From a bacterium HR15 (GTDB taxonomy: Bacteria; Armatimonadota; Fimbriimonadia; Fimbriimonadales; GBS-DC): DNA of 57,220 bases. The stretch is taken from assembly GCA_002898555.1 (NCBI GenBank), contig BEHR01000023.1:1-57220 (forward strand). The letters run 5' to 3'. How positions within the stretch are numbered: the stretch's first letter is position 1; every line of letters begins with the position of its first letter. The translations under genes were made by a program, and so were the position numbers. Shown piece after piece: positions 1 through 57,220 of this stretch. Below the pieces are notes generated by a model. The model worked only from the letters and a program-made list of their open reading frames with translations, was not told the DNA's origin and did no database searches.

Positions 1-1
1 G

Positions 2-100
2 TTGATCAGTCCTGTGGCGATAGAGAAGGGTTTGCGTTTTGCGATTCGTGAGGGTGGTCGGACGGTTGGTGCAGGTGTGGTAACGGACATCCTGGATTAA
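2..100 (+). CDS. tuf: Elongation factor Tu, C-terminal end (partial)
   Basis: The left edge of the window reads as the last 32 codons of EF-Tu: a segment containing [20 protein letters not shown] followed by D and a TAA stop at 98-100. This is the domain III tail of the GTPase that delivers aminoacyl-tRNA to the ribosome. The start lies outside the window. rpsJ follows 54 bp later, the usual str-to-S10 junction, so tuf and the S10 cluster are probably co-transcribed. The identification rests on the near-invariant C-terminal motif. Confidence 0.93.
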
Positions 101-115
101 TCTACACCGCGTACA

Positions 116-133
116 GGCTGACTCGTCCAATCC
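116..133 (+). repeat. 9-bp periodic element, two degenerate units (tuf-rpsJ gap)
   Basis: Two adjacent 9-mers, GGCTGACTC and GTCCAATCC, sit between tuf and the rpsJ Shine-Dalgarno sequence. They match the unit family seen in other gaps of this locus (for example 2283-2318). Alone this copy would not be convincing; it is listed because of the family. Confidence 0.4.
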
Positions 134-154
134 CATCCAAGGAGGACAATCTTG

Positions 155-463
155 ATGCGACGCGACAAGATACGGATACGGCTAAGGGCATACGATCATC
201 GGGTGCTGGATGAATCGGTGAAGCGGATCGTGGAGCAGGTGCGCAGCACCGGGGCGCAGGTGCGCGGACCTGTGCCCCTGCCTACCGACATTCGCCGCTT
301 CTGCGTCATTCGCGGTCCGCACATCGACAAAATCGGCATGGAGCATTTCGAAATTCGCACCCATAAGCGACTGATCGATATCCTTGAGCCGAACAACCGC
401 ACCATCGACGCGTTGATGCGCCTGGATCTGCCCAGTGGCGTGGATATAGAAATCAAGCTCTAA
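155..463 (+). CDS. rpsJ: 30S ribosomal protein S10
   Basis: This 102-aa protein has the full S10 length and the hallmark central segment [21 protein letters not shown]10 sits in the 30S head and also acts as the NusE transcription-antitermination factor. A GGAGG at 141-145 is 9 nt before ATG 155. An in-frame TTG at 152 is closer than ideal, so ATG 155 is chosen. The C-terminus ends in the typical SGVDIEIKL. It is the first gene of the S10 cluster, 15 nt upstream of rplC. Confidence 0.96.
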
Positions 464-478
464 TAGGAGGCAGCTACA

Positions 479-1309
479 ATGAGCGAGGAGAAGCCGACTC
501 AGGATGAGATGAGCACAACTGAAAATGCCGAATCCCCGCAGCTGGCGGAGGCATCCGCGCCAGCGGAACCATCCGACTCGTCAGAGCAGTCTGAACTGGC
601 TGGACACTCGGATCAGTCGGAAACAACACCGACTGCCTCCGGCGCGGAACCTACCCCAGCGAAACCGTCACTGCCACCGCCCCCCGTGCTAAGTGGGCTG
701 ATTGGGCGCAAGCTTGGCATGATGCACATTTTCGACAGCGAAGGACGGATGGTGCCCGTGACGGTGCTGGAAGTCGGTCCATGCTTTGTGGTGCAGGTGC
801 GCACGCCAGAGCGGGACGGCTACTACGCCGCGCAGATCGGCTTCGAGCGTATCGCCCGGCGCAAGGTGAACAAGCCGTTGGCAGGTATCTTCAGAAGGGC
901 AGGGCTGGAACAGCCTCTGCGCCATCTGAAAGAGTTTCGCGTGCTGTCAGGTCAAGCGGTGCCTGGGCAGGAAATTCGCCCAGAGCATGTGTTCCAAGTG
1001 GGCGAAGTGGTACGCGTCACGGGTATCTCGAAGGGCAAGGGCTTCGCCGGCGTGGTGAAACGCTATGGCTTCGCCGGTGGTCCGATGACGCACGGCTCCA
1101 TGACCCATCGCCGACCCCTCTCCAGCGGCGCCACCGGTCCACAGCGTGTGTTCAAGAACAAGCCGATGCCCGGACGCATGGGGGGCGAGCAAGTCACTGT
1201 CCGTGGATTGACCATCGTGCGCATCGAGCCAGAGCGCAATCTGATGTTGATCCGGGGCGCTGTGCCCGGCGGACGCGGCTCGATCGTCTATGTGCAAAAA
1301 CAGATGTAG
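479..1309 (+). CDS. rplC: 50S ribosomal protein L3 with N-terminal acidic extension
   Basis: L3 is an early-assembly protein of the 50S subunit. The family core starts near residue 70 (LSGLIGRKLGMMHIFD) and includes the glycine- and histidine-rich stretch GGPMTHGSMTHRRPLSSG. L3 is usually about 205-215 aa; this one is 276 aa because of a Ser/Glu/Pro-rich N-terminal extension of about 70 residues. Within it, about residues 31-48 form X-S-D/E triplets encoded by a 9-bp periodic DNA element (553-624) like those in the intergenic gaps. ATG 479 has a well-placed GGAGG at 467-471. A start inside the extension is possible, but no Met codon lies between residue 11 and the core. Confidence 0.95.
   Translation: MSEEKPTQDEMSTTENAESPQLAEASAPAEPSDSSEQSELAGHSDQSETTPTASGAEPTPAKPSLPPPPVLSGLIGRKLGMMHIFDSEGRMVPVTVLEVGPCFVVQVRTPERDGYYAAQIGFERIARRKVNKPLAGIFRRAGLEQPLRHLKEFRVLSGQAVPGQEIRPEHVFQVGEVVRVTGISKGKGFAGVVKRYGFAGGPMTHGSMTHRRPLSSGATGPQRVFKNKPMPGRMGGEQVTVRGLTIVRIEPERNLMLIRGAVPGGRGSIVYVQKQM
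553..624 (+). repeat. 9-bp periodic element inside the rplC extension (about 8 units)
   Basis: From 553 to 624 the DNA reads as about eight consecutive 9-mers, for example ATCCGACTC (571), GTCAGAGCA (580), GTCTGAACT (589), GGCTGGACA (598) and GTCGGAAAC (616). GGCTGGACA is nearly the GGCTGGACC at 10752, and GTCAGAGCA resembles the GCCAGAGCG at 2301. The period equals three codons, so the element is translated as NNN-TCN-GAN, giving X-Ser-Asp/Glu triplets. Confidence 0.7.
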
Positions 1310-1364
1310 CGGCAGACCGGCGTGTCTGACTAACCAAAGCGAATCAGATCCGAGGTGAACAAGT

Positions 1365-1994
1365 ATGGCGAAGGCAACGGTGTATAACGCACAGGGACAA
1401 CCGGTGGGAGAGATGGAGCTGAACCCCACCCTGTTTTCGCGCACTGCGAAGGTGTCCGTGTTGCACCGCGTGGTCGTGGCGGAGCTGGCACACCAGCGGC
1501 AAGGCACTCACAGCACCCTCACACGCGGCGAGGTGCGCGGCGGTGGACGCAAGCCGTGGCGCCAAAAGCACACAGGGCGTGCCCGACAAGGCTCCATCCG
1601 CGCGCCCCAGTGGCGACACGGCGGCATCGTCCACGGACCTAAGCCGCGCGATTATAACCCTCTCGTAAATAAGAAGGAGCGGCGCCAAGCATTCGCTGCC
1701 GCACTCACCGATAAAGCCGAATCGGGCGCGTTGCGCATCGTGGAAGAGCTGAACTTCCCTGAAATCAAGACCAAACATGCCCTGCAGTTCCTGACCCAAT
1801 TGGGCGCAAACGACGGGCGCGTGCTGGTGCTACTCGATCAGCCGAATGAGACGGTCTATAAGTCGTTCCGCAACCTGCCCCATGTGCTGGTGCGTATCGC
1901 CCCTGCCTTCGCCCTCCATGAGCTGATCCCCGCGCGCCATGTTATCGCCACAAAAGCCGCTCTTCAGAAGCTGGAGGAGGTGTGGGCAAAATGA
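1365..1994 (+). CDS. rplD: 50S ribosomal protein L4
   Basis: This 209-aa protein matches the L4/L1e family: the basic tentacle segment [21 protein letters not shown] (residues about 55-75) and the following [12 protein letters not shown], then the globular domain. L4 lines the peptide exit tunnel and in enteric bacteria autoregulates the S10 operon; no such leader is seen here. A GAGGTGA precedes ATG 1365. Its TGA overlaps the ATG of rplW (ATGA), implying translational coupling. The 55-bp gap to rplC holds one GTCTGACTA unit (1324-1332). Confidence 0.95.
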
Positions 1995-2281
1995 AACATC
2001 CCACGGAGGTCATTATTCGTCCGCTGCTCACCGAGAAGGGCACTCGCTTGCGTACCGAACTGAACCAGTACCTATTTGAGGTGGCAGCAGATGCCACCAA
2101 AATCGACATCGCCAACGCGATTAAGTCGCTCTACGGCGTGGAAGTGCTGAAAGTGCGCACGATGTGGGTCAAACCGAAACCGCGACGAATCGGCTTGCGA
2201 GGAGTAGGGCATACCCGACGCTGGAAAAAAGCCATCGTCACGGTGAAACCCGGACAGACCATCGAGGACTTCGTTGTCTGA
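1991..2281 (+). CDS. rplW: 50S ribosomal protein L23
   Basis: L23 surrounds the peptide exit and docks trigger factor and SRP. The protein shows the family start HPTEVIIRPLLTEKGT, the YLFEVAADATKIDIANAIKS helix-strand region and the KPKPRRIGLR loop. The start is set at ATG 1991, which overlaps the rplD stop and lies about 11 nt after GGAGGAGG (1972-1979). A GTG at 1982 would be too close to that site. This gives 96 aa, normal for the family. Confidence 0.94.
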   Translation: MKHPTEVIIRPLLTEKGTRLRTELNQYLFEVAADATKIDIANAIKSLYGVEVLKVRTMWVKPKPRRIGLRGVGHTRRWKKAIVTVKPGQTIEDFVV

Positions 2282-2282
2282 T

Positions 2283-2318
2283 GTCCGACCTGTCCAACCC
2301 GCCAGAGCGGTCTGACTA
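2283..2318 (+). repeat. 9-bp periodic element, four units (rplW-rplB gap)
   Basis: Exactly 36 bp, four in-phase 9-mers: GTCCGACCT, GTCCAACCC, GCCAGAGCG, GTCTGACTA. It starts one base after the rplW stop codon and ends shortly before the rplB Shine-Dalgarno sequence. Together with 10725-10760 it is the cleanest copy of the family. Confidence 0.65.
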
Positions 2319-2341
2319 AAAATAGCGAGGTGAAAAACGGA

Positions 2342-3166
2342 ATGCCAGTCAAAAAGTGGAAACCGACATCGCCCGGCAGACGCTTTATGGTGACCTCCAC
2401 CTATGAGGAGATTACCAAAACGGAACCGGAGAAGAGCCTGACCGTCGGGCTGCGCAAGACGGGTGGGCGCAACAATCAAGGGCGCGTCACCGCGCGTCAT
2501 CGCGGGGGCGGCAATAAGCGTCTCTATCGCATAATCGACTTCAAGCGCGATAAAGACGGCATCCCCGCGCGCGTCGTGGCCATTGAGTATGACCCGAATC
2601 GCTCGGCGCGAATCGCTCTGCTGGAGTACGAAGATGGCGAGAAGCGCTATATCCTCGCGCCCGTTGGGCTGACCGTCGGTGCAACCGTCATGAGCGGACC
2701 CGAAGCCGATATCCAGCCGGGCAACGCGCTGCCCTTGCGCCACATCCCTGTCGGCACGATGGTGCATAATATCGAACTCTATCCGGGCAAGGGCGGACAG
2801 ATGGTGCGCAGCGCAGGCGCCGCCGCCCAGATTCTGGCGAAAGAGGGCAACTACGCCACAATCCGCCTGCCGTCGGGCGAGATGCGCCTCGTGCATCTCG
2901 ACTGTCGCGCGACCATCGGGCAGGTGGGCAATGTGGACCATGAGAACGAGGTCTGGGGCAAAGCAGGCAAATCACGCTGGATGGGACGCCGCCCCCATGT
3001 GCGCGGCTCCGCCATGACCCCACGCGACCACCCGCATGGCGGCGGCGAGGGTAAAGCTCCCATCGGCTTGCCACACCCCAAAACGCCCTGGGGGAAGCCT
3101 GCTCTCGGCGTCAAAACCCGACGCAATAAACGCACCAGCCGATTTATCCTGAAACGCAGAAAGTAG
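2342..3166 (+). CDS. rplB: 50S ribosomal protein L2
   Basis: L2 is a conserved 23S rRNA-binding protein needed for subunit joining and peptidyl-transferase function. The 274-aa product begins [15 protein letters not shown], has [14 protein letters not shown] in the N-terminal domain and [16 protein letters not shown] near the C-terminus, where the conserved His lies. Start ATG 2342 follows GCGAGGTG at 2325-2332. An upstream in-frame GTG at 2330 is part of that Shine-Dalgarno sequence and is rejected. Length and motifs are fully normal. Confidence 0.96.
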
Positions 3167-3186
3167 TCCATAAGGAGGCGTAAAGC

Positions 3187-3480
3187 ATGGGACGCTCGCT
3201 GAAAAAGGGACCATATATCGATGAGAAGCTGCTCAAAAAGGTGCGCGAAATGGCGCAGAAGCCGCCCCAAGAGCGGCGACCTATCAAAACCTGGTCGCGT
3301 CGCTCCACGATTGTGCCCGAAATGATCGGGCTTACCCTCGCTGTGCATGATGGGCGTAAGCATGTGCCCGTCTATATCACCGAACAGATGGTCGGGCACA
3401 AGCTGGGCGAGTTCGTGCCTACGCGCACCTTCCGCGGGCACGCCGGTTCCAGCGAGCGCACCTCGAAGGTGAGGAGGTAA
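3187..3480 (+). CDS. rpsS: 30S ribosomal protein S19
   Basis: This 97-aa S19 has the canonical start [12 protein letters not shown], the [13 protein letters not shown] motif and the [15 protein letters not shown] signature. S19 forms part of the 30S head with S13. An AAGGAGG lies 8-9 nt before ATG 3187. rplV starts 7 nt after its stop, so the two are co-translated in the S10 cluster. Confidence 0.96.
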
Positions 3481-3487
3481 AGCCATT

Positions 3488-3922
3488 ATGCGAGCTATTG
3501 CCCGATATGTCCGTATACCACCGCGCAAGGCGCGACTGGTCATCGATCTGGTGCGCGGCAAGCCAGTTCAGGAGGCGATGGTCATCCTGAATAACCTGCC
3601 GAACAAGGCGGCACGCCTGACCCGCAAAGTGTTGGAATCGGCGGTCGCCAACGCCATGCATAACGAAGGCTTCGACCCGCGCGACCTGTTCATCGCCCGC
3701 GCCTATGTGGATGAGGGACCTCGATGGAAGCGCATTCTGCCCAAAGATCGTGGGCGCGCCTTCCGCATTCTGAAGCGCACCAGCCACATCACCATCGAAC
3801 TCTCACCCCTCACAATGCGCCCACAACCCACACGCAGACAAACAACGCCCCGCACAGCGATCACCCAACCCACCCAACACCCGATGGAATCGCAACCCGC
3901 AAAGCAGGAGGAACAGGCATAA
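3488..3922 (+). CDS. rplV: 50S ribosomal protein L22 with polar C-terminal tail
   Basis: L22 contributes a beta-hairpin to the exit tunnel. The core (residues 1-110) shows [19 protein letters not shown] and, at the hairpin base, [20 protein letters not shown]. Residues from about 112 form an extra tail rich in Thr, Gln, Pro and Arg. The protein is 144 aa against the usual 110-118. The TAA stop abuts the rpsC ATG with no spacer. Confidence 0.95.
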
Positions 3923-4795
3923 ATGGGTCAGAAAATTCATCCGATTGGCTTTCGTGTGGGCATCACGCGCGACTGGGAGAGCCGTTGGTACGCGCCCAAG
4001 TCGCAATATCGCCACCTGCTCTACGAGGACTACTTGATTCGCAAAGCCATCAAGGAGCGGTGGTACGGAGCAGGTATCTCACGCATCGAAATCGAGCGCG
4101 CGGCGAACATCGTGCGCGTGATTATCTATGCTGCGCGCCCAGGTCAAATTATTGGGCGTGGTGGACAGGGCATCGAAGAGGTGACTCGCGCCGTCCACAA
4201 AGTGCTGCACCCCAATAAGCCTGACCTACGCATCGATGTGGAGGATGTGCGCAACCCTGACACCGACGCTCAACTGGTCGCAGAGAACATCGCGCAGCAG
4301 CTGGAGCGGCGTGTCTCTCACCGACGCGCGATGCGCCAGGCGCTCGCACGAGCCCAACGCGCCAATGTACGCGGCATCAAGATTATGGTTGCAGGGCGAC
4401 TGGGTGGTGCCGAAATCGCGCGCACGGAATGGGACCGGGTCGGTCGCGTGCCGCTGCAGACCCTCCGCGCCGATATCGACTATGGCTTTGCCGTCGCCTA
4501 TACCATCTACGGCACCATCGGCGTCAAAGTTTGGATTTACAAGGGGGATATTCCCGTCACCGAGCGCCGTATCCTGCTCTCGACCATCACGACGCCCGAG
4601 GCAGCGTTCGAGCCCTCTGTGCGTGCTGCACGCCCTGCCGCTACGGAACGCCCTGCTGGACCACGCCGACGCCGTGGCGGTCCGCGCCGACGCGGCAGAG
4701 GTGGAGGTAGCGGGCAGGGACGCGGCCCATCGCGCGGCAGAACAGAACGCCAATCCAGCGCGCCCGCTGAAAGTGAACCCCCTGTGGAGGAATAG
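3923..4795 (+). CDS. rpsC: 30S ribosomal protein S3 with Arg/Gly-rich tail
   Basis: S3 lies at the mRNA entry channel. The start [14 protein letters not shown] is canonical, the KH domain carries the [12 protein letters not shown] loop (about residues 78-85), and the C-terminal domain has [13 protein letters not shown]. The family is typically 210-240 aa; here 290 aa. From about residue 230 a low-complexity tail alternates Pro/Ala with [15 protein letters not shown]. It starts directly after rplV. Confidence 0.95.
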
Positions 4796-4799
4796 ATGG

Positions 4800-4817
4800 G
4801 CCCGATCAATCCGAAAT
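4800..4817 (+). repeat. 9-bp periodic element, two weak units (rpsC-rplP gap)
   Basis: GCCCGATCA and ATCCGAAAT follow the rpsC stop and precede the rplP Shine-Dalgarno sequence. They match the family at the TCCGA core but are degenerate, so this copy is tentative. Confidence 0.3.
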
Positions 4818-4830
4818 GAGGTGAACCACT

Positions 4831-5283
4831 ATGTTGATGCCGAAAAAGACCAAGTATAGAAAGCAGCAACGAGGACGACGCAAGGGCGTGTCCAAAGGCG
4901 CACGCGAGCTGCACTTTGGCGACTATGGTCTCGTCGCGATGGAACCCTGCTGGCTGACCAACCGCCAAATGGAAGCAGCGCGTGTCGCCATCGTGCGCTA
5001 TCTGAAGCGCGGCGGCAAAATCTGGTTCCGCGTGTTCCCTGATAAGCCCTATACCAAACGCGCCGCCGAAACGCGCATGGGGGGCGGTAAGGGCAGCGTC
5101 GAAGGCTGGGTCGCCGTCGTCAAGCGCGGACGAATCATTCTGGAACTGGGTGGTGTGGACGAAGAGCGCGCCCGCGAAGCCCTGCGACGCGCCAGCCACA
5201 AACTGCCCATCAAAACACGCATCGTCACCCGCGCCGACTTCCAACTGGGTATGACGGCTGCCACAGGAGGTGAAGCCGAATGA
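4831..5283 (+). CDS. rplP: 50S ribosomal protein L16
   Basis: L16 binds near the A-site tRNA elbow. The protein starts [16 protein letters not shown], the standard L16 start, so ATG 4831 is preferred to the in-frame ATG 4837. The [22 protein letters not shown] segment near the C-terminus is diagnostic. Length is 150 aa, slightly longer than the usual 136-145. Its last codons overlap the rpmC start by 4 nt. Confidence 0.95.
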
Positions 5284-5492
5284 AACCGCTCAAACCCGAC
5301 CAGCTGCGACGCATGACCACCCAAGAACTGGAACAGGAACTGGAAAAGTTGCGCAACGAACTCTATCGCCTGCGTGTGCAACAGGCGGTGCGCCAGATAA
5401 AAGATACGGCAGCTCTGCGCATCACCCGACGCAACATCGCGCGCCTCCAGACCATCCTGAACGAAAAACGGCGCCAAGCAGAGCAGAAGTAG
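5280..5492 (+). CDS. rpmC: 50S ribosomal protein L29
   Basis: This 70-aa two-helix protein has the L29 pattern: T-x-E-L-x-x-E-L followed by [14 protein letters not shown] and [19 protein letters not shown]29 sits by the exit tunnel next to L23. It starts within rplP by an ATGA overlap after AGGAGGTGA, the expected gene order rplP-rpmC-rpsQ. Confidence 0.94.
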
Positions 5493-5542
5493 ACCCTGTG
5501 TCTGCCCATTAAAAAACAAAACGCATAGGAGGCAGGAACCAT

Positions 5543-5860
5543 ATGGAAGAGACCACTTATACAACGGAGACAGCGGAGGCACCGACCACGACGCAGACCA
5601 TCCGACCCTATCGGGGGAAGCGCAAGGTGCGTGTCGGGCGCGTCGTCAGCAACAAAATGGACAAAACGGTCGTGGTTGCGGTCGTGCGCAGCTTCCGCCA
5701 CCCCCTGTACGGGAAAACCATCCGCCGCACCAAAAAGTATATGGCGCACGACGAGCACAACAAATGCCAAGTGGGCGACCTGGTGGAGATTGTCGAAACG
5801 CGCCCGCTCAGCCGCCATAAACGCTGGCGCGTACGCGCCATCTTGGAGCGACCTGAGTAA
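5543..5860 (+). CDS. rpsQ: 30S ribosomal protein S17 with short N-terminal extension
   Basis: S17 is an early-assembly OB-fold 30S protein. The core begins near residue 28 ([20 protein letters not shown]) and carries [19 protein letters not shown]. It is 105 aa because of about 25 extra Thr/Glu-rich N-terminal residues. GGAGG at 5528-5532 supports ATG 5543. No better internal start with its own ribosome-binding site is seen. Confidence 0.95.
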
Positions 5861-5887
5861 AATCTATAAGAATGGAGGCGAACCCCT

Positions 5888-6256
5888 ATGATACAGGCAT
5901 TTACAAGGTTGAAAGTAGCCGATAACTCAGGCGCACGCGAGGTGATGTGTATTCGCGTGCTCAAAGGCTCGAACGCACGCTATGCACGGGTGGGCGATGT
6001 GATTGTCGCGTCGGTCAAAGACGCCGCACCCAATTCGGCCGTTAAAAAGGGCGATGTGGTGCGTGCTGTCGTTGTGCGCACGCGACGCCCTATCCGAAGA
6101 CCCGATGGGACGACGCTGCGCTTCGACGATAACGCCTGTGTGATTATCAATAATCAGGGCGAGCCACGCGGCACCCGAATCTTCGGACCAGTCGCACGCG
6201 AGTTGCGCGACCGCAATTTCATGCGCATCGTCTCGCTCGCTCCCGAAGTGCTATAA
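5888..6256 (+). CDS. rplN: 50S ribosomal protein L14
   Basis: At 122 aa this is a standard L14: start [19 protein letters not shown], the [23 protein letters not shown] stretch, and the terminal [24 protein letters not shown]14 lies on the intersubunit face and contacts 16S h14. ATG 5888 follows TGGAGGCG. It opens the spc part of the cluster, 15 nt before rplX. Confidence 0.96.
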
Positions 6257-6271
6257 GGAGGCGAAGACTTT

Positions 6272-6622
6272 ATGGTACGCAAACTGCCGAAACCGATCCG
6301 AATGAAAATCAAAACAGGCGATACCGTGTATGTGCTTTCCGGCAAGGATAAGGGTCGGCGCGGGCGCGTCATCCGGGTGATGCCCCGTGAAAACCGCATT
6401 ATCGTCGATGGCATCAACCTCGTCACCAAACATCAGAAGCCGCGCACGGCAACAGGCAAAGGCTCACGCATCCAGAAACCCGCGCCCATCTTCGCCAGCA
6501 AGGTCATGCTGGTCTGCCCACACTGCGACCAGCCGACCCGTGTCAGGCGCGTCCGCAGCGAGAGCAACCGCCTCGTGCGCGTGTGCAAACGCTGTGGCGA
6601 AATGATAGACACCACCCAGTAA
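6272..6622 (+). CDS. rplX: 50S ribosomal protein L24, zinc-ribbon form
   Basis: L24 initiates 50S assembly. The KOW motif (residues 15-42: GDTVYVLSGKDKGRRGRV) and DGINLVTKHQKP are clear. The C-terminal third carries C82-x2-C85 and C105-x2-C108, a zinc-ribbon arrangement found in a subset of bacterial L24 proteins. Length 116 aa. ATG 6272 follows AAGGAGGCG. Confidence 0.95.
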   Translation: MVRKLPKPIRMKIKTGDTVYVLSGKDKGRRGRVIRVMPRENRIIVDGINLVTKHQKPRTATGKGSRIQKPAPIFASKVMLVCPHCDQPTRVRRVRSESNRLVRVCKRCGEMIDTTQ

Positions 6623-6636
6623 TGGCGGCTTAGATC

Positions 6637-6663
6637 GTCCAACTTGTCTGACCCGCCTGACGG
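6637..6663 (+). repeat. 9-bp periodic element, three units (rplX-rplE gap)
   Basis: Three in-phase 9-mers GTCCAACTT, GTCTGACCC and GCCTGACGG lie between the rplX stop and the rplE ribosome-binding site. The first matches a unit at 10734 exactly. Confidence 0.6.
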
Positions 6664-6695
6664 AACAGATGAAATAAGTAGGGAGGCGATACACA

Positions 6696-7340
6696 ATGGC
6701 AAAGCAACAGACCAGCCCAAAACCACAGGACAAGAAAGCGGGCAAGGAACAGAAAGCGGAAAAGATGTTCGAAACCGCCGATGTAGCGGTGCAATTTGTG
6801 CCGGGACTACGCCTGCGCTATGAGCAGGTCGTCCGCCCGGAGCTGCAACGCCAGTTCGGCTACAAGAACCCCATGCAGATCCCGCGCCTGGAGAAGATAG
6901 TGATTAATATGGGTGTCGGCAAGGGCGAACAGGAACCGAAACAACTGGAGAACGCCATGCGCGACCTGGCACTTATCAGCGGGCAGAAGCCCGTCGCGAC
7001 CGTTGCCAAACGCGCCATCTCTAACTTCCGCATTCGCAAGGGACACCGCATCGGCTGTAAGGTCACCTTGCGCGGCAACCGCATGTACGCCTTCCTGGAA
7101 AAGCTCATCAATGTGGTGCTGCCACGCATCCGCGACTTCCACGGACTGTCGCCCCACTCCTTCGATGGGCGTGGCAACTACTCGCTGGGACTGCGTGAAC
7201 AAATCCTGTTCCCTGAAATCGTCTACGATCAGGTTGACCGTATTCGCGGTATGGACATTACCATCTGCACCACAGCTGAAACCGATGAAGAGGCGCTCGC
7301 TTTGCTCAAGGCGCTGGGGATGCCGTTTCGAACAAGCTAA
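6696..7340 (+). CDS. rplE: 50S ribosomal protein L5 with lysine-rich N-terminal extension
   Basis: L5 binds 5S rRNA in the central protuberance. The core starts near residue 35 ([13 protein letters not shown]) and includes [32 protein letters not shown], and the C-terminal [18 protein letters not shown]. The product is 214 aa against about 180; the first 30 residues are a Lys/Gln/Glu-rich leader. GGAGG at 6683-6687 supports ATG 6696. An unusual gene, an EF-G-like GTPase, follows instead of rpsZ. Confidence 0.95.
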
Positions 7341-7379
7341 ACCCATCCTGTTCAGCGAAGGCATAAGGAGGCACGCACG

Positions 7380-9473
7380 ATGAAATCGTACACAGCAGAC
7401 CACATCCGCAATGTGGCGATGGCAGGGCACGGCGGGAGTGGCAAGACCACCCTCGCCGAACATTTGCTCTACCTCGCAGGGCATATCGATCGCATCGGGT
7501 CTATCGAGGCAGGCAACACCGTCTCGGACTTCGACCCCGAGGAGATACGGCGCAAAATCAGCCTCAGTACCTCCCTGCTACCTATTGAATGGAACGACCA
7601 CAAAATTAATCTGCTCGATGTGCCCGGCTTTCCCGACTTTATCGGCGAACTTTACTCCGCGCTGCGTGTTGCCGATGCGGTGCTGCTGGTGGTGCCTGCG
7701 CAGGCGGAGATCGAGGTGGGCTTCGAAAACGCATGGGAGCTTTGTGAAAAGTATAAACTGCCGCGCATCCTCTTCGTCAATAAGATGGAGCGCGACAATG
7801 CTGACCATACCAGCCTCCTGCAGAACCTGCGCGCCACCTACGGCAATCGCATCGTGCCTGTACAGGTGCCCATCGGGTCTCAGACGAGCTTTCAGGGTGT
7901 GGTCGATGTGATTCATAACAAAGCCTATCTGGGCAAGGATCGCGACACCACTGCCAGCGAAGTGCCCAGCGATCTTCAGGCAGAGGTGCAGCAGGTGCGC
8001 GAGATGCTGATGGAGGCCGCAGCCGAAGCCGATGATGCCCTGCTGGAAAAATACTTGAACGGGGAAGCCCTCACAGACGAGGAGCTGGTGCATGGGTTCC
8101 ATGCGGGCGTGCGTACAGGCGCGATTGTGCCCGTGCTGTATGGCTCCGCGCAGGCAGGCATCGGGCTGACGCCCCTCCTACAGGCATTGATCGAGCTTGC
8201 ACCCAGCCCTGTCGAAGTGCCCGCCCCCAAAGCGGAAGATCCCCGCACGGGTACGCAAGTGGAAGTGTCCTGCGACCCGAACGCGCCCCTGTGTGCCTTC
8301 GTGTTCAAAACCACTGCCGACCCCTATGTGGGCAAACTAACCTATTTCCGGGTGTATGCCGGCACGATTCGCGCCGATTCGCAGGTCTACAACGCCAACA
8401 AAGAGCGTGACGAACGCATCGGTCAGCTCTTTTTCATGCGAGGCAAGAACCAGGAAGCCACTTCCGAGATTCGTGCGGGCGATATCGGCGTCGTTGCCAA
8501 ACTGCAGGAGACCGCCACAGGGCATACCCTGTGCGACCGCAATCGCCCGCTGCTTCTACCGCCCATTGAATTTCCCGACCCCATCTACACCGTCGCGATT
8601 GTGCCCAAAACCAAAGCGGACGAGGATCGGCTGGGACCTGCCCTTGCCCGCCTGCAGGAGGAGGATCCGACCCTGCGCGCACGACGCGACCCAGAAACGG
8701 GGCAAACCCTGCTGATGGGTATGGGCGACCTGCATTTGGAGAGCGTGATCGAGAAGCTCAAGCGCAAATTTGGCACGGAGGTCACCACCGAAGAGCTGAA
8801 AATTCCCTATCGCGAGACCATCGCGCGTCCCGTGCAGCGCGTCGAAGGCAAGTTCAAACGCCAGACAGGCGGACGCGGACAGTACGGACACTGTTTCATT
8901 AACATGGAACCGCTGCCACGCGGCACAGGCATCGAATTCACCGAGACCATCGTCGGCGGCGCCATCCCCAAAAACTACATTCCTGCTATTGAAAAGGGTA
9001 TCCGCGAAGCAGCCGAGAAAGGCGTGATTGCCGGCTATCCCGTCACCGACTTCCGTGTGGTCGTCGTGGATGGCTCCTACCATGAAGTCGACTCCTCCGA
9101 TCAGGCGTTCCGAATCGCGGGCAGCCTCGCGTTCCAAAGCGCAGCGGCTCAAGCGAACCCCGTGATTCTGGAGCCGATTCTGGAGGTAGAAGTGGATGTG
9201 CCCGAAACCTATACGGGCGATGTGATGGGCGACCTGAACGGAAGACGCGGACGCATTCAGGGCATCGAAAGCCTCGGAGCTGGGCGACAACTCATCCGTG
9301 CCCTCGTGCCCATGAGCGAGATGACCCGCTACGCGCTGGAGCTGCGCTCCATCACGCGCGGACGCGGACGCTTCCGAACCCGCTTCTCCCACTACGAGGA
9401 GGTGCCCTTCAATATCGCCCAAGCACTGATCGAGAAGTACCAAAAAGAGAAGGCAGCTGCCGCTGAGCACTAA
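7380..9473 (+). CDS. EF-G-like translational GTPase (EF-G2 subgroup) within the spc cluster
   Basis: This 697-aa protein has the five-domain EF-G architecture. G1 is GHGGSGKTT (16-24), not the classical AHIDAGKT. G3 is DVPGF (80-84), so the catalytic His of DTPGH is Phe. G4 is NKMERD (134-139), with Glu at the usual Asp. Domain IV/V motifs such as the GRGQYGH stretch and GDVMGDLNGRRGRIQGIE are intact. These G-motif variants match the EF-G-like (EF-G2, often annotated fusA2) subgroup rather than main EF-G, which probably lies upstream of tuf outside the window (inference). It has a strong AAGGAGG at 7366-7372 and lies between rplE and rpsZ, an atypical position. Its exact role (translocation, recycling, stress) cannot be told from sequence. 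Confidence 0.9.
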   Translation: MKSYTADHIRNVAMAGHGGSGKTTLAEHLLYLAGHIDRIGSIEAGNTVSDFDPEEIRRKISLSTSLLPIEWNDHKINLLDVPGFPDFIGELYSALRVADAVLLVVPAQAEIEVGFENAWELCEKYKLPRILFVNKMERDNADHTSLLQNLRATYGNRIVPVQVPIGSQTSFQGVVDVIHNKAYLGKDRDTTASEVPSDLQAEVQQVREMLMEAAAEADDALLEKYLNGEALTDEELVHGFHAGVRTGAIVPVLYGSAQAGIGLTPLLQALIELAPSPVEVPAPKAEDPRTGTQVEVSCDPNAPLCAFVFKTTADPYVGKLTYFRVYAGTIRADSQVYNANKERDERIGQLFFMRGKNQEATSEIRAGDIGVVAKLQETATGHTLCDRNRPLLLPPIEFPDPIYTVAIVPKTKADEDRLGPALARLQEEDPTLRARRDPETGQTLLMGMGDLHLESVIEKLKRKFGTEVTTEELKIPYRETIARPVQRVEGKFKRQTGGRGQYGHCFINMEPLPRGTGIEFTETIVGGAIPKNYIPAIEKGIREAAEKGVIAGYPVTDFRVVVVDGSYHEVDSSDQAFRIAGSLAFQSAAAQANPVILEPILEVEVDVPETYTGDVMGDLNGRRGRIQGIESLGAGRQLIRALVPMSEMTRYALELRSITRGRGRFRTRFSHYEEVPFNIAQALIEKYQKEKAAAAEH

Positions 9474-9508
9474 AAACCCTCTATGGCATGCTCAAGCGGA
9501 CCGACTCA

Positions 9509-9516
9509 GGTATAAT
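9509..9516 (+). promoter_or_regulatory. Candidate promoter (-10 GGTATAAT) before rpsZ
   Basis: A perfect TATAAT at 9511-9516, preceded by GG, lies in the 69-bp gap after the EF-G-like gene and about 27 nt before rpsZ. No convincing -35 is seen at 16-18 bp spacing. It would let rpsZ and the rest of the spc genes be transcribed independently of the inserted GTPase gene. Confidence 0.5.
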
Positions 9517-9542
9517 CAACCTTTGCACGAGGTGAAGACCGA

Positions 9543-9728
9543 ATGCCGAAAACTGCATGGATTGTCAAAGCGAAACGAAAACCGAAGTTCAAGGTGCGCA
9601 AAGTGAACCGTTGCAGCATCTGTGGGCGACGGCATGGCTACTTCCGCTACTTCGGGCTGTGCCGTATCTGCCTGCGCGAGCAGGCGCATCGCGGGGTATT
9701 GCCCGGCGTGCGCAAAGCCAGCTGGTAA
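9543..9728 (+). CDS. rpsZ: 30S ribosomal protein S14, zinc-binding type Z
   Basis: This 61-aa protein is the short, zinc-containing S14 form: C24-x2-C27 and C40-x2-C43 flank [12 protein letters not shown], and the tail is [11 protein letters not shown]14 stabilises the 30S head. ATG 9543 follows GAGGTGAAG. It is followed 16 nt later by rpsH. Confidence 0.96.
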
Positions 9729-9744
9729 GGAGGTAAAAACGACA

Positions 9745-10140
9745 ATGATGACCGACCCCATCGGTGATATGCTGACCCGAATACGGAACGCCGTGATGGC
9801 GGGCAAAGAACAAGTCAGCCTGCCCAGCTCCAAACTTAAGGAGCAGATCGCTGCCCTGCTCAAGCAGGAGGGCTTCATTCATGACTACACGGTGCAGCGG
9901 TCAGGGGTGAAAGCCACACTCACCCTCACGCTGAAATACGGACCCGATGGCGAGCCTGCTATCCATCATCTGGAGCGGGTGAGCAAACCGGGGCGGCGAG
10001 TCTATATGCCGGTGGAGAAGCTGCGCCCCATCAAGCGAGGGCTGGGTACAGCGATTGTCTCCACCTCCAAAGGGCTGCTGCCCGATCGCGAATGCCGCAA
10101 ACGGCGCATCGGGGGCGAGGTCATCTGCATCGTCTGGTGA
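9745..10140 (+). CDS. rpsH: 30S ribosomal protein S8
   Basis: S8 binds the central domain of 16S rRNA and in E. coli is the spc operon translational repressor. The 131-aa protein starts MMTDPIGDMLTRIRNA and ends with the S8 signature STSKGLLPDRECRKRRIGGE. The open frame extends upstream to 9622 inside rpsZ, but AAGGAGGT at 9727-9734 and the family start fix ATG 9745. Confidence 0.95.
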   Translation: MMTDPIGDMLTRIRNAVMAGKEQVSLPSSKLKEQIAALLKQEGFIHDYTVQRSGVKATLTLTLKYGPDGEPAIHHLERVSKPGRRVYMPVEKLRPIKRGLGTAIVSTSKGLLPDRECRKRRIGGEVICIVW

Positions 10141-10152
10141 GGAGGCGAAATC

Positions 10153-10722
10153 ATGTCGAGAGTGGGTAAGCGACCGATTCCCATCCCGAAGGGCGTGGAA
10201 GTCAAGATCGAGAGCAATCGCATCACGGTCAAGGGACCTAAAGGCGAACTGAGCCACCAACTGCCCGATGTGGTGCGCGTTAGGCAGGAGGATGGTCAGC
10301 TGCGCGTGGAGCGCGTTAATGACGAGCGATTCGCCCGCGCCCAGCACGGACTGCAACGCACCCTCATCGCCAACATGGTGCGGGGCGTTTCTGAAGGCTT
10401 CGAAAAAACACTGGTGCTGGTCGGCGTGGGCTATCGCGCCCAGGTGGAAGGCAAAGAGCTGGTGCTGCAGGTGGGCTATTCGCGCCCCGTGCGTATCCAG
10501 CCCCATCCAGGCATTCACTTCGAGGTCGAGCAAGACCCACAGACCCGCAACTTGCTTATCCGGGTACGCGGCATCGACAAGCAGGTGGTGGGGCAGCAGG
10601 CGGCGGATATTCGCGCTATCCGCCCGCCCGACGCCTATAAGGGCAAGGGACTGCGCTACCTAAACGAACCGCTGCGCCTGAAACCGGGCAAACAGCAAGC
10701 AGGGAAGGGTGGTAAGAAATAA
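10153..10722 (+). CDS. rplF: 50S ribosomal protein L6
   Basis: L6 lies near the sarcin-ricin loop and factor-binding site. The 189-aa protein starts MSRVGKRPIPIPKGVEV and carries the C-terminal signature RPPDAYKGKGLRY. Two tandem L6 folds fit the length. GAGGAGGCG precedes ATG 10153. Confidence 0.96.
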   Translation: MSRVGKRPIPIPKGVEVKIESNRITVKGPKGELSHQLPDVVRVRQEDGQLRVERVNDERFARAQHGLQRTLIANMVRGVSEGFEKTLVLVGVGYRAQVEGKELVLQVGYSRPVRIQPHPGIHFEVEQDPQTRNLLIRVRGIDKQVVGQQAADIRAIRPPDAYKGKGLRYLNEPLRLKPGKQQAGKGGKK

Positions 10723-10724
10723 GA

Positions 10725-10760
10725 GCCTGCCCTGTCCAACTTACCTGACCCGGCTGGACC
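10725..10760 (+). repeat. 9-bp periodic element, four units (rplF-rplR gap)
   Basis: Exactly 36 bp of in-phase 9-mers: GCCTGCCCT, GTCCAACTT, ACCTGACCC, GGCTGGACC. It begins just after the rplF stop codon and ends beside the rplR Shine-Dalgarno sequence, the same placement as the copy at 2283-2318. Confidence 0.65.
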
Positions 10761-10776
10761 AGTGAGGTGAAAAAAC

Positions 10777-11139
10777 ATGAAACGAACGCCAAGAGAGAAA
10801 CGAATCATTCGCCATCGGCGCATCCGGCGTGTGATTTTCGGCACGCCGGAACGCCCGCGCCTCTGTGTCTACAAGAGTCTGAAGCATATCTACGCGCAAA
10901 TTATTGACGATACCAAGGGGCACACCCTGGTCGCGGCGTCCACGCTGGACCCTGCCCTGCGCGACCAATTGACCAGCACAGGGAACAAGGAGGCAGCGGC
11001 AGCGGTTGGGCGGCTCGTGGCACAGCGCGCCCGTGAAAAGGGCATCACTCAGGTGGTTTTCGACCGAGGCGGATTCCGCTATCACGGACGCATCGCCGCA
11101 TTAGCCGACGCTGCCCGCGAAGCCGGTTTGGAATTCTAA
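10777..11139 (+). CDS. rplR: 50S ribosomal protein L18
   Basis: L18 binds 5S rRNA with L5 and L25. The protein has the L18 pattern [31 protein letters not shown] and ends [28 protein letters not shown]. Length 120 aa is normal. AGTGAGGTGA precedes ATG 10777. Confidence 0.96.
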
Positions 11140-11164
11140 CTCTATCCAGCAGGAGGCATATGGC

Positions 11165-11719
11165 ATGAGGAAACGGCAACAGGAACGCATCGATCCCGAT
11201 TTGTTGAACCTGCATATAGAGCGCGTGGTGTATACCAATCGCGTCTCCAAGACGCATAAAGGTGGGCGCACCCTCAGCTTTCAGGTAATGGTCGTGGTGG
11301 GTGATACGAATGGGCATGTGGGCGTGGGGCTGGGCAAGGCACGCCAGGTGCCCGACGCCGTGCGCAAAGCCATCGAAGCCGCCCGCAAGAACATTATCCG
11401 CGTACCCCGTGTCGGCACGACCATCCCACACGAGGTGGAGGCAGAGTTTGGTGCCACACGGCTCATCCTGAAACCCGCTTCGCCCGGCACAGGCATCGTG
11501 GCAGGCAGCACTGTACGCGCTCTGCTCGAAGCGGCAGGTATCACCGATGTGCTGGCGAAGCTCATCGGTTCCCGCAATCCCATTAACGCTGCCTACACCA
11601 CCCTTGAAGCGCTGCGACAGCTGCGCACCCCCGAACAAATCGCCAGTACACGCGGCATGAAGCTCAGCACGCTCACCCCATGGTATGTGCGGAAGTTCAA
11701 GGAGGTGGCTGCGCAATGA
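11165..11719 (+). CDS. rpsE: 30S ribosomal protein S5
   Basis: S5 contributes to decoding fidelity and the mRNA entry helicase. The 184-aa product has the double-stranded RNA-binding N-domain (ERVVYTNRVSKTHKGGRTL), VGVGLGKARQVPDAVRKA and the C-terminal GSRNPINAAYTTLEAL. CAGGAGG at 11150-11156 supports ATG 11165. Its TGA overlaps rpmD. Confidence 0.96.
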   Translation: MRKRQQERIDPDLLNLHIERVVYTNRVSKTHKGGRTLSFQVMVVVGDTNGHVGVGLGKARQVPDAVRKAIEAARKNIIRVPRVGTTIPHEVEAEFGATRLILKPASPGTGIVAGSTVRALLEAAGITDVLAKLIGSRNPINAAYTTLEALRQLRTPEQIASTRGMKLSTLTPWYVRKFKEVAAQ

Positions 11720-12126
11720 GCATGCTCAAAATCACCCTGAAACATAGCCCCATCGGGCATAACGAGACCCAGAAACGCACCGTGCGCGCGCTGGGGCTGA
11801 GACGGCTGCACCAGACCGTCTATCAGCCCGATAACCCCTCCATTCGAGGCATGATCGCACGCATCCCGCACTTGCTCCATGTGGAGGTGGTGCAAGAACC
11901 CGCGAACCAACCAGCAGGAAAGCGAACCTCCCGACGAGCCGAGCAAAACGGCGGGCGAGCCTCACGGCAAGCCGCAACCCGACGCACGGGCGCCCATGCC
12001 CAAGCCCTCCCTACCGAAACAGAGGTCCCCGCTTCCGAAGCGCAAGCAGCGGAAACGCCCAAGCCGAAGCGAGGCAAACGGCAAAGCGCACCCATAACCC
12101 CCAATGAAGAGGAGGCATCCACATGA
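11716..12126 (+). CDS. rpmD: 50S ribosomal protein L30 with long disordered C-terminal tail
   Basis: Residues 1-60 form a standard L30: [42 protein letters not shown]. Bacterial L30 is normally about 60 aa; here about 75 extra residues rich in Ala, Pro, Gln, Arg and Glu follow, giving 136 aa. The tail is an unbroken reading frame that ends by overlapping rplO (ATGA). ATG 11716 overlaps the rpsE stop after GGAGGTGG; an in-frame ATG at 11722 is an alternative. Confidence 0.93.
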
Positions 12127-12572
12127 TAGAACTGCATACCTTGAAACCGGCCCCGGGGAGCAAGAAGCGACGCAAGCGTGTCGGGCGTGGCATCGGCTCC
12201 GGACATGGCAAAACCGCCGGGCGTGGTACCAAAGGGCAGAAAGCACGCGACACCGTGCCACCCCGCTTCGAAGGCGGACAAACCCCTATCCACCGAAGAC
12301 TGCCCGTGCGCGTTGGATTCAAAAATATCAACCGCACGGAATATGCTATCGTGAATGTCGGCACGCTTGCCGCCCGTTTCCAACCGAACGACGAAATTAC
12401 GCCAGAGCGACTGTTGGCAATGCGCGTCATTCGCAAGCTCAAAGATGGACTGAAGGTGCTGGGCGAGGGCGAGATCAACTTCCCTATCACCGTCCATGCC
12501 CACGCCATCAGCCAGTCGGCACGCGCCAAAATCGAAGCGGCAGGCGGGCAGGTAAAATTGATAGAGGAATAA
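12123..12572 (+). CDS. rplO: 50S ribosomal protein L15
   Basis: L15 joins late in 50S assembly. The glycine-rich N-terminus [27 protein letters not shown] and [19 protein letters not shown] are diagnostic. Length 149 aa is normal. GAGGAGG at 12109-12115 precedes ATG 12123, which overlaps the rpmD stop. secY starts 3 nt after its stop. Confidence 0.96.
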
Positions 12573-12575
12573 GCG

Positions 12576-13880
12576 ATGCTAAGTACGAACTTTGTCTCAG
12601 CGTTGCAGAGCGCGTGGAAGCTGCCCGACCTGCGGGCACGGATTCTGTTTGTGTTCGCGATGTTCGCGGTCTACGCCATCGGGTTGCATATCCCCGTGCC
12701 CGGCGTGGATCGACATCAGTTGGAACGCATCTTCCAGAATCAAGATCTACTGCAGTTTCTGAACATGTTCACAGGGGGTGCCCTGCGTCGTCTGACCATC
12801 CTTGCGCTGGGACTGAACCCCTATATCACGGCATCCATCATTATGCAAATTTTCTCCTATGCCGACCCTCGGATGCGCGAGGAGATGCGGGAGGAAGCGG
12901 GTCGGCGCAAGATGCAGCAGCGCACCCGCTTGCTAACCATCGTGATCGCCCTTGTTCAAGCGATAGGCTTCCTGTCCACCTTCCGCTCAGCAGGCGTGCT
13001 GAATGTGTCGGGCGTGCAGGCGTTTCAGGTAATAGTTGCTTGGGTGGCGGGCGCGATGTTCCTGCTTTGGCTGGGTGAGCAGATTACCGAGAAGGGACTG
13101 GGGAATGGCGTTTCCCTCATGATTTTTGCCAGCATCGTCGCCAGTATGCCTTTCCAAGTACAACAAACCTACCGACTGGTGCGCGAAGGAACGGTCACGG
13201 GGTTCCAGGTGCTTTTACTGCTGGCCATTTTTCTTGCCACCGTTTGGGGCGTGATTTATGTCACGATGTCGCAGCGGCGCATTCCCATCCAGCATATGCG
13301 GCGCATTATCGGGCGCAGGCAGACGGTGGGCGGCACCTCCTATTTGCCCATCCCGGTGAACGCAGCGGGTGTGATCCCCATCATCTTTGCCATCTCGCTG
13401 CAATTGCTACCCGCTACCATTCTGCAAATGATCCCGTATGACCGTGCCAATCCCCCCACATGGGCGATCTATGTCGATAGCTTTCTGCGCATTTTCACGC
13501 CGGGGGGCGGCTGGATTGGCTCGCTCATCTATGCAGGGCTGATCTTCATTTTTACCTACTTCTATGTCGCGGTCGTTTTCAACACGGATGAAATCGCCGA
13601 GAATTTGAAGCGTCAGGGCGCGTTTATTCAGGGTGTGCGCCCAGGCAAACCCACTGCCGATTATTTGAACGATGTGCTGTCGCGCATTACGGTGGCAGGC
13701 GCGCTGTTCCTTGCCCTGATCGCCCTGCTGCAGTACTGGGTGCCCTCCCTAACCCACATTCAGACATTGACGATTGTGGGCGGCACCTCGCTGCTCATCC
13801 TGGTCGGCGTTGCCATCGATTTCGCGCGTCAATTGCAGGCGCAACTCGCCATGCGCCAATATGAGGACTTCTTGAAATGA
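12576..13880 (+). CDS. secY: Preprotein translocase subunit SecY
   Basis: SecY is the channel subunit of the SecYEG translocon in the inner membrane. The 434-aa protein has about ten hydrophobic segments, the plug and TM2 region GGALRRLTILALGLNPYITASIIMQ, and the C-terminal cytoplasmic loop GAFIQGVRPGKPTADYL. It follows rplO by 3 nt, as in most spc clusters, and its stop overlaps adk by 4 nt. Confidence 0.97.
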   Translation: MLSTNFVSALQSAWKLPDLRARILFVFAMFAVYAIGLHIPVPGVDRHQLERIFQNQDLLQFLNMFTGGALRRLTILALGLNPYITASIIMQIFSYADPRMREEMREEAGRRKMQQRTRLLTIVIALVQAIGFLSTFRSAGVLNVSGVQAFQVIVAWVAGAMFLLWLGEQITEKGLGNGVSLMIFASIVASMPFQVQQTYRLVREGTVTGFQVLLLLAIFLATVWGVIYVTMSQRRIPIQHMRRIIGRRQTVGGTSYLPIPVNAAGVIPIIFAISLQLLPATILQMIPYDRANPPTWAIYVDSFLRIFTPGGGWIGSLIYAGLIFIFTYFYVAVVFNTDEIAENLKRQGAFIQGVRPGKPTADYLNDVLSRITVAGALFLALIALLQYWVPSLTHIQTLTIVGGTSLLILVGVAIDFARQLQAQLAMRQYEDFLK

Positions 13881-14533
13881 GACTGGTGCTGCTGGGTCCA
13901 CCGGGCATTGGCAAGGGCACACAGGCGCGACGCCTCCAGCAAGAGTACGGCTGGACGGCGATTGCAACGGGTGACCTGCTGCGCGAGGCGATGGCAAACA
14001 ACACCCCGTTAGGTGAGCAAGCGCGTGCCTATGTGCAACGCGGCGAATTAGTGCCCGATGAACTGGTCAATCGGATGGTGTTCGAACGCCTGCAGTCGCT
14101 GGAATCGTTCATTTTGGATGGCTATCCACGCAATCTGTCGCAAGCACAGGTGCTGGACGCTTTCCTACGGGAACGGCACCAGCCCCTGCATGCCGTGCTT
14201 GCCTTCGAACTGGATGATGAACAGATTGTACAGCGATTGAGTGGGCGACGAGTCTGCCCGCAATGCGGCGCGATTTATCACATTGTAGCAAACCCCAGTC
14301 GGGCGGGCAATCGATGCGAGCGGTGTGGCACGACGCTCATCACACGCGAAGACGACCATCCCGACACCATCCGCCGCCGCCTGACTGTTTATCGCGAACA
14401 GACCGAACCGCTGATTACCTATTATGAGCAGCGCAGCCTTCTGCAGCGCGTCGATGCCTCAGGCGACCCTGAAACGGTGTATCAGCGCGTGCTGCATGCG
14501 CTTTCCATCCAGCCCGACTCCCCTCCACGATGA
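13877..14533 (+). CDS. adk: Adenylate kinase, zinc-lid type
   Basis: Adenylate kinase interconverts ATP + AMP and 2 ADP. The P-loop GPPGIGKGT is at 7-15, the AMP site TGDLLRE at 31-37, and DGYPRN at 81-86. The LID carries C127-x2-C130 and C147-x2-C150, a structural zinc site common in Gram-positive and thermophilic enzymes. Length 218 aa. It overlaps both secY and map by ATGA, the classical secY-adk-map-infA arrangement. Confidence 0.96.
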   Translation: MRLVLLGPPGIGKGTQARRLQQEYGWTAIATGDLLREAMANNTPLGEQARAYVQRGELVPDELVNRMVFERLQSLESFILDGYPRNLSQAQVLDAFLRERHQPLHAVLAFELDDEQIVQRLSGRRVCPQCGAIYHIVANPSRAGNRCERCGTTLITREDDHPDTIRRRLTVYREQTEPLITYYEQRSLLQRVDASGDPETVYQRVLHALSIQPDSPPR

Positions 14534-15288
14534 GAAGCTCCACGCTGATTAAAACTCCCGAAGAGATCGCTCGCATCCGCAAAGCAGGGCGCATCCTGGC
14601 ACGAGTGCTGAAAGCGTGCGCCGAAGCGATCGAACCCAATCGCACGACCGGAGCCGAGCTCAACGCGCTGGCGGAACGGCTGGTGCTGGAGATGGGCGGT
14701 TTCCCCGCTTTCAAAGGCTATCGGCTCTACCCCGCGGCACTCTGTGTCTCCATCAACGAGACGATTGTGCATGGACTGCCCGACAACCGGGTGCTGCGTG
14801 AGGGCGATTTGGTAAGCCTGGATATGGGTGTGTTCTATGAAGGCTACTGTGCCGACGCGGCGCTGACCGTCGCCGTCGGGCGCGTCGATTACCCGCGTAA
14901 GCGTCTAATGCGTGTGACGGAAGAGGCGTTCTACGAGGCACTGAAGGTCGCCCAGGCAGGCAACACCATCGGCGATATCGGCGCCGCCATCCAGGGGTAT
15001 GTGGAACAGTTCGGTTTTCGCCCTGCGCACGGGCTGGCTGGGCATGGCGTCGGACGCTATGTGCATGAGCCGCCGGAGGTGCCCAACGAGGGCGAGCCAG
15101 GTGAGGGACCGCGCCTGCAGCCCGGCATGGTGCTGGCAATAGAGCCGATGATTGTGATGGGCAAGCCCGATGTGGCGGTCGCGGAAGACGGCTGGGCTAT
15201 CATCACCGCCGACCGCCAGCCCGCTTCCCACTATGAGCATACCATCGTGATCACCGAAAATGGCGCCGAGATTCTGACGGTGGAGTAA
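14530..15288 (+). CDS. map: Methionine aminopeptidase, type I
   Basis: This enzyme removes the initiator Met from nascent proteins. The five metal ligands are visible at family positions: D98, D109, H172, E205 and E236; H81 (IVHGLP) is the conserved substrate-binding His. The 252-aa length fits a type Ia enzyme without an N-terminal zinc extension. ATG 14530 overlaps the adk stop. Confidence 0.96.
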   Translation: MRSSTLIKTPEEIARIRKAGRILARVLKACAEAIEPNRTTGAELNALAERLVLEMGGFPAFKGYRLYPAALCVSINETIVHGLPDNRVLREGDLVSLDMGVFYEGYCADAALTVAVGRVDYPRKRLMRVTEEAFYEALKVAQAGNTIGDIGAAIQGYVEQFGFRPAHGLAGHGVGRYVHEPPEVPNEGEPGEGPRLQPGMVLAIEPMIVMGKPDVAVAEDGWAIITADRQPASHYEHTIVITENGAEILTVE

Positions 15289-15312
15289 AATACTATTTAA
15301 GGAGGTGATGCG

Positions 15313-15537
15313 ATGGCGAAGACCGAAGGTAAAGAGATCGAGGTCGAAGGCACGGTCGTCGAATGTCTGCCTAATACGATGTTCCGTGTGGAAATTGAGG
15401 GCGGACATCAGGTGCTGGCACACCTATCGGGCAAGATGCGCATTAACTTTATTCGCATTCTGCCCGGCGATCGCGTGAAGGTCGCCCTCTCGCCCTATGA
15501 TCTCACACGCGGGCGTATCGTCTACCGATACAAGTAG
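15313..15537 (+). CDS. infA: Translation initiation factor IF-1
   Basis: IF-1 occupies the 30S A site during initiation. The 74-aa OB-fold protein has [34 protein letters not shown] and ends [15 protein letters not shown], fully canonical. AGGAGGTGA at 15300-15308 supports ATG 15313. A promoter-bearing gap of 136 bp separates it from rpmJ. Confidence 0.96.
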
Positions 15538-15587
15538 GGGGAATAAGCGATTTGGCAAGGGATGCCGATTGACTCTCCGCTGGGCAC

Positions 15588-15616
15588 TTGCTTGCACAGA
15601 CTGGATAGGGTATAAT
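15588..15616 (+). promoter_or_regulatory. Promoter upstream of rpmJ (alpha cluster)
   Basis: TTGCTT at 15588-15593 and a perfect TATAAT at 15611-15616 are spaced by 17 bp. GGG directly precedes the -10. The predicted start near 15623 gives a leader of about 50 nt before rpmJ. This is one of the two best -35/-10 pairs in the window and would separate rpmJ-rpsM-rpsK-rpsD-rpoA-rplQ transcription from infA. Confidence 0.7.
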
Positions 15617-15673
15617 GATTTTTCGCGTGCGGCGAGGCGGTACACTCGCCCCACGGGAAAGAGGTGACAAGCG

Positions 15674-15787
15674 ATGAAGGTTCGAGCATCGGTGAAGCGG
15701 ATGTGCGCCAAGTGTAAAATTATACGGCGACACGGGGTTGTGCGCGTAATCTGCCAGAACCCCAAACATAAGCAACGACAAGGATAG
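15674..15787 (+). CDS. rpmJ: 50S ribosomal protein L36, zinc-binding
   Basis: A 37-aa protein starting [16 protein letters not shown]11, C14, C27 and H32 form the C-C-C-H zinc site of the C+ form of L36. GAGGTGA at 15661-15667 precedes ATG 15674, and the TAG ends 9 nt before rpsM. Length and position (infA-rpmJ-rpsM) are standard. Confidence 0.95.
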
Positions 15788-15796
15788 GAGGCAACG

Positions 15797-16180
15797 ATGG
15801 CGCGAATCGCAGGCGTGGACTTGCCACGCGACCGGAAAATCGAGTACGCACTGCCCGTTATCTACGGGATTGGGTTGTCAACGGCTCGCAAAATCTTAGA
15901 AAAGACGGGCGTTGACCCCAATAAGCGCGTGCGTGAGCTGACCGAAGAGGAGGTCGCCAAACTGCGCGACGAGATCGAGCGCAACTACACGATTGAGGGC
16001 GACTTGCGCCGCCAGGTGCAGATGAACATTCGGCGCCTTATCGAAATCGGCTGCTATCGCGGGCTGCGCCACCGACGCGGGTTGCCCGTGCGAGGACAGC
16101 GCACCCGCACCAACGCGCGCACGCGCAAAGGACCTAAGAAGACCGTCAGCACCGGTCGACGACGCAAAGCGAAGAAATAA
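15797..16180 (+). CDS. rpsM: 30S ribosomal protein S13
   Basis: S13 forms intersubunit bridges in the head. The protein starts [26 protein letters not shown] and has the C-terminal signature [20 protein letters not shown]. Length 127 aa. AGGAGGCAACG precedes ATG 15797. Confidence 0.96.
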
Positions 16181-16202
16181 GTGAGGAGCGAGGAAGACAA
16201 CC

Positions 16203-16598
16203 ATGGCACGTAAAGCACGCGCAGGAGCGGCGCAGAAACGGGAGCGTAAGAACATCGCGCACGGGGTCGCCCACATTCAGGCGACCTTCAACAACACCAT
16301 CGTCACGATTACCGATGTGCAGGGCAACGCCATCGCATGGGCAAGTGGCGGCACCGTCGGCTTCAAAGGCACGAAGAAGGGCACGCCCTTCGCCGCGCAA
16401 CTGGCAGCCGAACGCGCTGCCCGCGCCGCGATGGAACACGGCGTGCGCAAGGTCGATGTGATGGTCAAAGGCCCCGGACCAGGACGCGAGACCGCCATCC
16501 GCTCGCTGCAAGCCGCGGGGCTGGAGATCCTCTCCATCAAAGATGTCACACCCATCCCCCACAACGGCTGCCGACCACCCAAACGGCGACGCGTCTGA
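16203..16598 (+). CDS. rpsK: 30S ribosomal protein S11
   Basis: S11 lies in the 30S platform. The family motifs [35 protein letters not shown] and the C-terminal [12 protein letters not shown] are all present. Length 131 aa. Start ATG 16203 follows a GAGGAGCGAGGA purine stretch. Confidence 0.96.
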
Positions 16599-16633
16599 CC
16601 CTGCTATAACATTTGTGTCGGAGGAGATCAAGA

Positions 16634-17266
16634 ATGTCTGTTATCTGGGAAGCAAAATGTAAACTGTGTCGTCGAGCAGGCGTGAAGCTCTTTCTGAAGG
16701 GCGACCGTTGCTATACGAAGAAATGCGCTCTGGAGCGGCGCAACTTCCCGCCTGGTCAGCACGGACCGCGCAGCCGCGACCGCAAACTCACCGAGTATGG
16801 AGAGCAGCTGCGCGAGAAGCAGAAACTGCGCCAGATCTATCACCTGCGGGAAGCGCAGTTCCACCGCTATGTGGAAGAGGCACAGCGAGCGCGTGGCGTC
16901 ACAGGCGAGGTGCTGCTGCGCCAACTGGAGATGCGCCTCGATAATGTGGTCTATCGACTGGGCTTTGCCAACTCGCGTGGACAGGCGCGCCAGATGGTCA
17001 GCCACCGCTTCATTACCGTCAACGGCAAACGAGTCAATATCCCCTCCTACCAAGTGCGACCGGGCGATGTGATCTCGATCCACGAATCGAAGCGCAATAC
17101 CACGCTGGGCAAAGAAGCCCTTGCCCGCGCTGCCGAGCATAACCCACCCGCCTGGCTGCGCTATGACCCCAACACCATGCAGGGAGTGGTCGTGCAGATG
17201 CCCGAACGCGAACAGGTCGATACCAATGTTGACCTGCAAAAGATTATCGAGTTCTACAGCCGTTAA
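16634..17266 (+). CDS. rpsD: 30S ribosomal protein S4, zinc-containing form
   Basis: S4 nucleates 16S 5'-domain assembly. The N-terminus carries C9-x2-C12, C26 and C31, the zinc-finger (C+) form seen in thermophiles. [11 protein letters not shown] follows, and an S4 RNA-binding domain ([24 protein letters not shown]) lies at about 100-125. The open frame extends to 16613, but GGAGGAG at 16620-16626 and the family start place the start at ATG 16634, giving 210 aa. Confidence 0.96.
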
Positions 17267-17301
17267 TCGGAGGTGTATCGCGCGAAGGAGGCGAAGAACA
17301 A

Positions 17302-18279
17302 ATGGTCAAGGAAATGGTTCAAACGCAAGTCCGGGTCATCCGTGCAGACGATAACTACGGAAAGTTCGAAATCGAGCCCCTGGAACAGGGCTACGGCACG
17401 ACGCTCGGCAACGCCCTGCGGCGGGTGCTGCTTTCATCCATCGAAGGCGCCGCCATTACCGGCGTGCGCATCGAAGGCGTGCTGCACGAGTTCGACACCA
17501 TTCCCGGCATGAAGGAAGATGTGCTGCAGTTCCTGCTCAATCTGAAAAATGTTGCCATTCGGGTGAATACCCCGCACCCGTTCAGTCAATACACCTTGCG
17601 TATGAATGTGCAAGGACCCGGGCGCGTGCATGCCGCCGATATCCAGTGTCCTGCGGATATCGAGATTGTGAACCCTGAGCTTTATTTGGCGACGCTTAGC
17701 GATGTGAGCGCGTCCATCAACGCGGAGATTATCGTGGAGATGGGGCGCGGCTTCGTGCCTGCCCTCAAGCGCGAACGCGAACGCGGGCACATTGGCTTAA
17801 TCCGCCTGAACGCGCTGTTCAACCCCGTGCGCAAAGTGAACTTTCTGGTGGAGCAAACGCTGGTGGGCGAACGCACTGACTACGACCGTCTCATTCTGGA
17901 GGTGTGGACGAATGGCGCGATGCACCCTGCAGAAGCTGTCCAGCGCGCGGCAACCATCCTGCGCGACCAGTTCGATTTGCTCACGACGCTGGGCATGGAG
18001 GAGATGGCATCGGAGATTGCTGTCTCCATGCAGGAGGTACTCCCGCACCTGAGGCATATCCCCGATCGCCCGCTGGAAGAGCTGGGATTGTCCGCACGGG
18101 TCATCAACGCCATGCGCTCAGGGGGCATCACCACGCTGCATAAACTGCTCATGACCTCGCGAGAGCAGCTGCTGGAGCTGCGCAACTTCGGCGAAAACGC
18201 CCTCAAGGAAGTGGAAGCCAAACTGCACGAGTTGGGACTGGAGCTGCGCAGCGAAGGAAGGAGGAAAAAAGCGCGATGA
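17302..18279 (+). CDS. rpoA: RNA polymerase alpha subunit
   Basis: The 325-aa protein has an N-terminal dimerisation domain ([20 protein letters not shown] at about 33-52) and an alpha-CTD ([23 protein letters not shown]) with helix-hairpin-helix DNA contacts. AAGGAGGCG precedes ATG 17302. Its TGA overlaps rplQ. Gene order rpsD-rpoA-rplQ is the conserved alpha operon. Confidence 0.96.
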
Positions 18280-18629
18280 ACCACGGAGCTGGCTACCGCA
18301 AACTGGGACGAGCAAGCGACCACCGACGCGCAATGCTGCGCAACCTGGTGCGCTCCCTGCTCATTCATGAGCGGATCGTCACCACGGTACCGCGTGCGAA
18401 AGAGGCGCGACGCTTAGCAGAAAAGATGATCACCCTCGCCAAGCAAGACAGCTTGCACGCGCGTCGGCAAGCACGCCGATTTCTGAACGACGAGAGCCTG
18501 GTCAAGCACCTGTTCGACAACCTCGGACCACGCTATCGCGACCGCAACGGTGGCTATACCCGCATCGTGCGCATCGGTGTCCGCCGCGGCGACTCCGCCG
18601 AAACCGCCGTGCTGGAACTGGTCGAATAG
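18276..18629 (+). CDS. rplQ: 50S ribosomal protein L17
   Basis: L17 sits near the exit tunnel. The start [24 protein letters not shown] is diagnostic, followed by [20 protein letters not shown]. Length 117 aa. GGAAGGAGG at 18254-18262 precedes the ATG, which overlaps rpoA; truA begins on the base after its stop. Confidence 0.95.
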
Positions 18630-19361
18630 ATGCGCAATCTGCGACTGCTCATCGAATATGATGGCACGGACTTTCACGGGTTTGCCAGGCAGAAAGCGGC
18701 GCGTACTGTGCAGGGCGTGCTGGAAGCCGCGCTGCAATCGCTGCTGAAGGAACCGATCCAGGTGATAGGCGCAAGTCGAACGGATGCGGGCGTGCACGCG
18801 CGCGGGCAGGTGGTCAACTTCTTTACCCACAGCGCCATCCCCCCTGAAAGGCTGGTCGTTGCACTGAATAAGCGGCTGCCACCTGACCTGAAAGTGCTGC
18901 ACGCTGCCGATGCGTCGCCCGACTTCCATGCACGCCACTCAGCACGCAGCCGACTCTACCGATATACCCTCTATACGCGCCTGCACCCATCCGTCTGGCG
19001 CATCCGCTATGCCTTCCATTACCCCTATCCACTCGATACGGAACGCATGGCATACGCGCTAAAGCCCTTAGAGGGCATGCACGATTTTCGCGCTTTCTGC
19101 ATCAAAACCCCGCCAGCACAAGATACGGTGCGCACGCTCTATCGCACGGCGGTGCGTCGCACGCGCGACACCATCCAAATTGAGTTGGAGGGTAGCGGTT
19201 TCCTGCGCGGCATGGTACGCCTCATCGTTGGTAGCCTGCTGTTGGTCGGGCGCGGACGCCTGCCCACAGACGCGCTGCAGGCATTGCTGCAGGATCCGAC
19301 CCGGCGATTGACCACGATGGCACCCCCACAAGGGCTGTGCCTGATTCGGGTAAAATATTAG
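18630..19361 (+). CDS. truA: tRNA pseudouridine(38-40) synthase
   Basis: TruA isomerises uridines 38-40 in the tRNA anticodon stem. The catalytic Asp is D52 in SRTDAGVHARGQ. The N-terminal YDGTDFHGFARQ and the C-terminal GSGFLRGMVRLIVGSLL also match. The 243-aa length is normal. It abuts rplQ with no spacer and precedes rplM, a common arrangement in Gram-positive-type clusters. Confidence 0.95.
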   Translation: MRNLRLLIEYDGTDFHGFARQKAARTVQGVLEAALQSLLKEPIQVIGASRTDAGVHARGQVVNFFTHSAIPPERLVVALNKRLPPDLKVLHAADASPDFHARHSARSRLYRYTLYTRLHPSVWRIRYAFHYPYPLDTERMAYALKPLEGMHDFRAFCIKTPPAQDTVRTLYRTAVRRTRDTIQIELEGSGFLRGMVRLIVGSLLLVGRGRLPTDALQALLQDPTRRLTTMAPPQGLCLIRVKY

Positions 19362-19378
19362 TCCGAACGCGCCAGACC
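19361..19378 (+). repeat. 9-bp periodic element, two units (truA-rplM gap)
   Basis: GTCCGAACG and CGCCAGACC, starting at the last base of the truA stop codon and ending just before the AAGGAGGAGG of rplM. Degenerate but in the same position class as the other copies. Confidence 0.4.
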
Positions 19379-19395
19379 TGATAAGGAGGAGGAAG

Positions 19396-19827
19396 ATGAA
19401 ACAGCGCACTTATACGGCAAAGCCAGATGAAATCACACGCACATGGTGGGTCGTGGATGCGGCGGGCAAACCCGCGGGACGGCTCGCCGCCCAAGTCGCG
19501 CGCCTGCTGCAAGGCAAGCACAAACCCACCTATACCCCCCACATGGATGTGGGCGACCATGTGATTATCTTGAACGCTGAAAAGGTGGTTTTTACAGGCA
19601 GAAAATGGAAAGAGGTGCTTTATCATCACACGATGTATCCGGGTGGGCTGCGCGCCTACACGCGCGAGCAACTGATGCAGAAAAGCCCAGAAAAGTTATT
19701 GGAGCGCGTCATCAGCGGGATGCTGCCCAAGAACAAGCTGCGCGACCGCATGCTCAAACGGCTGCGCATCTATCGGGGCACGGAGCATCCCCATGCCGCG
19801 CAGCAACCGCAACCGTATGAACTTTAG
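19396..19827 (+). CDS. rplM: 50S ribosomal protein L13
   Basis: L13 is an early-assembly 50S protein. Motifs: WWVVDAAGKPAGRLAAQVARLLQGK, DHVIILNAEKVVFTGRK, and the GMLPKNKLRDRMLKRLRIYRG signature. Length 143 aa. AAGGAGGAGG precedes ATG 19396. Confidence 0.96.
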   Translation: MKQRTYTAKPDEITRTWWVVDAAGKPAGRLAAQVARLLQGKHKPTYTPHMDVGDHVIILNAEKVVFTGRKWKEVLYHHTMYPGGLRAYTREQLMQKSPEKLLERVISGMLPKNKLRDRMLKRLRIYRGTEHPHAAQQPQPYEL

Positions 19828-19854
19828 GTCCGACCCACCTGACCTGTCCGACTG
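19828..19854 (+). repeat. 9-bp periodic element, three units (rplM-rpsI gap)
   Basis: Three in-phase 9-mers GTCCGACCC, ACCTGACCT and GTCCGACTG fill almost all of the gap between the rplM stop (19827) and the rpsI Shine-Dalgarno sequence (AAGGAGG at 19858-19864). Confidence 0.65.
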
Positions 19855-19872
19855 CACAAGGAGGCAACAAGC

Positions 19873-20271
19873 ATGACAACGGAGCAAGTGCGTTATTACG
19901 GCACCGGGCGGCGCAAGACCGCCTCTGCGCGTGTATGGTTGATGCCCGGCACGGGCAAAATCATCATCAACGGGCGTGAATCGCTCGATTACCTGCGACG
20001 CCTGACCCTGCAACGCATCGTGCAACAACCGCTGCGCCTGCTGGGGCTGGAGGGGCAATACGATGTGATGGCGACCGTGCGCGGCGGCGGTCTCTCTGGG
20101 CAAGCCGGTGCGGTGCGGCTCGGCATCGCCCGCGCCCTGCTGCAGGTGAACCCGGAGTTCCGCCCGATTCTCAAGCAGAACGGGTTGCTGACCCGCGACG
20201 CCCGCGAGAAGGAGCGCAAGAAATACGGACGCCACGGCGCCCGCCGCGGCTTCCAGTATGTCAAGCGGTAA
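19873..20271 (+). CDS. rpsI: 30S ribosomal protein S9
   Basis: S9 reaches the P site with its C-terminal tail. The protein has [35 protein letters not shown] and the C-terminal [17 protein letters not shown] with the conserved terminal Lys-Arg. Length 132 aa. The purD ATG follows the stop codon directly. Confidence 0.96.
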
Positions 20272-21570
20272 ATGCGCATTCTGTTAGTCGGCGGAGGCGG
20301 ACGCGAACACGCACTCGCATGGAAGCTCGCCCAGAGCCGCGCCTGCGAGCAACTGTTCGTTGCGCCCGGGAATGCCGGCATCGCCTCCATAGCGGAGTGC
20401 CTGCCCATCTCCACGAAAGACATCCCCGCATTAGTGCAATTCGCTCGTGAGCAACGCATCGATCTGGTGGTGGTCGGCCCCGAATCGCCACTGATTGCCG
20501 GGCTTGCCGATGCGCTGACGGAGATTGGCGTCCCATGCTTTGGTCCCTCGCGTGCCGCGGCACAGCTGGAAGGGAGCAAGGCGTTCGCCAAACGGCTGAT
20601 GGCGGAAATAGGTGTGCCCACCGCGCCATTCCGCGTGTTTGACGACCCTGCAGGAGCCAAACGCTACCTGCAGGAACGGTTCCCCCACCAGATGTGTGTG
20701 GTCAAGGCGGACGGCGAGGCGCTGGGCAAAGGCGCGTTTGTGTGCAATACGCTGCAGGACGCGCTGGATGCCGTGGAGTTTTTGATGGAGCAGCAGGGGC
20801 TGGGCGAAGCGGGACAGCGCGTGGTAATTGAAGATCGCCTCTACGGGCGCGAACTCTCGCTACTCGGCTTCACCGATGGCGAAACCATTCGCCCGGTGCC
20901 GCCCGTGCGCGACTATAAACGCGCCTTCGATGGCGATCGGGGACCGAACACAGGTGGAATGGGCTGCTTTACCCCTGTGCCCGACGCCACACCCACCCTC
21001 ATCGAGCAAGCTATGCGCCAAATCCTGCAGCCCACGGTGCACGCGCTTGCCACGCGCGGGAGCCCCTATCGCGGCGTGCTTTATGCAGGCTTGATGATTG
21101 TCGCTTCCACCCTTCCATCGGGAGAAAGAAGCGAGTTGCCCTATGTGCTGGAGTTCAATTGTCGCTTTGGCGACCCGGAGGCACAGGTGCTGCTCCCCCT
21201 ACTGAAAACCGATTTGGTCGCGATTGCCCAGGCAACGGTGGAAGGCAGGCTGGCGGAACTGCCCGTCGAGTTCGAACCACGCGCGGCGGTCTGTGTGGTG
21301 CTTGCCTCGGGGGGCTATCCGGGCGACTATCGGGTGGGTATTCCCATCGAGGGGCTGGATGCCGCCCGTCGGATACCCGATGTGCTGGTTTTCCACGCGG
21401 GCACGCGCCTGCAGAATGGGCAGATAGTGACCAGCGGCGGGCGCGTGCTGAATCTGGTCGGGCTGGGCGACACGCTGGCAACGGCGCGTCAGAACGCCTA
21501 CCGCGCCCTCGCCCATATCCATTTTGAAGGCATGCACTACCGCACCGATATCGCTGCTTTGAACGCATAG
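20272..21570 (+). CDS. purD: Phosphoribosylamine-glycine ligase
   Basis: PurD (GARS) joins glycine to phosphoribosylamine in de novo purine synthesis. This 432-aa ATP-grasp enzyme starts MRILLVGGGGREHALAWKLA and has GPSRAAAQLEGSKAFAK, the DYKRAFDGDRGPNTGGMG signature and EFNCRFGDPEAQVLLPLL. It abuts rpsI (0 bp), so it probably relies on read-through transcription and translational coupling. No other pur gene is in the window. Confidence 0.96.
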   Translation: MRILLVGGGGREHALAWKLAQSRACEQLFVAPGNAGIASIAECLPISTKDIPALVQFAREQRIDLVVVGPESPLIAGLADALTEIGVPCFGPSRAAAQLEGSKAFAKRLMAEIGVPTAPFRVFDDPAGAKRYLQERFPHQMCVVKADGEALGKGAFVCNTLQDALDAVEFLMEQQGLGEAGQRVVIEDRLYGRELSLLGFTDGETIRPVPPVRDYKRAFDGDRGPNTGGMGCFTPVPDATPTLIEQAMRQILQPTVHALATRGSPYRGVLYAGLMIVASTLPSGERSELPYVLEFNCRFGDPEAQVLLPLLKTDLVAIAQATVEGRLAELPVEFEPRAAVCVVLASGGYPGDYRVGIPIEGLDAARRIPDVLVFHAGTRLQNGQIVTSGGRVLNLVGLGDTLATARQNAYRALAHIHFEGMHYRTDIAALNA

Positions 21571-21586
21571 CGACTCGCCACGCCGT

Positions 21587-21594
21587 GGTATAAT
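21587..21594 (+). promoter_or_regulatory. Candidate promoter (-10 GGTATAAT) before GT2 gene
   Basis: TATAAT at 21589-21594 preceded by GG, just after purD. The predicted start near 21601 leaves a leader of about 12 nt before ATG 21613, and no Shine-Dalgarno sequence is present. No good -35 at standard spacing. Confidence 0.5.
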
Positions 21595-21612
21595 TTGCTT
21601 TGGGCGATACCA

Positions 21613-22302
21613 ATGCACCGCGAACCGCTGGTGAGCGTGATTGTGCCCTTGTACAACGAGGAGGCAACGCTTGTTGAGCTGTTAGAACGGCTGCGACGCG
21701 CTCCCTTCCGTAAAGAGATCATTGTGGTGGACGATGGCTCCACCGATAAAACGCCTGACATCTTGGCTGAGCAAACCGATATCGTTGCCCTCCGCCATGA
21801 GCGCAATCGGGGCAAAGGCGCCGCGATCCGCACCGGAATCGCCTACGCCACAGGTGACATAATCATCATTCAGGACGCGGACCTGGAGTATGACCCCGAC
21901 GAAATTCCCCGCGTGATTGAACCTATTGTCAGGGGGGAGGCACAGGTTGTCTATGGCTCGCGCTTTTTCCAAGGACTGCCGAAAGGGATGCCATTTCTGA
22001 ATAAAATCGCAAATGTGGTACTGGTCTGGGCGGTGCGGTTGCTCTTCTGGTATCCGCTCACCGATGAAGCGACCTGCTACAAGGCGTTCCGTGCTGATTT
22101 GCTCAGGTCGATAACCCTCCGTTGTCGGCGATTTGAGTTTTGCCCTGAGGTCACGGCTAAAATCCTCAAGCGAGGCATTCCGATTCGGGAGGTCGCCCTG
22201 CATAACTATCGCCCGCGCACCAAACGCGAAGGCAAAAAAATCCGCTGGACCGACGGGCTGGAGGCGATTTGGACGCTCGTCAAGTATCGATTCCGAGATT
22301 GA
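21613..22302 (+). CDS. GT2 family glycosyltransferase, dolichyl-phosphate mannose synthase-like
   Basis: A 229-aa GT-A enzyme without membrane anchors. Motifs: SVIVPLYNEE (8-17), VVDDGSTD (38-45) and the DAD metal-binding triad (88-90). The family transfers a sugar from a nucleotide donor to polyprenyl phosphate at the inner leaflet. The lipid-linked product could feed the GT39-like membrane enzyme at 30976 (inference). The frame extends to a TTG at 21595 within the promoter, so ATG 21613 is chosen. Confidence 0.88.
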   Translation: MHREPLVSVIVPLYNEEATLVELLERLRRAPFRKEIIVVDDGSTDKTPDILAEQTDIVALRHERNRGKGAAIRTGIAYATGDIIIIQDADLEYDPDEIPRVIEPIVRGEAQVVYGSRFFQGLPKGMPFLNKIANVVLVWAVRLLFWYPLTDEATCYKAFRADLLRSITLRCRRFEFCPEVTAKILKRGIPIREVALHNYRPRTKREGKKIRWTDGLEAIWTLVKYRFRD

Positions 22303-22331
22303 CCTGCGTGGAAATACTCGGGCAACCGTAT

Positions 22332-22339
22332 GGTACAAT
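22332..22339 (+). promoter_or_regulatory. Candidate leaderless promoter (-10 GGTACAAT)
   Basis: TACAAT at 22334-22339 preceded by GG, with ATG 22346 only 6 nt downstream. The predicted transcription start falls on or beside the A of the ATG. There is no Shine-Dalgarno sequence. Confidence 0.5.
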
Positions 22340-22345
22340 ACTTTT

Positions 22346-24466
22346 ATGCGCCAGGTGCTTCAGAACTACCGTACAGGCGAGGTTCGGGTGGAGGAAGTGC
22401 CGGCGCCTGCGTTGCGCAGTGGAGCCGTGTTAGTGGCGAACCGATTCTCGCTGATTAGCGCAGGCACGGAACGCATGAAAGTGGAAACAGGCAAGATGAG
22501 CCTTCTGGGCAAAGCCCGCGCCCGCCCCGATCTCGTAAAAAAAGTATTACACACCCTGCGCACGGAAGGTATCGGCGCGACCTATCGCAAAGTTTCCGCA
22601 CGATTGGAAGCTCCCTCACCGCTGGGCTATAGCTGCGCGGGCGAGGTGATTGCCGTCGGTAGCGAAGTGGAGGGGATTCAAGTAGGGAACCGCGTGGCGT
22701 GTGCAGGCGCGGAGCATGCGCACCACGCCGAGATTGTATGCGTGCCCCAGAACTTGGTGGTTCCCATTCCCGATGGCGTGCCTTACGAACACGCCGCGTT
22801 CACCACAGTCGGGGCCATTGCGCTGCATGGGGTGCGCCAAGCAAGCCCCCAATTAGGCGACAATGTGGTCGTGCTGGGGCTGGGGCTGGTCGGGCTGCTG
22901 ACCGTGCAACTGCTCAAAGCGGCGGGTGCGCGTGTGTTCGGCGTCGATGTGAACCCCGCACGCTGCGAGCTGGCGCAGCAACTGGGCGCAGACCGTGTCG
23001 CCCAGCGCAGCGACGATGTGATTGGGCTGATCCGCGACTTCACGCACGGCTACGGCGCAGATATCGTGATGCTGACCGCAGGCGGCAGCACGAACGACCC
23101 TATTGAACTGGCAGGTGAGATCGCCCGCGACCGAGGCAAAGTGGTGGTGGTGGGTCTGCTTAAGATGGATGTTCCCCAACGCCTCTACTACGAAAAGGAG
23201 CTCACCGTGCTGCTCTCGCGCTCCTACGGACCTGGGCGATACGACCCCGTGTATGAAGAGATGGGCATCGACTACCCCATCGGCTATGTGCGCTGGACGG
23301 AACGCGAGAACCTGCGTGAGTTTTTGCGCCTGCTGGCAGAGGGGAAAGTGCGCGTGGAACCGCTGATTACCCACCGCTACCCGATTGAACGCGCCGCCGA
23401 GGCCTATCAACTGCTGGCAAGCCCGGAAGGGGGCAAAGTGATTGGCGCACTGATTGAGTATCCCCAGCAAGCGCAATTGGTACGGCGCGTACCCTCCAGC
23501 AAGCCTGCCGCGCCGAAGCAGGCAAAAGTGAAACTCGGCGTGATTGGCGCAGGCAACTTCGCCACCGGCACGCTGCTGCCCATTTTGAAAGGCATCGCCG
23601 ATGTGGAGTTCGTAGGGGTCTGCACCGCACGCGGCTACACCGCCAAAGGCGTCGCCGACAAGTTCGGATTCCAGTTCGCAACCAGCGACCCCGCCGAGAT
23701 TTTCGAAAACCCCGACATCAACGCCATCCTCATTGCCACGCGCCACGACACCCACGCGCCCTATGCCATCCGCGCGATGCAATCGGGAAAGCCCGCCTTC
23801 TTGGAAAAACCGCTGGCCATCACTTTTGAACAGCTCACCCAGGTGGAGCAAGCGTGGCAAGAAACGGGGGGGCGCGTGCTGGTGGGCTACAATCGACGCT
23901 TTTCCCCATTTGTGCGCCAAATTGCTGAACACTTCAAGAATCGCACCGAGCCGCTGAGCATGCTCTATCGCGTGAACGCGGGTCCGCTGGAACAGGGGCA
24001 CTGGATGCGCGGCACAGCCGAGGGCGGCTCGCGCATTGTTGGCGAGGGCTGCCACTTTATCGATGTGATGATGTTCCTCGCCAACGCCTTACCCAAGCGC
24101 GTGTGCGCGGCTCACTTGCACAGCTACGAACCAGACACGGCGCAACTGGTGATAGAGTTCGAAGACGGCTCTATCGGAGTCCTCTATTATCTGACCACAG
24201 GCGATCCCACCGTGCCCAAAGAGTATCTGGAAGTGCACGGCGCGGGGCGCAGCGCAATCCTGCGCGATTTTCGCGAGCTGGAGCTGATCGCAGGCGGCAA
24301 GAAAAGCGTCCACAAATCTATAGGGCAGGACAAAGGACATAAAAACGAGCTGCAGGCGTTTGTAGACGCTGTGAAATCAGGGAGCGCGATGCCCATCCCG
24401 ATGGAATGGGCTATCGCAAATACGCGCATCACGCTGGAAGCGGTCTCCCAGCAGGTGAGCCTATGA
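22346..24466 (+). CDS. Bi-domain oxidoreductase: zinc-type alcohol dehydrogenase-like + Gfo/Idh/MocA
   Basis: A 706-aa fusion. Residues 1-380 are a medium-chain dehydrogenase-like module: PLGYSCAGEVIAVGSEV, then a Rossmann motif VVVLGLGLVGLLTVQLLKAAG. From about residue 394 a second nucleotide-binding motif, KLGVIGAGNFATGTLLP, opens a Gfo/Idh/MocA module with the EKP catalytic signature at 487-489. Such fusions are repeatedly found in polysaccharide clusters beside heparinase-like proteins and glycosyltransferases, as here. The substrate is unknown; a sugar nucleotide or uronate is plausible. The start is ATG 22346 by promoter context. Its stop overlaps the next gene by 4 nt. Confidence 0.88.
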   Translation: MRQVLQNYRTGEVRVEEVPAPALRSGAVLVANRFSLISAGTERMKVETGKMSLLGKARARPDLVKKVLHTLRTEGIGATYRKVSARLEAPSPLGYSCAGEVIAVGSEVEGIQVGNRVACAGAEHAHHAEIVCVPQNLVVPIPDGVPYEHAAFTTVGAIALHGVRQASPQLGDNVVVLGLGLVGLLTVQLLKAAGARVFGVDVNPARCELAQQLGADRVAQRSDDVIGLIRDFTHGYGADIVMLTAGGSTNDPIELAGEIARDRGKVVVVGLLKMDVPQRLYYEKELTVLLSRSYGPGRYDPVYEEMGIDYPIGYVRWTERENLREFLRLLAEGKVRVEPLITHRYPIERAAEAYQLLASPEGGKVIGALIEYPQQAQLVRRVPSSKPAAPKQAKVKLGVIGAGNFATGTLLPILKGIADVEFVGVCTARGYTAKGVADKFGFQFATSDPAEIFENPDINAILIATRHDTHAPYAIRAMQSGKPAFLEKPLAITFEQLTQVEQAWQETGGRVLVGYNRRFSPFVRQIAEHFKNRTEPLSMLYRVNAGPLEQGHWMRGTAEGGSRIVGEGCHFIDVMMFLANALPKRVCAAHLHSYEPDTAQLVIEFEDGSIGVLYYLTTGDPTVPKEYLEVHGAGRSAILRDFRELELIAGGKKSVHKSIGQDKGHKNELQAFVDAVKSGSAMPIPMEWAIANTRITLEAVSQQVSL

Positions 24467-25677
24467 AGACCTTGATGTTGGTGGCGCTCCATCCCTATCC
24501 CCCTGTCTCAGGAGGGCAACGGCGCACCTTGGACGAACTAAAGGTCTACAGCCAGTTTAGCGAAATTGACCTGGTCACATTCCATGATGAAAGCCAGCCC
24601 GAAATGCTCCCGTTGATGCAAGAGCATCTTAAGCCCTATTGTCGCACGGTCGATTCGGTGGCAATTCCCCTGCTGTTTGGACGACATAAAGCGCGTCAAA
24701 TCCGCCTGTTTTTGCAGTCGCAATTTGGCAAACACCCTTTTCGTGTGACCAAGTTCCTTGTCCCACAAATGGAAACCCTCCTTCGACGGAAACTTGCAGA
24801 GCGGCGCTATGATATGATTCATTTCAACTATCTCTCCACAACGGGCTATTTATCCCTATTGCACGATTACCCTGCCATTCGTTTATGTACGGAGGCGAAT
24901 GTGGAGTGGGAGATCTTTGCGCGTTATGCGCAGACGCTACCAAATCTGTTCAAACGCTTGCTGGCAGCGCGTGAGGCAGAGCGCCTTCGTCGCTATGAGG
25001 TAGCCACCCTCAATCAGATGGATGGTGTCATCGTGTTGTCCGAGCGGGACCGGGACCTACTGCAGCGTGATGGAGTGCATAAGCCGATGCACATCTTTCG
25101 ACGCCCGATGGAGGTGGTCTACCCCCCATTGCCTCAGTGGGAGAACACGGAGCCGATGGTCATCAGCCTTGGCAGGCTGGAAGAGACTCGCACGCACGGC
25201 ACACTCTGGTGTTTGCGTGAGGTGTGGCATCGAGTGCGCCAGCAAGTTCCTGATGCTCGCTGGCATATCATCGGCGCCGACCCACCTGCCGCTATCCGGG
25301 AGTATCACGGGCGCGCTGGCGTCGTCGTAGAAGGGTTCGTGGAGGACATAACGCCGTTTTTGCGTCGCGCACGCGCCTGCCTGGTGCCTCTTTTTATCGG
25401 CGGCGGTATCCGAATTAAGATCCTTGACATGCTGAGTGTGGGGCTCCCTTGTGTCTCCACAACAGTGGGGGCCCAAGGACTGGAAAATGAGGGTATATGG
25501 ATTGCCGACACGCCGGAAGGTTTTGCCGAGGGGATCAGGGAGCTTTTGCGCAATCGCACGCGCTGGGAACGGATGCAGCAGGCAGGGCAGGCGTTTATCC
25601 TGGCACATTATGCTCCTGAAAGAGTTGCTACGGCAACGAAGCAGTTTATCCTGAGCGTAAGGGGGTGTAAACAATGA
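24463..25677 (+). CDS. GT4-type glycosyltransferase
   Basis: A 404-aa GT-B-type protein. The N-terminus MLVALHPYPPVSGGQRRTLDEL is typical of GT4 acceptor domains; the C-terminal domain contains ISLGRLEETR, WHIIGADPP, VEGFVEDITPFLRRARACLVPL and GGIRIKILDMLSVGLPCVST, the donor-binding region. It probably extends an exported polysaccharide in the cytoplasm. ATG 24463 overlaps the stop of the oxidoreductase. Base composition becomes less GC-biased from here. Confidence 0.85.
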   Translation: MKTLMLVALHPYPPVSGGQRRTLDELKVYSQFSEIDLVTFHDESQPEMLPLMQEHLKPYCRTVDSVAIPLLFGRHKARQIRLFLQSQFGKHPFRVTKFLVPQMETLLRRKLAERRYDMIHFNYLSTTGYLSLLHDYPAIRLCTEANVEWEIFARYAQTLPNLFKRLLAAREAERLRRYEVATLNQMDGVIVLSERDRDLLQRDGVHKPMHIFRRPMEVVYPPLPQWENTEPMVISLGRLEETRTHGTLWCLREVWHRVRQQVPDARWHIIGADPPAAIREYHGRAGVVVEGFVEDITPFLRRARACLVPLFIGGGIRIKILDMLSVGLPCVSTTVGAQGLENEGIWIADTPEGFAEGIRELLRNRTRWERMQQAGQAFILAHYAPERVATATKQFILSVRGCKQ

Positions 25678-26813
25678 GCGAACCTCTCCGAATTTGGTTC
25701 ATGCGGACCGCTTTAGACAAAAGAGGCGGAGCTGAGGCCGTAATTGTACGCATTATCCAGCATCTCCCACGCGAGCTATTTACACCTATCGCTGTATGGT
25801 TATATCAGGCGGGTGGCTATGGAGAGGCACTAAGTCAGGAAGGGGTTCGTACCCATGCGGGATTGGCGCGTTCACGCTGGGACATCCGAATGCCTGTTCG
25901 TCTAATCCGATTAGCACGACGAGAAAAACCTGATCTGGTGGTGACCACGGAAAACGCGCTGGCTTGCTTTTGGGCAGGTGTACTGAAACGAATGGGACTA
26001 GTACCCCACCTGGTGCTGGCATTTCACACCACGCGCCTCGTCAGCCGAGCGGTCTATTTTGCCGTTCGGTTCAGCGCCCCTGTAGCAGATAGATTGGTTG
26101 CTCTAACCCCTTCCCATCGCCAGTTCTGGCGTCGATGGACCCAGGTAGACGAGGAACGATTTGTCGTGATTCCGAATGGTGTCGATACCTCAGTCTTCAG
26201 ACCTGTATCTGATAAACTCACTCAGAAAAAGCAGTTAAGTATCCCTTCCAATAAAATCATTGTTGGATTAGTAGCTTATTTTAAAGATGTTAAAAATCTT
26301 CCACTTTTTGTGGAGGTTGCCGAGCAGGTCCTTCGACAAGGGGCGGATGCTCATTTCGTGTTAGTGGGTGATGGACCAGAGCGTCCAAATATCGAGAAAA
26401 TCATCCGGCAAAAGGCGCTGCAGGCGCACTTCACTCTTCCTGGTCTTTGTGACGCTCCGTTACCATGGTATCAGGCATTTGATATTCTCCTGTTGACTTC
26501 TTATACAGAAGCGCTGCCCTTGACCATTTTGGAGGCAGCTGCCTGTGGAGTACCGGCTGTTGCAACCGATGTGGGGGGTGTGCGCGATGTCGTGGTGCAT
26601 GGGGAAACAGGTTTCATCGCGCCCTCGGGTGATGCCGCATGTCTGGCACATTGGGTTAGACTCCTGACAGGGCAGGCTTCCCTGCGACAGCAGATGGGAC
26701 AAGCTGCGCGAGAGCGAGTCCTTCGCCTCTTCTCATTGGAGAGAATGGTTCAAGGCTACATCGACCTGTTCCTGCAGATCAGCAGGATGCAGGGGCACAC
26801 GAGCGAATCCTAA
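25674..26813 (+). CDS. GT4-type glycosyltransferase
   Basis: A 379-aa GT-B protein. Signatures: VIPNGVDTSVF in the linker, KNLPLFVEVAEQVL, VLVGDGPERPNIEK and the E-x7-E pair E279/E287 (TEALPLTILEAAACGVPAVATDVGGV). It starts by a 4-nt overlap with the previous gene. An AT-rich patch at about 26210-26310, with many AAA/AAT/ATT codons, contrasts with the GC-rich ribosomal locus and hints at separate ancestry. Confidence 0.88.
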   Translation: MSEPLRIWFMRTALDKRGGAEAVIVRIIQHLPRELFTPIAVWLYQAGGYGEALSQEGVRTHAGLARSRWDIRMPVRLIRLARREKPDLVVTTENALACFWAGVLKRMGLVPHLVLAFHTTRLVSRAVYFAVRFSAPVADRLVALTPSHRQFWRRWTQVDEERFVVIPNGVDTSVFRPVSDKLTQKKQLSIPSNKIIVGLVAYFKDVKNLPLFVEVAEQVLRQGADAHFVLVGDGPERPNIEKIIRQKALQAHFTLPGLCDAPLPWYQAFDILLLTSYTEALPLTILEAAACGVPAVATDVGGVRDVVVHGETGFIAPSGDAACLAHWVRLLTGQASLRQQMGQAARERVLRLFSLERMVQGYIDLFLQISRMQGHTSES

Positions 26814-26886
26814 AAGGGAAGACTCGCAGATTTTTGGGGCATCCCCATGAACAGGAATGGAACAACCAGAAATGGAGGTGAGGATC

Positions 26887-28923
26887 ATGCGACTTCGACA
26901 TCTTCTGGGCATGCTAATTGGGCAATGGCTGATCGTGGTGGGCTATTCCCAACCAGTAGCCGTTAACCTCGATCTGGCTCTTCCTGTGGGCGCATGCGAG
27001 GTGGATTGGGATGGAGACGGATTGGTGGATGGTCTTGGTGTCACTTCCCCATGGTCGGACTGGCGCAGCGCGATAGGGGGCGTGTCTTCCCTTGACCCTA
27101 ATCGTAAAGTCGAGGGAGCTTATAGCCAGCATCTGCGTTTTAGCCGCAATGCTGGTGAGGCAGGAACATTGACTCTGTACATTACATGCCTTTCTTCCAG
27201 CACCTCATTGCCCGTGGCGGAAGAGCAGCCCTTTGTAGTGCGTCTCAGCTACTTTACAGAGAACTTTCAGAACGCCCAGTATCGATTCCGTGTGCGTAGT
27301 GGCAGTCGAACCATTTATCTTACACCGTTTCAATCCACCAACTCCAACGGTTGGCAAAGGCTTTCTTTCATTGTGCCTGCCGAGCGGAATAGTACAGGTG
27401 TGTGGGATCTAACTATTCTGCTGGATATTCAGTTGGGAGCGGGGGCGGCTGCGGGGCGTTTATGGATAGATGATATTCAGTGTCTATGGATACAGTATCC
27501 ACTGCATATTTTGCCAGACCTTTATCCTATTCAACTGGCCACGATCAACGATATCCCCTCGTCTTGGGTGGATTACCTTTTGAATTATCCGCCGAGATTG
27601 GGGGTTCAACCTGCGAAGATGGGTTATCCGCTGAAGAAACTGCTTGGGGAGCGATTCCTGTACCTGCAGTATGTGGGCATCTCCACGACCCCTATAGACC
27701 CGGAGCCAAGTTGTGCGTCCTTATATGGGTGCGGGAATGTAAGACAGCAACATCCCGACTGGATTCTGTATGATACCAGTGGGAACCCCATCATTGATCA
27801 GCGTTATGGCAACTATCTGATTAATCCGGGCGTAGACGCGGTGCGTGTGCAAGCGGTCGGTCGCCTGACAGAGATTGCAGCGACCCTACCCGCCATTGAT
27901 GGGTTCTTCTTCGATACTTTAGGTGGCTGGCCGGGCGCGAACACAGCAGGCTATCCTACCTATGACTCGATACTTCCTGCCTGGACAGGTTGGGTAAATT
28001 ATGTAGCTCCGCGGGTGCGACAGACACTGGGCAAGAAAATCATTGCCAATATTGGTAGTAAGACGGGGCTGTTTTTAAACGGTAGCCGCCCTGCAGAGCA
28101 GTGGCTCCAGCAACTGGATGGAATAATGCTGGAAGGCGCCTTTGTACGGGTGGACTACACCAATCGAACCTATAACCCCACTAATTATCGCGGAGGAACC
28201 ACCAGCTACAATGTTTCCTCATGGCAGGGGATCATGCAGGTCGTGCGCAACCACCCCGATAAGATGTGGGTGCTCATTGGTTACTGGGATAGCCGAGATA
28301 GCCAGGCACGCTGGCTCCGATATGGCTTGGCAAGCTACTGGCTGCTGTATCGTCCGAATGTTTACCTTTACATGGAGGATCGGCTTGATCCTGCATATCA
28401 CTATGTCAACTTTGTCTCACGTCCGGAGATTTTTATTCCGCTGGGCACTCCACTTGCCGATTTGGAGGTCATCCAGGGCAGCTGGGATACGGGCGGGCTG
28501 TTTCAACGCCGCTTCCAGTACGGTATCGTGCTTGTGAATCCTACCGAAAACAACACTTATCAGTACACAACCACACGCAGCTATAAGAACTGGGATGGGC
28601 AAGTGCTCCCGGCAAATACCCGACTGGACATTCCCCCCAAGACGGGTGTAGTGCTCTACGCTGCTCCGGAGCTACGGCTTTCCATCAGCACAGATCGGCA
28701 GAGTGCCCTCCCTGGGGAGCTGGTTACTGTTTCCGTGGAGTGTCGCAACACAGGGTTGGAAACGGCCAGCAATGTAGAAATACAGGTTCCTTTACCCGAT
28801 GGGCTTACTGTCGTTTCCACCAGCGGAGGGGGAACGGTGGTTAATCGAACCGTGAAATGGGGGATTGCTTCGCTGGCACCGGGGGGTGTCCTGCGCTTCC
28901 AGTTTCAGGCGCGCCTTGAGTAG
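26887..28923 (+). CDS. Secreted GHL15-like putative glycoside hydrolase with C-terminal DUF11-type domain
   Basis: A 678-aa protein with a signal peptide (MRLRHLLGMLIGQWLIVVGYS). An N-terminal beta-rich region of about 180 residues includes WIDDIQCLW and resembles a carbohydrate-binding module. The central part (about 220-540) has QHPDWILYDTSGNPI, IDGFFFDTLGG and MLEGAF, resembling putative GHL15-type TIM-barrel hydrolases, where Asp/Glu at strand ends would be catalytic. The last 85 residues match a DUF11/CARDB-like domain (GELVTVSVECRNTG, GGVLRFQFQ). ATG 26887 follows TGGAGGTGAGG. It likely acts on the polymer made or modified by this locus (inference). Confidence 0.75.
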   Translation: MRLRHLLGMLIGQWLIVVGYSQPVAVNLDLALPVGACEVDWDGDGLVDGLGVTSPWSDWRSAIGGVSSLDPNRKVEGAYSQHLRFSRNAGEAGTLTLYITCLSSSTSLPVAEEQPFVVRLSYFTENFQNAQYRFRVRSGSRTIYLTPFQSTNSNGWQRLSFIVPAERNSTGVWDLTILLDIQLGAGAAAGRLWIDDIQCLWIQYPLHILPDLYPIQLATINDIPSSWVDYLLNYPPRLGVQPAKMGYPLKKLLGERFLYLQYVGISTTPIDPEPSCASLYGCGNVRQQHPDWILYDTSGNPIIDQRYGNYLINPGVDAVRVQAVGRLTEIAATLPAIDGFFFDTLGGWPGANTAGYPTYDSILPAWTGWVNYVAPRVRQTLGKKIIANIGSKTGLFLNGSRPAEQWLQQLDGIMLEGAFVRVDYTNRTYNPTNYRGGTTSYNVSSWQGIMQVVRNHPDKMWVLIGYWDSRDSQARWLRYGLASYWLLYRPNVYLYMEDRLDPAYHYVNFVSRPEIFIPLGTPLADLEVIQGSWDTGGLFQRRFQYGIVLVNPTENNTYQYTTTRSYKNWDGQVLPANTRLDIPPKTGVVLYAAPELRLSISTDRQSALPGELVTVSVECRNTGLETASNVEIQVPLPDGLTVVSTSGGGTVVNRTVKWGIASLAPGGVLRFQFQARLE

Positions 28924-28937
28924 TAGGGGTGAACGCG

Positions 28938-31082
28938 ATGGACCGCTTGGAGCGTCTACGCGAGCAGCTTCACCCTCGTTCACTGGCACGAACCTGGTTT
29001 CTTATCCGGCGGCGCTTAGGACAGCGATGGGTTGATCCCTGGTGGCTTCAATCGCTGCAACGGCGTCTTTCTCAGCCAGAGGGATTGGAGGCGCACCTGT
29101 GCCCCGATATCGCTTCCACTCCCCTTGCAGAGGTGGTGACCCGCCTTGCACATAAGGCAGGGCAAGCTTTTTTCTTTGGAGCCAGTGATCTATCCATGCT
29201 CGCCCTGCGCTATCCCGCAGAGTTTCCTGAGGCTACGGAACAGATTCTTCATGAGGCGGATGATTTGCTACAGGGGCGTGTTCATTATGCGGAAACCATT
29301 ATCGAAACCGAGTTGCCCTTCAAATGGTATGCCACGAGTACGGCGCCCGGTATGGAGAAGTGGCACCGTATCCCCGCCGCTTTCCACTGGCTCAAGACCC
29401 TTATGCAAGCCTTCTGGCTCAGCCAAGAAGAACGATATGCACGAACCGCTACGATGCTCCTTGAAAATTGGTTGAGTACTTCCCATTCCTTTGGGCATGA
29501 TATCTGGCGCAGCACCAACTTTGTGGGGCTACGCGCTCTGAATCTCCTACAAGGGCTGATTGGCTTTGCCTCTTACTGGCAGCGCTATCCTGAGCTTCTG
29601 CGTCCCCTCTTTGTCCAATTGTATCTCCATCTACGATTGCTGGAGCGCAGGATCGAGTACTGGGGATACAACCATCTTCTCTGGAACGCTCATGACCTGA
29701 CTTTGCTGGGCACCGCGCTCCAAGAGACCTTTATGGACGCCACGCGATGGGCGAGGCGTGGCACCGAGATGATGAATCGGGAAGTGATGCGCCAGTTCGC
29801 GCCCGATGGTATCCATGTGGAACGCTCCATCCATTATCAGGTTTTTGTCTCGAAGCTGCTGGGCGAATGGATTGCCGTGCTATGGAAAGCGGGACAGCCC
29901 GTGCCACCCGAAGTGGTCTGGCGCTGGAATCAGTCGGTGGAAGTGTTGCGCCGACTCCGCCATGCGGATGGCTCGCTTCCTCTGTATGGTGATGGATACC
30001 GAACGCACGATCCAAATACGGAGGGTCGCCTTGAAGCGATCGCCGATTTTCTATTTGCCCTGCATGCCTACCTACACGGCTTTCAAGAGGCAGCACGCCA
30101 CCCGCTCTTACCATGGAAAATCGGGCGCGATTTCTGGACCGACTGCCCACAACCCCATTCTCAGATGCAAGGGACAAAGACGGGAATTGCCTCCGCCCGT
30201 GTCTGGAATGAAAAGCAACAGCTCGTGCTCTGCTTGCAAGCCGGGAATTCTTTGAGCGGACAGGTGCATGCCCACGCCGATAGCTTGAGCTTCACCCTGA
30301 GTGATGAGGCAGGCGACCTTCTGATAGATCCTGGTGGTTATGGGGAAGTGGCCGATAAATGGCGCACCTATTTCCGAAGCACCTACGCCCATAATACGGT
30401 TGTAGTGGACGGACACAGTATGAGTCAGGTGCAGGGAGTTTATACCCTCTATCCCGCACTGCGCGCCTCGCTGGATGGCTGCTGGCACTGGCGTGAGTGG
30501 TCTGCATGGGTTGCCCATCATAGGAATTATCAACGCCTTCGCGCCCGGGTGCTCCATTGGCGCACCCTGCTAATCGGTGGAACCGAACTTCTCGTTGTGC
30601 TGGACTATTTAAAGGGGAAGCGACCTTTTCGGGTGGAGCAGATGTTTCACTTTGCTGGCGGACGGCTGGAACAAGTGACGGAATCGAGTTGGCTCTGGGG
30701 GGATGGTAACCGCCAATGGCGGTTGTGGTTTGCATGCGCGGCGCCAGCGTCAGTTCAGGTGTTTCAAGGCAGCGAAACTCCCCTCAGAGGCTGGTCGGGC
30801 GAGATTCGCGGGCAACCTCGACCAATTCCCACGCTGGTTTACCAATCTCACAGCAGCGGTCAACACCACTGGATCGTCGCCGCGCTCGCTCGCCCTCACC
30901 TCACAATCACCCTCGATCTACAGCCTGCTTCTGGGCGATCAAATAACCCTCTCTTAAGGGTTCCAGGGGGTATCGTTAAGATGATCCGAGAGAATCCGAC
31001 TGCTTTGAGAATAGAGTGGATACTCGCTCACGCATGCACCCCAACCCTGCGCCACTGTATGGCAGAAGCAGCAGTAGAATAG
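28938..31082 (+). CDS. Heparinase II/III family protein
   Basis: A 714-aa protein with an (alpha/alpha)-toroid N-terminal half and a beta-sandwich C-terminal half. The core of the heparinase II/III domain is visible: H444-A-H446-A-D-S-L-S-F, LIDPGGYGE and Y483-A-H485-NTVVVDG, where Tyr/His residues serve in polysaccharide lyases. No clear signal peptide is seen, so it may be cytoplasmic or periplasmic by another route; the family is common in capsule and EPS loci. ATG 28938 follows AGGGGTGA. Its last 107 bp overlap the oppositely oriented GT39-like gene. Confidence 0.82.
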   Translation: MDRLERLREQLHPRSLARTWFLIRRRLGQRWVDPWWLQSLQRRLSQPEGLEAHLCPDIASTPLAEVVTRLAHKAGQAFFFGASDLSMLALRYPAEFPEATEQILHEADDLLQGRVHYAETIIETELPFKWYATSTAPGMEKWHRIPAAFHWLKTLMQAFWLSQEERYARTATMLLENWLSTSHSFGHDIWRSTNFVGLRALNLLQGLIGFASYWQRYPELLRPLFVQLYLHLRLLERRIEYWGYNHLLWNAHDLTLLGTALQETFMDATRWARRGTEMMNREVMRQFAPDGIHVERSIHYQVFVSKLLGEWIAVLWKAGQPVPPEVVWRWNQSVEVLRRLRHADGSLPLYGDGYRTHDPNTEGRLEAIADFLFALHAYLHGFQEAARHPLLPWKIGRDFWTDCPQPHSQMQGTKTGIASARVWNEKQQLVLCLQAGNSLSGQVHAHADSLSFTLSDEAGDLLIDPGGYGEVADKWRTYFRSTYAHNTVVVDGHSMSQVQGVYTLYPALRASLDGCWHWREWSAWVAHHRNYQRLRARVLHWRTLLIGGTELLVVLDYLKGKRPFRVEQMFHFAGGRLEQVTESSWLWGDGNRQWRLWFACAAPASVQVFQGSETPLRGWSGEIRGQPRPIPTLVYQSHSSGQHHWIVAALARPHLTITLDLQPASGRSNNPLLRVPGGIVKMIRENPTALRIEWILAHACTPTLRHCMAEAAVE

Positions 31083-32370
31083 GGGCGCGCATGCGCGGGT
31101 GCGTGTTAGAGATGCTGGTCAGCCACAGCACGGCGCAGGTGATGAGCACAAACCAAGTGATCGGCATGACTTCCTTGCCCCGCGTCAGTACACCCCAGAT
31201 CCCCATGCTATACAGAAACAATGTCCACAATACCACCCACACGAAGAGGATCCACCGCAGCGCCCCCATGCGCGGCAGCCGCCCCTCCTTGAGTTTAAAC
31301 TGCTCGGTTTGGCTTGCCTTTGTTAAAATCGCCTCATACTCAGAGGTGCCAGGCACAAAAGCCACCGTAATCATACGCTTGAGATGCGCTTTAAGGTACT
31401 CTGTAGGATGCTCGCGAATGAGGTCCAAAGCCGTCCTGCGCCAGATGCGGGCCCGTGTAAAGGGGTTCATTTTGAAGGGGTCCCCTTGCTCCTCCATGCG
31501 CAAGCGAGCCTGTCGAAAGACCCACTCGATGCTCTCCTCGCGCTTCTCAACAGGTGCAACCATCGACGCACCTATGAGTAAATTATAGCTTGAAGCGGTC
31601 GAGAACGCCCACTCCCCAAAAATACGATAATTGCGCCAATACCAGTAGCCCGTGCTCATCAGATAACCAGTAGCCACCATCGCCATAGAGAAAAACCGCC
31701 ACCGCAGCGAAACACTACGCATAGTAACCAGAATCACCAATAGGATGATGGGGAAGAAAATAACTCCTCGCACATGGGTCAAACAGGCAAGCCCAAGGAC
31801 GACCCCTGTTATCCAGCTCCACAGAATCCATCGAGAGACGGTCCCTGAAGACATCAAAATAATATTCCTTACAAACACAAAGTAAAGAATGGACAAAAAT
31901 AAAATAAAAATAAAATCTGAATACATTGTATTTGGCAATAAAATCATCGTTGGTTCTATCGCGAATAGCAATGCGGCGAGTAGCGCGAGCGATTCACGCT
32001 TGAACAGTTGCAGGCTAACCCAGTAAACCAAGAGAGCAACCAGCAGCGAGAGGAGGATTTGGGTAAGAAGCACCGCTGCTATCTGAACTCCTGTGCGGGA
32101 GTAGATTCCGGCTATAAAAAGGGTGTAGAGAGGTGGCCAGAGGGCTTCTGGTTCACCAGGGAGTCGCCAGAGTTTCGGATCCGCCATGGACTTAGCCACT
32201 TGCTCAGGGATGGGATCAGGCATAAAGGCATATCGTCCGGTGCGAAGTAGGTTCAGCGCTAACTGATGATAGCCTCCAGGGTCGGCTTTGAGGTAGACAC
32301 TTTGAGCTTGCGTCTCCCAGGGGGCACCTTTGAAGAAGAGCAGGAGGCGCAGCAAGAGTGCTATTAGCAA
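30976..32370 (-). CDS. GT39/ArnT-like integral membrane glycosyltransferase (upstream in-frame amber)
   Basis: A 464-aa polytopic protein with about 10-11 hydrophobic segments. KADPGGYHQLALNLL near residue 30 and the luminal-loop pattern resemble the PMT/ArnT (GT39, GT-C) family, which uses polyprenyl-phosphate sugars. TTG 32370 is the first possible start in the open frame, but it has no Shine-Dalgarno sequence. A much better start, ATG 32430 with AAAAGGGGTGA, lies in the same frame 20 codons upstream, interrupted by TAG at 32386-32388. The gene is either a recent pseudogene, uses a weak start, or contains a sequencing error. The C-terminus overlaps the heparinase-like gene. Confidence 0.75.
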   Translation of the reverse strand: MLIALLLRLLLFFKGAPWETQAQSVYLKADPGGYHQLALNLLRTGRYAFMPDPIPEQVAKSMADPKLWRLPGEPEALWPPLYTLFIAGIYSRTGVQIAAVLLTQILLSLLVALLVYWVSLQLFKRESLALLAALLFAIEPTMILLPNTMYSDFIFILFLSILYFVFVRNIILMSSGTVSRWILWSWITGVVLGLACLTHVRGVIFFPIILLVILVTMRSVSLRWRFFSMAMVATGYLMSTGYWYWRNYRIFGEWAFSTASSYNLLIGASMVAPVEKREESIEWVFRQARLRMEEQGDPFKMNPFTRARIWRRTALDLIREHPTEYLKAHLKRMITVAFVPGTSEYEAILTKASQTEQFKLKEGRLPRMGALRWILFVWVVLWTLFLYSMGIWGVLTRGKEVMPITWFVLITCAVLWLTSISNTHPRMRAPILLLLLPYSGAGLGCMRERVSTLFSKQSDSLGSS

Positions 32371-32430
32371 GATACTGCCGATTTTCTATGGATGCGCTTG
32401 CTCCTGGGCGGATGGCGCCGGGTCTTTCAT
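32371..32430 (-). other. Probable original 5' end of the GT39-like gene, with amber codon
   Basis: Read on the minus strand, ATG 32430 starts a 14-codon stretch (MKDPAPSAQEQAHP), then TAG at 32388-32386, then KIGSI, which runs in frame into the hydrophobic LLIALLLRLLLFF. The ATG is 3 nt after the upstream methyltransferase stop, and GGGGTGA supplies a ribosome-binding site. A polar N-terminal tail before the first membrane segment is typical for the family. Confidence 0.6.
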
Positions 32431-32433
32431 GAT

Positions 32434-33360
32434 TCACCCCTTTTGAAAAAGGTACTTTATGGAGCATTTCCGTCCTGCGGGGGGGATAAAGCGTGCCAAT
32501 GGATAAGCAAGCAAGTAGCTCACATATCCGACCAGACGCGCTTTTAGCGATTCGGAGCGAACATCACCCCGATGAGCGTGCATAGCGGCGCGTACTCGCT
32601 TCTCCACTTTTGCCATCAGCCAATCGTGAAGCCATACCCCATAGCAAGTTTCCGAGACCAGCTTGAAACCGATTTGCTGCATCAGGGTACGCAAGCCCGT
32701 CCGTGTGAAAAAGAAGAGGTGGTCAGGCACTCCCAGTCGCCCCATTTGATGCAAGGAGCAAATGCGGGAGGGAGACAACTCCGCTACATTGCCTGTTTCA
32801 ATAAACACCCAGCCTCTGGGGCGCAACAGGGCATGCACCTTTCGCAATGTGGACACAGGATCAGGTAGGTGGCTAAGGACATTCCGCATATAGATAACAT
32901 CCCAATCGCCCTCGATGTCCAGTTGAAGCAGGTCCCCCTCCAAGACATTCAAATGGAGTTGTTCCCGAGCGAATCGGACCAGCGCATGATTGACCTCGTT
33001 TCCTGCGACCTCGTAGCCGCGCTGTTGGGCATACCAGAGAAAGTAGCCTGCGCCGCATCCCACTTCGAACAGGCGTCCTGTAGGCAGCATCTGTCGAATG
33101 AGGTGGAGGTCATCCCGAGCAATCAGTCGCTTCTTCGGCGTCAGCATCAGTTGCCCTTGTACATCTACGCTCGCCGCCATATCTGCACTGTAGGCTTCGG
33201 CTAACCCTTCTTGTGAGGGTTGGGGATGCACAAACAAGACTCCGCATGCCGGGCAACGCCAAAGTGCTGTTTCAGCACTAATCGTCAGCACTTGCTCAGT
33301 TTGGGGTCCGTGGCAAATCGGGCATTCTCTACCTGTCTCTACTGGATGAGCGTATTCCAT
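32434..33360 (-). CDS. SAM-dependent methyltransferase with N-terminal zinc-ribbon-like motif
   Basis: A 308-aa class I methyltransferase. Residues 12-40 contain CPICHG and CPACG, a likely zinc ribbon; motif I is FEVGCGAGYFLWYA, followed by VIYMRNVLSHLPDP and LRPRGWVFIETGN. This domain order is frequent among sugar or polyketide C/O-methyltransferases in surface polysaccharide loci. The open frame continues upstream into the kbl tail, but ATG 33360 fits the zinc-ribbon start; its Shine-Dalgarno sequence (GGGAGC) is weak. It ends 3 nt before the probable start of the GT39-like gene. Confidence 0.82.
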   Translation of the reverse strand: MEYAHPVETGRECPICHGPQTEQVLTISAETALWRCPACGVLFVHPQPSQEGLAEAYSADMAASVDVQGQLMLTPKKRLIARDDLHLIRQMLPTGRLFEVGCGAGYFLWYAQQRGYEVAGNEVNHALVRFAREQLHLNVLEGDLLQLDIEGDWDVIYMRNVLSHLPDPVSTLRKVHALLRPRGWVFIETGNVAELSPSRICSLHQMGRLGVPDHLFFFTRTGLRTLMQQIGFKLVSETCYGVWLHDWLMAKVEKRVRAAMHAHRGDVRSESLKARLVGYVSYLLAYPLARFIPPAGRKCSIKYLFQKG

Positions 33361-33388
33361 TGGTCTGCACTGCTCCCGCAAGGCGTTC

Positions 33389-34597
33389 TCACACCCATCG
33401 GCCGATGATACCCAATTCCTTGCCGACTTTTTCGAAGGCGCCGAGCGCTTCATCCAGATCCTCGCGGGTGTGGGTGGCGTTGGGCATGGTGCGCACGCGC
33501 GCCTTGCCGCGCGGCACGGTGGGATACACAATCCCCAGCGTGAACACGCCCTCTTCGCGCAGGCGCACTTCCATGCGCTGGGCAATCGCTTCGTCGCCAC
33601 AGAACACAGGGGTAATGGGTGTCTCGGACCCCATCGTGTCGAAACCCAGTCGCTGGAGGTTCTCCTTCCAGTAGCGTGCGTTGTCCCACAGGCGACGCAT
33701 CGGTTCGGGGTCGGTCATCAGGATTTCCACTGTTTTGAGCAGCGCCCCGATTGCTGCTGGCGGCAGGGCAGTGCTGAACAGATAGGGCCTGGCGCGATTA
33801 ATCAACCACTCTTTCAGCAAGCGACTGCCCGCGATATAACCTCCGATAACGCCCAGGGCTTTGGAGAGTGTACCCAGCTGAATGTCCACACGCCCATACA
33901 GTCCGAAATGGCTGGTGGTGCCGCTGCCATGCTCGCCCAGCACGCCTGAAGCGTGCGCGTCGTCCACCATCACCACCGCGTCGTACTTTTCCGCCAGGGC
34001 GACAATCTCTGGCAGCGGCGCGATATCGCCATCCATGCTGAACACGCCGTCCGTGACGATGAGCCGCTTCCTGAAATCGCCACACCGTTTCAGGATATCT
34101 TCCAGATGGTTCATATCCTTATGTTGATAGACATAGCCTTCACTCTTCTTGTATTTCGCGTTGCTCAGGCGCACGCCGTCGATGATGCTGGCGTGGTTCA
34201 GTTCATCGGAGATAATCACATCGCCCTCGCCGAAGCAGGCGGGGATGGTGCCCGAGTTGGCGTTATGTCCCGACTGGAACACCAGCACTGCCTCGGTCTT
34301 TTTGAACTCAGCGAGTTTCTGTTCGAGTTGTTCATAGAGTTCGTTTGTGCCGCCGAGCCAGCGCACCGCGCCCGCACCTGCGCCCCATTTCTGCGCGGCG
34401 TCTATTGCCGCTTGCACCACGCGCGGGTCATTCGCCAGCCCCAGATAGTTGTTTGACGCCAGATTAATCAGCCAGCGCCCACCAATTTTGACGCGCCCGC
34501 CTTGCGGGCTTTCCAGCACCGGCGGTTGCTTATACAAATTTTGCGCCTTCAGCTCCTCAATACTCTGCTGTAGCCAGCGTTGAAAATTCGCGTTCAT
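33389..34597 (-). CDS. kbl: Glycine C-acetyltransferase (2-amino-3-ketobutyrate CoA ligase)
   Basis: A PLP-dependent alpha-oxoamine synthase of 402 aa: [42 protein letters not shown] and the PLP lysine K246 in LGTLSKALG. The closest pattern is Kbl, which cleaves 2-amino-3-ketobutyrate with CoA to glycine and acetyl-CoA in threonine degradation. BioF-type activity cannot be ruled out, and no tdh is nearby. Starts ATG 34597 and 34603 are both possible; GAGGAGGG favours 34597 by spacing. It shares a 55-bp divergent promoter region with the LolA-like gene. Confidence 0.88.
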
Positions 34598-34614
34598 CGC
34601 CATCGCCCTCCTCG

Positions 34615-34648
34615 CTATTTTACCCTGCGGAGTGGTGCAAGGTACACT
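34615..34648. promoter_or_regulatory. Divergent promoter pair, kbl and LolA-like gene
   Basis: On the minus strand TAAAAT (34622-34617), preceded by GGG, drives kbl. On the plus strand TACACT (34643-34648), preceded by GG, is 10 nt before ATG 34659. The 12-mer ATTTTACCCTGC at 34617 recurs exactly at 36727 upstream of mtaB. Confidence 0.5.
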
Positions 34649-34658
34649 TAGAGTCGCC

Positions 34659-35342
34659 ATGAGAGGTCTGTGGACGATAGGGCTATTGGCGCTGTGTGTG
34701 GGCGTGTTCGCGCAGATTGAACCCAAAGCCGATGAGTGGCTGGAGCGCAGCTTTAAAGCCTATAGCGCCCTGCAGAGCTTGCAGAGCAAAACGACCATCA
34801 CTGTGCTACTGATTACGCCCAGAAACCCGCAGGGCGAAACGATCCAGAAGCTACTTTATGCCTACACCATCCGCCCACCGGCACAAATTAACCTGCTGGT
34901 GAAGGACACCATGGCAAAAGGTGAGGGGGTGCGCTATCTGTGCGATGGAACCGCTCTCAAAAGTGGTGAACGGAGTGTGCCCGTACAGGGGTCTGGCTCT
35001 GCGCTGATCGAAGGGCTGGTCAGCTTCGATGTGTTCACTCCCTACGATATGGTCTTCGTGCTGGGAGGCAGAAGCAGTCAAGAGAAAATTAAAAAAGAGA
35101 TTAAGAACTTGCGTGTCGCTTCAGAGGATGAAAAGCAAGTGGTGCTCAGTGGGCGCATCCGCAACGAGAGCAATCGCGAGGATGAGTGGGAGTTCGTTAT
35201 CGATAAGGGGACCCAGCTGATGCGTCGTATTACCATCACCACGCGCGTCAAATTGGAGGGGCAAGAGGCGCAGTTTGTATTGGCGATGGAGTTTGATCCG
35301 ACACCGAACCCGCCTGTGAGCGATAAGACTTTCAGCGAGTGA
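34659..35342 (+). CDS. Secreted LolA-like / outer-membrane lipoprotein-sorting-like protein
   Basis: A 227-aa protein with a signal peptide ([19 protein letters not shown]). The pattern after it, [24 protein letters not shown], then alternating beta strands with [17 protein letters not shown], resembles the LolA/DUF2092 half-barrel fold of periplasmic lipid or lipoprotein carriers. The function is inferred from fold resemblance only. The frame extends to GTG 34632, but ATG 34659 gives the signal peptide and lies just after the -10 box. Its last 11 bp overlap the mtaB end (convergent). Confidence 0.7.
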
Positions 35343-36717
35343 CGCATTCGCCCAGTATGCCTTCAGGCGAAACACTCTGGATGCGCACAGGCACCAATTG
35401 CCCCACCAGCGTGGGCGACCCCGTGAACTCGACTTGCAGGTAGTGGTCGCTCGTGCCTGTCAACAGTCCCGAAAGTTTGGAACGGGTTTCTACGCGTACA
35501 TATTCGGTCTGCCCGATGAAGCGGGTGGCGTAGCGCAGCTGCACAGCCCGGCATACCGCTTGCAACCGTTGTGCGCGTTCTGCTTTGACATGCTCTGGCA
35601 CTTGTTCCGCCATCGCCTCAGCGGGGGTGCCAGGGCGCGGGGAATAGCGAAAGAGGTGCGCACGGCAGAACTCCACCGTCTCCACCACGCGGCAAGTGTT
35701 TTCGAACGCCTCCTCGTCCTCGCCGGGAAAGCCGACCATAATGTCGGTGCTGATTGCCAGATGGGGGATGCGCTCGCGCAAGCGGCGGCACAGGTCTAAA
35801 TAGAACGCCTGGTCATAAGGGCGGTTCATCGTCCGCAGCACGCGCGAATCACCGCTTTGCAGCGGGATGTGCAGATGTGGGCACATTTTGGGGTTCGTTG
35901 CCAGCTGCTCGATCAGCGCATCGCTCACCTGAGTGGGTTCGATGGAGCTGATACGGATGCGTTCCAGCCCCTCGATCTCGCTCAGCATCGCACACAGGGT
36001 CGGCAGGTCGGGTCCACCGCTGCCGGAATGTTCCCCATAGTCGCCAATCAGCACGCCCGTCAGCACAATCTCTCTGAAGCCATGCGCGACCAACGCCTGC
36101 GCCTCCGCCAGCACCTCCTGATAGGGCAGGCTGCGCATTACGGGGCGCGTATAGGGGATGGAACAAAAAGAGCAGAACACATTGCAACCGTCCTGAATTT
36201 TCAGCACGGCACGGGTACGCTTCAGGGGGCGCGGCTCCGCGTTGGGAATCGGTTCGTCATCCATCGACCCAGGCGTGGGACGAGATTTTTCCTCCGAGCC
36301 AGACGGGTGCCCCAGAGGAAAAATCTTGGAAGGGCTGGAGGTGAGAGCATCGGTCCGAAGTTGTTCCGCCAGCTCAGGAAAGTTCTCCAGCAGCCTGTCC
36401 ACGGTGTGGAGTTTATCGGGATTGGGCACCACGAGGTGCGCTTCTGCCACGCGCTCACCCCGCCGCAGTGTGAACTGGGCGTAGCAGCCCGTCATGACCA
36501 CGATCGCGTTCGGGTTCTGGCGTGCCGCGCGGCGCACCGTCTGGCGCGATTTCGCTTCCGCCGATTGCGTGACCGAACAGGTGTTAATCACATACACATC
36601 GGCGGGGCTATCGAACGGCACAATTTCGAACCCGCGCGCCTCAAAACTCTCCAGAATCTTCTGGGTCTCATACTGATTGACCTTGCAACCGAGCGTGGTG
36701 AGCGCAACTTTCGGCAT
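35332..36717 (-). CDS. mtaB: tRNA (t6A37) methylthiotransferase MtaB
   Basis: MtaB converts t6A37 to ms2t6A37 in ANN-decoding tRNAs. The N-terminal UPF0004 domain has cluster cysteines C11, C47 and C78. The radical-SAM motif C178-x3-C182-x2-C185 (CNVFCSFC) is intact, and a TRAM-like domain ends the 461-aa protein. Residues 123-165 form an unusually long polar linker between the two domains. ATG 36717 follows GAGGTTACC and a GGGTAAAAT box 9 nt upstream. Confidence 0.93.
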   Translation of the reverse strand: MPKVALTTLGCKVNQYETQKILESFEARGFEIVPFDSPADVYVINTCSVTQSAEAKSRQTVRRAARQNPNAIVVMTGCYAQFTLRRGERVAEAHLVVPNPDKLHTVDRLLENFPELAEQLRTDALTSSPSKIFPLGHPSGSEEKSRPTPGSMDDEPIPNAEPRPLKRTRAVLKIQDGCNVFCSFCSIPYTRPVMRSLPYQEVLAEAQALVAHGFREIVLTGVLIGDYGEHSGSGGPDLPTLCAMLSEIEGLERIRISSIEPTQVSDALIEQLATNPKMCPHLHIPLQSGDSRVLRTMNRPYDQAFYLDLCRRLRERIPHLAISTDIMVGFPGEDEEAFENTCRVVETVEFCRAHLFRYSPRPGTPAEAMAEQVPEHVKAERAQRLQAVCRAVQLRYATRFIGQTEYVRVETRSKLSGLLTGTSDHYLQVEFTGSPTLVGQLVPVRIQSVSPEGILGECVTR

Positions 36718-36726
36718 GGTAACCTC

Positions 36727-36735
36727 ATTTTACCC
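36727..36735 (-). promoter_or_regulatory. Candidate promoter (-10 GGGTAAAAT) for mtaB
   Basis: TAAAAT on the minus strand (36732-36727) preceded by GGG; the 9 nt to ATG contain a GAGG. The same 12-base block precedes kbl. Confidence 0.45.
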
Positions 36736-36787
36736 TGCCACCGCGCACGCGCCTTATGCGCGCGACAGGAGGGGTTGCCTGCTGGCG

Positions 36788-36795
36788 GGTATAAT
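36788..36795 (+). promoter_or_regulatory. Candidate promoter (-10 GGTATAAT) of tRNA-Arg
   Basis: TATAAT at 36790-36795, preceded by GGG (36787-36789), 8 nt before the mature 5' end of the tRNA. No TTGACA-like box at 17 bp. It is the only promoter seen upstream of both the tRNA and the GH42-like gene. Confidence 0.6.
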
Positions 36796-36803
36796 TAAAG
36801 CGC

Positions 36804-36878
36804 GCCCCCGTAGCTCAGTGGATAGAGCGCAGGCCTCCGGAGCCTGGTGCGCAGGTTCGATTCCTGCCGGGGGCGCCA
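36804..36878 (+). tRNA. tRNA-Arg (anticodon CCG)
   Basis: A full 75-nt cloverleaf with encoded CCA. The acceptor GCCCCCG pairs with CGGGGGC. The D arm is GCTC-AGTGGATA-GAGC, the anticodon arm CAGGC-CTCCGGA-GCCTG gives anticodon CCG, the variable loop is GTGC, and the T arm is GCAGG-TTCGATT-CCTGC; the discriminator is G. It reads CGG arginine codons. The GH42-like ATG lies only 23 bp downstream with no terminator between. Confidence 0.95.
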
Positions 36879-36901
36879 TATTTGCAGCCAGGAGGACGCC
36901 G

Positions 36902-39886
36902 ATGCGAAGCCTGATAGGATGGCTGGTCATGCTACTGATGGGAAAGGCATTCGCGCAAGCCCAATTACAACTGATCCCGCAGTCGTTTACCATCCGCCCG
37001 AATCTGGTGCGCAACGGTAGCTTCGAAGAGGTACAGAACGGCTTGCCTGTCGGTTGGCGATGGGACAAACGCAACACCGACGCCACCGCGCAAGTGGTCG
37101 AAGGCGAGGCGGCGACGGGCATGCGCTGCCTGAAGCTGACCAGCACGACCCCGTTTGCCCCCGATACTTATGGGCTATTGCGCTATGAAGGAGGCGTGCC
37201 TGTCCAACCCAGTGCGGTCTACACGCTCAGCGTGCGCTACAGAGCGAAAGGGGGCTATCAGGGCTTTGTAGGAGGCGGGAAACTCTGGCGTGTGCGCCTC
37301 CCTTTAGAAGATACAGGGGGGCAATGGAAACGCGCCGCGATTACCTTCGCCACCGCCAGCGATGAAACCAACTTCGATCTGGTTATCACGGTCGAGACGC
37401 CCACGGAGGGGCTGTATATCGACGATTTGAAGCTGGAGGAGGGGCGCGAACCCAGCTTTTTCGTGCCTGCGGAAACACCTGACCGCCCACTCCTCTATCT
37501 GAGCGAGTTGCCTGATAAGGTCTATCTAAATACGCCTACATGGAGTGGCTTCATAGAGTTCTACCTGCCCACCGAGGCGAAAGATGCCCGTGTCGAAATG
37601 CGATTGGGCGAGCAACTTGCCCAGCAACAGATGAACTTGCCTGCTGGCGTCATCCGTGCCGAGTTCCAGTTTGCGGAGCCACCCGCCCGGCAGCAAACCC
37701 TGACCATCCGCATCGAATCATCCAATCTGCCCACCGTCGAGGCGAGCCACACTTTCACCTTCTTCACCCGGCGCGAGGCACAAGCACGGCTCGACGCCAT
37801 TCGTCAGTCGCTGCCGCGTTGGCAGTCGCAGCTGAACACCATTCGCCAGCGCGGACAAGATGTTGCCTATCCCCTTGCGAGTTTCACCATCCTGCAGGAG
37901 TTCGTGCCCTATGTGGAGAGCGATATACAGAAGGGGCTGCTGCAGCGTGCTTTTCAGCAGTTGGACGAGATGGAGCCGATGGCGCAGCGGCTGACTCAGA
38001 CCCTGAGCGAGGTGCTGAACGGTAAGCGTCGTCTTCCGACCGTGCCTCGCTATGTGACCTCGCCCGTTGAGATCAAAGGCGCGTCGCTGATTGCCGATAC
38101 AGTGGATCCCGTCACGGGCAAGCGCGAGCGACGCCCTGTGTTCCTGGTGGGATTCGGACATTTCGGCAAGGTTCGCAAGGATTTGGAGAAATTCCCGCGT
38201 ATGGGGTTCAACCTGGTGCAGGTTGAGATGGGCGTGTCGGACATCCTACCGCGCAAGGGGGAAGTTCGCCTCAAGAAACTGGAGGAAGACATTCTGCCCC
38301 TGTTGCGTCGCGCTGCGCAGGCGAATGTGCGCGTCGATCTGCTCATCAGTCCCCACTATATGCCCGACTGGGTGCTACAGGAGTATCCTGAGCTGCGCCA
38401 GGCACGCGAAGGATTTTTGCAATACAGCCTTTTCGCCCCCCAGAGCCTGCAGGTGCTGAAAGAGTACCTTCGGCACTTCGCGCCACATCTGCGCAATCAG
38501 CCTGCGTTGAACAGCATCTGCCTCTCGAACGAGCCGATGAATGTGGAGGATCCACAATCGCCCCCACAGCTGGCGGCATGGCGCGAATGGCTGAAAGCCC
38601 GCCACAAGACCCTGCTGACACTCAACACCCGTTGGCAGACCAATTACTCAAGTTGGGATAACATCCCTATTCCGACCGAGGGCGCGCCCTATGCCGAGTT
38701 CTGCGAGTTCAACCAGGAGTGGACAGCCAACTGGCATCGTGCGTTGGCACAGGAGCTGAAACGCTACTTGCCGGGCGTTCCACTTCACGCGAAGCTGATG
38801 AGCGGGCTGTTTCTGAGCGATCGCGAGCAGCATCGTGGCATCGACCCGCAACTATTTGCCGAGTTCTGCGAGCTGAACGGCAACGATGCAACGACCTTCT
38901 ATTCTCATGCGCCCGATTCGCCCTTCGCGTTCGGCTGGGTTGGCACGATGATGGCACACGATTTGCAGCGCTCGCTCCGCGATGCCCCTCTATTCAATTC
39001 TGAAAACCATGTGATTCCCGACCGGGAGCAGCGCGTTGTGCCGCCCCAACATGGGCGTGCCGTGCTGTGGGAGGAGGCGATTCGTGGGCTGTCTGCCACG
39101 ACCTTCTGGGTCTGGGAGCGCACGGACGACCCGCAGAGTGATTTCGCAGGTAGCCTGTTGCATCGCCCAGCGTTTATCGAGGCGCTGGCGCACACCGCGC
39201 TGGATCTCAATCGCCTCGCACCCTATGTGGCGGCGCTGCAAAATCAACCACCCGATCTCTATCTCTACCACTCGCCCCTCGACTTGGTGCTGCAGGGTGC
39301 GGATGCGGTGGTTGCCCGCGATCATCTGTATATTGCGCTGACGATGCTGGGCGTGCGGGTCGGGTTCGTCACGGAGCGTCAGGTGGCGGCGCGTCAGTTG
39401 CCAGCTGGGAAGCGCATTCTCCTGCCGGGCGTGCAGTACATTTCGGATGAGGCACTCCTCGCCTTAGACACCTATCGTCAGCGTGGGGGTGGGTTAGCCG
39501 CACTGGGCGAGCCGATCCTGCGTTTCGATCGGTATGGACGCCCCCGCAGCTCGCGCCTGCCAGTGCAGACCATCGACCGCGACGCCACTCTGGATGCCCG
39601 ATTGCTGCACCAGAAGCTGGCGCGATTCCTGGATGAATGGAATATTGTACGCCCGCTGCGCTTGTTGAACGAGGGTGGGCAGCCTGTCTGGGGGGTTGCC
39701 TATCGTACCGCGCCTTACGGCAACGGCTTCGTCGCCAGCCTCTGCAACTACACCCAGAAGCCGATTACTGTGCGCCTCGTGAACGACAAGAACGAGCCGA
39801 TTCGGGCAGTGAACCTGTTCACAGACGCGCGTGTAGAGGGGCAACTCACGCTGCAGCCGCTGGAGCCGGTGCTGTTGCGGTGGTAG
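36902..39886 (+). CDS. Secreted GH42-like beta-galactosidase family protein
   Basis: A 994-aa protein with a signal peptide (MRSLIGWLVMLLMGKAFA). A beta-sandwich carbohydrate-binding-like domain follows (NLVRNGSFEEVQNGLPVGW to IDDLKLEEG, about 30-180). The TIM barrel from about 410 resembles GH42: acid/base E544 in LSNEPMN and candidate nucleophile E701 in FNSENHV. The C-terminal part (LLPGVQYISDEALLAL, GGGLAALGE) resembles the GH42 amidotransferase-like domain. It probably hydrolyses beta-galactosides or related glycans outside the cytoplasm; the exact substrate is unknown. ATG 36902 has CAGGAGGA upstream. Confidence 0.8.
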   Translation: MRSLIGWLVMLLMGKAFAQAQLQLIPQSFTIRPNLVRNGSFEEVQNGLPVGWRWDKRNTDATAQVVEGEAATGMRCLKLTSTTPFAPDTYGLLRYEGGVPVQPSAVYTLSVRYRAKGGYQGFVGGGKLWRVRLPLEDTGGQWKRAAITFATASDETNFDLVITVETPTEGLYIDDLKLEEGREPSFFVPAETPDRPLLYLSELPDKVYLNTPTWSGFIEFYLPTEAKDARVEMRLGEQLAQQQMNLPAGVIRAEFQFAEPPARQQTLTIRIESSNLPTVEASHTFTFFTRREAQARLDAIRQSLPRWQSQLNTIRQRGQDVAYPLASFTILQEFVPYVESDIQKGLLQRAFQQLDEMEPMAQRLTQTLSEVLNGKRRLPTVPRYVTSPVEIKGASLIADTVDPVTGKRERRPVFLVGFGHFGKVRKDLEKFPRMGFNLVQVEMGVSDILPRKGEVRLKKLEEDILPLLRRAAQANVRVDLLISPHYMPDWVLQEYPELRQAREGFLQYSLFAPQSLQVLKEYLRHFAPHLRNQPALNSICLSNEPMNVEDPQSPPQLAAWREWLKARHKTLLTLNTRWQTNYSSWDNIPIPTEGAPYAEFCEFNQEWTANWHRALAQELKRYLPGVPLHAKLMSGLFLSDREQHRGIDPQLFAEFCELNGNDATTFYSHAPDSPFAFGWVGTMMAHDLQRSLRDAPLFNSENHVIPDREQRVVPPQHGRAVLWEEAIRGLSATTFWVWERTDDPQSDFAGSLLHRPAFIEALAHTALDLNRLAPYVAALQNQPPDLYLYHSPLDLVLQGADAVVARDHLYIALTMLGVRVGFVTERQVAARQLPAGKRILLPGVQYISDEALLALDTYRQRGGGLAALGEPILRFDRYGRPRSSRLPVQTIDRDATLDARLLHQKLARFLDEWNIVRPLRLLNEGGQPVWGVAYRTAPYGNGFVASLCNYTQKPITVRLVNDKNEPIRAVNLFTDARVEGQLTLQPLEPVLLRW

Positions 39887-39964
39887 CCGCTTTGTGGCAA
39901 GGCGAATTTGTGCTGCAGATGGGTTCAGCAAGCTGAGGCGTGTGCCCTGCGCTGTTCTTGAGTG

Positions 39965-39972
39965 GGTATCCT
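39965..39972 (+). promoter_or_regulatory. Candidate near-leaderless promoter (-10 GGTATCCT)
   Basis: TATCCT at 39967-39972 preceded by GGG (39964-39966), 9 nt before ATG 39982. No Shine-Dalgarno sequence is visible. The same TATCCT box occurs before the HyuB and DUF255 genes. Confidence 0.4.
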
Positions 39973-39981
39973 ATACCCTGT

Positions 39982-41991
39982 ATGCGGGAGCCAGTGGAGT
40001 GTCGCGCCTCGGTGGAAAGGGTGCTGGAGCAGCTCGATCGGGAGGCGCCTGGGGTGCCGCTGCTGGCGCTGGGGCAAACCGTGTTCTGGGACGAGCCGAC
40101 CAAGAGCGTTCTGCTATGGTTGATGGAAGCGTGCCAGCGCGTGCGCCCCTTTTTCTTCGGCGTGCATGATACCGACTACTTTGCCCGCTTGCATGCTCGT
40201 GAGTGGCGCGTGGCGAGTAGCGAATGGCATGGGGATGGTTTCGCCCTGCTACCCCATAATGACTACTCCACCCGCGCGTTGTGGTCCTCGGCGGGCGAAA
40301 TTTCCTGCCTGTTCGGCAGCGAGTTGATCCCGACTCGTGCGCGTTATCGTGAGGCAGGGGCGCAGCTGGAAAAGGTGGCGCCACATCATCCTGCGGGACG
40401 CATCGCTTTTTTGGATGCCATCACGGAGGCGTGGGGCTGGCGTGGGTTAGTGGCTACTGGGCGCGCGCCTTTGCCTGTGTACGAGATACCTGTGCGCGAG
40501 GTGTTGCCCGCTCTGGATGCCCTCCTGCAGTGGGGCTTTGAGGCAACTCTGCAGTGTTTAGCGGAGCCTGAGCAGCGCGAGCGCGCCCGTCAGCGCGCGG
40601 AGAGGATCCGCCAGCGCGTGCATGAATTGGTAGCCTTGTCGGATGGGTCTCTCTCACTGGCAGACCTCTATCGCTATCTCTATCGCGACTTTCTGGTGTG
40701 GCTAATCGGGCGCGTGCCCGAGACGGTCGGTTTCACACGCACGACGGAACTCCTACGCTTCACCCCTGAAACGGCGCATCGTCCGCGTTTCCAGCTGCTG
40801 CAGCACTTTTTAGACCCGCGCACGCGCCCGCTGTGCGAACGCGCTTATAACGAAGCCGTTGCCGACACCGAAATCTACACCCTCGATGAGTTTGGCGAGG
40901 GCGCACTGCCGTTCGACCTGCTCATCCCGCGCCGTGGACGCGGCACACTGCTGCTCACCGAACGCTACCTTACGGTGCTGACCCCTGAACCCGTTATCCT
41001 GCGCCTGAAGCAACCTGTGGAAACGGTAGCCACGCTGGCAGAGGTGCTTGCGCAGGCGTTCGGCGACGCGACCGTACTGATTGGGAAGGCGTTGACGCTG
41101 GTGCCGATGCTGGCGCATGAGTTCGTGTTCGTGTTTAACGAGCGGGGTTCACCCTACCTCCCCCTGAGCGTGCGCATGCTCCAGCGGATGCACCAGGAAG
41201 GGATAGCATTCGCCCTCTATCCGCTTTTGCGCCTGCGCTATGCGACCTGGGACACCATCGGCGCGGAATGTGTGCAGCTTCGGCTTCCCGACCACTTAGC
41301 CACAGCGTTCGGCGAGCGTGAACTATGCTCTGAACAATTTGCGCGACGCTGGCGCGAGGTGGTACAGGCACAAAAAGAGTTGCTGCACGCGCTCAGCGCG
41401 TGTCATAGCCCCCGTGCTTTGATGCGCTTCCTCGCGGAGCGATACGGTGAACCATGGCAAGGATATACCGCCGTGTATGAGGAGCTGCATGGGCAGTTGC
41501 AGCAGTTAGGTAAGGAAGCGGATAAGCTGCGCCAGCAAGCCCATGCACTCCATGCGGAACGTCGCGCCTTGAAGCGGGAGCGCGCCCGATTAGAGCGTGA
41601 AAAAGGGGAGCATTTTCGGCGGGCAATTCGGAGCGACAGCGAAAGCGAGCGACAGCGGCACATGGCTCAGCGTGAAGCGTGTGAGGTGCGCTTGCAAGCC
41701 ATCGCGGAGCGACTGCGTGCCATTCGCCAACAGTTGCGCCAGCTGCTCGCTCAGCGATTGCAGATGGGACGCACGCCCGAACAGTTAGCCGTTCGCGAAC
41801 GGGTGCAGCAACTGGAGTATGAAGCGGAGGTCGCGCGGGTGGAGCTTGCCCGCAATGCCATTCTGACCGCAGAAGGCTTGCCACTGACCAACGCACGCCC
41901 TACCGCATGGTGGTTCCTGCTGGTCTCTGACGCATGGTTCCGTGCGAATGCCCAGCAAACAGAACTTTACTTGGAATCGCTCCGCGGATGA
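39982..41991 (+). CDS. Unrecognised 669-aa protein with C-terminal coiled coil
   Basis: I do not recognise this protein. The N-terminal 130 residues look like an alpha/beta domain with LLALGQTVFWDEPTKSVLL, FFFGVHDTDYFAR and LLPHNDYSTRALWSSAGEI, followed by a mixed region and, at about 500-620, a strongly charged heptad-like coiled coil (LHAERRALKRERARLEREKG). It ends with a Trp/Phe-rich block. There is no signal peptide or membrane segment, so it is probably cytoplasmic. GQ-x-x-x-F-x-x-P followed by a D-x-D pair faintly recalls the N-domain of BshC-type enzymes, but this is not enough to assign a function. An in-frame GTG at 39940 precedes the -10 box, so ATG 39982 is preferred. Codon use matches the host. 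Confidence 0.8.
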   Translation: MREPVECRASVERVLEQLDREAPGVPLLALGQTVFWDEPTKSVLLWLMEACQRVRPFFFGVHDTDYFARLHAREWRVASSEWHGDGFALLPHNDYSTRALWSSAGEISCLFGSELIPTRARYREAGAQLEKVAPHHPAGRIAFLDAITEAWGWRGLVATGRAPLPVYEIPVREVLPALDALLQWGFEATLQCLAEPEQRERARQRAERIRQRVHELVALSDGSLSLADLYRYLYRDFLVWLIGRVPETVGFTRTTELLRFTPETAHRPRFQLLQHFLDPRTRPLCERAYNEAVADTEIYTLDEFGEGALPFDLLIPRRGRGTLLLTERYLTVLTPEPVILRLKQPVETVATLAEVLAQAFGDATVLIGKALTLVPMLAHEFVFVFNERGSPYLPLSVRMLQRMHQEGIAFALYPLLRLRYATWDTIGAECVQLRLPDHLATAFGERELCSEQFARRWREVVQAQKELLHALSACHSPRALMRFLAERYGEPWQGYTAVYEELHGQLQQLGKEADKLRQQAHALHAERRALKRERARLEREKGEHFRRAIRSDSESERQRHMAQREACEVRLQAIAERLRAIRQQLRQLLAQRLQMGRTPEQLAVRERVQQLEYEAEVARVELARNAILTAEGLPLTNARPTAWWFLLVSDAWFRANAQQTELYLESLRG

Positions 41992-42025
41992 AATTTTTTC
42001 CCTGACCCAGATGCGCTCAAAATTT

Positions 42026-42045
42026 TCTTTTCCGGAGCGAAAAGA
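42026..42045. terminator. Weak hairpin between convergent genes
   Basis: TCTTTTC and GAAAAGA pair around the loop CGGAGC in the 56-bp gap between the unknown gene (+) and tpiA (-). AT-rich flanks (ATTTTTT at 41993, AAAATTTT at 42019) could serve as U-runs in either direction. The stem is weak. Confidence 0.35.
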
Positions 42046-42047
42046 TT

Positions 42048-42848
42048 TCACGGAGCACAATAAGTAATCTGGACGAACTCGTCTGCGTTCAGGCTCGCGC
42101 CTCCGACCAGCACGCCGTCGATTTCGGGCTGATGGAGCAGTCCTTGCGCGTTCGCTGCCGTCACGCTGCCCCCATAGAGCACGCGCACCTGCTCGCCCAG
42201 TTCAGGCGCATACAAGTCTTTGAGCTGCTGGCGAATGAAGCCGCATACGCGATTGGCTTCCTCCGCGTCGCATACCTGCCCTGTACCGATTGCCCACACC
42301 GGCTCATAGGCGATAACCAGCTCATAAAGCTCGTCGGCATCGATGCCTTGCAATGCGCCCTCCAGTTGCTGACGGATAATCGCTTCGGTCTGACCTGCTG
42401 TCCGTTCCTGCAGCGTTTCGCCCACGCAGAGAATGGGCTTCAGTCCATGAGGCAGCACCGCCCTGAGCTTGAGGTTGAGCGTCGCCTCGTTTTCGCCAAA
42501 GTAGCGCAGGTGCTGCTCGGTCAGATGAGGGTCGGGCTTGCCGAATCGTCCACGCGTTTCTGAGTGTCCTAAAATCACATACTCACATCCCACCGCGATG
42601 AGCATCGTGGGGGAGATCTGCCCGGTATACGCGCCCGCATCCGCCCAGAACACATTTTGCGCTCCCAGTTTTAGGTTGCTGCCCCGCAGCGCGTCCGCCA
42701 CTGCCGGCAACGAGACGAATGGCGGGCATAACACCACATCCAGATTGAGGCGCGTCCCGATGCGCTGCCGCAGCGTCGTTGCCAGAGCCGCCCCCTCCGC
42801 CGGAGTCAAATGCATCTTCCAGTTGCCTGCAATCAAACAGGTACGCAT
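42048..42848 (-). CDS. tpiA: Triose-phosphate isomerase
   Basis: TIM interconverts DHAP and glyceraldehyde 3-phosphate. Catalytic residues: N9 and K11 (AGNWKMH), H95 (LGHSETR) and E182 (AYEPVWAIGTG). VLYGGSVTAANA forms the phosphate-binding loop. Length 266 aa is slightly long (usual 245-255). The open frame extends upstream, but ATG 42848 has AAGGAGGGTGA at good spacing and the family start. It is not next to other glycolytic genes. Confidence 0.95.
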   Translation of the reverse strand: MRTCLIAGNWKMHLTPAEGAALATTLRQRIGTRLNLDVVLCPPFVSLPAVADALRGSNLKLGAQNVFWADAGAYTGQISPTMLIAVGCEYVILGHSETRGRFGKPDPHLTEQHLRYFGENEATLNLKLRAVLPHGLKPILCVGETLQERTAGQTEAIIRQQLEGALQGIDADELYELVIAYEPVWAIGTGQVCDAEEANRVCGFIRQQLKDLYAPELGEQVRVLYGGSVTAANAQGLLHQPEIDGVLVGGASLNADEFVQITYCAP

Positions 42849-42920
42849 AGGTATCACCCTCCTTTCTATTCGCCTCGCCATCAACGCTTCCTGCTGTGAG
42901 CCAGCGCCATGCCCCAGCAC

Positions 42921-42949
42921 TTGCAATCGATGTCGAGATGGTGTATAAT
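42921..42949 (+). promoter_or_regulatory. Promoter of the prepilin-like gene
   Basis: TTGCAA (42921-42926) and TATAAT (42944-42949) separated by exactly 17 bp. The predicted start near 42956 gives a short leader with AAGGAGG (42957-42963). With the downstream hairpin, the gene forms a clean single-gene unit. Confidence 0.72.
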
Positions 42950-42970
42950 AGAGGGTAAGGAGGTCCTGAT

Positions 42971-43954
42971 ATGCGCATTCGCAAGGGCTTTACTTTGATC
43001 GAGTTGTTGGTCGTAATCGCGATCATCGCCATTCTGGCGGCGATCCTGTTCCCCGTGTTCGCGCAGGCGCGCGAGAAAGGTCGACAGGCTGTTTGCTTGA
43101 GCAATCTGAACCAGCTGATTAAAGGCACCTTGATGTACGCCTCGGATTATGAAGGGGTGTATCCCTTCGGCTTAGCGGGAACCAATCGGGACAACATTAT
43201 CTACTTTGTCCATGACTTCACCCATCCCTACCGAAAGAACGCGGATATTCTGAAATGCCCCAGCTACCCTGCAGGCGAGGGTGGTCAGGATTATACAGGA
43301 CCAGACTGGCAGCGAGGCAATTATGGGCGTAGCCTGTTCTCTGCGATACGCATGCGGTGTGGCAGTTGTCGTCCTGCAGGCACCTTCCGCTATAATGCCT
43401 ATACCTTCAATCTGGGGCTGTTCAGCATGATGCTTGGTTATCGTGGTCCAAATAATACCTGCGTTAACTCACCAAGTGGCTTGCTGGCACAGTGCTATAA
43501 CGCGGTGGCAGAATCGGGTGTGCCTCAACCTGCCGAGACCATCGCCTACGCTGATGGCTACTTCCCACGGGGCTATAACCGTACAGAATGGCGTGGATGG
43601 ATTGACTACTGGTACAAATGGGAGGTGTGGCCCCGACATACGGAGGGATTGTCAGTAGCTTATATCGATGGGCATGTGAAATGGTCTCGATACAACGGCT
43701 TGCCGACAGGTGGACGCATTATCCCGGGATGTGTTCCCCCGCCAGGCAGCTATTGCCCCAGCATTTATGCACGCCCCACCTACTACAGCTGGACAAACCA
43801 TGTGCCCCCCGCTACACGGCGTAGCTGTGGCTTTACCGAGTTTCCAACTCGCGAAGAGCATTTCGAATGTGTTGGGCATCCGGGAGGTGTGCCGAATTTT
43901 GGCGACTTCCACGGAGTGCCCGGAACCTGCATAGCGGATATCAACTGCTGGTGA
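42971..43954 (+). CDS. Prepilin-type N-terminal cleavage/methylation protein (type II pseudopilin / DUF1559-like)
   Basis: A 327-aa protein with a class III signal: [15 protein letters not shown], cleaved by prepilin peptidase after G6, then a hydrophobic helix and the [13 protein letters not shown] motif very common in Armatimonadota. The body contains [24 protein letters not shown] and YIDGHVKW, typical of DUF1559-like pseudopilins that occur in many paralogues. It likely assembles on a T2SS/T4P-like platform; whether it is structural or a displayed protein is unknown. At least eight Cys in the ectodomain could form disulfides. Confidence 0.85.
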
Positions 43955-43962
43955 CTCAAAGA

Positions 43963-43985
43963 GGGTGGCTGCTCTCCAGCCACCC
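43963..43985 (+). terminator. Hairpin terminator after the prepilin-like gene
   Basis: GGGTGGCTG (43963-43971) pairs with CAGCCACCC (43977-43985) around CTCTC, a 9-bp perfect GC-rich stem 9 bp after the stop codon. Only a short CTTGTAT tract follows, so termination may be intrinsic but not strong. Confidence 0.65.
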
Positions 43986-44069
43986 CTTGTATATATAGGT
44001 TTGGTCCTTTGGCGCGGAGCGGTATACCCTGCGTCATGGTGGGTTGTCATTTGAGCACAAGAACTTCTC

Positions 44070-46397
44070 CTACCGTTCCCACCAAGCAGGGTTCAGCACC
44101 ATCGGCTTGAACAGCCACCAACTGGCGAGGTCGCGCTGGTCGCTGAAGTGGGGCGAGGTCGGCTCCTCGCTCTGCCCCGGCGGCAGCACATTCTCGCCTA
44201 CAATCGGATTGCTTAGCTCGATCACTTGAATGTAGGAGCCGCGATCGGTGTAGGGCACGCCGGGCAAGCTGCCCCAGTTCATGCGGGGCGCGCTATAGCG
44301 CCACTGGCTGATGTTCGCCCCATACCGCTGCTTCAATTGGGTCAGTGCGTCGGCTAAGGCAATCGCCAGCACTTGCTCTTTCGGCTTGCCGTTGAAGTAG
44401 TCATAGAGGCGTGGCACGGCGGCTTTGTTGCCCTGCAAGGCATACAGAATATAGCTTGGCTGAATCGCCAACCGAAAGAGGTTCGGGTCAAAGAAGTTGC
44501 CCAGATCATCCCCGAACACGCGGTTGCGCACCGCGTCCAGCCAGGCGTCCCAGATGACCTTGCCCGTGCTGCCTTCCCGCTCGTAGTGGTCCCACGCCTC
44601 CAGCACCCGGATCGCCCGCTGCATCTCTGGCGTGAGATTTTTGTTGCGCTTCACTATCTCCAGCATCGCGGGCTTGAGCTTGGCGGCGTCCTCGTCGTAC
44701 ATCGCGATATCGGCAATCATCGCCTTGACATCATCGAGGGTCAGCAGCGGCTTGCGACTGGCAAGTTCAATCAGCCGATGCACGCGGAAGATCGCGCCCC
44801 ATGCGGGCGTGTCGCCGTTTTGCCACCAGACGGCGGGTTTATTGTTCCAGTTGACGATGAATCCGCGTTTCGGGTTGACCACGCGCGGCATCTGTTCAAA
44901 GGGCATCATGCCTTTCCAGTCGTATTCGCCAGTGCCCCATACAGGTAGGCGTGGGTCGATGCCCTCTGCACGAATGGGCGGGCGTCCGCAATAGAAGTAG
45001 GCGATATCGCCGTCGCGTGTCGCACAGAAGGCATTAAACGATGCCACGATGTGGGAGCAGGCGCGTTCGAAATCGGCGACCGAACGCGCCCGCAGAATAC
45101 CATAGTAGGCGTTAATCGCCTCCAGCTCCTTATCCCAAAAGCTGAGCGACCAGGCAATCGCCACATGGTTGCGCCGATCGATCGCCACGACGGGTCCGTG
45201 AACACTGCGGTAGATGGTAAGCTGCACCGGGTCTTGCCCTTTGACCCGAATCGTTTCGGTGCGTTTTTCGAAAGGCACCCATTTGCCTTTGTACCAGTAC
45301 TCCTCCGGGTTATCGGGGTTCAGCTTTTCGATAAAAGCGTCGGCGAAATCGGCAATGCCTGAAGTGAAGGTCCAGGCGAGGTAATCGGTGGTGCCGATTA
45401 GCACGCCTGGGATGCCGGGGAAGCTCATGCCGAGCGCGTTGATGCCTGCGCCGGAGAGATGCACTTCGGCGGCGATATGGGGCAGGCTGAAGCCCATCTG
45501 CGGTGCCCCCACAAAGAGCGCGTTCCCTGTGGCGGATTTTTTGGGGGCAATCGCGATGGCATAGCTGCCGAAATGAGTGTAGAGACCATGCCGTTGCGCG
45601 AATTCCAGTTGCGCTTCACCCGATGCCAGTCGCAGTGTGGGCAGAAGCACATCCAGCCCGATATTGGGCAGCTGTGCCGCGTGCCGTTTGAACCGTTCCA
45701 GTGCGGCTTTGGGGTCTACCCGGTGCGCTTTACGCGAGTCGTCTTCAGGGGGCACAGTGGTAGGCGAGTTCGGGTCTTGGAGCCAGAGCAGGTCATTTGC
45801 CCAGACTTCGGCGTTCTCTTTGCTGCGCATGCGTAGGTATTGAAGCAGGGTGAAGTTGCGCAGGTCGCCTGCTGCCATCAGCCCCCCGAATCGGCGCGAC
45901 ATCATCACACCGATTGCCACTGTATCGGTGGGGCGCCATGGGCGCGGCTCGATGCCCGTTTCGGCATAGCCGGGCGGCAGCTTGCCCGTGCGCTTCGCCT
46001 CTTCCATCCAAGCGTTCACCCCATCCACATAGCCCTGCAGTGCCTCCTGCAGTTCTGGGGCAAGGCGAGCTATTTGACGCTGCATCTCCTCCTCCGTGTA
46101 GCCCTGAATCCGCGCGGCTTTGTCCTGCTCCAGCGCGGTGGGTCCCATCATCTCTGCCAGTTCGCCCCGTGCCTGACGGCGATAGCGTTCCATTTGCCAG
46201 AGCCGATCCTGGGCAATCGCGTAGCCGTTACCATAAAACAGCCCATAGAGCGAGTTCGCCAGCACATGCGGCACACCATAGGTGTCGCGCACAATCGTTA
46301 TCGTTTCACCGCGCACGGTGAGCTCCACCCGCTGCGCTTGGCTGGCTGCTATGCTCGCGCTCAGCAATAAGATCCATCCGTAATGTCGTCGTTTCAT
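44070..46397 (-). CDS. Penicillin acylase family protein (Ntn hydrolase)
   Basis: A 775-aa secreted protein with a signal peptide ending near ASQA (about residue 21). The alpha-chain region has VPHVLANSLYGLFYGNGYAIAQDRLWQMERYRRQARGELAE, typical of the family. S278 in FGSYAIAIAPKKSATG is the likely autocatalytic nucleophile at the start of the beta chain; most relatives have Gly-Ser-Asn, here Gly-Ser-Tyr. Family members hydrolyse amide-linked acyl groups, including acyl-homoserine lactones. A GAGG lies before ATG 46397. Substrate cannot be predicted. Confidence 0.87.
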   Translation of the reverse strand: MKRRHYGWILLLSASIAASQAQRVELTVRGETITIVRDTYGVPHVLANSLYGLFYGNGYAIAQDRLWQMERYRRQARGELAEMMGPTALEQDKAARIQGYTEEEMQRQIARLAPELQEALQGYVDGVNAWMEEAKRTGKLPPGYAETGIEPRPWRPTDTVAIGVMMSRRFGGLMAAGDLRNFTLLQYLRMRSKENAEVWANDLLWLQDPNSPTTVPPEDDSRKAHRVDPKAALERFKRHAAQLPNIGLDVLLPTLRLASGEAQLEFAQRHGLYTHFGSYAIAIAPKKSATGNALFVGAPQMGFSLPHIAAEVHLSGAGINALGMSFPGIPGVLIGTTDYLAWTFTSGIADFADAFIEKLNPDNPEEYWYKGKWVPFEKRTETIRVKGQDPVQLTIYRSVHGPVVAIDRRNHVAIAWSLSFWDKELEAINAYYGILRARSVADFERACSHIVASFNAFCATRDGDIAYFYCGRPPIRAEGIDPRLPVWGTGEYDWKGMMPFEQMPRVVNPKRGFIVNWNNKPAVWWQNGDTPAWGAIFRVHRLIELASRKPLLTLDDVKAMIADIAMYDEDAAKLKPAMLEIVKRNKNLTPEMQRAIRVLEAWDHYEREGSTGKVIWDAWLDAVRNRVFGDDLGNFFDPNLFRLAIQPSYILYALQGNKAAVPRLYDYFNGKPKEQVLAIALADALTQLKQRYGANISQWRYSAPRMNWGSLPGVPYTDRGSYIQVIELSNPIVGENVLPPGQSEEPTSPHFSDQRDLASWWLFKPMVLNPAWWER

Positions 46398-46445
46398 AGT
46401 GAACCTCCTTGTTGGGTGTGAGGCAGCAGACAGTGTTGCCTGATG

Positions 46446-46471
46446 GGGCGATGGCTGGAATGCCGTCGCCC
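46446..46471. other. Stem-loop in the gap between penicillin acylase and sugar dehydrogenase genes
   Basis: GGGCGA-T-GGC pairs with GCC-G-TCGCCC around TGGAAT. On the plus strand it is followed by GTTTTTTATTTT, but no plus-strand gene ends here. On the minus strand it lies after the sugar dehydrogenase stop but has no U-run. It may be a terminator of antisense transcription or a minus-strand 3' stem. Confidence 0.35.
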
Positions 46472-46519
46472 TGATGTTTTTTATTTTGACCGTGGGTTCG
46501 AGACTCCTGCTGGAGCAGG

Positions 46520-48229
46520 CTATTGTCCGGAGGCGCCGAAATTAAACAGCACCGTCAACAGATCGGCGTCGTCCACCCTCCCATCCGCGTTCAGATCCTC
46601 CACGCCACCTGGCTCTCCGAATCGAAACAGCACTGCCAGCAGATCGGCATCGTCGATCACATTGTCCCCGTTCACATCCCCGTTGATGGTGAACACCAGT
46701 GGCAGGTAAGCGTATCCCTGCGCAGCGATTGTCACCGATGGTACTCTCACCGACAGGTAGGTGCCGGCTTTAGCACGCACGGTATAGGTGCCTGGCGTGT
46801 TCACCCGTTCCGAGAAGCGTCCGAAGGCATCCAGTGTGGTGGCAATGCTCTGGACAGGATGATTATTTTGCAGCAGCTGGAGGGAGAGTGGGACACCGAG
46901 TGGAGTTGCTTGTCGTTCTGTCAGTCGCGCTTGTCCATGCACAATTTCGGGTGGGTTCACGGGGCGGATACGATACACGCCGCGCGCGGATGTGGAGAGG
47001 GAGCAGACATAGAGGAAACCATCAGGGCCGATTTTCATGTCGGTGACGACGCCCCAGCCCCAGCTCCATCGGAAGGCGTCGCGTTCTTCAGGTGTATCCG
47101 CCACCCGATCCGCAACTGTGCCGCTCAGCAGAAAGTCTTCGCGATCGGTGCGCATAGGAAGGAGATAGATTTGCAGCAAATTGTTATCCGCGACCAGACA
47201 CTGATCCCGAAGATGGGGCGCATAGCGCGCACTTCGCACAAAAAAGATCGCCACTATGCCAATCGAGTCAGCCAGTGAGAAGAGCGGATCTGCATAATGG
47301 GCGTTGGGCAGCATAACCAGATCGGTGGCATCCCAGCTGCGATTCTGGCTCCAGGAACCCAGCGCATTGCGGGCATCGGGACCCATTATCTTGGTCCATC
47401 CGCCGTTCATCCCTCGCCTGACCAGATTGATCTCGTCGTAGACTTCAGGACCATTATCGGTGATCCAGAGGTTGCCGGTCAGGGGGTCAAAGGTTATGCC
47501 GAAACAATTGCGGATACCGTATGCCCAGAGTTTTTGGATGCGCGGGTCGGGATGCGCCACAAAGGGATTGTCGGTCGGGATACTACCATCGGGGTTAATG
47601 CGGTAGATTCCGCCGGCGCCAGCAACCGCCGTGCTGCTTGTGTTCTGTTCGATGCGCGGGTTCGAAAAACCTCCCCGCCCCATATCGCCGACGGAGAGAT
47701 AGAGCTTTCTATCGGGGCCAAAACGCAACACTCCCCCATGGTGATGCTCGATGTTCCGCTGAGTGGGATCATAGGGTACTTCGAAGATCAGCAGCGGCTC
47801 CACAAGGGCGGTACCGTTCCAGCGGTAGCGTTCCACCCGATTGGCAACCCAGTCGTTCGCGTCGGTGGAATCTGCGCCGGATTGTGAAGCAGAGTAGTAG
47901 ACATAGACATAGCCATTTTGGTCGAAGTCGGGATCGAACACCATGCCTAACAAACCTCGCTCGCCAGCGGAGTTCACTGCCAAATCCAGCACGGTAGAAT
48001 GGATAACACCATTTCGGATATGCCGGATGCGTCCTGTTGCGCGTTCCGCAACCAGAAATTCATTCGGATCGTCAGGGCGCAGGAATTCGAACATGATAGG
48101 CTGCGGGCTGGCGCCTGTGCTAAACACCCGTTCGATCAAGAGATCGGGGTCCGAAATTTGTGGCTGTGGTAGAAGGTGATCTGCCATCAGTAGTAGCAAT
48201 GCCCCTATCAAAGCTCGCGCTCGCCACAT
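46520..48229 (-). CDS. PQQ-type sugar dehydrogenase (GSDH/Hip-like propeller) with C-terminal dockerin-like domain
   Basis: A 569-aa secreted protein. After a signal peptide come six-bladed propeller motifs: ERGLLGMVFDPDFDQNGYVYVYYS, HHHGGVLRFGPDRKLYLSVGD, YGIRNCFGITFDPLTGNLWITDNG. These match soluble glucose/sorbosone dehydrogenases using PQQ. The last 60 residues carry two calcium-binding dockerin repeats (DVNGDNVIDDADLLAVLF and DLNADGRVDDADLLTVLF). Dockerin-like tails outside cellulosomes are common in this phylum and in Planctomycetes; the partner is unknown. A GGTATAAT box lies upstream on the minus strand. Confidence 0.85.
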   Translation of the reverse strand: MWRARALIGALLLLMADHLLPQPQISDPDLLIERVFSTGASPQPIMFEFLRPDDPNEFLVAERATGRIRHIRNGVIHSTVLDLAVNSAGERGLLGMVFDPDFDQNGYVYVYYSASQSGADSTDANDWVANRVERYRWNGTALVEPLLIFEVPYDPTQRNIEHHHGGVLRFGPDRKLYLSVGDMGRGGFSNPRIEQNTSSTAVAGAGGIYRINPDGSIPTDNPFVAHPDPRIQKLWAYGIRNCFGITFDPLTGNLWITDNGPEVYDEINLVRRGMNGGWTKIMGPDARNALGSWSQNRSWDATDLVMLPNAHYADPLFSLADSIGIVAIFFVRSARYAPHLRDQCLVADNNLLQIYLLPMRTDREDFLLSGTVADRVADTPEERDAFRWSWGWGVVTDMKIGPDGFLYVCSLSTSARGVYRIRPVNPPEIVHGQARLTERQATPLGVPLSLQLLQNNHPVQSIATTLDAFGRFSERVNTPGTYTVRAKAGTYLSVRVPSVTIAAQGYAYLPLVFTINGDVNGDNVIDDADLLAVLFRFGEPGGVEDLNADGRVDDADLLTVLFNFGASGQ

Positions 48230-48250
48230 TGTCTCCTCTCCTCATAAGGA

Positions 48251-48258
48251 ATTATACC
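48251..48258 (-). promoter_or_regulatory. Candidate promoter (-10 GGTATAAT) of the sugar dehydrogenase gene
   Basis: On the minus strand TATAAT (48256-48251), preceded by GG, lies 21 nt before ATG 48229. GAGGAGA between them supplies a ribosome-binding site. No clear -35. Confidence 0.5.
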
Positions 48259-48286
48259 TCATTCGTCAGAAACGGTGTCGGTGTGC

Positions 48287-48317
48287 TATAGAAACAGCAT
48301 ACTCATAGAGAGTATGC
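48287..48317 (+). promoter_or_regulatory. Palindromic operator-like site at a candidate start region
   Basis: A perfect inverted repeat GCATACTC-ATAGA-GAGTATGC spans 48297-48317. A TATAGA at 48287-48292 could be a -10, which would place the transcription start inside the palindrome. This suggests a repressor operator or a 5'-terminal hairpin controlling the DUF1080 gene about 115 bp downstream. Confidence 0.4.
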
Positions 48318-48430
48318 CCTTGAATTCACGGAAGGACTTTCTTGCAGCGAATTTGTTCAAGAGGGGAACCCTCAGCGTGCAGGAGTGCTGCCCTTCGCCA
48401 CGAATCCTCGGGGTAGGGAGGACAACGACC

Positions 48431-49108
48431 ATGCGATGGTACCAATTGACTGGGGCGGTTCTGGCACTCAGTGTGCTGGCGGGATTTGTCTGGCAGCAGA
48501 CGCTCAAGCCAGCGGGCAAAGAGGTGAAACTGTTCAACGGCAAGGACCTGTCGGGCTGGGACTACTATCTGGCAGACCCGCACGCGAAGATGGAAGATGT
48601 GTGGAGCGTGGACAAGGAGCAAGGGATTCTCATCTGTAAAGGTTCGCCTCCTGGCTACCTCTACACGAAGAAGGACTACACGAACTTCATTTTGAAGTTG
48701 GAGTGGCGTTGGGCGCCGGGCAAGCCGCCGGGCAACAGCGGTGTGCTGCTGCGCGTGCATGGCGAACATAAGATCTGGCCGCGCTCCATCGAGGCACAGC
48801 TGATGTATATGAACTCAGGCGACTTTTGGCTTATCGATGGTGCGCCCTTAGAGACTGACCCGGAGTATATCGATAAGAACGCCCCCCGCCACCGCTGGCG
48901 CAAGAAGACCGCCGAGAAGCCCGCTCCCGAGTGGAACGAGTATGAGATTATCGTGAGCGGCGACCGCATCACCCTCAAAGTAAACGGTGAGGTGGTGAAC
49001 GAGGGTTGGGGCGCGGAGGTGCGACCGGGCAAAATTGCGCTTCAGTCGGAGGGAGGCGAAATCCATTTCCGCAACATCCGTCTGATCCCGCTGGAATCGG
49101 CGCGATAA
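48431..49108 (+). CDS. DUF1080 (3-keto-disaccharide hydrolase-like) domain protein, membrane-anchored or secreted
   Basis: A 225-aa protein. One N-terminal hydrophobic segment (LTGAVLALSVLAGFVW) precedes a concanavalin-like domain: LFNGKDLSGWDYYLAD, GYLYTKKDYTNFILKLEWRW, GNSGVLLRV, WNEYEIIVSGDRITLKVNGEVV, GKIALQSEGGEIHFRNIRLIPL, a full DUF1080 signature. Members include 3-keto-glycoside hydrolases, but many are only predicted. The frame opens at 48275; ATG 48431 is chosen because GGGAGGA precedes it and it starts the anchor. A leader of about 130 nt with a palindrome lies upstream. Confidence 0.87.
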   Translation: MRWYQLTGAVLALSVLAGFVWQQTLKPAGKEVKLFNGKDLSGWDYYLADPHAKMEDVWSVDKEQGILICKGSPPGYLYTKKDYTNFILKLEWRWAPGKPPGNSGVLLRVHGEHKIWPRSIEAQLMYMNSGDFWLIDGAPLETDPEYIDKNAPRHRWRKKTAEKPAPEWNEYEIIVSGDRITLKVNGEVVNEGWGAEVRPGKIALQSEGGEIHFRNIRLIPLESAR

Positions 49109-49122
49109 CTTTCAGTGTTATC
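49104..49122. terminator. Hairpin spanning both stop codons of convergent genes
   Basis: GATAAC (49104-49109) and GTTATC (49117-49122) form a 6-bp stem around TTTCAGT. The TAA of the DUF1080 gene and the TTA (TAA on the minus strand) of hyuB are both inside the arms. The stem is short and lacks a U-run. Confidence 0.4.
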
Positions 49123-50701
49123 CACGCTCTGGTTGCCCCCAGCCACCGCCCCCTGGTGTGCGGATGGTGAGAAGGGTATCGGGAGGCACACGCACTGTGC
49201 CTTTAATCAGCTCTGTTTCGAGCCTACCCCCGATCAACAAACGGTTCTGCCCGCGCTTGCCCGCTTTGCCCCCGTATAGCCCGTAGGGCGCATGGCGACG
49301 GCGGTCGGTGAACAGGGTGATAGTCGCCTCGGTCAGGAACTGGAAGGTGCGGATAACGCCGTCGCCCCCACGATATCGCCCTGCTCCCCCTGTGCGTTCC
49401 GCGAGCCGATACTCCAAAATGCGCACGGGAAACGCGCTCTCAATCGCTTCCACAGGCGTATTGCGCGTGTTGGTCATGTGAACATGGATTCCGCTCGCGC
49501 CATCCGCGTGGGGACATGCGCCCGCGCCGCCCGCTATGGTTTCATAGTAGACGAACGGCTGCTGGCGCACCGGGTCATAGCCACCAAAGAGCAGATTATT
49601 CATCGTGCCTTGAGAAGCGGCAGGGATCCGATCAGGCAGTACTTGGGCAAACGCCCCCAGCAGCACATCGACAATTCGCTGCGCGGTCTCCACATTGCCC
49701 CCTGCCACCGCAGCGGGAAAGCGCGCGTTAACAATTGTGCCTTCAGGCGCAATCACCTCCACGGGACGCCAGCAACCTGCGTTCGTCGGCACCTCCGTCG
49801 GGATCAAGCAGCGAACCACATAGTAGCACGCAGAGCGCGTCACTGCCTCGGTCGCGTTAATGCCACCTGGTGACTGCGGCGCGCTGCCTGTGAAATCGAA
49901 CCGGATGGTGCCCGGCTCGCTTGCTGGCACGGTAACCGTCGCGCGGATGCGGAGGTTGCGCGTGCCGTGCCCATCGTCGTCTAAATAATCCTCGAAAGTA
50001 TATTCGCCTGGTGGCAGCTCGCGCAGCATAGCCCGGGTGACGGACTCGCTATAATGGAGCAGCTGTTCGAATCGCTCCAGCCAGCGTTCGATACCTTCCT
50101 GTTCTAACAGGGTTTGCATGCGGTGGACACCTATGCGGTTGGCACCAATCTGGGCATAGAGGTCGCCCTGCCGCTCTTCAGGTGTGCGCACATTGGTCAG
50201 CAACAGTTGCAGCACATCGTGCTGCAGCGTGTCCTCGCGCAGCAGATAGACGGGCGGGATGCGCAGTCCCTCCTCGAAGATTTCGCGAGCAAGCGGCATC
50301 GAGCCGGGTGTGGAGCCACCTGTGTCGGCATGGTGTGCCCGATTCGCCACGAAGCCCACGCAGCGCTCCCTCACAAACACAGGCGCAACGAGGGTCCAGT
50401 CGGGCAGGTGCGTGCCTGCGTGATAGGGGTCATTGGTCAGCACCATGTCGCCTGGTCGCCATTCGAAACGGGGCAGCAGCCATTCCATTAGCGCGGGCAT
50501 CGCACCCAGATGCACAGGGATATGAGCTGCCTGTGCGACGAGTCGTCCCTGCGCATCGAACAGGGCACAGGAATAGTCGCGCCGCTCTTTGATATTGGGC
50601 GAGCAGGCGGCACGCTCCAGCACGCGCCCCATCTCTTCTGGGATCGCGCTCAGCCGTTCTTGATAGAAGCCCACGCGCGCAGGGTCAAATGCCTTCTCCA
50701 T
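49118..50701 (-). CDS. hyuB: Hydantoinase B / oxoprolinase (HyuB) family protein
   Basis: A 527-aa protein with the HyuB pattern: SPNIKERRDYSCALFDAQGRLVAQAAHIPVHLGAMP, NDPYHAGTHLPDWTLVAPVF, GGINATEAVTRSACYYVVRCL and GGAGRYRGGDGVIR. HyuB pairs with HyuA in ATP-dependent N-methylhydantoinase, oxoprolinase or acetone carboxylase-like enzymes. No hyuA is adjacent, so the partner must be elsewhere. ATG 50701 has an AGGAG that touches it and a GGGTATCCT box 8 nt upstream, which suggests leaderless initiation. Confidence 0.88.
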   Translation of the reverse strand: MEKAFDPARVGFYQERLSAIPEEMGRVLERAACSPNIKERRDYSCALFDAQGRLVAQAAHIPVHLGAMPALMEWLLPRFEWRPGDMVLTNDPYHAGTHLPDWTLVAPVFVRERCVGFVANRAHHADTGGSTPGSMPLAREIFEEGLRIPPVYLLREDTLQHDVLQLLLTNVRTPEERQGDLYAQIGANRIGVHRMQTLLEQEGIERWLERFEQLLHYSESVTRAMLRELPPGEYTFEDYLDDDGHGTRNLRIRATVTVPASEPGTIRFDFTGSAPQSPGGINATEAVTRSACYYVVRCLIPTEVPTNAGCWRPVEVIAPEGTIVNARFPAAVAGGNVETAQRIVDVLLGAFAQVLPDRIPAASQGTMNNLLFGGYDPVRQQPFVYYETIAGGAGACPHADGASGIHVHMTNTRNTPVEAIESAFPVRILEYRLAERTGGAGRYRGGDGVIRTFQFLTEATITLFTDRRRHAPYGLYGGKAGKRGQNRLLIGGRLETELIKGTVRVPPDTLLTIRTPGGGGWGQPERG

Positions 50702-50820
50702 CTCCTGTCAGGATACCCGTTCAGGAAACACTCAATCCGTAGCGGGCGAACACCATGCAGCAGCACACCCCATGGTATCTTGACCGCTGTCCCCCAATCC
50801 AGCGACGGCAGCGCAGGCAT
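50650..50820 (-). CDS. Small hypothetical protein upstream of hyuB (56 aa)
   Basis: On the minus strand ATG 50820 is preceded at 5 nt by AGGAGG and opens 56 codons (start MPALPSLDWGTAVKIPWGVL) ending with TGA at 50652-50650. It overlaps the first 52 bp of hyuB in another frame. The ribosome-binding site is better than that of hyuB, so it may be a real small gene or a leader peptide coupling translation. No family is recognised. Confidence 0.35.
   Translation of the reverse strand: MPALPSLDWGTAVKIPWGVLLHGVRPLRIECFLNGYPDRRWRRHLTLRAWASIKNG
50710..50718 (-). promoter_or_regulatory. Candidate leaderless promoter (-10 GGGTATCCT) of hyuB
   Basis: TATCCT on the minus strand (50715-50710), preceded by GGG; ATG 50701 is 8 nt downstream. 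The box lies inside the small upstream reading frame. Confidence 0.35.
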
Positions 50821-50916
50821 TGTGCCCTCCTGATTGGGTGTCAGGGTTCGCGCTGGGTTGGCAGGTTCCTGCTTAATAGGGCGGGCGATGGTTCGGAAAG
50901 GGGCATTCCTGAACCC

Positions 50917-50924
50917 TGTACAAT
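50917..50924 (+). promoter_or_regulatory. Candidate promoter (-10 TACAAT) of flgA
   Basis: TACAAT at 50919-50924, 30 nt before ATG 50955. A stem-loop at 50890-50915 (GGTTC-GGAA against TTCC-T-GAACC) lies directly upstream. No sigma-28-type (TAAA-N15-GCCGATAA) element is evident. Confidence 0.35.
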
Positions 50925-50954
50925 TGGGCTTGCTATGCCGATAATGGAGCCGTG

Positions 50955-51743
50955 ATGCGAGCCGTGCTAAGTTTGATAATCGCTATCGGCTGGTTTGGCG
51001 GGGGCGCAGGCATCGTGTCCCTCGCGGATGAGGCGATTCTTCGAATCCGCATCGAAGCCGAGGTTCGTGTTCAGTCGGAGCGGTTCCGCCTGGGTGACAT
51101 CGCAACGGTGGAGGGTGGCACGCCTTCCCGATGGGAGCAACTGAAGCAGATCGAGCTGGGCGCCTCGCCCTTGCCCGGTCAGAAACGGCTCTTCACCCGT
51201 CAGCAGCTTATCACCCGCCTGCGCCAGCACGGCATCGACCCGCGCACCGTGCAGATTGCGATGCCCGATACGGTGCGCATCACACGCGCTGCGCAATCGC
51301 TACCGGTGGACGCGCTCGTGCAATTCGCGCGAGAGCAGTTAAAGCAGGTGCTGGGCGATGCGGCCGCGCAGTGGCGGCTGGACAGGGAGCAATCGCTTGC
51401 CCCTCTTGCCCTGTCAGAGGGTGAACTGACTTTTGAACAGGTCGGTGAGACCCGCATCAGCACCGATTCCGCCACGCTGGAGATTGCCATCTTAGTAGAT
51501 GGTCAGCCAAAGGCGCGGCAAAGGGTGCGCTTCCTTGCACCCCCACGCAATCGCACGCTGCTGATACGCGCTGGCGAGGCGGTGCAGGTGCAGGTGCGTG
51601 TGGAAGGCGTGCTGCTGGAGGTATCGGGGGTGGCACGTGCCTCTGGGGCAGACGAGGAGATTATCCCTGTTTATATCCCCACCACGCAGAAAACGGTTCG
51701 TGCGCGCATCATTGACAGAGGGCGCGTGGAGGTGATACTATGA
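50955..51743 (+). CDS. flgA: Flagellar basal body P-ring formation protein FlgA
   Basis: FlgA is a periplasmic chaperone for FlgI P-ring assembly. This 262-aa protein has a signal peptide ending near VSLA, then LRIRIEAEVRVQSERFRLGDIATVEGG (SAF-type domain) and a C-terminal half with LLIRAGEAVQVQVRVEGVLLEVSGVARASGADEEIIPVYIPTTQKTVRARII, the typical FlgA tail. ATG 50955 (with GTG 50952 next to it) follows TGGAGC. Its stop overlaps flgH. Confidence 0.85.
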   Translation: MRAVLSLIIAIGWFGGGAGIVSLADEAILRIRIEAEVRVQSERFRLGDIATVEGGTPSRWEQLKQIELGASPLPGQKRLFTRQQLITRLRQHGIDPRTVQIAMPDTVRITRAAQSLPVDALVQFAREQLKQVLGDAAAQWRLDREQSLAPLALSEGELTFEQVGETRISTDSATLEIAILVDGQPKARQRVRFLAPPRNRTLLIRAGEAVQVQVRVEGVLLEVSGVARASGADEEIIPVYIPTTQKTVRARIIDRGRVEVIL

Positions 51744-52354
51744 AGGTGCTTGGCTTGTTGCTGCTGGGATGCTGGCTGAGCATGTCGGCTATGTCGGACG
51801 AGTCGGGCAGATTGGATTCCCTTCTTCCTGCGCCCAGTGGCTCCCTCTGGAGCGAGCTGGGTGGCTCGTTGTATGAAGATTTCAAGGCGCGACGGGTGGG
51901 CGACCTGCTCACGGTTGTCGTGACGGAAAGCACCACCGCCAGCACGAACGCCGACACCGCGGTCAAGAAGAGCGAATCGGCATCCACGCAAGCAGGTGTG
52001 GGCCCCTTGCTCAAACTGCTCTGGCCCGAGCTGAGTGCGGGTGGCAAAACCGACCTCAGCGCGTCAGGCAGCACCACACGCAGCGGGCGTATCACCACCC
52101 GCATCACCGTCGTGGTGGTGGAGGTGCTCCCGAACGGGGTGCTGCGCGTGGAGGGGCGACGCTCGCTCAAAATCAACGAGGAGACGCAGACGCTCATCTT
52201 TACTGGGCTGGTGCGCATCCGCGATATTCGCTCGGACAATACTATCCCATCCGCGCTGGTGGCAAACGCCCAGATCCAGTTCGAGGGCAAAGGCGTGGTC
52301 GGCTCCCGCCAGCGTGAGGGGTTAATCACCAAACTCTTCAAGGTGCTGTTTTAG
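51740..52354 (+). CDS. flgH: Flagellar L-ring protein FlgH
   Basis: FlgH forms the outer-membrane L ring. The family signature is present: SLWSELGGSLYEDFKARRVGDLLTVVVTESTTAS, then LSASGSTTRSGRITTRITVVVVEVLPNGVLRVEGRRSLKIN and GLVRIRDIRSDNTIPS. FlgH is usually a lipoprotein; the start MKVLGLLLLGCWLS has a lipobox-like LLGC (Cys 11) but an unusually short signal. Length 204 aa. No flgI, flgF or flgG is adjacent. Confidence 0.9.
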   Translation: MKVLGLLLLGCWLSMSAMSDESGRLDSLLPAPSGSLWSELGGSLYEDFKARRVGDLLTVVVTESTTASTNADTAVKKSESASTQAGVGPLLKLLWPELSAGGKTDLSASGSTTRSGRITTRITVVVVEVLPNGVLRVEGRRSLKINEETQTLIFTGLVRIRDIRSDNTIPSALVANAQIQFEGKGVVGSRQREGLITKLFKVLF

Positions 52355-52376
52355 CGGATAAGAGCCTCTTATTCGC
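52354..52376. terminator. Near-perfect inverted repeat spanning both stop codons (flgH / DUF255 gene)
   Basis: GCGGATAAGAG (52354-52364) and CTCTTATTCGC (52366-52376) are complementary over 11 positions with one G-T wobble, separated by one base. It includes the last base of the flgH stop and the whole stop (TTA on plus) of the convergent gene. It would act as a bidirectional hairpin for both mRNAs. There is no long U-run. Confidence 0.6.
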
Positions 52377-54639
52377 CTAACCTCACAGGGAGCAGGAACT
52401 GGCGTTCGATGGGCAGTGCGCACTCGGTGTCCGTGCAGGGCTGATAGACGACGCGCACACGCAGGTAGCCCTCGGTGGGACCGCCTTCTCGAAGTGCCAC
52501 GATAGGCACGAGCGCGACCGCCTGCTCCTGATAGACCATCAGTTGCTCTCCGCCTACCTGATAGGGTTTGGGGTGCGACCAGACGGGTGTCCCGAACTCG
52601 ATGGGCAGGTCGGTCTGTACCTCCACGCGTGTTGGGGTGAGGTCGGCACGGGCAGAATCGGCTGCCTGAATATGCCAGCCTTCCGCGATATGGAAGAACA
52701 CCGTCAGCCCCTCCGGTTGGGTAAACACACTGACCTGGACAGGGCCTTCTCGCTCCAACGCCACCGTGTCCCAGTCCACTTCCAGGTTGGGCGTAGGTAT
52801 TGTGTCGCCTTCCAGTATCAGATAGGCGAAAAGCAGGCTGCTCGTCGCGACTGGCGCACGCTGCACCAGTTGCCAGAATGCACTGATGGTCTCGCCTGCC
52901 ACTATGGCATAGCGCTCGCTGCGGATAGGGTCGTCGCCAATGAGCAGGTGGCTCAGGCTTGCCAACAGTTGTGCCGCTGCCCCGTTGCCTGAGGGCAACT
53001 GCCGATCTTGTACCGACTTGTGGCGTACAATCAGCAGGTTATGCTCATCGGTGGTTTCGAAGAAGCCGCCCAGTTCGGCATCGTGGAACTTCTCGATAAG
53101 CTGATCGGCGAGTGCCGTAGCCCGCTCCAGCCAGCGTGGGTCGCCTGTGGCTTCGAACAGGCTCACCAGTCCCAGCCCATAGAGGGCATAGTCGCTGAGA
53201 TAAGCGGGGATAGCCGCTTCGCCATCGTGATAGCGGTGTAGCAAATTGCCCTGCGGGTCGCGCAGCCGTTGCCAGATGAACTCGGCGGCGGTTGCGGCGA
53301 TGTCGAGATAAGCGGGGTGTTCCAGCGCGTCGGCAGCATACGCCAGCGCGGCGATGGCGATGCCGTTCCAGTCGGTCAGCACCTTGTCGTCGCGGGGCGG
53401 TGCAGGGCGACGAGCACGCACCTCCCGCAATTGGGCGTGTGCCTCTTGCAAGCGTTCGCGCAGTTCCTCTTCGGGCATGCCGAGCGATCGTGCCAGCTCT
53501 TTTAGCGAATCGCGCCGATGGAGAATATTGCGCCCCGTCTGCTTGCCAGTCGCTTCCTCATGATAGTTGCCTTCGGGGCGAATGTTGTAGACCTGACAGA
53601 CCAGCGCGGCGGTCTCCGCATCCAGCGCTTCATAGATTTCGGGCTGTGTCCAGGTATAGAACGCGCCTTCTCCCTCGGGGCTATCGGCGTTTAGTGCGCT
53701 GGCGAACGCGCCCTCCTCGGTGCGCATCTCCCGAATCATCCACTGGAGCGTGCCGTGCGCCACATCGGCATACTCTTGATCGCCGGTCAGGGTATAGGCG
53801 CGTGCATACGCCCATGCCAGCTGGGCGTTATCAAAAAGCATCTTCTCAAAATGGGGCACGAGCCAGCGCGCATCGGTCGCGTAGCGGTGAAACCCACCCC
53901 CTATATGATCATAGATGCCGCCTTCCGCCATCTTGTTGAGCGTGTGCAGTGCCATCACGCCAGCATCCTCGCTCTCCCACACCTCCGCCATCCAGAGCCA
54001 GACAGGCAAAACGGTATTGGGGGGGAACTTGGGCGCGTCGCCAAAGCCGCCATGCTCATTGTCATAGCCTGCCGCGCATTGGGTAAGAAAAACGCGGAAG
54101 ATAGCTGGATCACGCTCACCGCGCATCTCGTGCGCCCGCAGGGTGAGCAGCGAACGCAGATCGTCTGTTAGCTCCTTTGCCGCTTGAAGCACCTGCGGGC
54201 GTTGCGTGCGCCACAGATGCGCGACTTGGCGCAGCAGATCAGCAAAGACCGCAGGCGGAAAATAGGTGCCGCCATAGAACGGTTCCCCATTCGGGGTGAG
54301 GAACACCGAAAGCGGCCAGCCTGCACTGCCCGTGATGAGCTGCACGGCTGCGATGTAAATCTCGTCCACATCGGGACGCTCCTCCCGATCCACCTTGACA
54401 GGGACAAAGTATTCATTCAGCAGCGCAGCAATTTGTTCGTTTTCGAACGACTCGCGCTCCATCACATGGCACCAGTGGCACGCAGAGTAGCCGATGGAGA
54501 GAAAGATGGGCTTATCCTCCGTGCGGGCGCGAAAGAACGCCTCTGCCCCCCACGGATACCAGTCCACCGGATTATAAGCATGCTGAAGCAGATAGGGGCT
54601 TTTCTCCCGTATCAAGCGATTCATTCGTCGAATGTGCAT
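52369..54639 (-). CDS. DUF255 thioredoxin-domain protein (YyaL/Spata20-like) with C-terminal DsbD-like domain
   Basis: A 756-aa protein. The N-terminal thioredoxin-like domain has [19 protein letters not shown] and the CHWC motif (C54, C57) in [15 protein letters not shown]. The middle is an (alpha/alpha)6 toroid of the N-acylglucosamine-epimerase type (AKFPPNT region to WQRLRDPQG). The last 120 residues ([23 protein letters not shown] ... [12 protein letters not shown]) resemble the DsbD N-terminal reductase domain and carry a C-x4-C pair. No signal peptide is seen. The open frame extends upstream, but ATG 54639, with AGGAGAGAGG, is the family start. Confidence 0.85.
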
Positions 54640-54661
54640 TGTCCTCTCTCCTGCATTCAAA

Positions 54662-54684
54662 AGGATACCCGAATCGGGTATTCT
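54662..54684. promoter_or_regulatory. Palindromic divergent promoter (DUF255 gene / small membrane proteins)
   Basis: ATACCCGA-A-TCGGGTAT (54665-54681) is a perfect palindrome in the 52-bp gap between divergent genes. Each arm forms a GGGTAT extended -10: TATCCT on minus (54667-54662) and TATTCT on plus (54679-54684). On the plus strand ATG 54692 is 7 nt after the -10, so that transcript would be essentially leaderless. Confidence 0.55.
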
Positions 54685-54691
54685 CTTTGAC

Positions 54692-54946
54692 ATGCCACGG
54701 AACAAGTTGATGTATCTCGGTGTGCTGGTGTTGGCAGCGTCAGTGCTGCTTTGGCTGGGGGCGGCGCTGTTGCGCAAAATCGAATGGATCCTGCCTTGGA
54801 GCGCAGGCGTTGGTATCGCGCTCATTCTGGTTAGCATGGCGATGGAGCTGCGTAAAAGCGCGCAGACGAAATCGTCCACCGCCGCGGTGGAGCAGCCCAC
54901 CGAGCCAGCAGGCACAGGCACGCAGGCAGAAGGGGATGCCCGATGA
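54692..54946 (+). CDS. Small membrane protein (84 aa), unknown
   Basis: Two hydrophobic segments ([20 protein letters not shown] and [18 protein letters not shown]) separated by a short RKIEW loop, then a polar Thr/Ala/Glu-rich tail. No family is recognised. It starts with ATG 54692 without a Shine-Dalgarno sequence, right after a -10-like box, and its end overlaps the next small membrane protein gene by 4 nt, so the two likely work together in the inner membrane. Confidence 0.65.
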
Positions 54947-55158
54947 ACCGCTATGTGCGTTTGGGCTTGCTCATCTTGCTCACGGTGTTGTTGCTGCGGT
55001 TCGCCTTTGGCGTACTGGCGCTGGCAATGCGTCTCGTATCGCTGCTGTTCCCGCTCCTAATGCTGGTGGGAGCAGGGCTGGTGGTCTACGGGTTGGTGCG
55101 CCACTTCCAGCGTCGCCAACTGCGGAGCCGTGCTTCCCATCGTGAGCTGGAAGATTGA
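54943..55158 (+). CDS. Small membrane protein (71 aa), unknown
   Basis: Two closely spaced hydrophobic segments ([21 protein letters not shown] and [19 protein letters not shown]) and a basic tail [11 protein letters not shown]. It starts by ATGA overlap with the preceding membrane protein gene. No recognisable family. Confidence 0.65.
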
Positions 55159-55202
55159 GGGAGCATTAACCCGTTGACCACCTCCGTATCGCTGCCCAGA
55201 CT

Positions 55203-56090
55203 ATGGCAGTTGCCCCCACGCTGAGTATCTGCATCGTGAACTGGAACACGCGCGGATTGCTTCGGGAGTGCCTGCGCTCCATCTATCAATATCCCCCCGA
55301 ACAACCCTTCGAGGTGATTGTGGTGGATAACGCCTCCAGCGATGGTAGTGCTGAGATGGTGCGCGTGGAGTTTCCCCAGGTGGTGTTGATTGCGAACGAG
55401 GCAAACCTGGGCTATGCACGGGGCAACAATCAGGCGATGGAGCGAGCGCGGGGCGAGTTCATCCTGCTGCTAAATCCCGACACGGAGATGCGCTCCGACA
55501 CACTACGCAATGCGATTCACTTCCTGCGTGAGCATCCCGAAGTGGGCGCGATTGGGGCGAAGCAGGTTCTGCCTGATGGGCGCGTGCAGCCCTCGGTGCG
55601 AGGTTTCCCCACGCCGCGCAATCTGCTCTTTGAGGTGCTGGGGCTTGCCAGGCTCTTCCCGCGCTCGCGCCTCTTCGCCGCCTATCGCATGCGCTGGTTC
55701 GCCTACGACCGCCCGATGCCCGTCGATCAGCCGATGGGCACTTTTCTGATGGTGCGCCGCGCGGTGATGGAGCAGGTGGGGCTACTGGATGAGGCGTTCC
55801 CGCTCTTTTTCAACGATGTGGACTGGTGCTACCGCATGTGGCAGGCAGGGTGGCAAATCTGGTTTGTGCCACAAGTGGAGATCCTCCATCACGGTGGCGC
55901 CAGCACGAAGCAGGTGCGTCCTGCTGCGATTCGCGAATCGCACCGTGCGCTGGAGCAATTTTACCGCAAGCACTACCGCTCGCGCCTACCCTTGCCGCTT
56001 TACGCCCTTATCGTGGTGCTGATTCGGCTCTCTATGTGGTTACGCCTGCTCTGGCTTCAGTTGCGCTCCTCGGGCGGTCCCCATTCATAG
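55203..56090 (+). CDS. GT2 family glycosyltransferase, rhamnosyltransferase-like
   Basis: A 295-aa GT-A enzyme: LSICIVNWNTRGLLRECL, VVDNASSDGS, NLGYARGNNQAM, the DxD-type LLNPDTEM, and FNDVDWCYRMWQAGWQIWFVP (catalytic ED/DW region). The pattern is that of WbbL/RfbF-like rhamnosyltransferases. A C-terminal hydrophobic stretch (LYALIVVLIRLSMWLRLLWL) may attach it to the membrane. It is distant from the main polysaccharide locus. A TTGACC lies at 55174 but has no matching -10. Confidence 0.87.
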   Translation: MAVAPTLSICIVNWNTRGLLRECLRSIYQYPPEQPFEVIVVDNASSDGSAEMVRVEFPQVVLIANEANLGYARGNNQAMERARGEFILLLNPDTEMRSDTLRNAIHFLREHPEVGAIGAKQVLPDGRVQPSVRGFPTPRNLLFEVLGLARLFPRSRLFAAYRMRWFAYDRPMPVDQPMGTFLMVRRAVMEQVGLLDEAFPLFFNDVDWCYRMWQAGWQIWFVPQVEILHHGGASTKQVRPAAIRESHRALEQFYRKHYRSRLPLPLYALIVVLIRLSMWLRLLWLQLRSSGGPHS

Positions 56091-56109
56091 CCTCCGGTGG
56101 AGATGTTTA

Positions 56110-56163
56110 GGTACAATCACAGGGTGGCTCGTTCAATCAATAGGGTGCACATTTGGGTAAAAT
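56110..56163 (+). promoter_or_regulatory. Two candidate -10 boxes before the peptidase-like gene
   Basis: GGTACAAT at 56110-56117, and TAAAAT at 56158-56163 preceded by GGG. ATG 56170 is only 6 nt after the second box and has no Shine-Dalgarno sequence, so the proximal promoter would give a leaderless mRNA. Confidence 0.45.
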
Positions 56164-56169
56164 AGTGTT

Positions 56170-56895
56170 ATGTACGCCTATACGCAACCGTTTCTCGAAA
56201 TCGTTCTGGAATTTCACCGTTACCGACGCCCCCACGGCTCGGAGTATGAATCGCATGTGCAGACACTGCTGCAAACCGTTGGATTCATACCCTGTGCTGG
56301 GGGGCTTATTCGTTGGGGAACTGAGCGGAATTTGTTCCTCACGGCGCATACGGATACCGTTGGGGAAGGTGGCGAGAACCGTTTGCACATCCAAGATGGC
56401 TACTTGGTGGGCGATGGCTTGCAGAATATCGGTGCCGATGATAGTGCAGGCTTGGTTATCCTATACCATTTGGCGCAGGCGCGCCCCGACCTGACCCTGT
56501 TCGCTTCTACAGGTGAGGAACAGGGCGGGATTGGCAGCATAGAGTTCTGTAAGGCGTATTCCGCTAAGCTGCCGCGGGTGGTGATTAGTTTAGACCGCCG
56601 AGGCAAAACTTCCGTGATTACCTATCAGCGGAGGCAGCGTACTTGCTCCGACAGGTTCGCCCGACAACTGGCGCAAATGCTTGGGGGCGCGTATGCACCA
56701 GACGACACGGGAATATTCACGGACTCTGCTGTGTTTAAGCAGTATGGCAGCGCTGAATGCACCAACATCAGTGTGGGTTATGAAGACCAGCATCGCCCCA
56801 CAGAACGGCTCGATATAGGATTTCTGGAATGGCTGACACATCGGCTGGAACAGCTTGATTTTAACTATTTACTCAATTTAGTGTATTGTGAATAA
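56170..56895 (+). CDS. Minimal M20/M42-type metallopeptidase-like protein
   Basis: A 241-aa protein with the co-catalytic zinc pattern of M20/M28/M42 enzymes: H60-x-D62 (TAHTDTVG), D90/D91 (GADDSAGLVIL), E116-E117 (STGEEQGG), D142 (SLDRRGK) and H208 (YEDQHRPTERL). The family normally has 340-450 aa because of an inserted lid/dimerisation domain, which is absent here. It may be a compact aminopeptidase or amidohydrolase. It is less GC-rich than its neighbours, and non-coding DNA follows. Confidence 0.75.
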   Translation: MYAYTQPFLEIVLEFHRYRRPHGSEYESHVQTLLQTVGFIPCAGGLIRWGTERNLFLTAHTDTVGEGGENRLHIQDGYLVGDGLQNIGADDSAGLVILYHLAQARPDLTLFASTGEEQGGIGSIEFCKAYSAKLPRVVISLDRRGKTSVITYQRRQRTCSDRFARQLAQMLGGAYAPDDTGIFTDSAVFKQYGSAECTNISVGYEDQHRPTERLDIGFLEWLTHRLEQLDFNYLLNLVYCE

Positions 56896-57108
56896 TTGTC
56901 GATTCAGGCTGCTTCCCCAATGGGCAAACGCGCGAAAAGGCTCGCCTTTTAATCCTAATTACCCCCACATGATAGAGAAGACTCCGGGCATAAGCATTTG
57001 CGTCCCTGAACAGCACTGACCAATGGACTTGTCAGTGGCACTATAGATTCGGGCATTTCGGGGTATCTGGTCGGTGATATTTGGCTTATGTTATCCTCAA
57101 TAAGCAGT
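56896..57108. other. Non-coding region, right end
   Basis: No gene is supported in this stretch. It contains one inverted repeat, CACTGAC (57014-57020) and GTCAGTG (57031-57037), with a 10-nt loop, and is more AT-rich than most of the window. Confidence 0.5.
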
Positions 57109-57138
57109 GTAGGGGTGGCAAAATTGATCCACCCCTAC
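57109..57138 (-). terminator. Hairpin terminator of the truncated minus-strand gene
   Basis: GTAGGGGTGG (57109-57118) and CCACCCCTAC (57129-57138) form a perfect 10-bp stem with a 10-nt loop. On the minus strand it begins 6 nt after the TAG of the partial gene at the window end. Confidence 0.6.
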
Positions 57139-57144
57139 CGTTCC

Positions 57145-57220
57145 CTATCGTACACTTGGGTCGCCGCAGGCTAAGCCCCAGTAGTACCACTCCACGAACT
57201 GTCCGCTCCACTGGACTCCG
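57145..57220 (-). CDS. C-terminal end of a minus-strand gene (partial)
   Basis: The minus strand from 57219 reads 24 codons ending in TAG at 57147-57145: a stretch with QFVEWYYWGLACGDPSVR. It is followed directly by a hairpin terminator, which supports a real gene end. It might be a pseudopilin-like protein of the kind at 42971, but too little is present to assign it. Confidence 0.45.
   Translation of the reverse strand, partial: GVQWSGQFVEWYYWGLACGDPSVR

Follow-up and report, generated by a model that had tools for sequence, protein, structure and literature searches.

A nine-base repeat found in spacers and genes probably rewrote the middle of an older N-terminal extension of ribosomal protein L3

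The gene for ribosomal protein L3 in this genome opens with an acidic stretch that has a 9-bp periodicity, and a similar rhythm is seen in spacers of the same operon. Did a DNA repeat create this part of the protein, reshape it, or merely come to resemble it? The window, meaning the whole 57,220-nucleotide stretch of DNA that we analysed (G000:C23:1-57220, part of a 3.04-Mb assembly), includes the S10/spc operon region and begins within the S10 operon; the nearest named relatives of the genome are Armatimonadota of the Fimbriimonadales. We assigned the gene to uL3 using the TIGR03625 (L3_bact) profile, which matches residues 73-273 (E=5e-72) over its full length (positions 1-202 of 202) at 241.9 bits against a curated cut-off of 142.9, and PDB L3 chains align with residues 72-273. 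The ~72 residues ahead of this core carry a net charge of about -12, and three quarters of them are S, P, E, A or T. AlphaFold2, run with a ten-sequence alignment, returned a mean pLDDT of 40.5 that was poor even for the known L3 core and so carries no information on disorder. The features of the gene are as follows.

465..470, forward strand: Shine-Dalgarno sequence AGGAGG, 8 nt ahead of ATG 479, read from the sequence and conserved in relatives
479..1309, forward strand: rplC, ribosomal protein uL3 (276 aa) with an N-terminal extension, from TIGR03625 and PDB L3 chains
479..694, forward strand: acidic N-terminal extension of L3, residues 1-72, ending PPPPVLS before the core, homologous in 13 relatives
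571..624, forward strand: 9-bp-periodic segment of the extension, profile score 37.5, sixth in 1.26 Mb

The periodic segment divides into the units ATCCGACTC GTCAGAGCA GTCTGAACT GGCTGGACA CTCGGATCA GTCGGAAAC, which are read in frame as (P)SD SSE QSE LAG HSD QSE. The preliminary description was right that these units are translated as X-Ser-Asp/Glu; its 9-mer register, 553+9n, sits one base off the codons, for which the reading frame is 554+3n. Where it counted about eight consecutive 9-mers, only those at 571, 580, 589, 607 and 616 keep at least four of the six fixed bases of GTCNGAC and those at 553, 562 and 598 keep merely three, leaving L3 as a short array with only five good units. The likeness it drew between GGCTGGACA and a unit at 10752 is at chance level, with GGCTGGAC occurring four times on the forward strand of the window and once on the reverse. 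Positions 552-605 nevertheless give the top lag-9 self-match in the window (60% over 45 positions, the next best being 56%). When we scored the segment with a repeat profile built from the genome's other arrays, L3 being masked, it reached 37.5 bits, the sixth-highest score of the distinct arrays found in 1.26 Mb; reversed sequence scored at most 34.1 bits, and none of 20,000 codon shuffles of the extension reached the score of the array. The RNA of the segment folds a little more stably than its shuffled versions (z -3.05), as expected because the unit is palindromic; this is not shared by spacer arrays, which fold no better than shuffled sequence (z -0.29 to 0.85) and support no shared hairpin or terminator.

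To place the segment, we defined the repeat across the genome. Its unit is 9 bp, GTCNGAC-NN, with a palindromic core and in tandem; the N and NN positions change freely while GTC and GAC stay conserved, a pattern that does not resemble fresh slippage. The search covered 1.26 Mb of the 3.04 Mb, taken as stretches. Three-unit matches numbered 33, compared with four for a reversed-pattern control, and on one strand we counted 45 arrays of at least 20 bits compared with 11 in reversed sequence, so that roughly one array in four at this threshold, the lowest that we applied, would be due to chance. The density of tandem pairs is 22 per Mb in coding sequence and 31 per Mb in spacers, and zero in a sister genome (G003), in which the same profile found no arrays in 400 kb. 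The repeat family is therefore real. It is not a simple tandem repeat or VNTR of near-identical copies: Tandem Repeats Finder reported no repeat in the window, L3 segment included, and N and NN vary. We saw no larger mobile element accompanying the nonamer and no sequence shared between arrays beyond it, and literature searches returned no match for the repeat sequence and, among the papers listed, nothing relevant on SDLSDLSD or nonamer repeats.

Across the phylum, three-unit arrays were present in 20 of 291 genomes, with a maximum of 96 per strand; other genomes of the same family had zero in this survey. Five scattered Armatimonadota (G095, G167, G229, G067 and G222) have 59-96 arrays per strand, with zero in most of their neighbours.

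Intergenic arrays of the window include the following.

2283..2318, forward strand: nonamer array in the rplW-rplB spacer (48 bp; 16 bp in G003), intergenic
6637..6663, forward strand: nonamer array in the rplX-rplE spacer (73 bp; 10 bp in G003), intergenic
10734..10760, forward strand: weaker array between the ORFs at 10153-10722 and 10777-11139, containing GGCTGGACC, intergenic
19828..19854, forward strand: nonamer array in the spacer of the ORFs at 19396-19827 and 19873-20271, intergenic

Array-bearing spacers of the same operon measure 55, 48 and 73 bp, compared with 2, 16 and 10 bp in the sister genome. Judged by these lengths, the intergenic arrays of the operon are insertions, whereas the L3 array appears to have added no net length. 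The S10 operon spacers at 1310-1364, 5493-5542 and 6623-6695 are 55, 50 and 73 bp here and 2, 12 and 10 bp in the sister genome, and their extra length is only partly recognisable as repeat. The array after rplW also forms a 12-codon ORF (2280-2318), the ATG of which overlaps the rplW stop codon (TGATG).

The repeat is also found in about two dozen other proteins of this genome. Its unit can be read as Ser-Asp-X, as X-Thr-X or as Val-X-X, a frame in which a T at N creates a TGA stop. The Ser-Asp-X reading is the one used by 25 of 32 coding arrays; those in the other two frames are mostly weak or near uncertain gene ends, and because gene calls outside the window came from a simple hexamer-based caller, some starts are approximate. 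The bias was sharper for strict tandem units (20 of 21) than for single units (62 of 147), and 7 of 8 coding arrays in two distant array-rich genomes are likewise in this frame. In nine of the 32 coding arrays the end lies no more than 60 nt from a stop codon, where 1.6 were expected. The window holds a second coding array.

51775..51819, forward strand: SMSAMSDESGRLDS, near the N-terminus of the ORF at 51740-52354, score 29.0

Another array (G000:C15:37202-37264; KQDQPDQSDSADSSDQPDASAS) occupies a variable linker of a protein that we take to be SecA-like from how its flanks read. This protein has 1016 aa both here, with the array, and in the compared genome, which suggests that the coding array replaces a linker at about the same size, as in L3. 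Two other array-bearing proteins gained a C-terminal piece.

To separate DNA from peptide as the source of the rhythm, we used a codon test that is independent of the DNA profile and leaves L3 out. Where Ser-Asp/Glu recurs at 3 or 6 residues, serine is encoded by TCN in 68 of 77 cases (88%), compared with 856 of 1791 (48%) at isolated sites (P=4e-13), and a G precedes the pair in 48 of 77 (62%) compared with 507 of 1791 (28%; P=2e-9). Both biases indicate that the Ser-Asp-X chains of this genome are marked by the DNA repeat and do not reflect peptide preference alone. Does the same hold for L3? The principal alternative is convergence, in which a fast-evolving acidic tail came by drift to show Ser-Asp/Glu every three residues and resembles the repeat through its TCN-GAN codons alone. 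Synonymous resampling of the L3 peptide reached the array score in 0.85% of trials (P = 0.0085), so the peptide accounts for much of the match, and the DNA-level excess beyond it is modest. Only one of the five good units keeps GAC itself, the other four having GAG, GAA, GAT and GAA, so that the Glu codons break the consensus at position 7, at which the trained profile has 72% C; sister L3 extensions, moreover, are also of low complexity, some with a near-triplet rhythm, such as EAAESQSEAAESQ in L004. Against this, those sister extensions score 5-12 bits compared with 37.5 here, all five phased serines are TCN, for which chance at the isolated-site rate is 0.478^5 = 2.5%, and other periodic Ser-Asp/Glu of this genome is clearly shaped by DNA and almost absent from the sister (23.4 compared with 1.8 per 100,000 aa). 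We therefore regard convergence as rather unlikely, and the L3 segment as probably a member of the 9-bp family found in the spacers, as the preliminary description proposed.

The age of the extension bears on whether the repeat could also have created it. We compared L3 with relatives from other genera of the same family, and 13 relatives in three of these (g2, g4 and g5) have a homologous extension of 64-97 residues with an M-x-EEK-like start and a K(R)-x-L-PPPP hinge; in genera g3 and g6 and in other readable families, L3 starts at the core. GGAGG(C/A)AG is kept upstream of the same start, and close pairs show an open frame in which substitutions are biased to the third position. These observations make it very improbable that the start was mis-called and that translation begins at the core, with the extension as an untranslated leader: the candidate codon, GTG 686, is in frame and immediately ahead of the core, but it has no Shine-Dalgarno sequence and one relative (L014) has Lys at its position. 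An extension common to sister genera that lack the repeat is older than the repeat, and its 72 residues fall within the range of the relatives, so no net insertion is seen. The sequence comparison thus indicates that the repeat did not create the L3 extension. The preliminary description had suggested that the extension arose when rplC gained an intergenic element at its 5' end by fusion; the same repeat is indeed present in neighbouring spacers, but the relatives keep extension, start, Shine-Dalgarno site and hinge with no 9-bp array or periodicity, an outcome that the description had itself named as refuting the idea, and the array is in mid-extension between conserved flanks, not at the 5' end, which makes this origin scarcely credible. 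Its converse, that the L3 coding repeat seeded the spacers, draws on the shared unit only and is equally improbable, as G029 and others with abundant arrays have a plain L3 start with no extension, and a search for near-copies of the L3 array in other places found none, its 18-mers being no richer in near-copies than codon-shuffled versions.

We consider it fairly probable that a lineage-specific nonamer, acting at the DNA level, colonised tolerant sites and rewrote the middle of a pre-existing L3 extension. The nonamer would have entered or expanded in short operon spacers, at protein ends and in linkers that were already disordered, and its palindromic core, which reads much alike on both strands, would make orientation matter little. 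Within genes it would persist almost solely as TCN-GAC-NNG, giving Ser-Asp-X, a hydrophilic, acidic peptide that is expected to be disordered; selection against the Val-X-X and X-Thr-X frames at most sites may account for the frame bias. In L3, the acidic low-complexity extension would have come first, translated from its conserved start, and its middle would then have been replaced by, or have re-expanded into, five or six units, through insertion or expansion of the repeat and without net gain in length. More tentatively, a nonamer that spreads patchily through the phylum may repeatedly rewrite disordered segments, the L3 tail included, into Ser-Asp-X, with one frame nearly harmless; if so, the sequence of the repeat itself makes it tolerable in spacers and proteins alike.

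Several known repeats resemble the nonamer in part. The TAACTGA repeats of marine Beggiatoaceae and some cyanobacteria are also short tandem units with a sporadic distribution, missing in close relatives, and are mostly intergenic and close to start codons, also in ribosomal operons, with some at ORF ends or in variable loops (PMC4679880). The nonamer shares their sporadic distribution and presence in operon spacers but not their 7-bp unit, which has stops in all forward frames (PMC4679880); it is instead 9 bp, with the palindromic core GTCNGAC, one coding-compatible frame and similar density in coding sequence and spacers. Rickettsia palindromic elements likewise occur between genes and in frame within unrelated genes as a tolerated peptide, but they are discrete elements of ~150 bp (PMC10969869), whereas the nonamer is a variable tandem array, often with no net change in protein length. 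PARCEL, like the nonamer, is a coding repeat arranged in tandem that has dyad symmetry and occurs patchily; its unit is a 25-residue amphipathic one, and its abstract mentions no spacer copies (PMC2996958). With one unit in spacers and genes and one favoured frame, the nonamer would offer a clean case of a non-coding DNA repeat shaping proteins, for which low-complexity regions may serve as landing zones. Even universally essential L3 appears to tolerate it, but where its tail was already unconstrained, and the patchy distribution among genomes allows direct tests of how the repeat spreads, is lost and is selected by frame.

Other genes of the operon have low-complexity ends or unusual placement. 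S17 (5543-5860) has a Thr/Glu-rich N-terminal extension and S3 (3923-4795) a long low-complexity C-terminal tail, and the sister orthologues of both are of about the same length. An EF-G-like gene of 697 aa (7380-9473) lies inside the ribosomal operon after rplE; its sole match in the stretch of the sister genome that was read is 45% identical and located elsewhere, ahead of rplC.

Follow-up and report, generated by a model that had tools for sequence, protein, structure and literature searches.

What is the 669-residue protein encoded in the window (the whole stretch of bacterium HR15 DNA analyzed here, 57,220 nucleotides), and in what kind of pathway does it act? Its ORF runs on the forward strand from an ATG at 39982 to a stop codon ending at 41991 (Table 1), and translation bears out the GQTVFWDEP and VHDTDYF motifs reported in a preliminary description, at residues 31-39 and 61-67, respectively. 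The exact start is tentative because no clear ribosome-binding site is visible by eye ahead of the ATG; an upstream extension of the same frame to a GTG at 39940 would give 683 residues. The alignment of most relatives begins at about residues 1-25 of the 669-residue form. The gene is intact and single-copy in its own genome; its neighbors in the window are a gene for a GH42-type protein on one side and, on the other, the TPI gene, which is convergent and on the opposite strand.

Table 1. Coordinates of the gene and of its conserved or structurally predicted parts (window numbering)
Feature	Position	Strand	Basis
CDS of the 669-residue BshC-like protein (alternative start, GTG at 39940)	39982..41991	+	ORF, relatives, alignment
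Residues 1-449, predicted class I aaRS-type (HUP) Rossmann core with insertions	39982..41328	+	Core model; matches to 4wbd and 1irx
Residues 31-41, GQTVFWDEPxK, behind first core strand	40072..40104	+	G31-E38 and K41 invariant in 71/71 rows
Residues 62-67, HDTDYF, behind second core strand	40165..40182	+	D65, Y66, F67 invariant; H62, D63, T64 nearly so
Residues 299-322, YTLDxFGxGAxPFDLxIPxxGRGT, conserved beta-hairpin insertion	40876..40947	+	Y299, F304, P310-D312, G319-G321 invariant
Residues 369-417, second half of the Rossmann fold	41086..41232	+	K369, S390, Y392, R417 invariant
Residues 492-638, predicted long antiparallel helices (coiled coil)	41455..41895	+	Model; least conserved stretch
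Residues 639-644, RPTAWW, conserved C-terminal motif	41896..41913	+	R639, P640, W643, W644 invariant

Searches of Pfam, NCBIfam, PHROGs and PADLOC gave only weak matches, nearly all of them in the coiled-coil stretch. Hits to SMC, DndD and JetC fall mostly within residues ~490-630 and were dismissed as compositional; a weak Pfam match to DUF4543 had an E-value of 0.046. A Pfam scan of all 71 aligned members revealed no shared family, and a PDB sequence search returned noise. The preliminary description had found no family that it could name, and this holds for the four collections; nor did a well-characterized full-length family turn up at the sequence level.

Relatives were collected by a genome scan (one genome per species) seeded with short peptides of the protein, a design that could miss distant relatives outside the phylum. 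It gave 93 relatives, of which 80 were kept, with 31-55% identity in the best segment. The protein is matched in 120 of 201 Armatimonadota genomes (95 of the 141 good ones), usually at one place per genome, a spread that marks it as a genuine gene of long standing in Armatimonadota. The titles of the relatives name Armatimonadota, candidate division WS1, unnamed bacteria and one archaeon-labelled MAG, which agrees with the earlier suggestion that the protein is lineage-specific. The MAG, labelled as a Methanoregulaceae archaeon (L015), carries a copy nearly identical to a Fimbriimonadaceae row, from which a very short branch separates it on the tree, and its archaeal label is probably a binning or labelling error. 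Neither the viral contigs nor the plasmids searched contained the protein.

The alignment comprises 71 rows, namely the window protein and 70 of the 80 loci; near copies or redundant loci (L006, L018, L023, L032, L074), truncated ones (L057, L058, L068), a frameshifted one (L071) and one with an over-long ORF (L051) were left out. The 1034-residue fusion that the L051 ORF would represent was rejected since the added stretch shows the third-position pattern of non-coding DNA. There are 37 invariant columns, which cluster in GQTVFWDEPxK, HDTDYF, the 299-322 hairpin, the positions K369, S390, Y392 and R417, and RPxxWW (639-644). On average, relatives are 52% identical to the window protein over residues 25-120 and 50% over 251-345, but 25% over 491-600. 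Could the protein then be a structural or regulatory one with a dead synthetase-like core? The long coiled coil and the lack of the catalytic motifs of known enzymes would suit such a role, but it is parts of the core that are most conserved, with polar invariants (K41, D65, E106, E114, K369, R417), and the coiled coil that is least so. We consider this role very improbable. The preliminary description had left the choice between an enzyme and a structural protein; an enzyme fold whose invariant positions include polar residues makes the latter the less likely choice.

The full-length AlphaFold model (pLDDT 94.1, pTM 0.89) has an alpha/beta core at about residues 1-449, long helices from about 450 to 638 and, at the C-terminus, a short segment of helices plus one strand, which in outline is the domain plan proposed from the sequence. 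The hairpin insertion is formed by strands 308-315 and 319-325. The core was also modelled by itself (pLDDT 90.9, pTM 0.89). In VIA comparisons the top match of the whole model is the Bacillus subtilis BshC structure 4wbd (Z 12.7, 426 residues spanning 13..664); the rmsd for the complete chain is 15.2, a value that may reflect a differing angle between domains. BshC is again the best match of the core (Z 13.8, rmsd 4.4, 309 residues), followed by the class I LysRS 1irx (Z 11.1, rmsd 4.1, 255 residues), and the remaining matches (Z 7.2 or less) are mostly Tyr, Gln, Glu and Trp aaRSs and cyclodipeptide synthases. Foldseek gave a single significant match for the core, 1irx (E 1.6e-4, prob 1.00), and nothing significant for the full-length model, for which long-helix proteins rank first as helical noise; BshC is absent among the best 50 Foldseek matches listed for either model. 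A viral structure library likewise contained no significant match. Taken together, the VIA and Foldseek matches of the core indicate a class I synthetase-type core to which BshC is nearest, so that the modelled fold is a class I aaRS-type Rossmann core plus a long helical coiled coil. The comparison with BshC and nucleotide-binding folds that had been proposed as a check thus puts 4wbd first and 1irx next.

Is the protein a class I aaRS paralog that charges tRNA or uses aminoacyl-tRNA, in the manner of class I LysRS or the cyclodipeptide synthases? It has the HUP Rossmann catalytic core in common with 1irx and other class I enzymes, and the LysRS matches just described count in favor of such a role. 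However, a KMSKS-like string occurs in none of the 71 rows, HIGH-like strings occur in 13 rows at scattered positions (as recorded for six of them), no NCBIfam aaRS model matches, and BshC fits better and over more residues. A tRNA-dependent role is therefore unlikely.

How close, then, is the protein to BshC? The published plan of BshC, a Rossmann core with CP1/CP2 and a coiled-coil dimer domain, as outlined in PMC4360819, is also that of our model. Both have the core fold and the C-terminal helical coiled coil and fall in a similar length class, and by eye both have GQ...K and an acidic HD/DxD motif behind the first two core strands. The motifs differ in detail: where BshC has GQQxG....GP......K the protein has GQTVFWDEPxK, with no GQQ, and where BshC has a DxD..E pattern it has HDTDYF, the acidic-DHD pattern being found in 0 of 71 rows. 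Neither the protein nor any other product of its genome matches the BshC model PF10079 (for the protein, above the curated cut-offs of Pfam and NCBIfam). Profile-profile alignment (hhalign) with a small, six-row BshC alignment, whose sequences come from two families of Armatimonadota and from plasmids of Deinococcus, Bacillus and Paenibacillus, gave a probability of 0.2 and a score of 19.2; the reversed BshC profile scored 20.6, and shuffled profiles reached 22.0. Kinship to BshC therefore rests on the fold: the faint resemblance that the preliminary description saw in the motif pattern is upheld by the structure comparison and not by the profiles. A further difference is that the protein is linked to a DapF-like gene, and that its own genome has no recognizable bshA or bshB. 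Given the lack of profile detection, the absence of class I signatures and the missing BshA and BshB, we do not file it as BshC; membership tests say no, though it most likely works like BshC. The sections of the 2015 review (PMC4360819) dealing with BshC describe its activity as not shown in vitro and its mechanism of cysteine ligation as still open.

A BshC-like fold raises the question of whether this is the missing BshC of a glucosamine-based thiol, bacillithiol or a close relative, joining cysteine to a glucosaminyl acceptor. Classical BshC (PF10079) occurs in six of the 201 genomes, all of them lacking the 669-residue protein, and MshC of mycothiol synthesis exceeds the cut-off in none of the 201, the window's genome included. 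The mutual exclusion is nevertheless weak evidence, its naive p of 0.004 being overstated because the six BshC genomes belong to just two taxonomic families. Some neighboring genes also fit: a pyridine-nucleotide disulphide oxidoreductase is encoded downstream of the gene in two WS1/Zipacnadia loci, a family-49 gene follows dapF in L051, and a PIG-L deacetylase gene adjoins in L008. But BshA is above cut-off in only six of the 201 genomes and BshB1 in three, neither of them in the window's genome (which does have one PIG-L deacetylase), and PIG-L is missing from 30 of the 113 genomes of the order, among them genomes that have the protein, such as G070, G161 and G200. The rarity of BshA and BshB1 and the missing PIG-L make it unlikely that the protein generally serves as a simple substitute for BshC in making bacillithiol. 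The sole BshA-BshB operon that was inspected (G004) moreover holds another BshC-like ORF, and it was dropped as a missing-BshC case for this reason. We regard the missing-BshC explanation as improbable, if somewhat less so than the tRNA-dependent one. A literature search found no description of thiol chemistry in Armatimonadota; one paper on mercury resistance surfaced. No BshC was found in viral contigs, and there were three BshC records among plasmids.

The preliminary description had also proposed to examine the gene neighborhood in relatives. Of 70 loci, 46 have dapF directly downstream on the same strand, seven have a PBP2 (transpeptidase) gene there and 14 another gene; three end too soon to show a neighbor. 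These counts come from tblastn (a first count from gene calls had scored antisense ORFs over dapF as 'other'), and the DAP epimerase and PBP2 neighbors were identified by Pfam. The ORFs of the 669-residue protein and dapF often overlap stop to start, several by four bases. On the tree, adjacency to dapF reaches deep branches (L011, L031, L065, L067, L069, L078, L081), whereas adjacency to PBP2 is limited to one clade, with two changes; in the WS1/Zipacnadia loci the disulphide oxidoreductase or something else adjoins the gene. In four loci of the HRbin16-like lineage (L004, L005, L006, L074) FeoB and FeoA iron-transport genes lie upstream (by eye), and a metallophore role was considered on this account.

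Is the linked DapF simply the DAP epimerase? At least two DapF matches are present in 104 of the 120 genomes that have the 669-residue protein versus 6 of the 81 that lack it; the Fisher p of 2e-31 ignores kinship, and split genes can inflate the counts. The other 16 of the 120 genomes, f22 genomes among them, have one DapF match or none; in one genome with fewer than two matches (G085) a FabD-like gene lies downstream (by eye). The linked copies, here called DapF2, match the canonical family (TIGR00652) and keep both catalytic Cys residues (41 of 41 target-linked copies) as well as the GND Asn, Asn64, Glu208 and Arg209 sites. They differ from canonical DapF in three ways. First, all 41 carry Ser or Thr where 15 of 15 canonical copies have Asn157 and Asn190 (Haemophilus influenzae numbering). 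Second, 40 of the 41 lack one residue ahead of the first Cys. Third, the canonical copies form one clade apart from DapF2 (support 100/99). The canonical set was defined without the window's own-genome sequence, which was extracted twice (L107 and L128) and is of the DapF2 type. Among the best 30 matches of a DapF2 profile the first Asn site is Ser or Thr throughout, and the second is Ser in 25, the other five giving no pattern match.

Racemases of the DapF fold that have been re-aimed at other amino acids include PddB, the histidine racemases CntK and HisR, and the O-ureidoserine racemase DcsC. The genes for CntK and DcsC adjoin biosynthesis genes of their products; unlike any of these racemases, DapF2 has a BshC-like predicted ligase as its companion. 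According to PMC8225329 and PMC12039745, it is Asn64, Asn157 and Asn190 that bind the distal carboxylate of DAP. In PddB this set is replaced, which goes with a changed substrate, 2,4-diaminobutyrate (PMC8225329), and DapF-type racemases for histidine and O-ureidoserine are described in PMC11602996. Having lost two of the three distal-carboxylate Asn residues, DapF2 probably acts on an amino acid other than DAP. The window's genome has one DapF match, of the DapF2 type and on another contig; canonical DapF was not found in this assembly, which is rated 98% complete. A thioredoxin/TlpA-type-looking ORF overlaps the start of this DapF2 gene (contig C26, L107:1046-2331). In the f6 genomes (L158, L160, L163, L164) DapF2 lies, by eye, between riboflavin-type genes and a D-Ala-D-Ala dipeptidase-like ORF, which is followed by a redoxin-like ORF.

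Such neighbors invite the explanation that the 669-residue protein is an envelope enzyme: it would attach an amino acid to a precursor of peptidoglycan or of the surface, and DapF2 would provide either the D-form or a variant of DAP. The presence of dapF at 46 and of PBP2 at seven of the 70 downstream positions fits this idea, as does the dipeptidase-like ORF after DapF2 in the f6 genomes. Against it are the loss from DapF2 of two DAP-binding Asn residues, the restriction of PBP2 adjacency to one clade, and the 81 of 201 genomes of the phylum with no match to the protein. We rate this explanation as rather unlikely, although it is the strongest of the alternatives.

The explanation that we prefer, and think probable, is that the 669-residue protein is a BshC-like ATP-dependent amino-acid ligase that acts with a re-purposed DapF racemase. 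Its Rossmann (HUP) core would activate an amino acid with ATP and join it to an amine without tRNA, and its C-terminal coiled coil would probably form a dimer, as in BshC. DapF2 would be a DAP-epimerase-like racemase with an altered pocket, probably for another amino acid; depending on the order of the two steps, it may provide the ligase with a D-amino acid or alter the stereochemistry of the ligase product. Together, the two enzymes make most sense as members of a pathway that builds a small molecule or an envelope component. Several observations weigh against the ligase explanation: the hhalign comparison with BshC is at noise level, and a shared fold shows no function; Foldseek puts helical noise first, with BshC absent among its best 50 matches listed; a second DapF match is lacking in 16 of the 120 genomes that encode the protein; in the window itself the neighbors are the GH42-type and TPI genes, with DapF2 on another contig; and the 2015 review described even the activity of BshC as not shown in vitro.

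More broadly, Armatimonadota may carry an undescribed two-enzyme module, a tRNA-independent ligase plus a DapF-derived non-DAP racemase, that makes a small amino-acid conjugate; we put this forward tentatively, as a proposal that could well prove wrong. If it is right, about half of the sampled genomes would have the module (104 of 201 have the protein and at least two DapF matches), and its product might be a low-molecular-weight thiol peculiar to the phylum, a metallophore or a precursor of the envelope. The linkage of the protein to dapF and its co-occurrence with a second DapF are findings of the present analysis, and the protein and the altered epimerase point to an unrecognized biosynthetic step in this phylum. 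Through its tight link to DapF2, a protein that occurs across the phylum and has no known function becomes one half of a two-gene pathway that can be tested. To our knowledge very few BshC-type enzymes are known, and a second, sequence-unrelated branch would provide an independent set of conserved residues for comparison.

Two minor observations concern ORFs met along the way. The G004 operon mentioned above (contig C40) has, upstream of its BshB-like and BshA genes, a 263-residue ORF (L110:8461-9252, minus strand) with GQQP...K, HDSDHDPRE and GAGEQAY strings like those of BshC. It has no Pfam or NCBIfam match and aligns with BshC by hhalign over 54 columns (E 7e-4, prob 27). It resembles a shortened BshC that lacks the coiled coil and is unique among the 201 genomes, three others giving weak matches (E 0.0016-0.0056). 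In the window, a tRNA-Arg (ccg) gene at 36804-36878 lies inside the over-long ORF 36677-39886, and the GH42-type protein probably starts near 36899.
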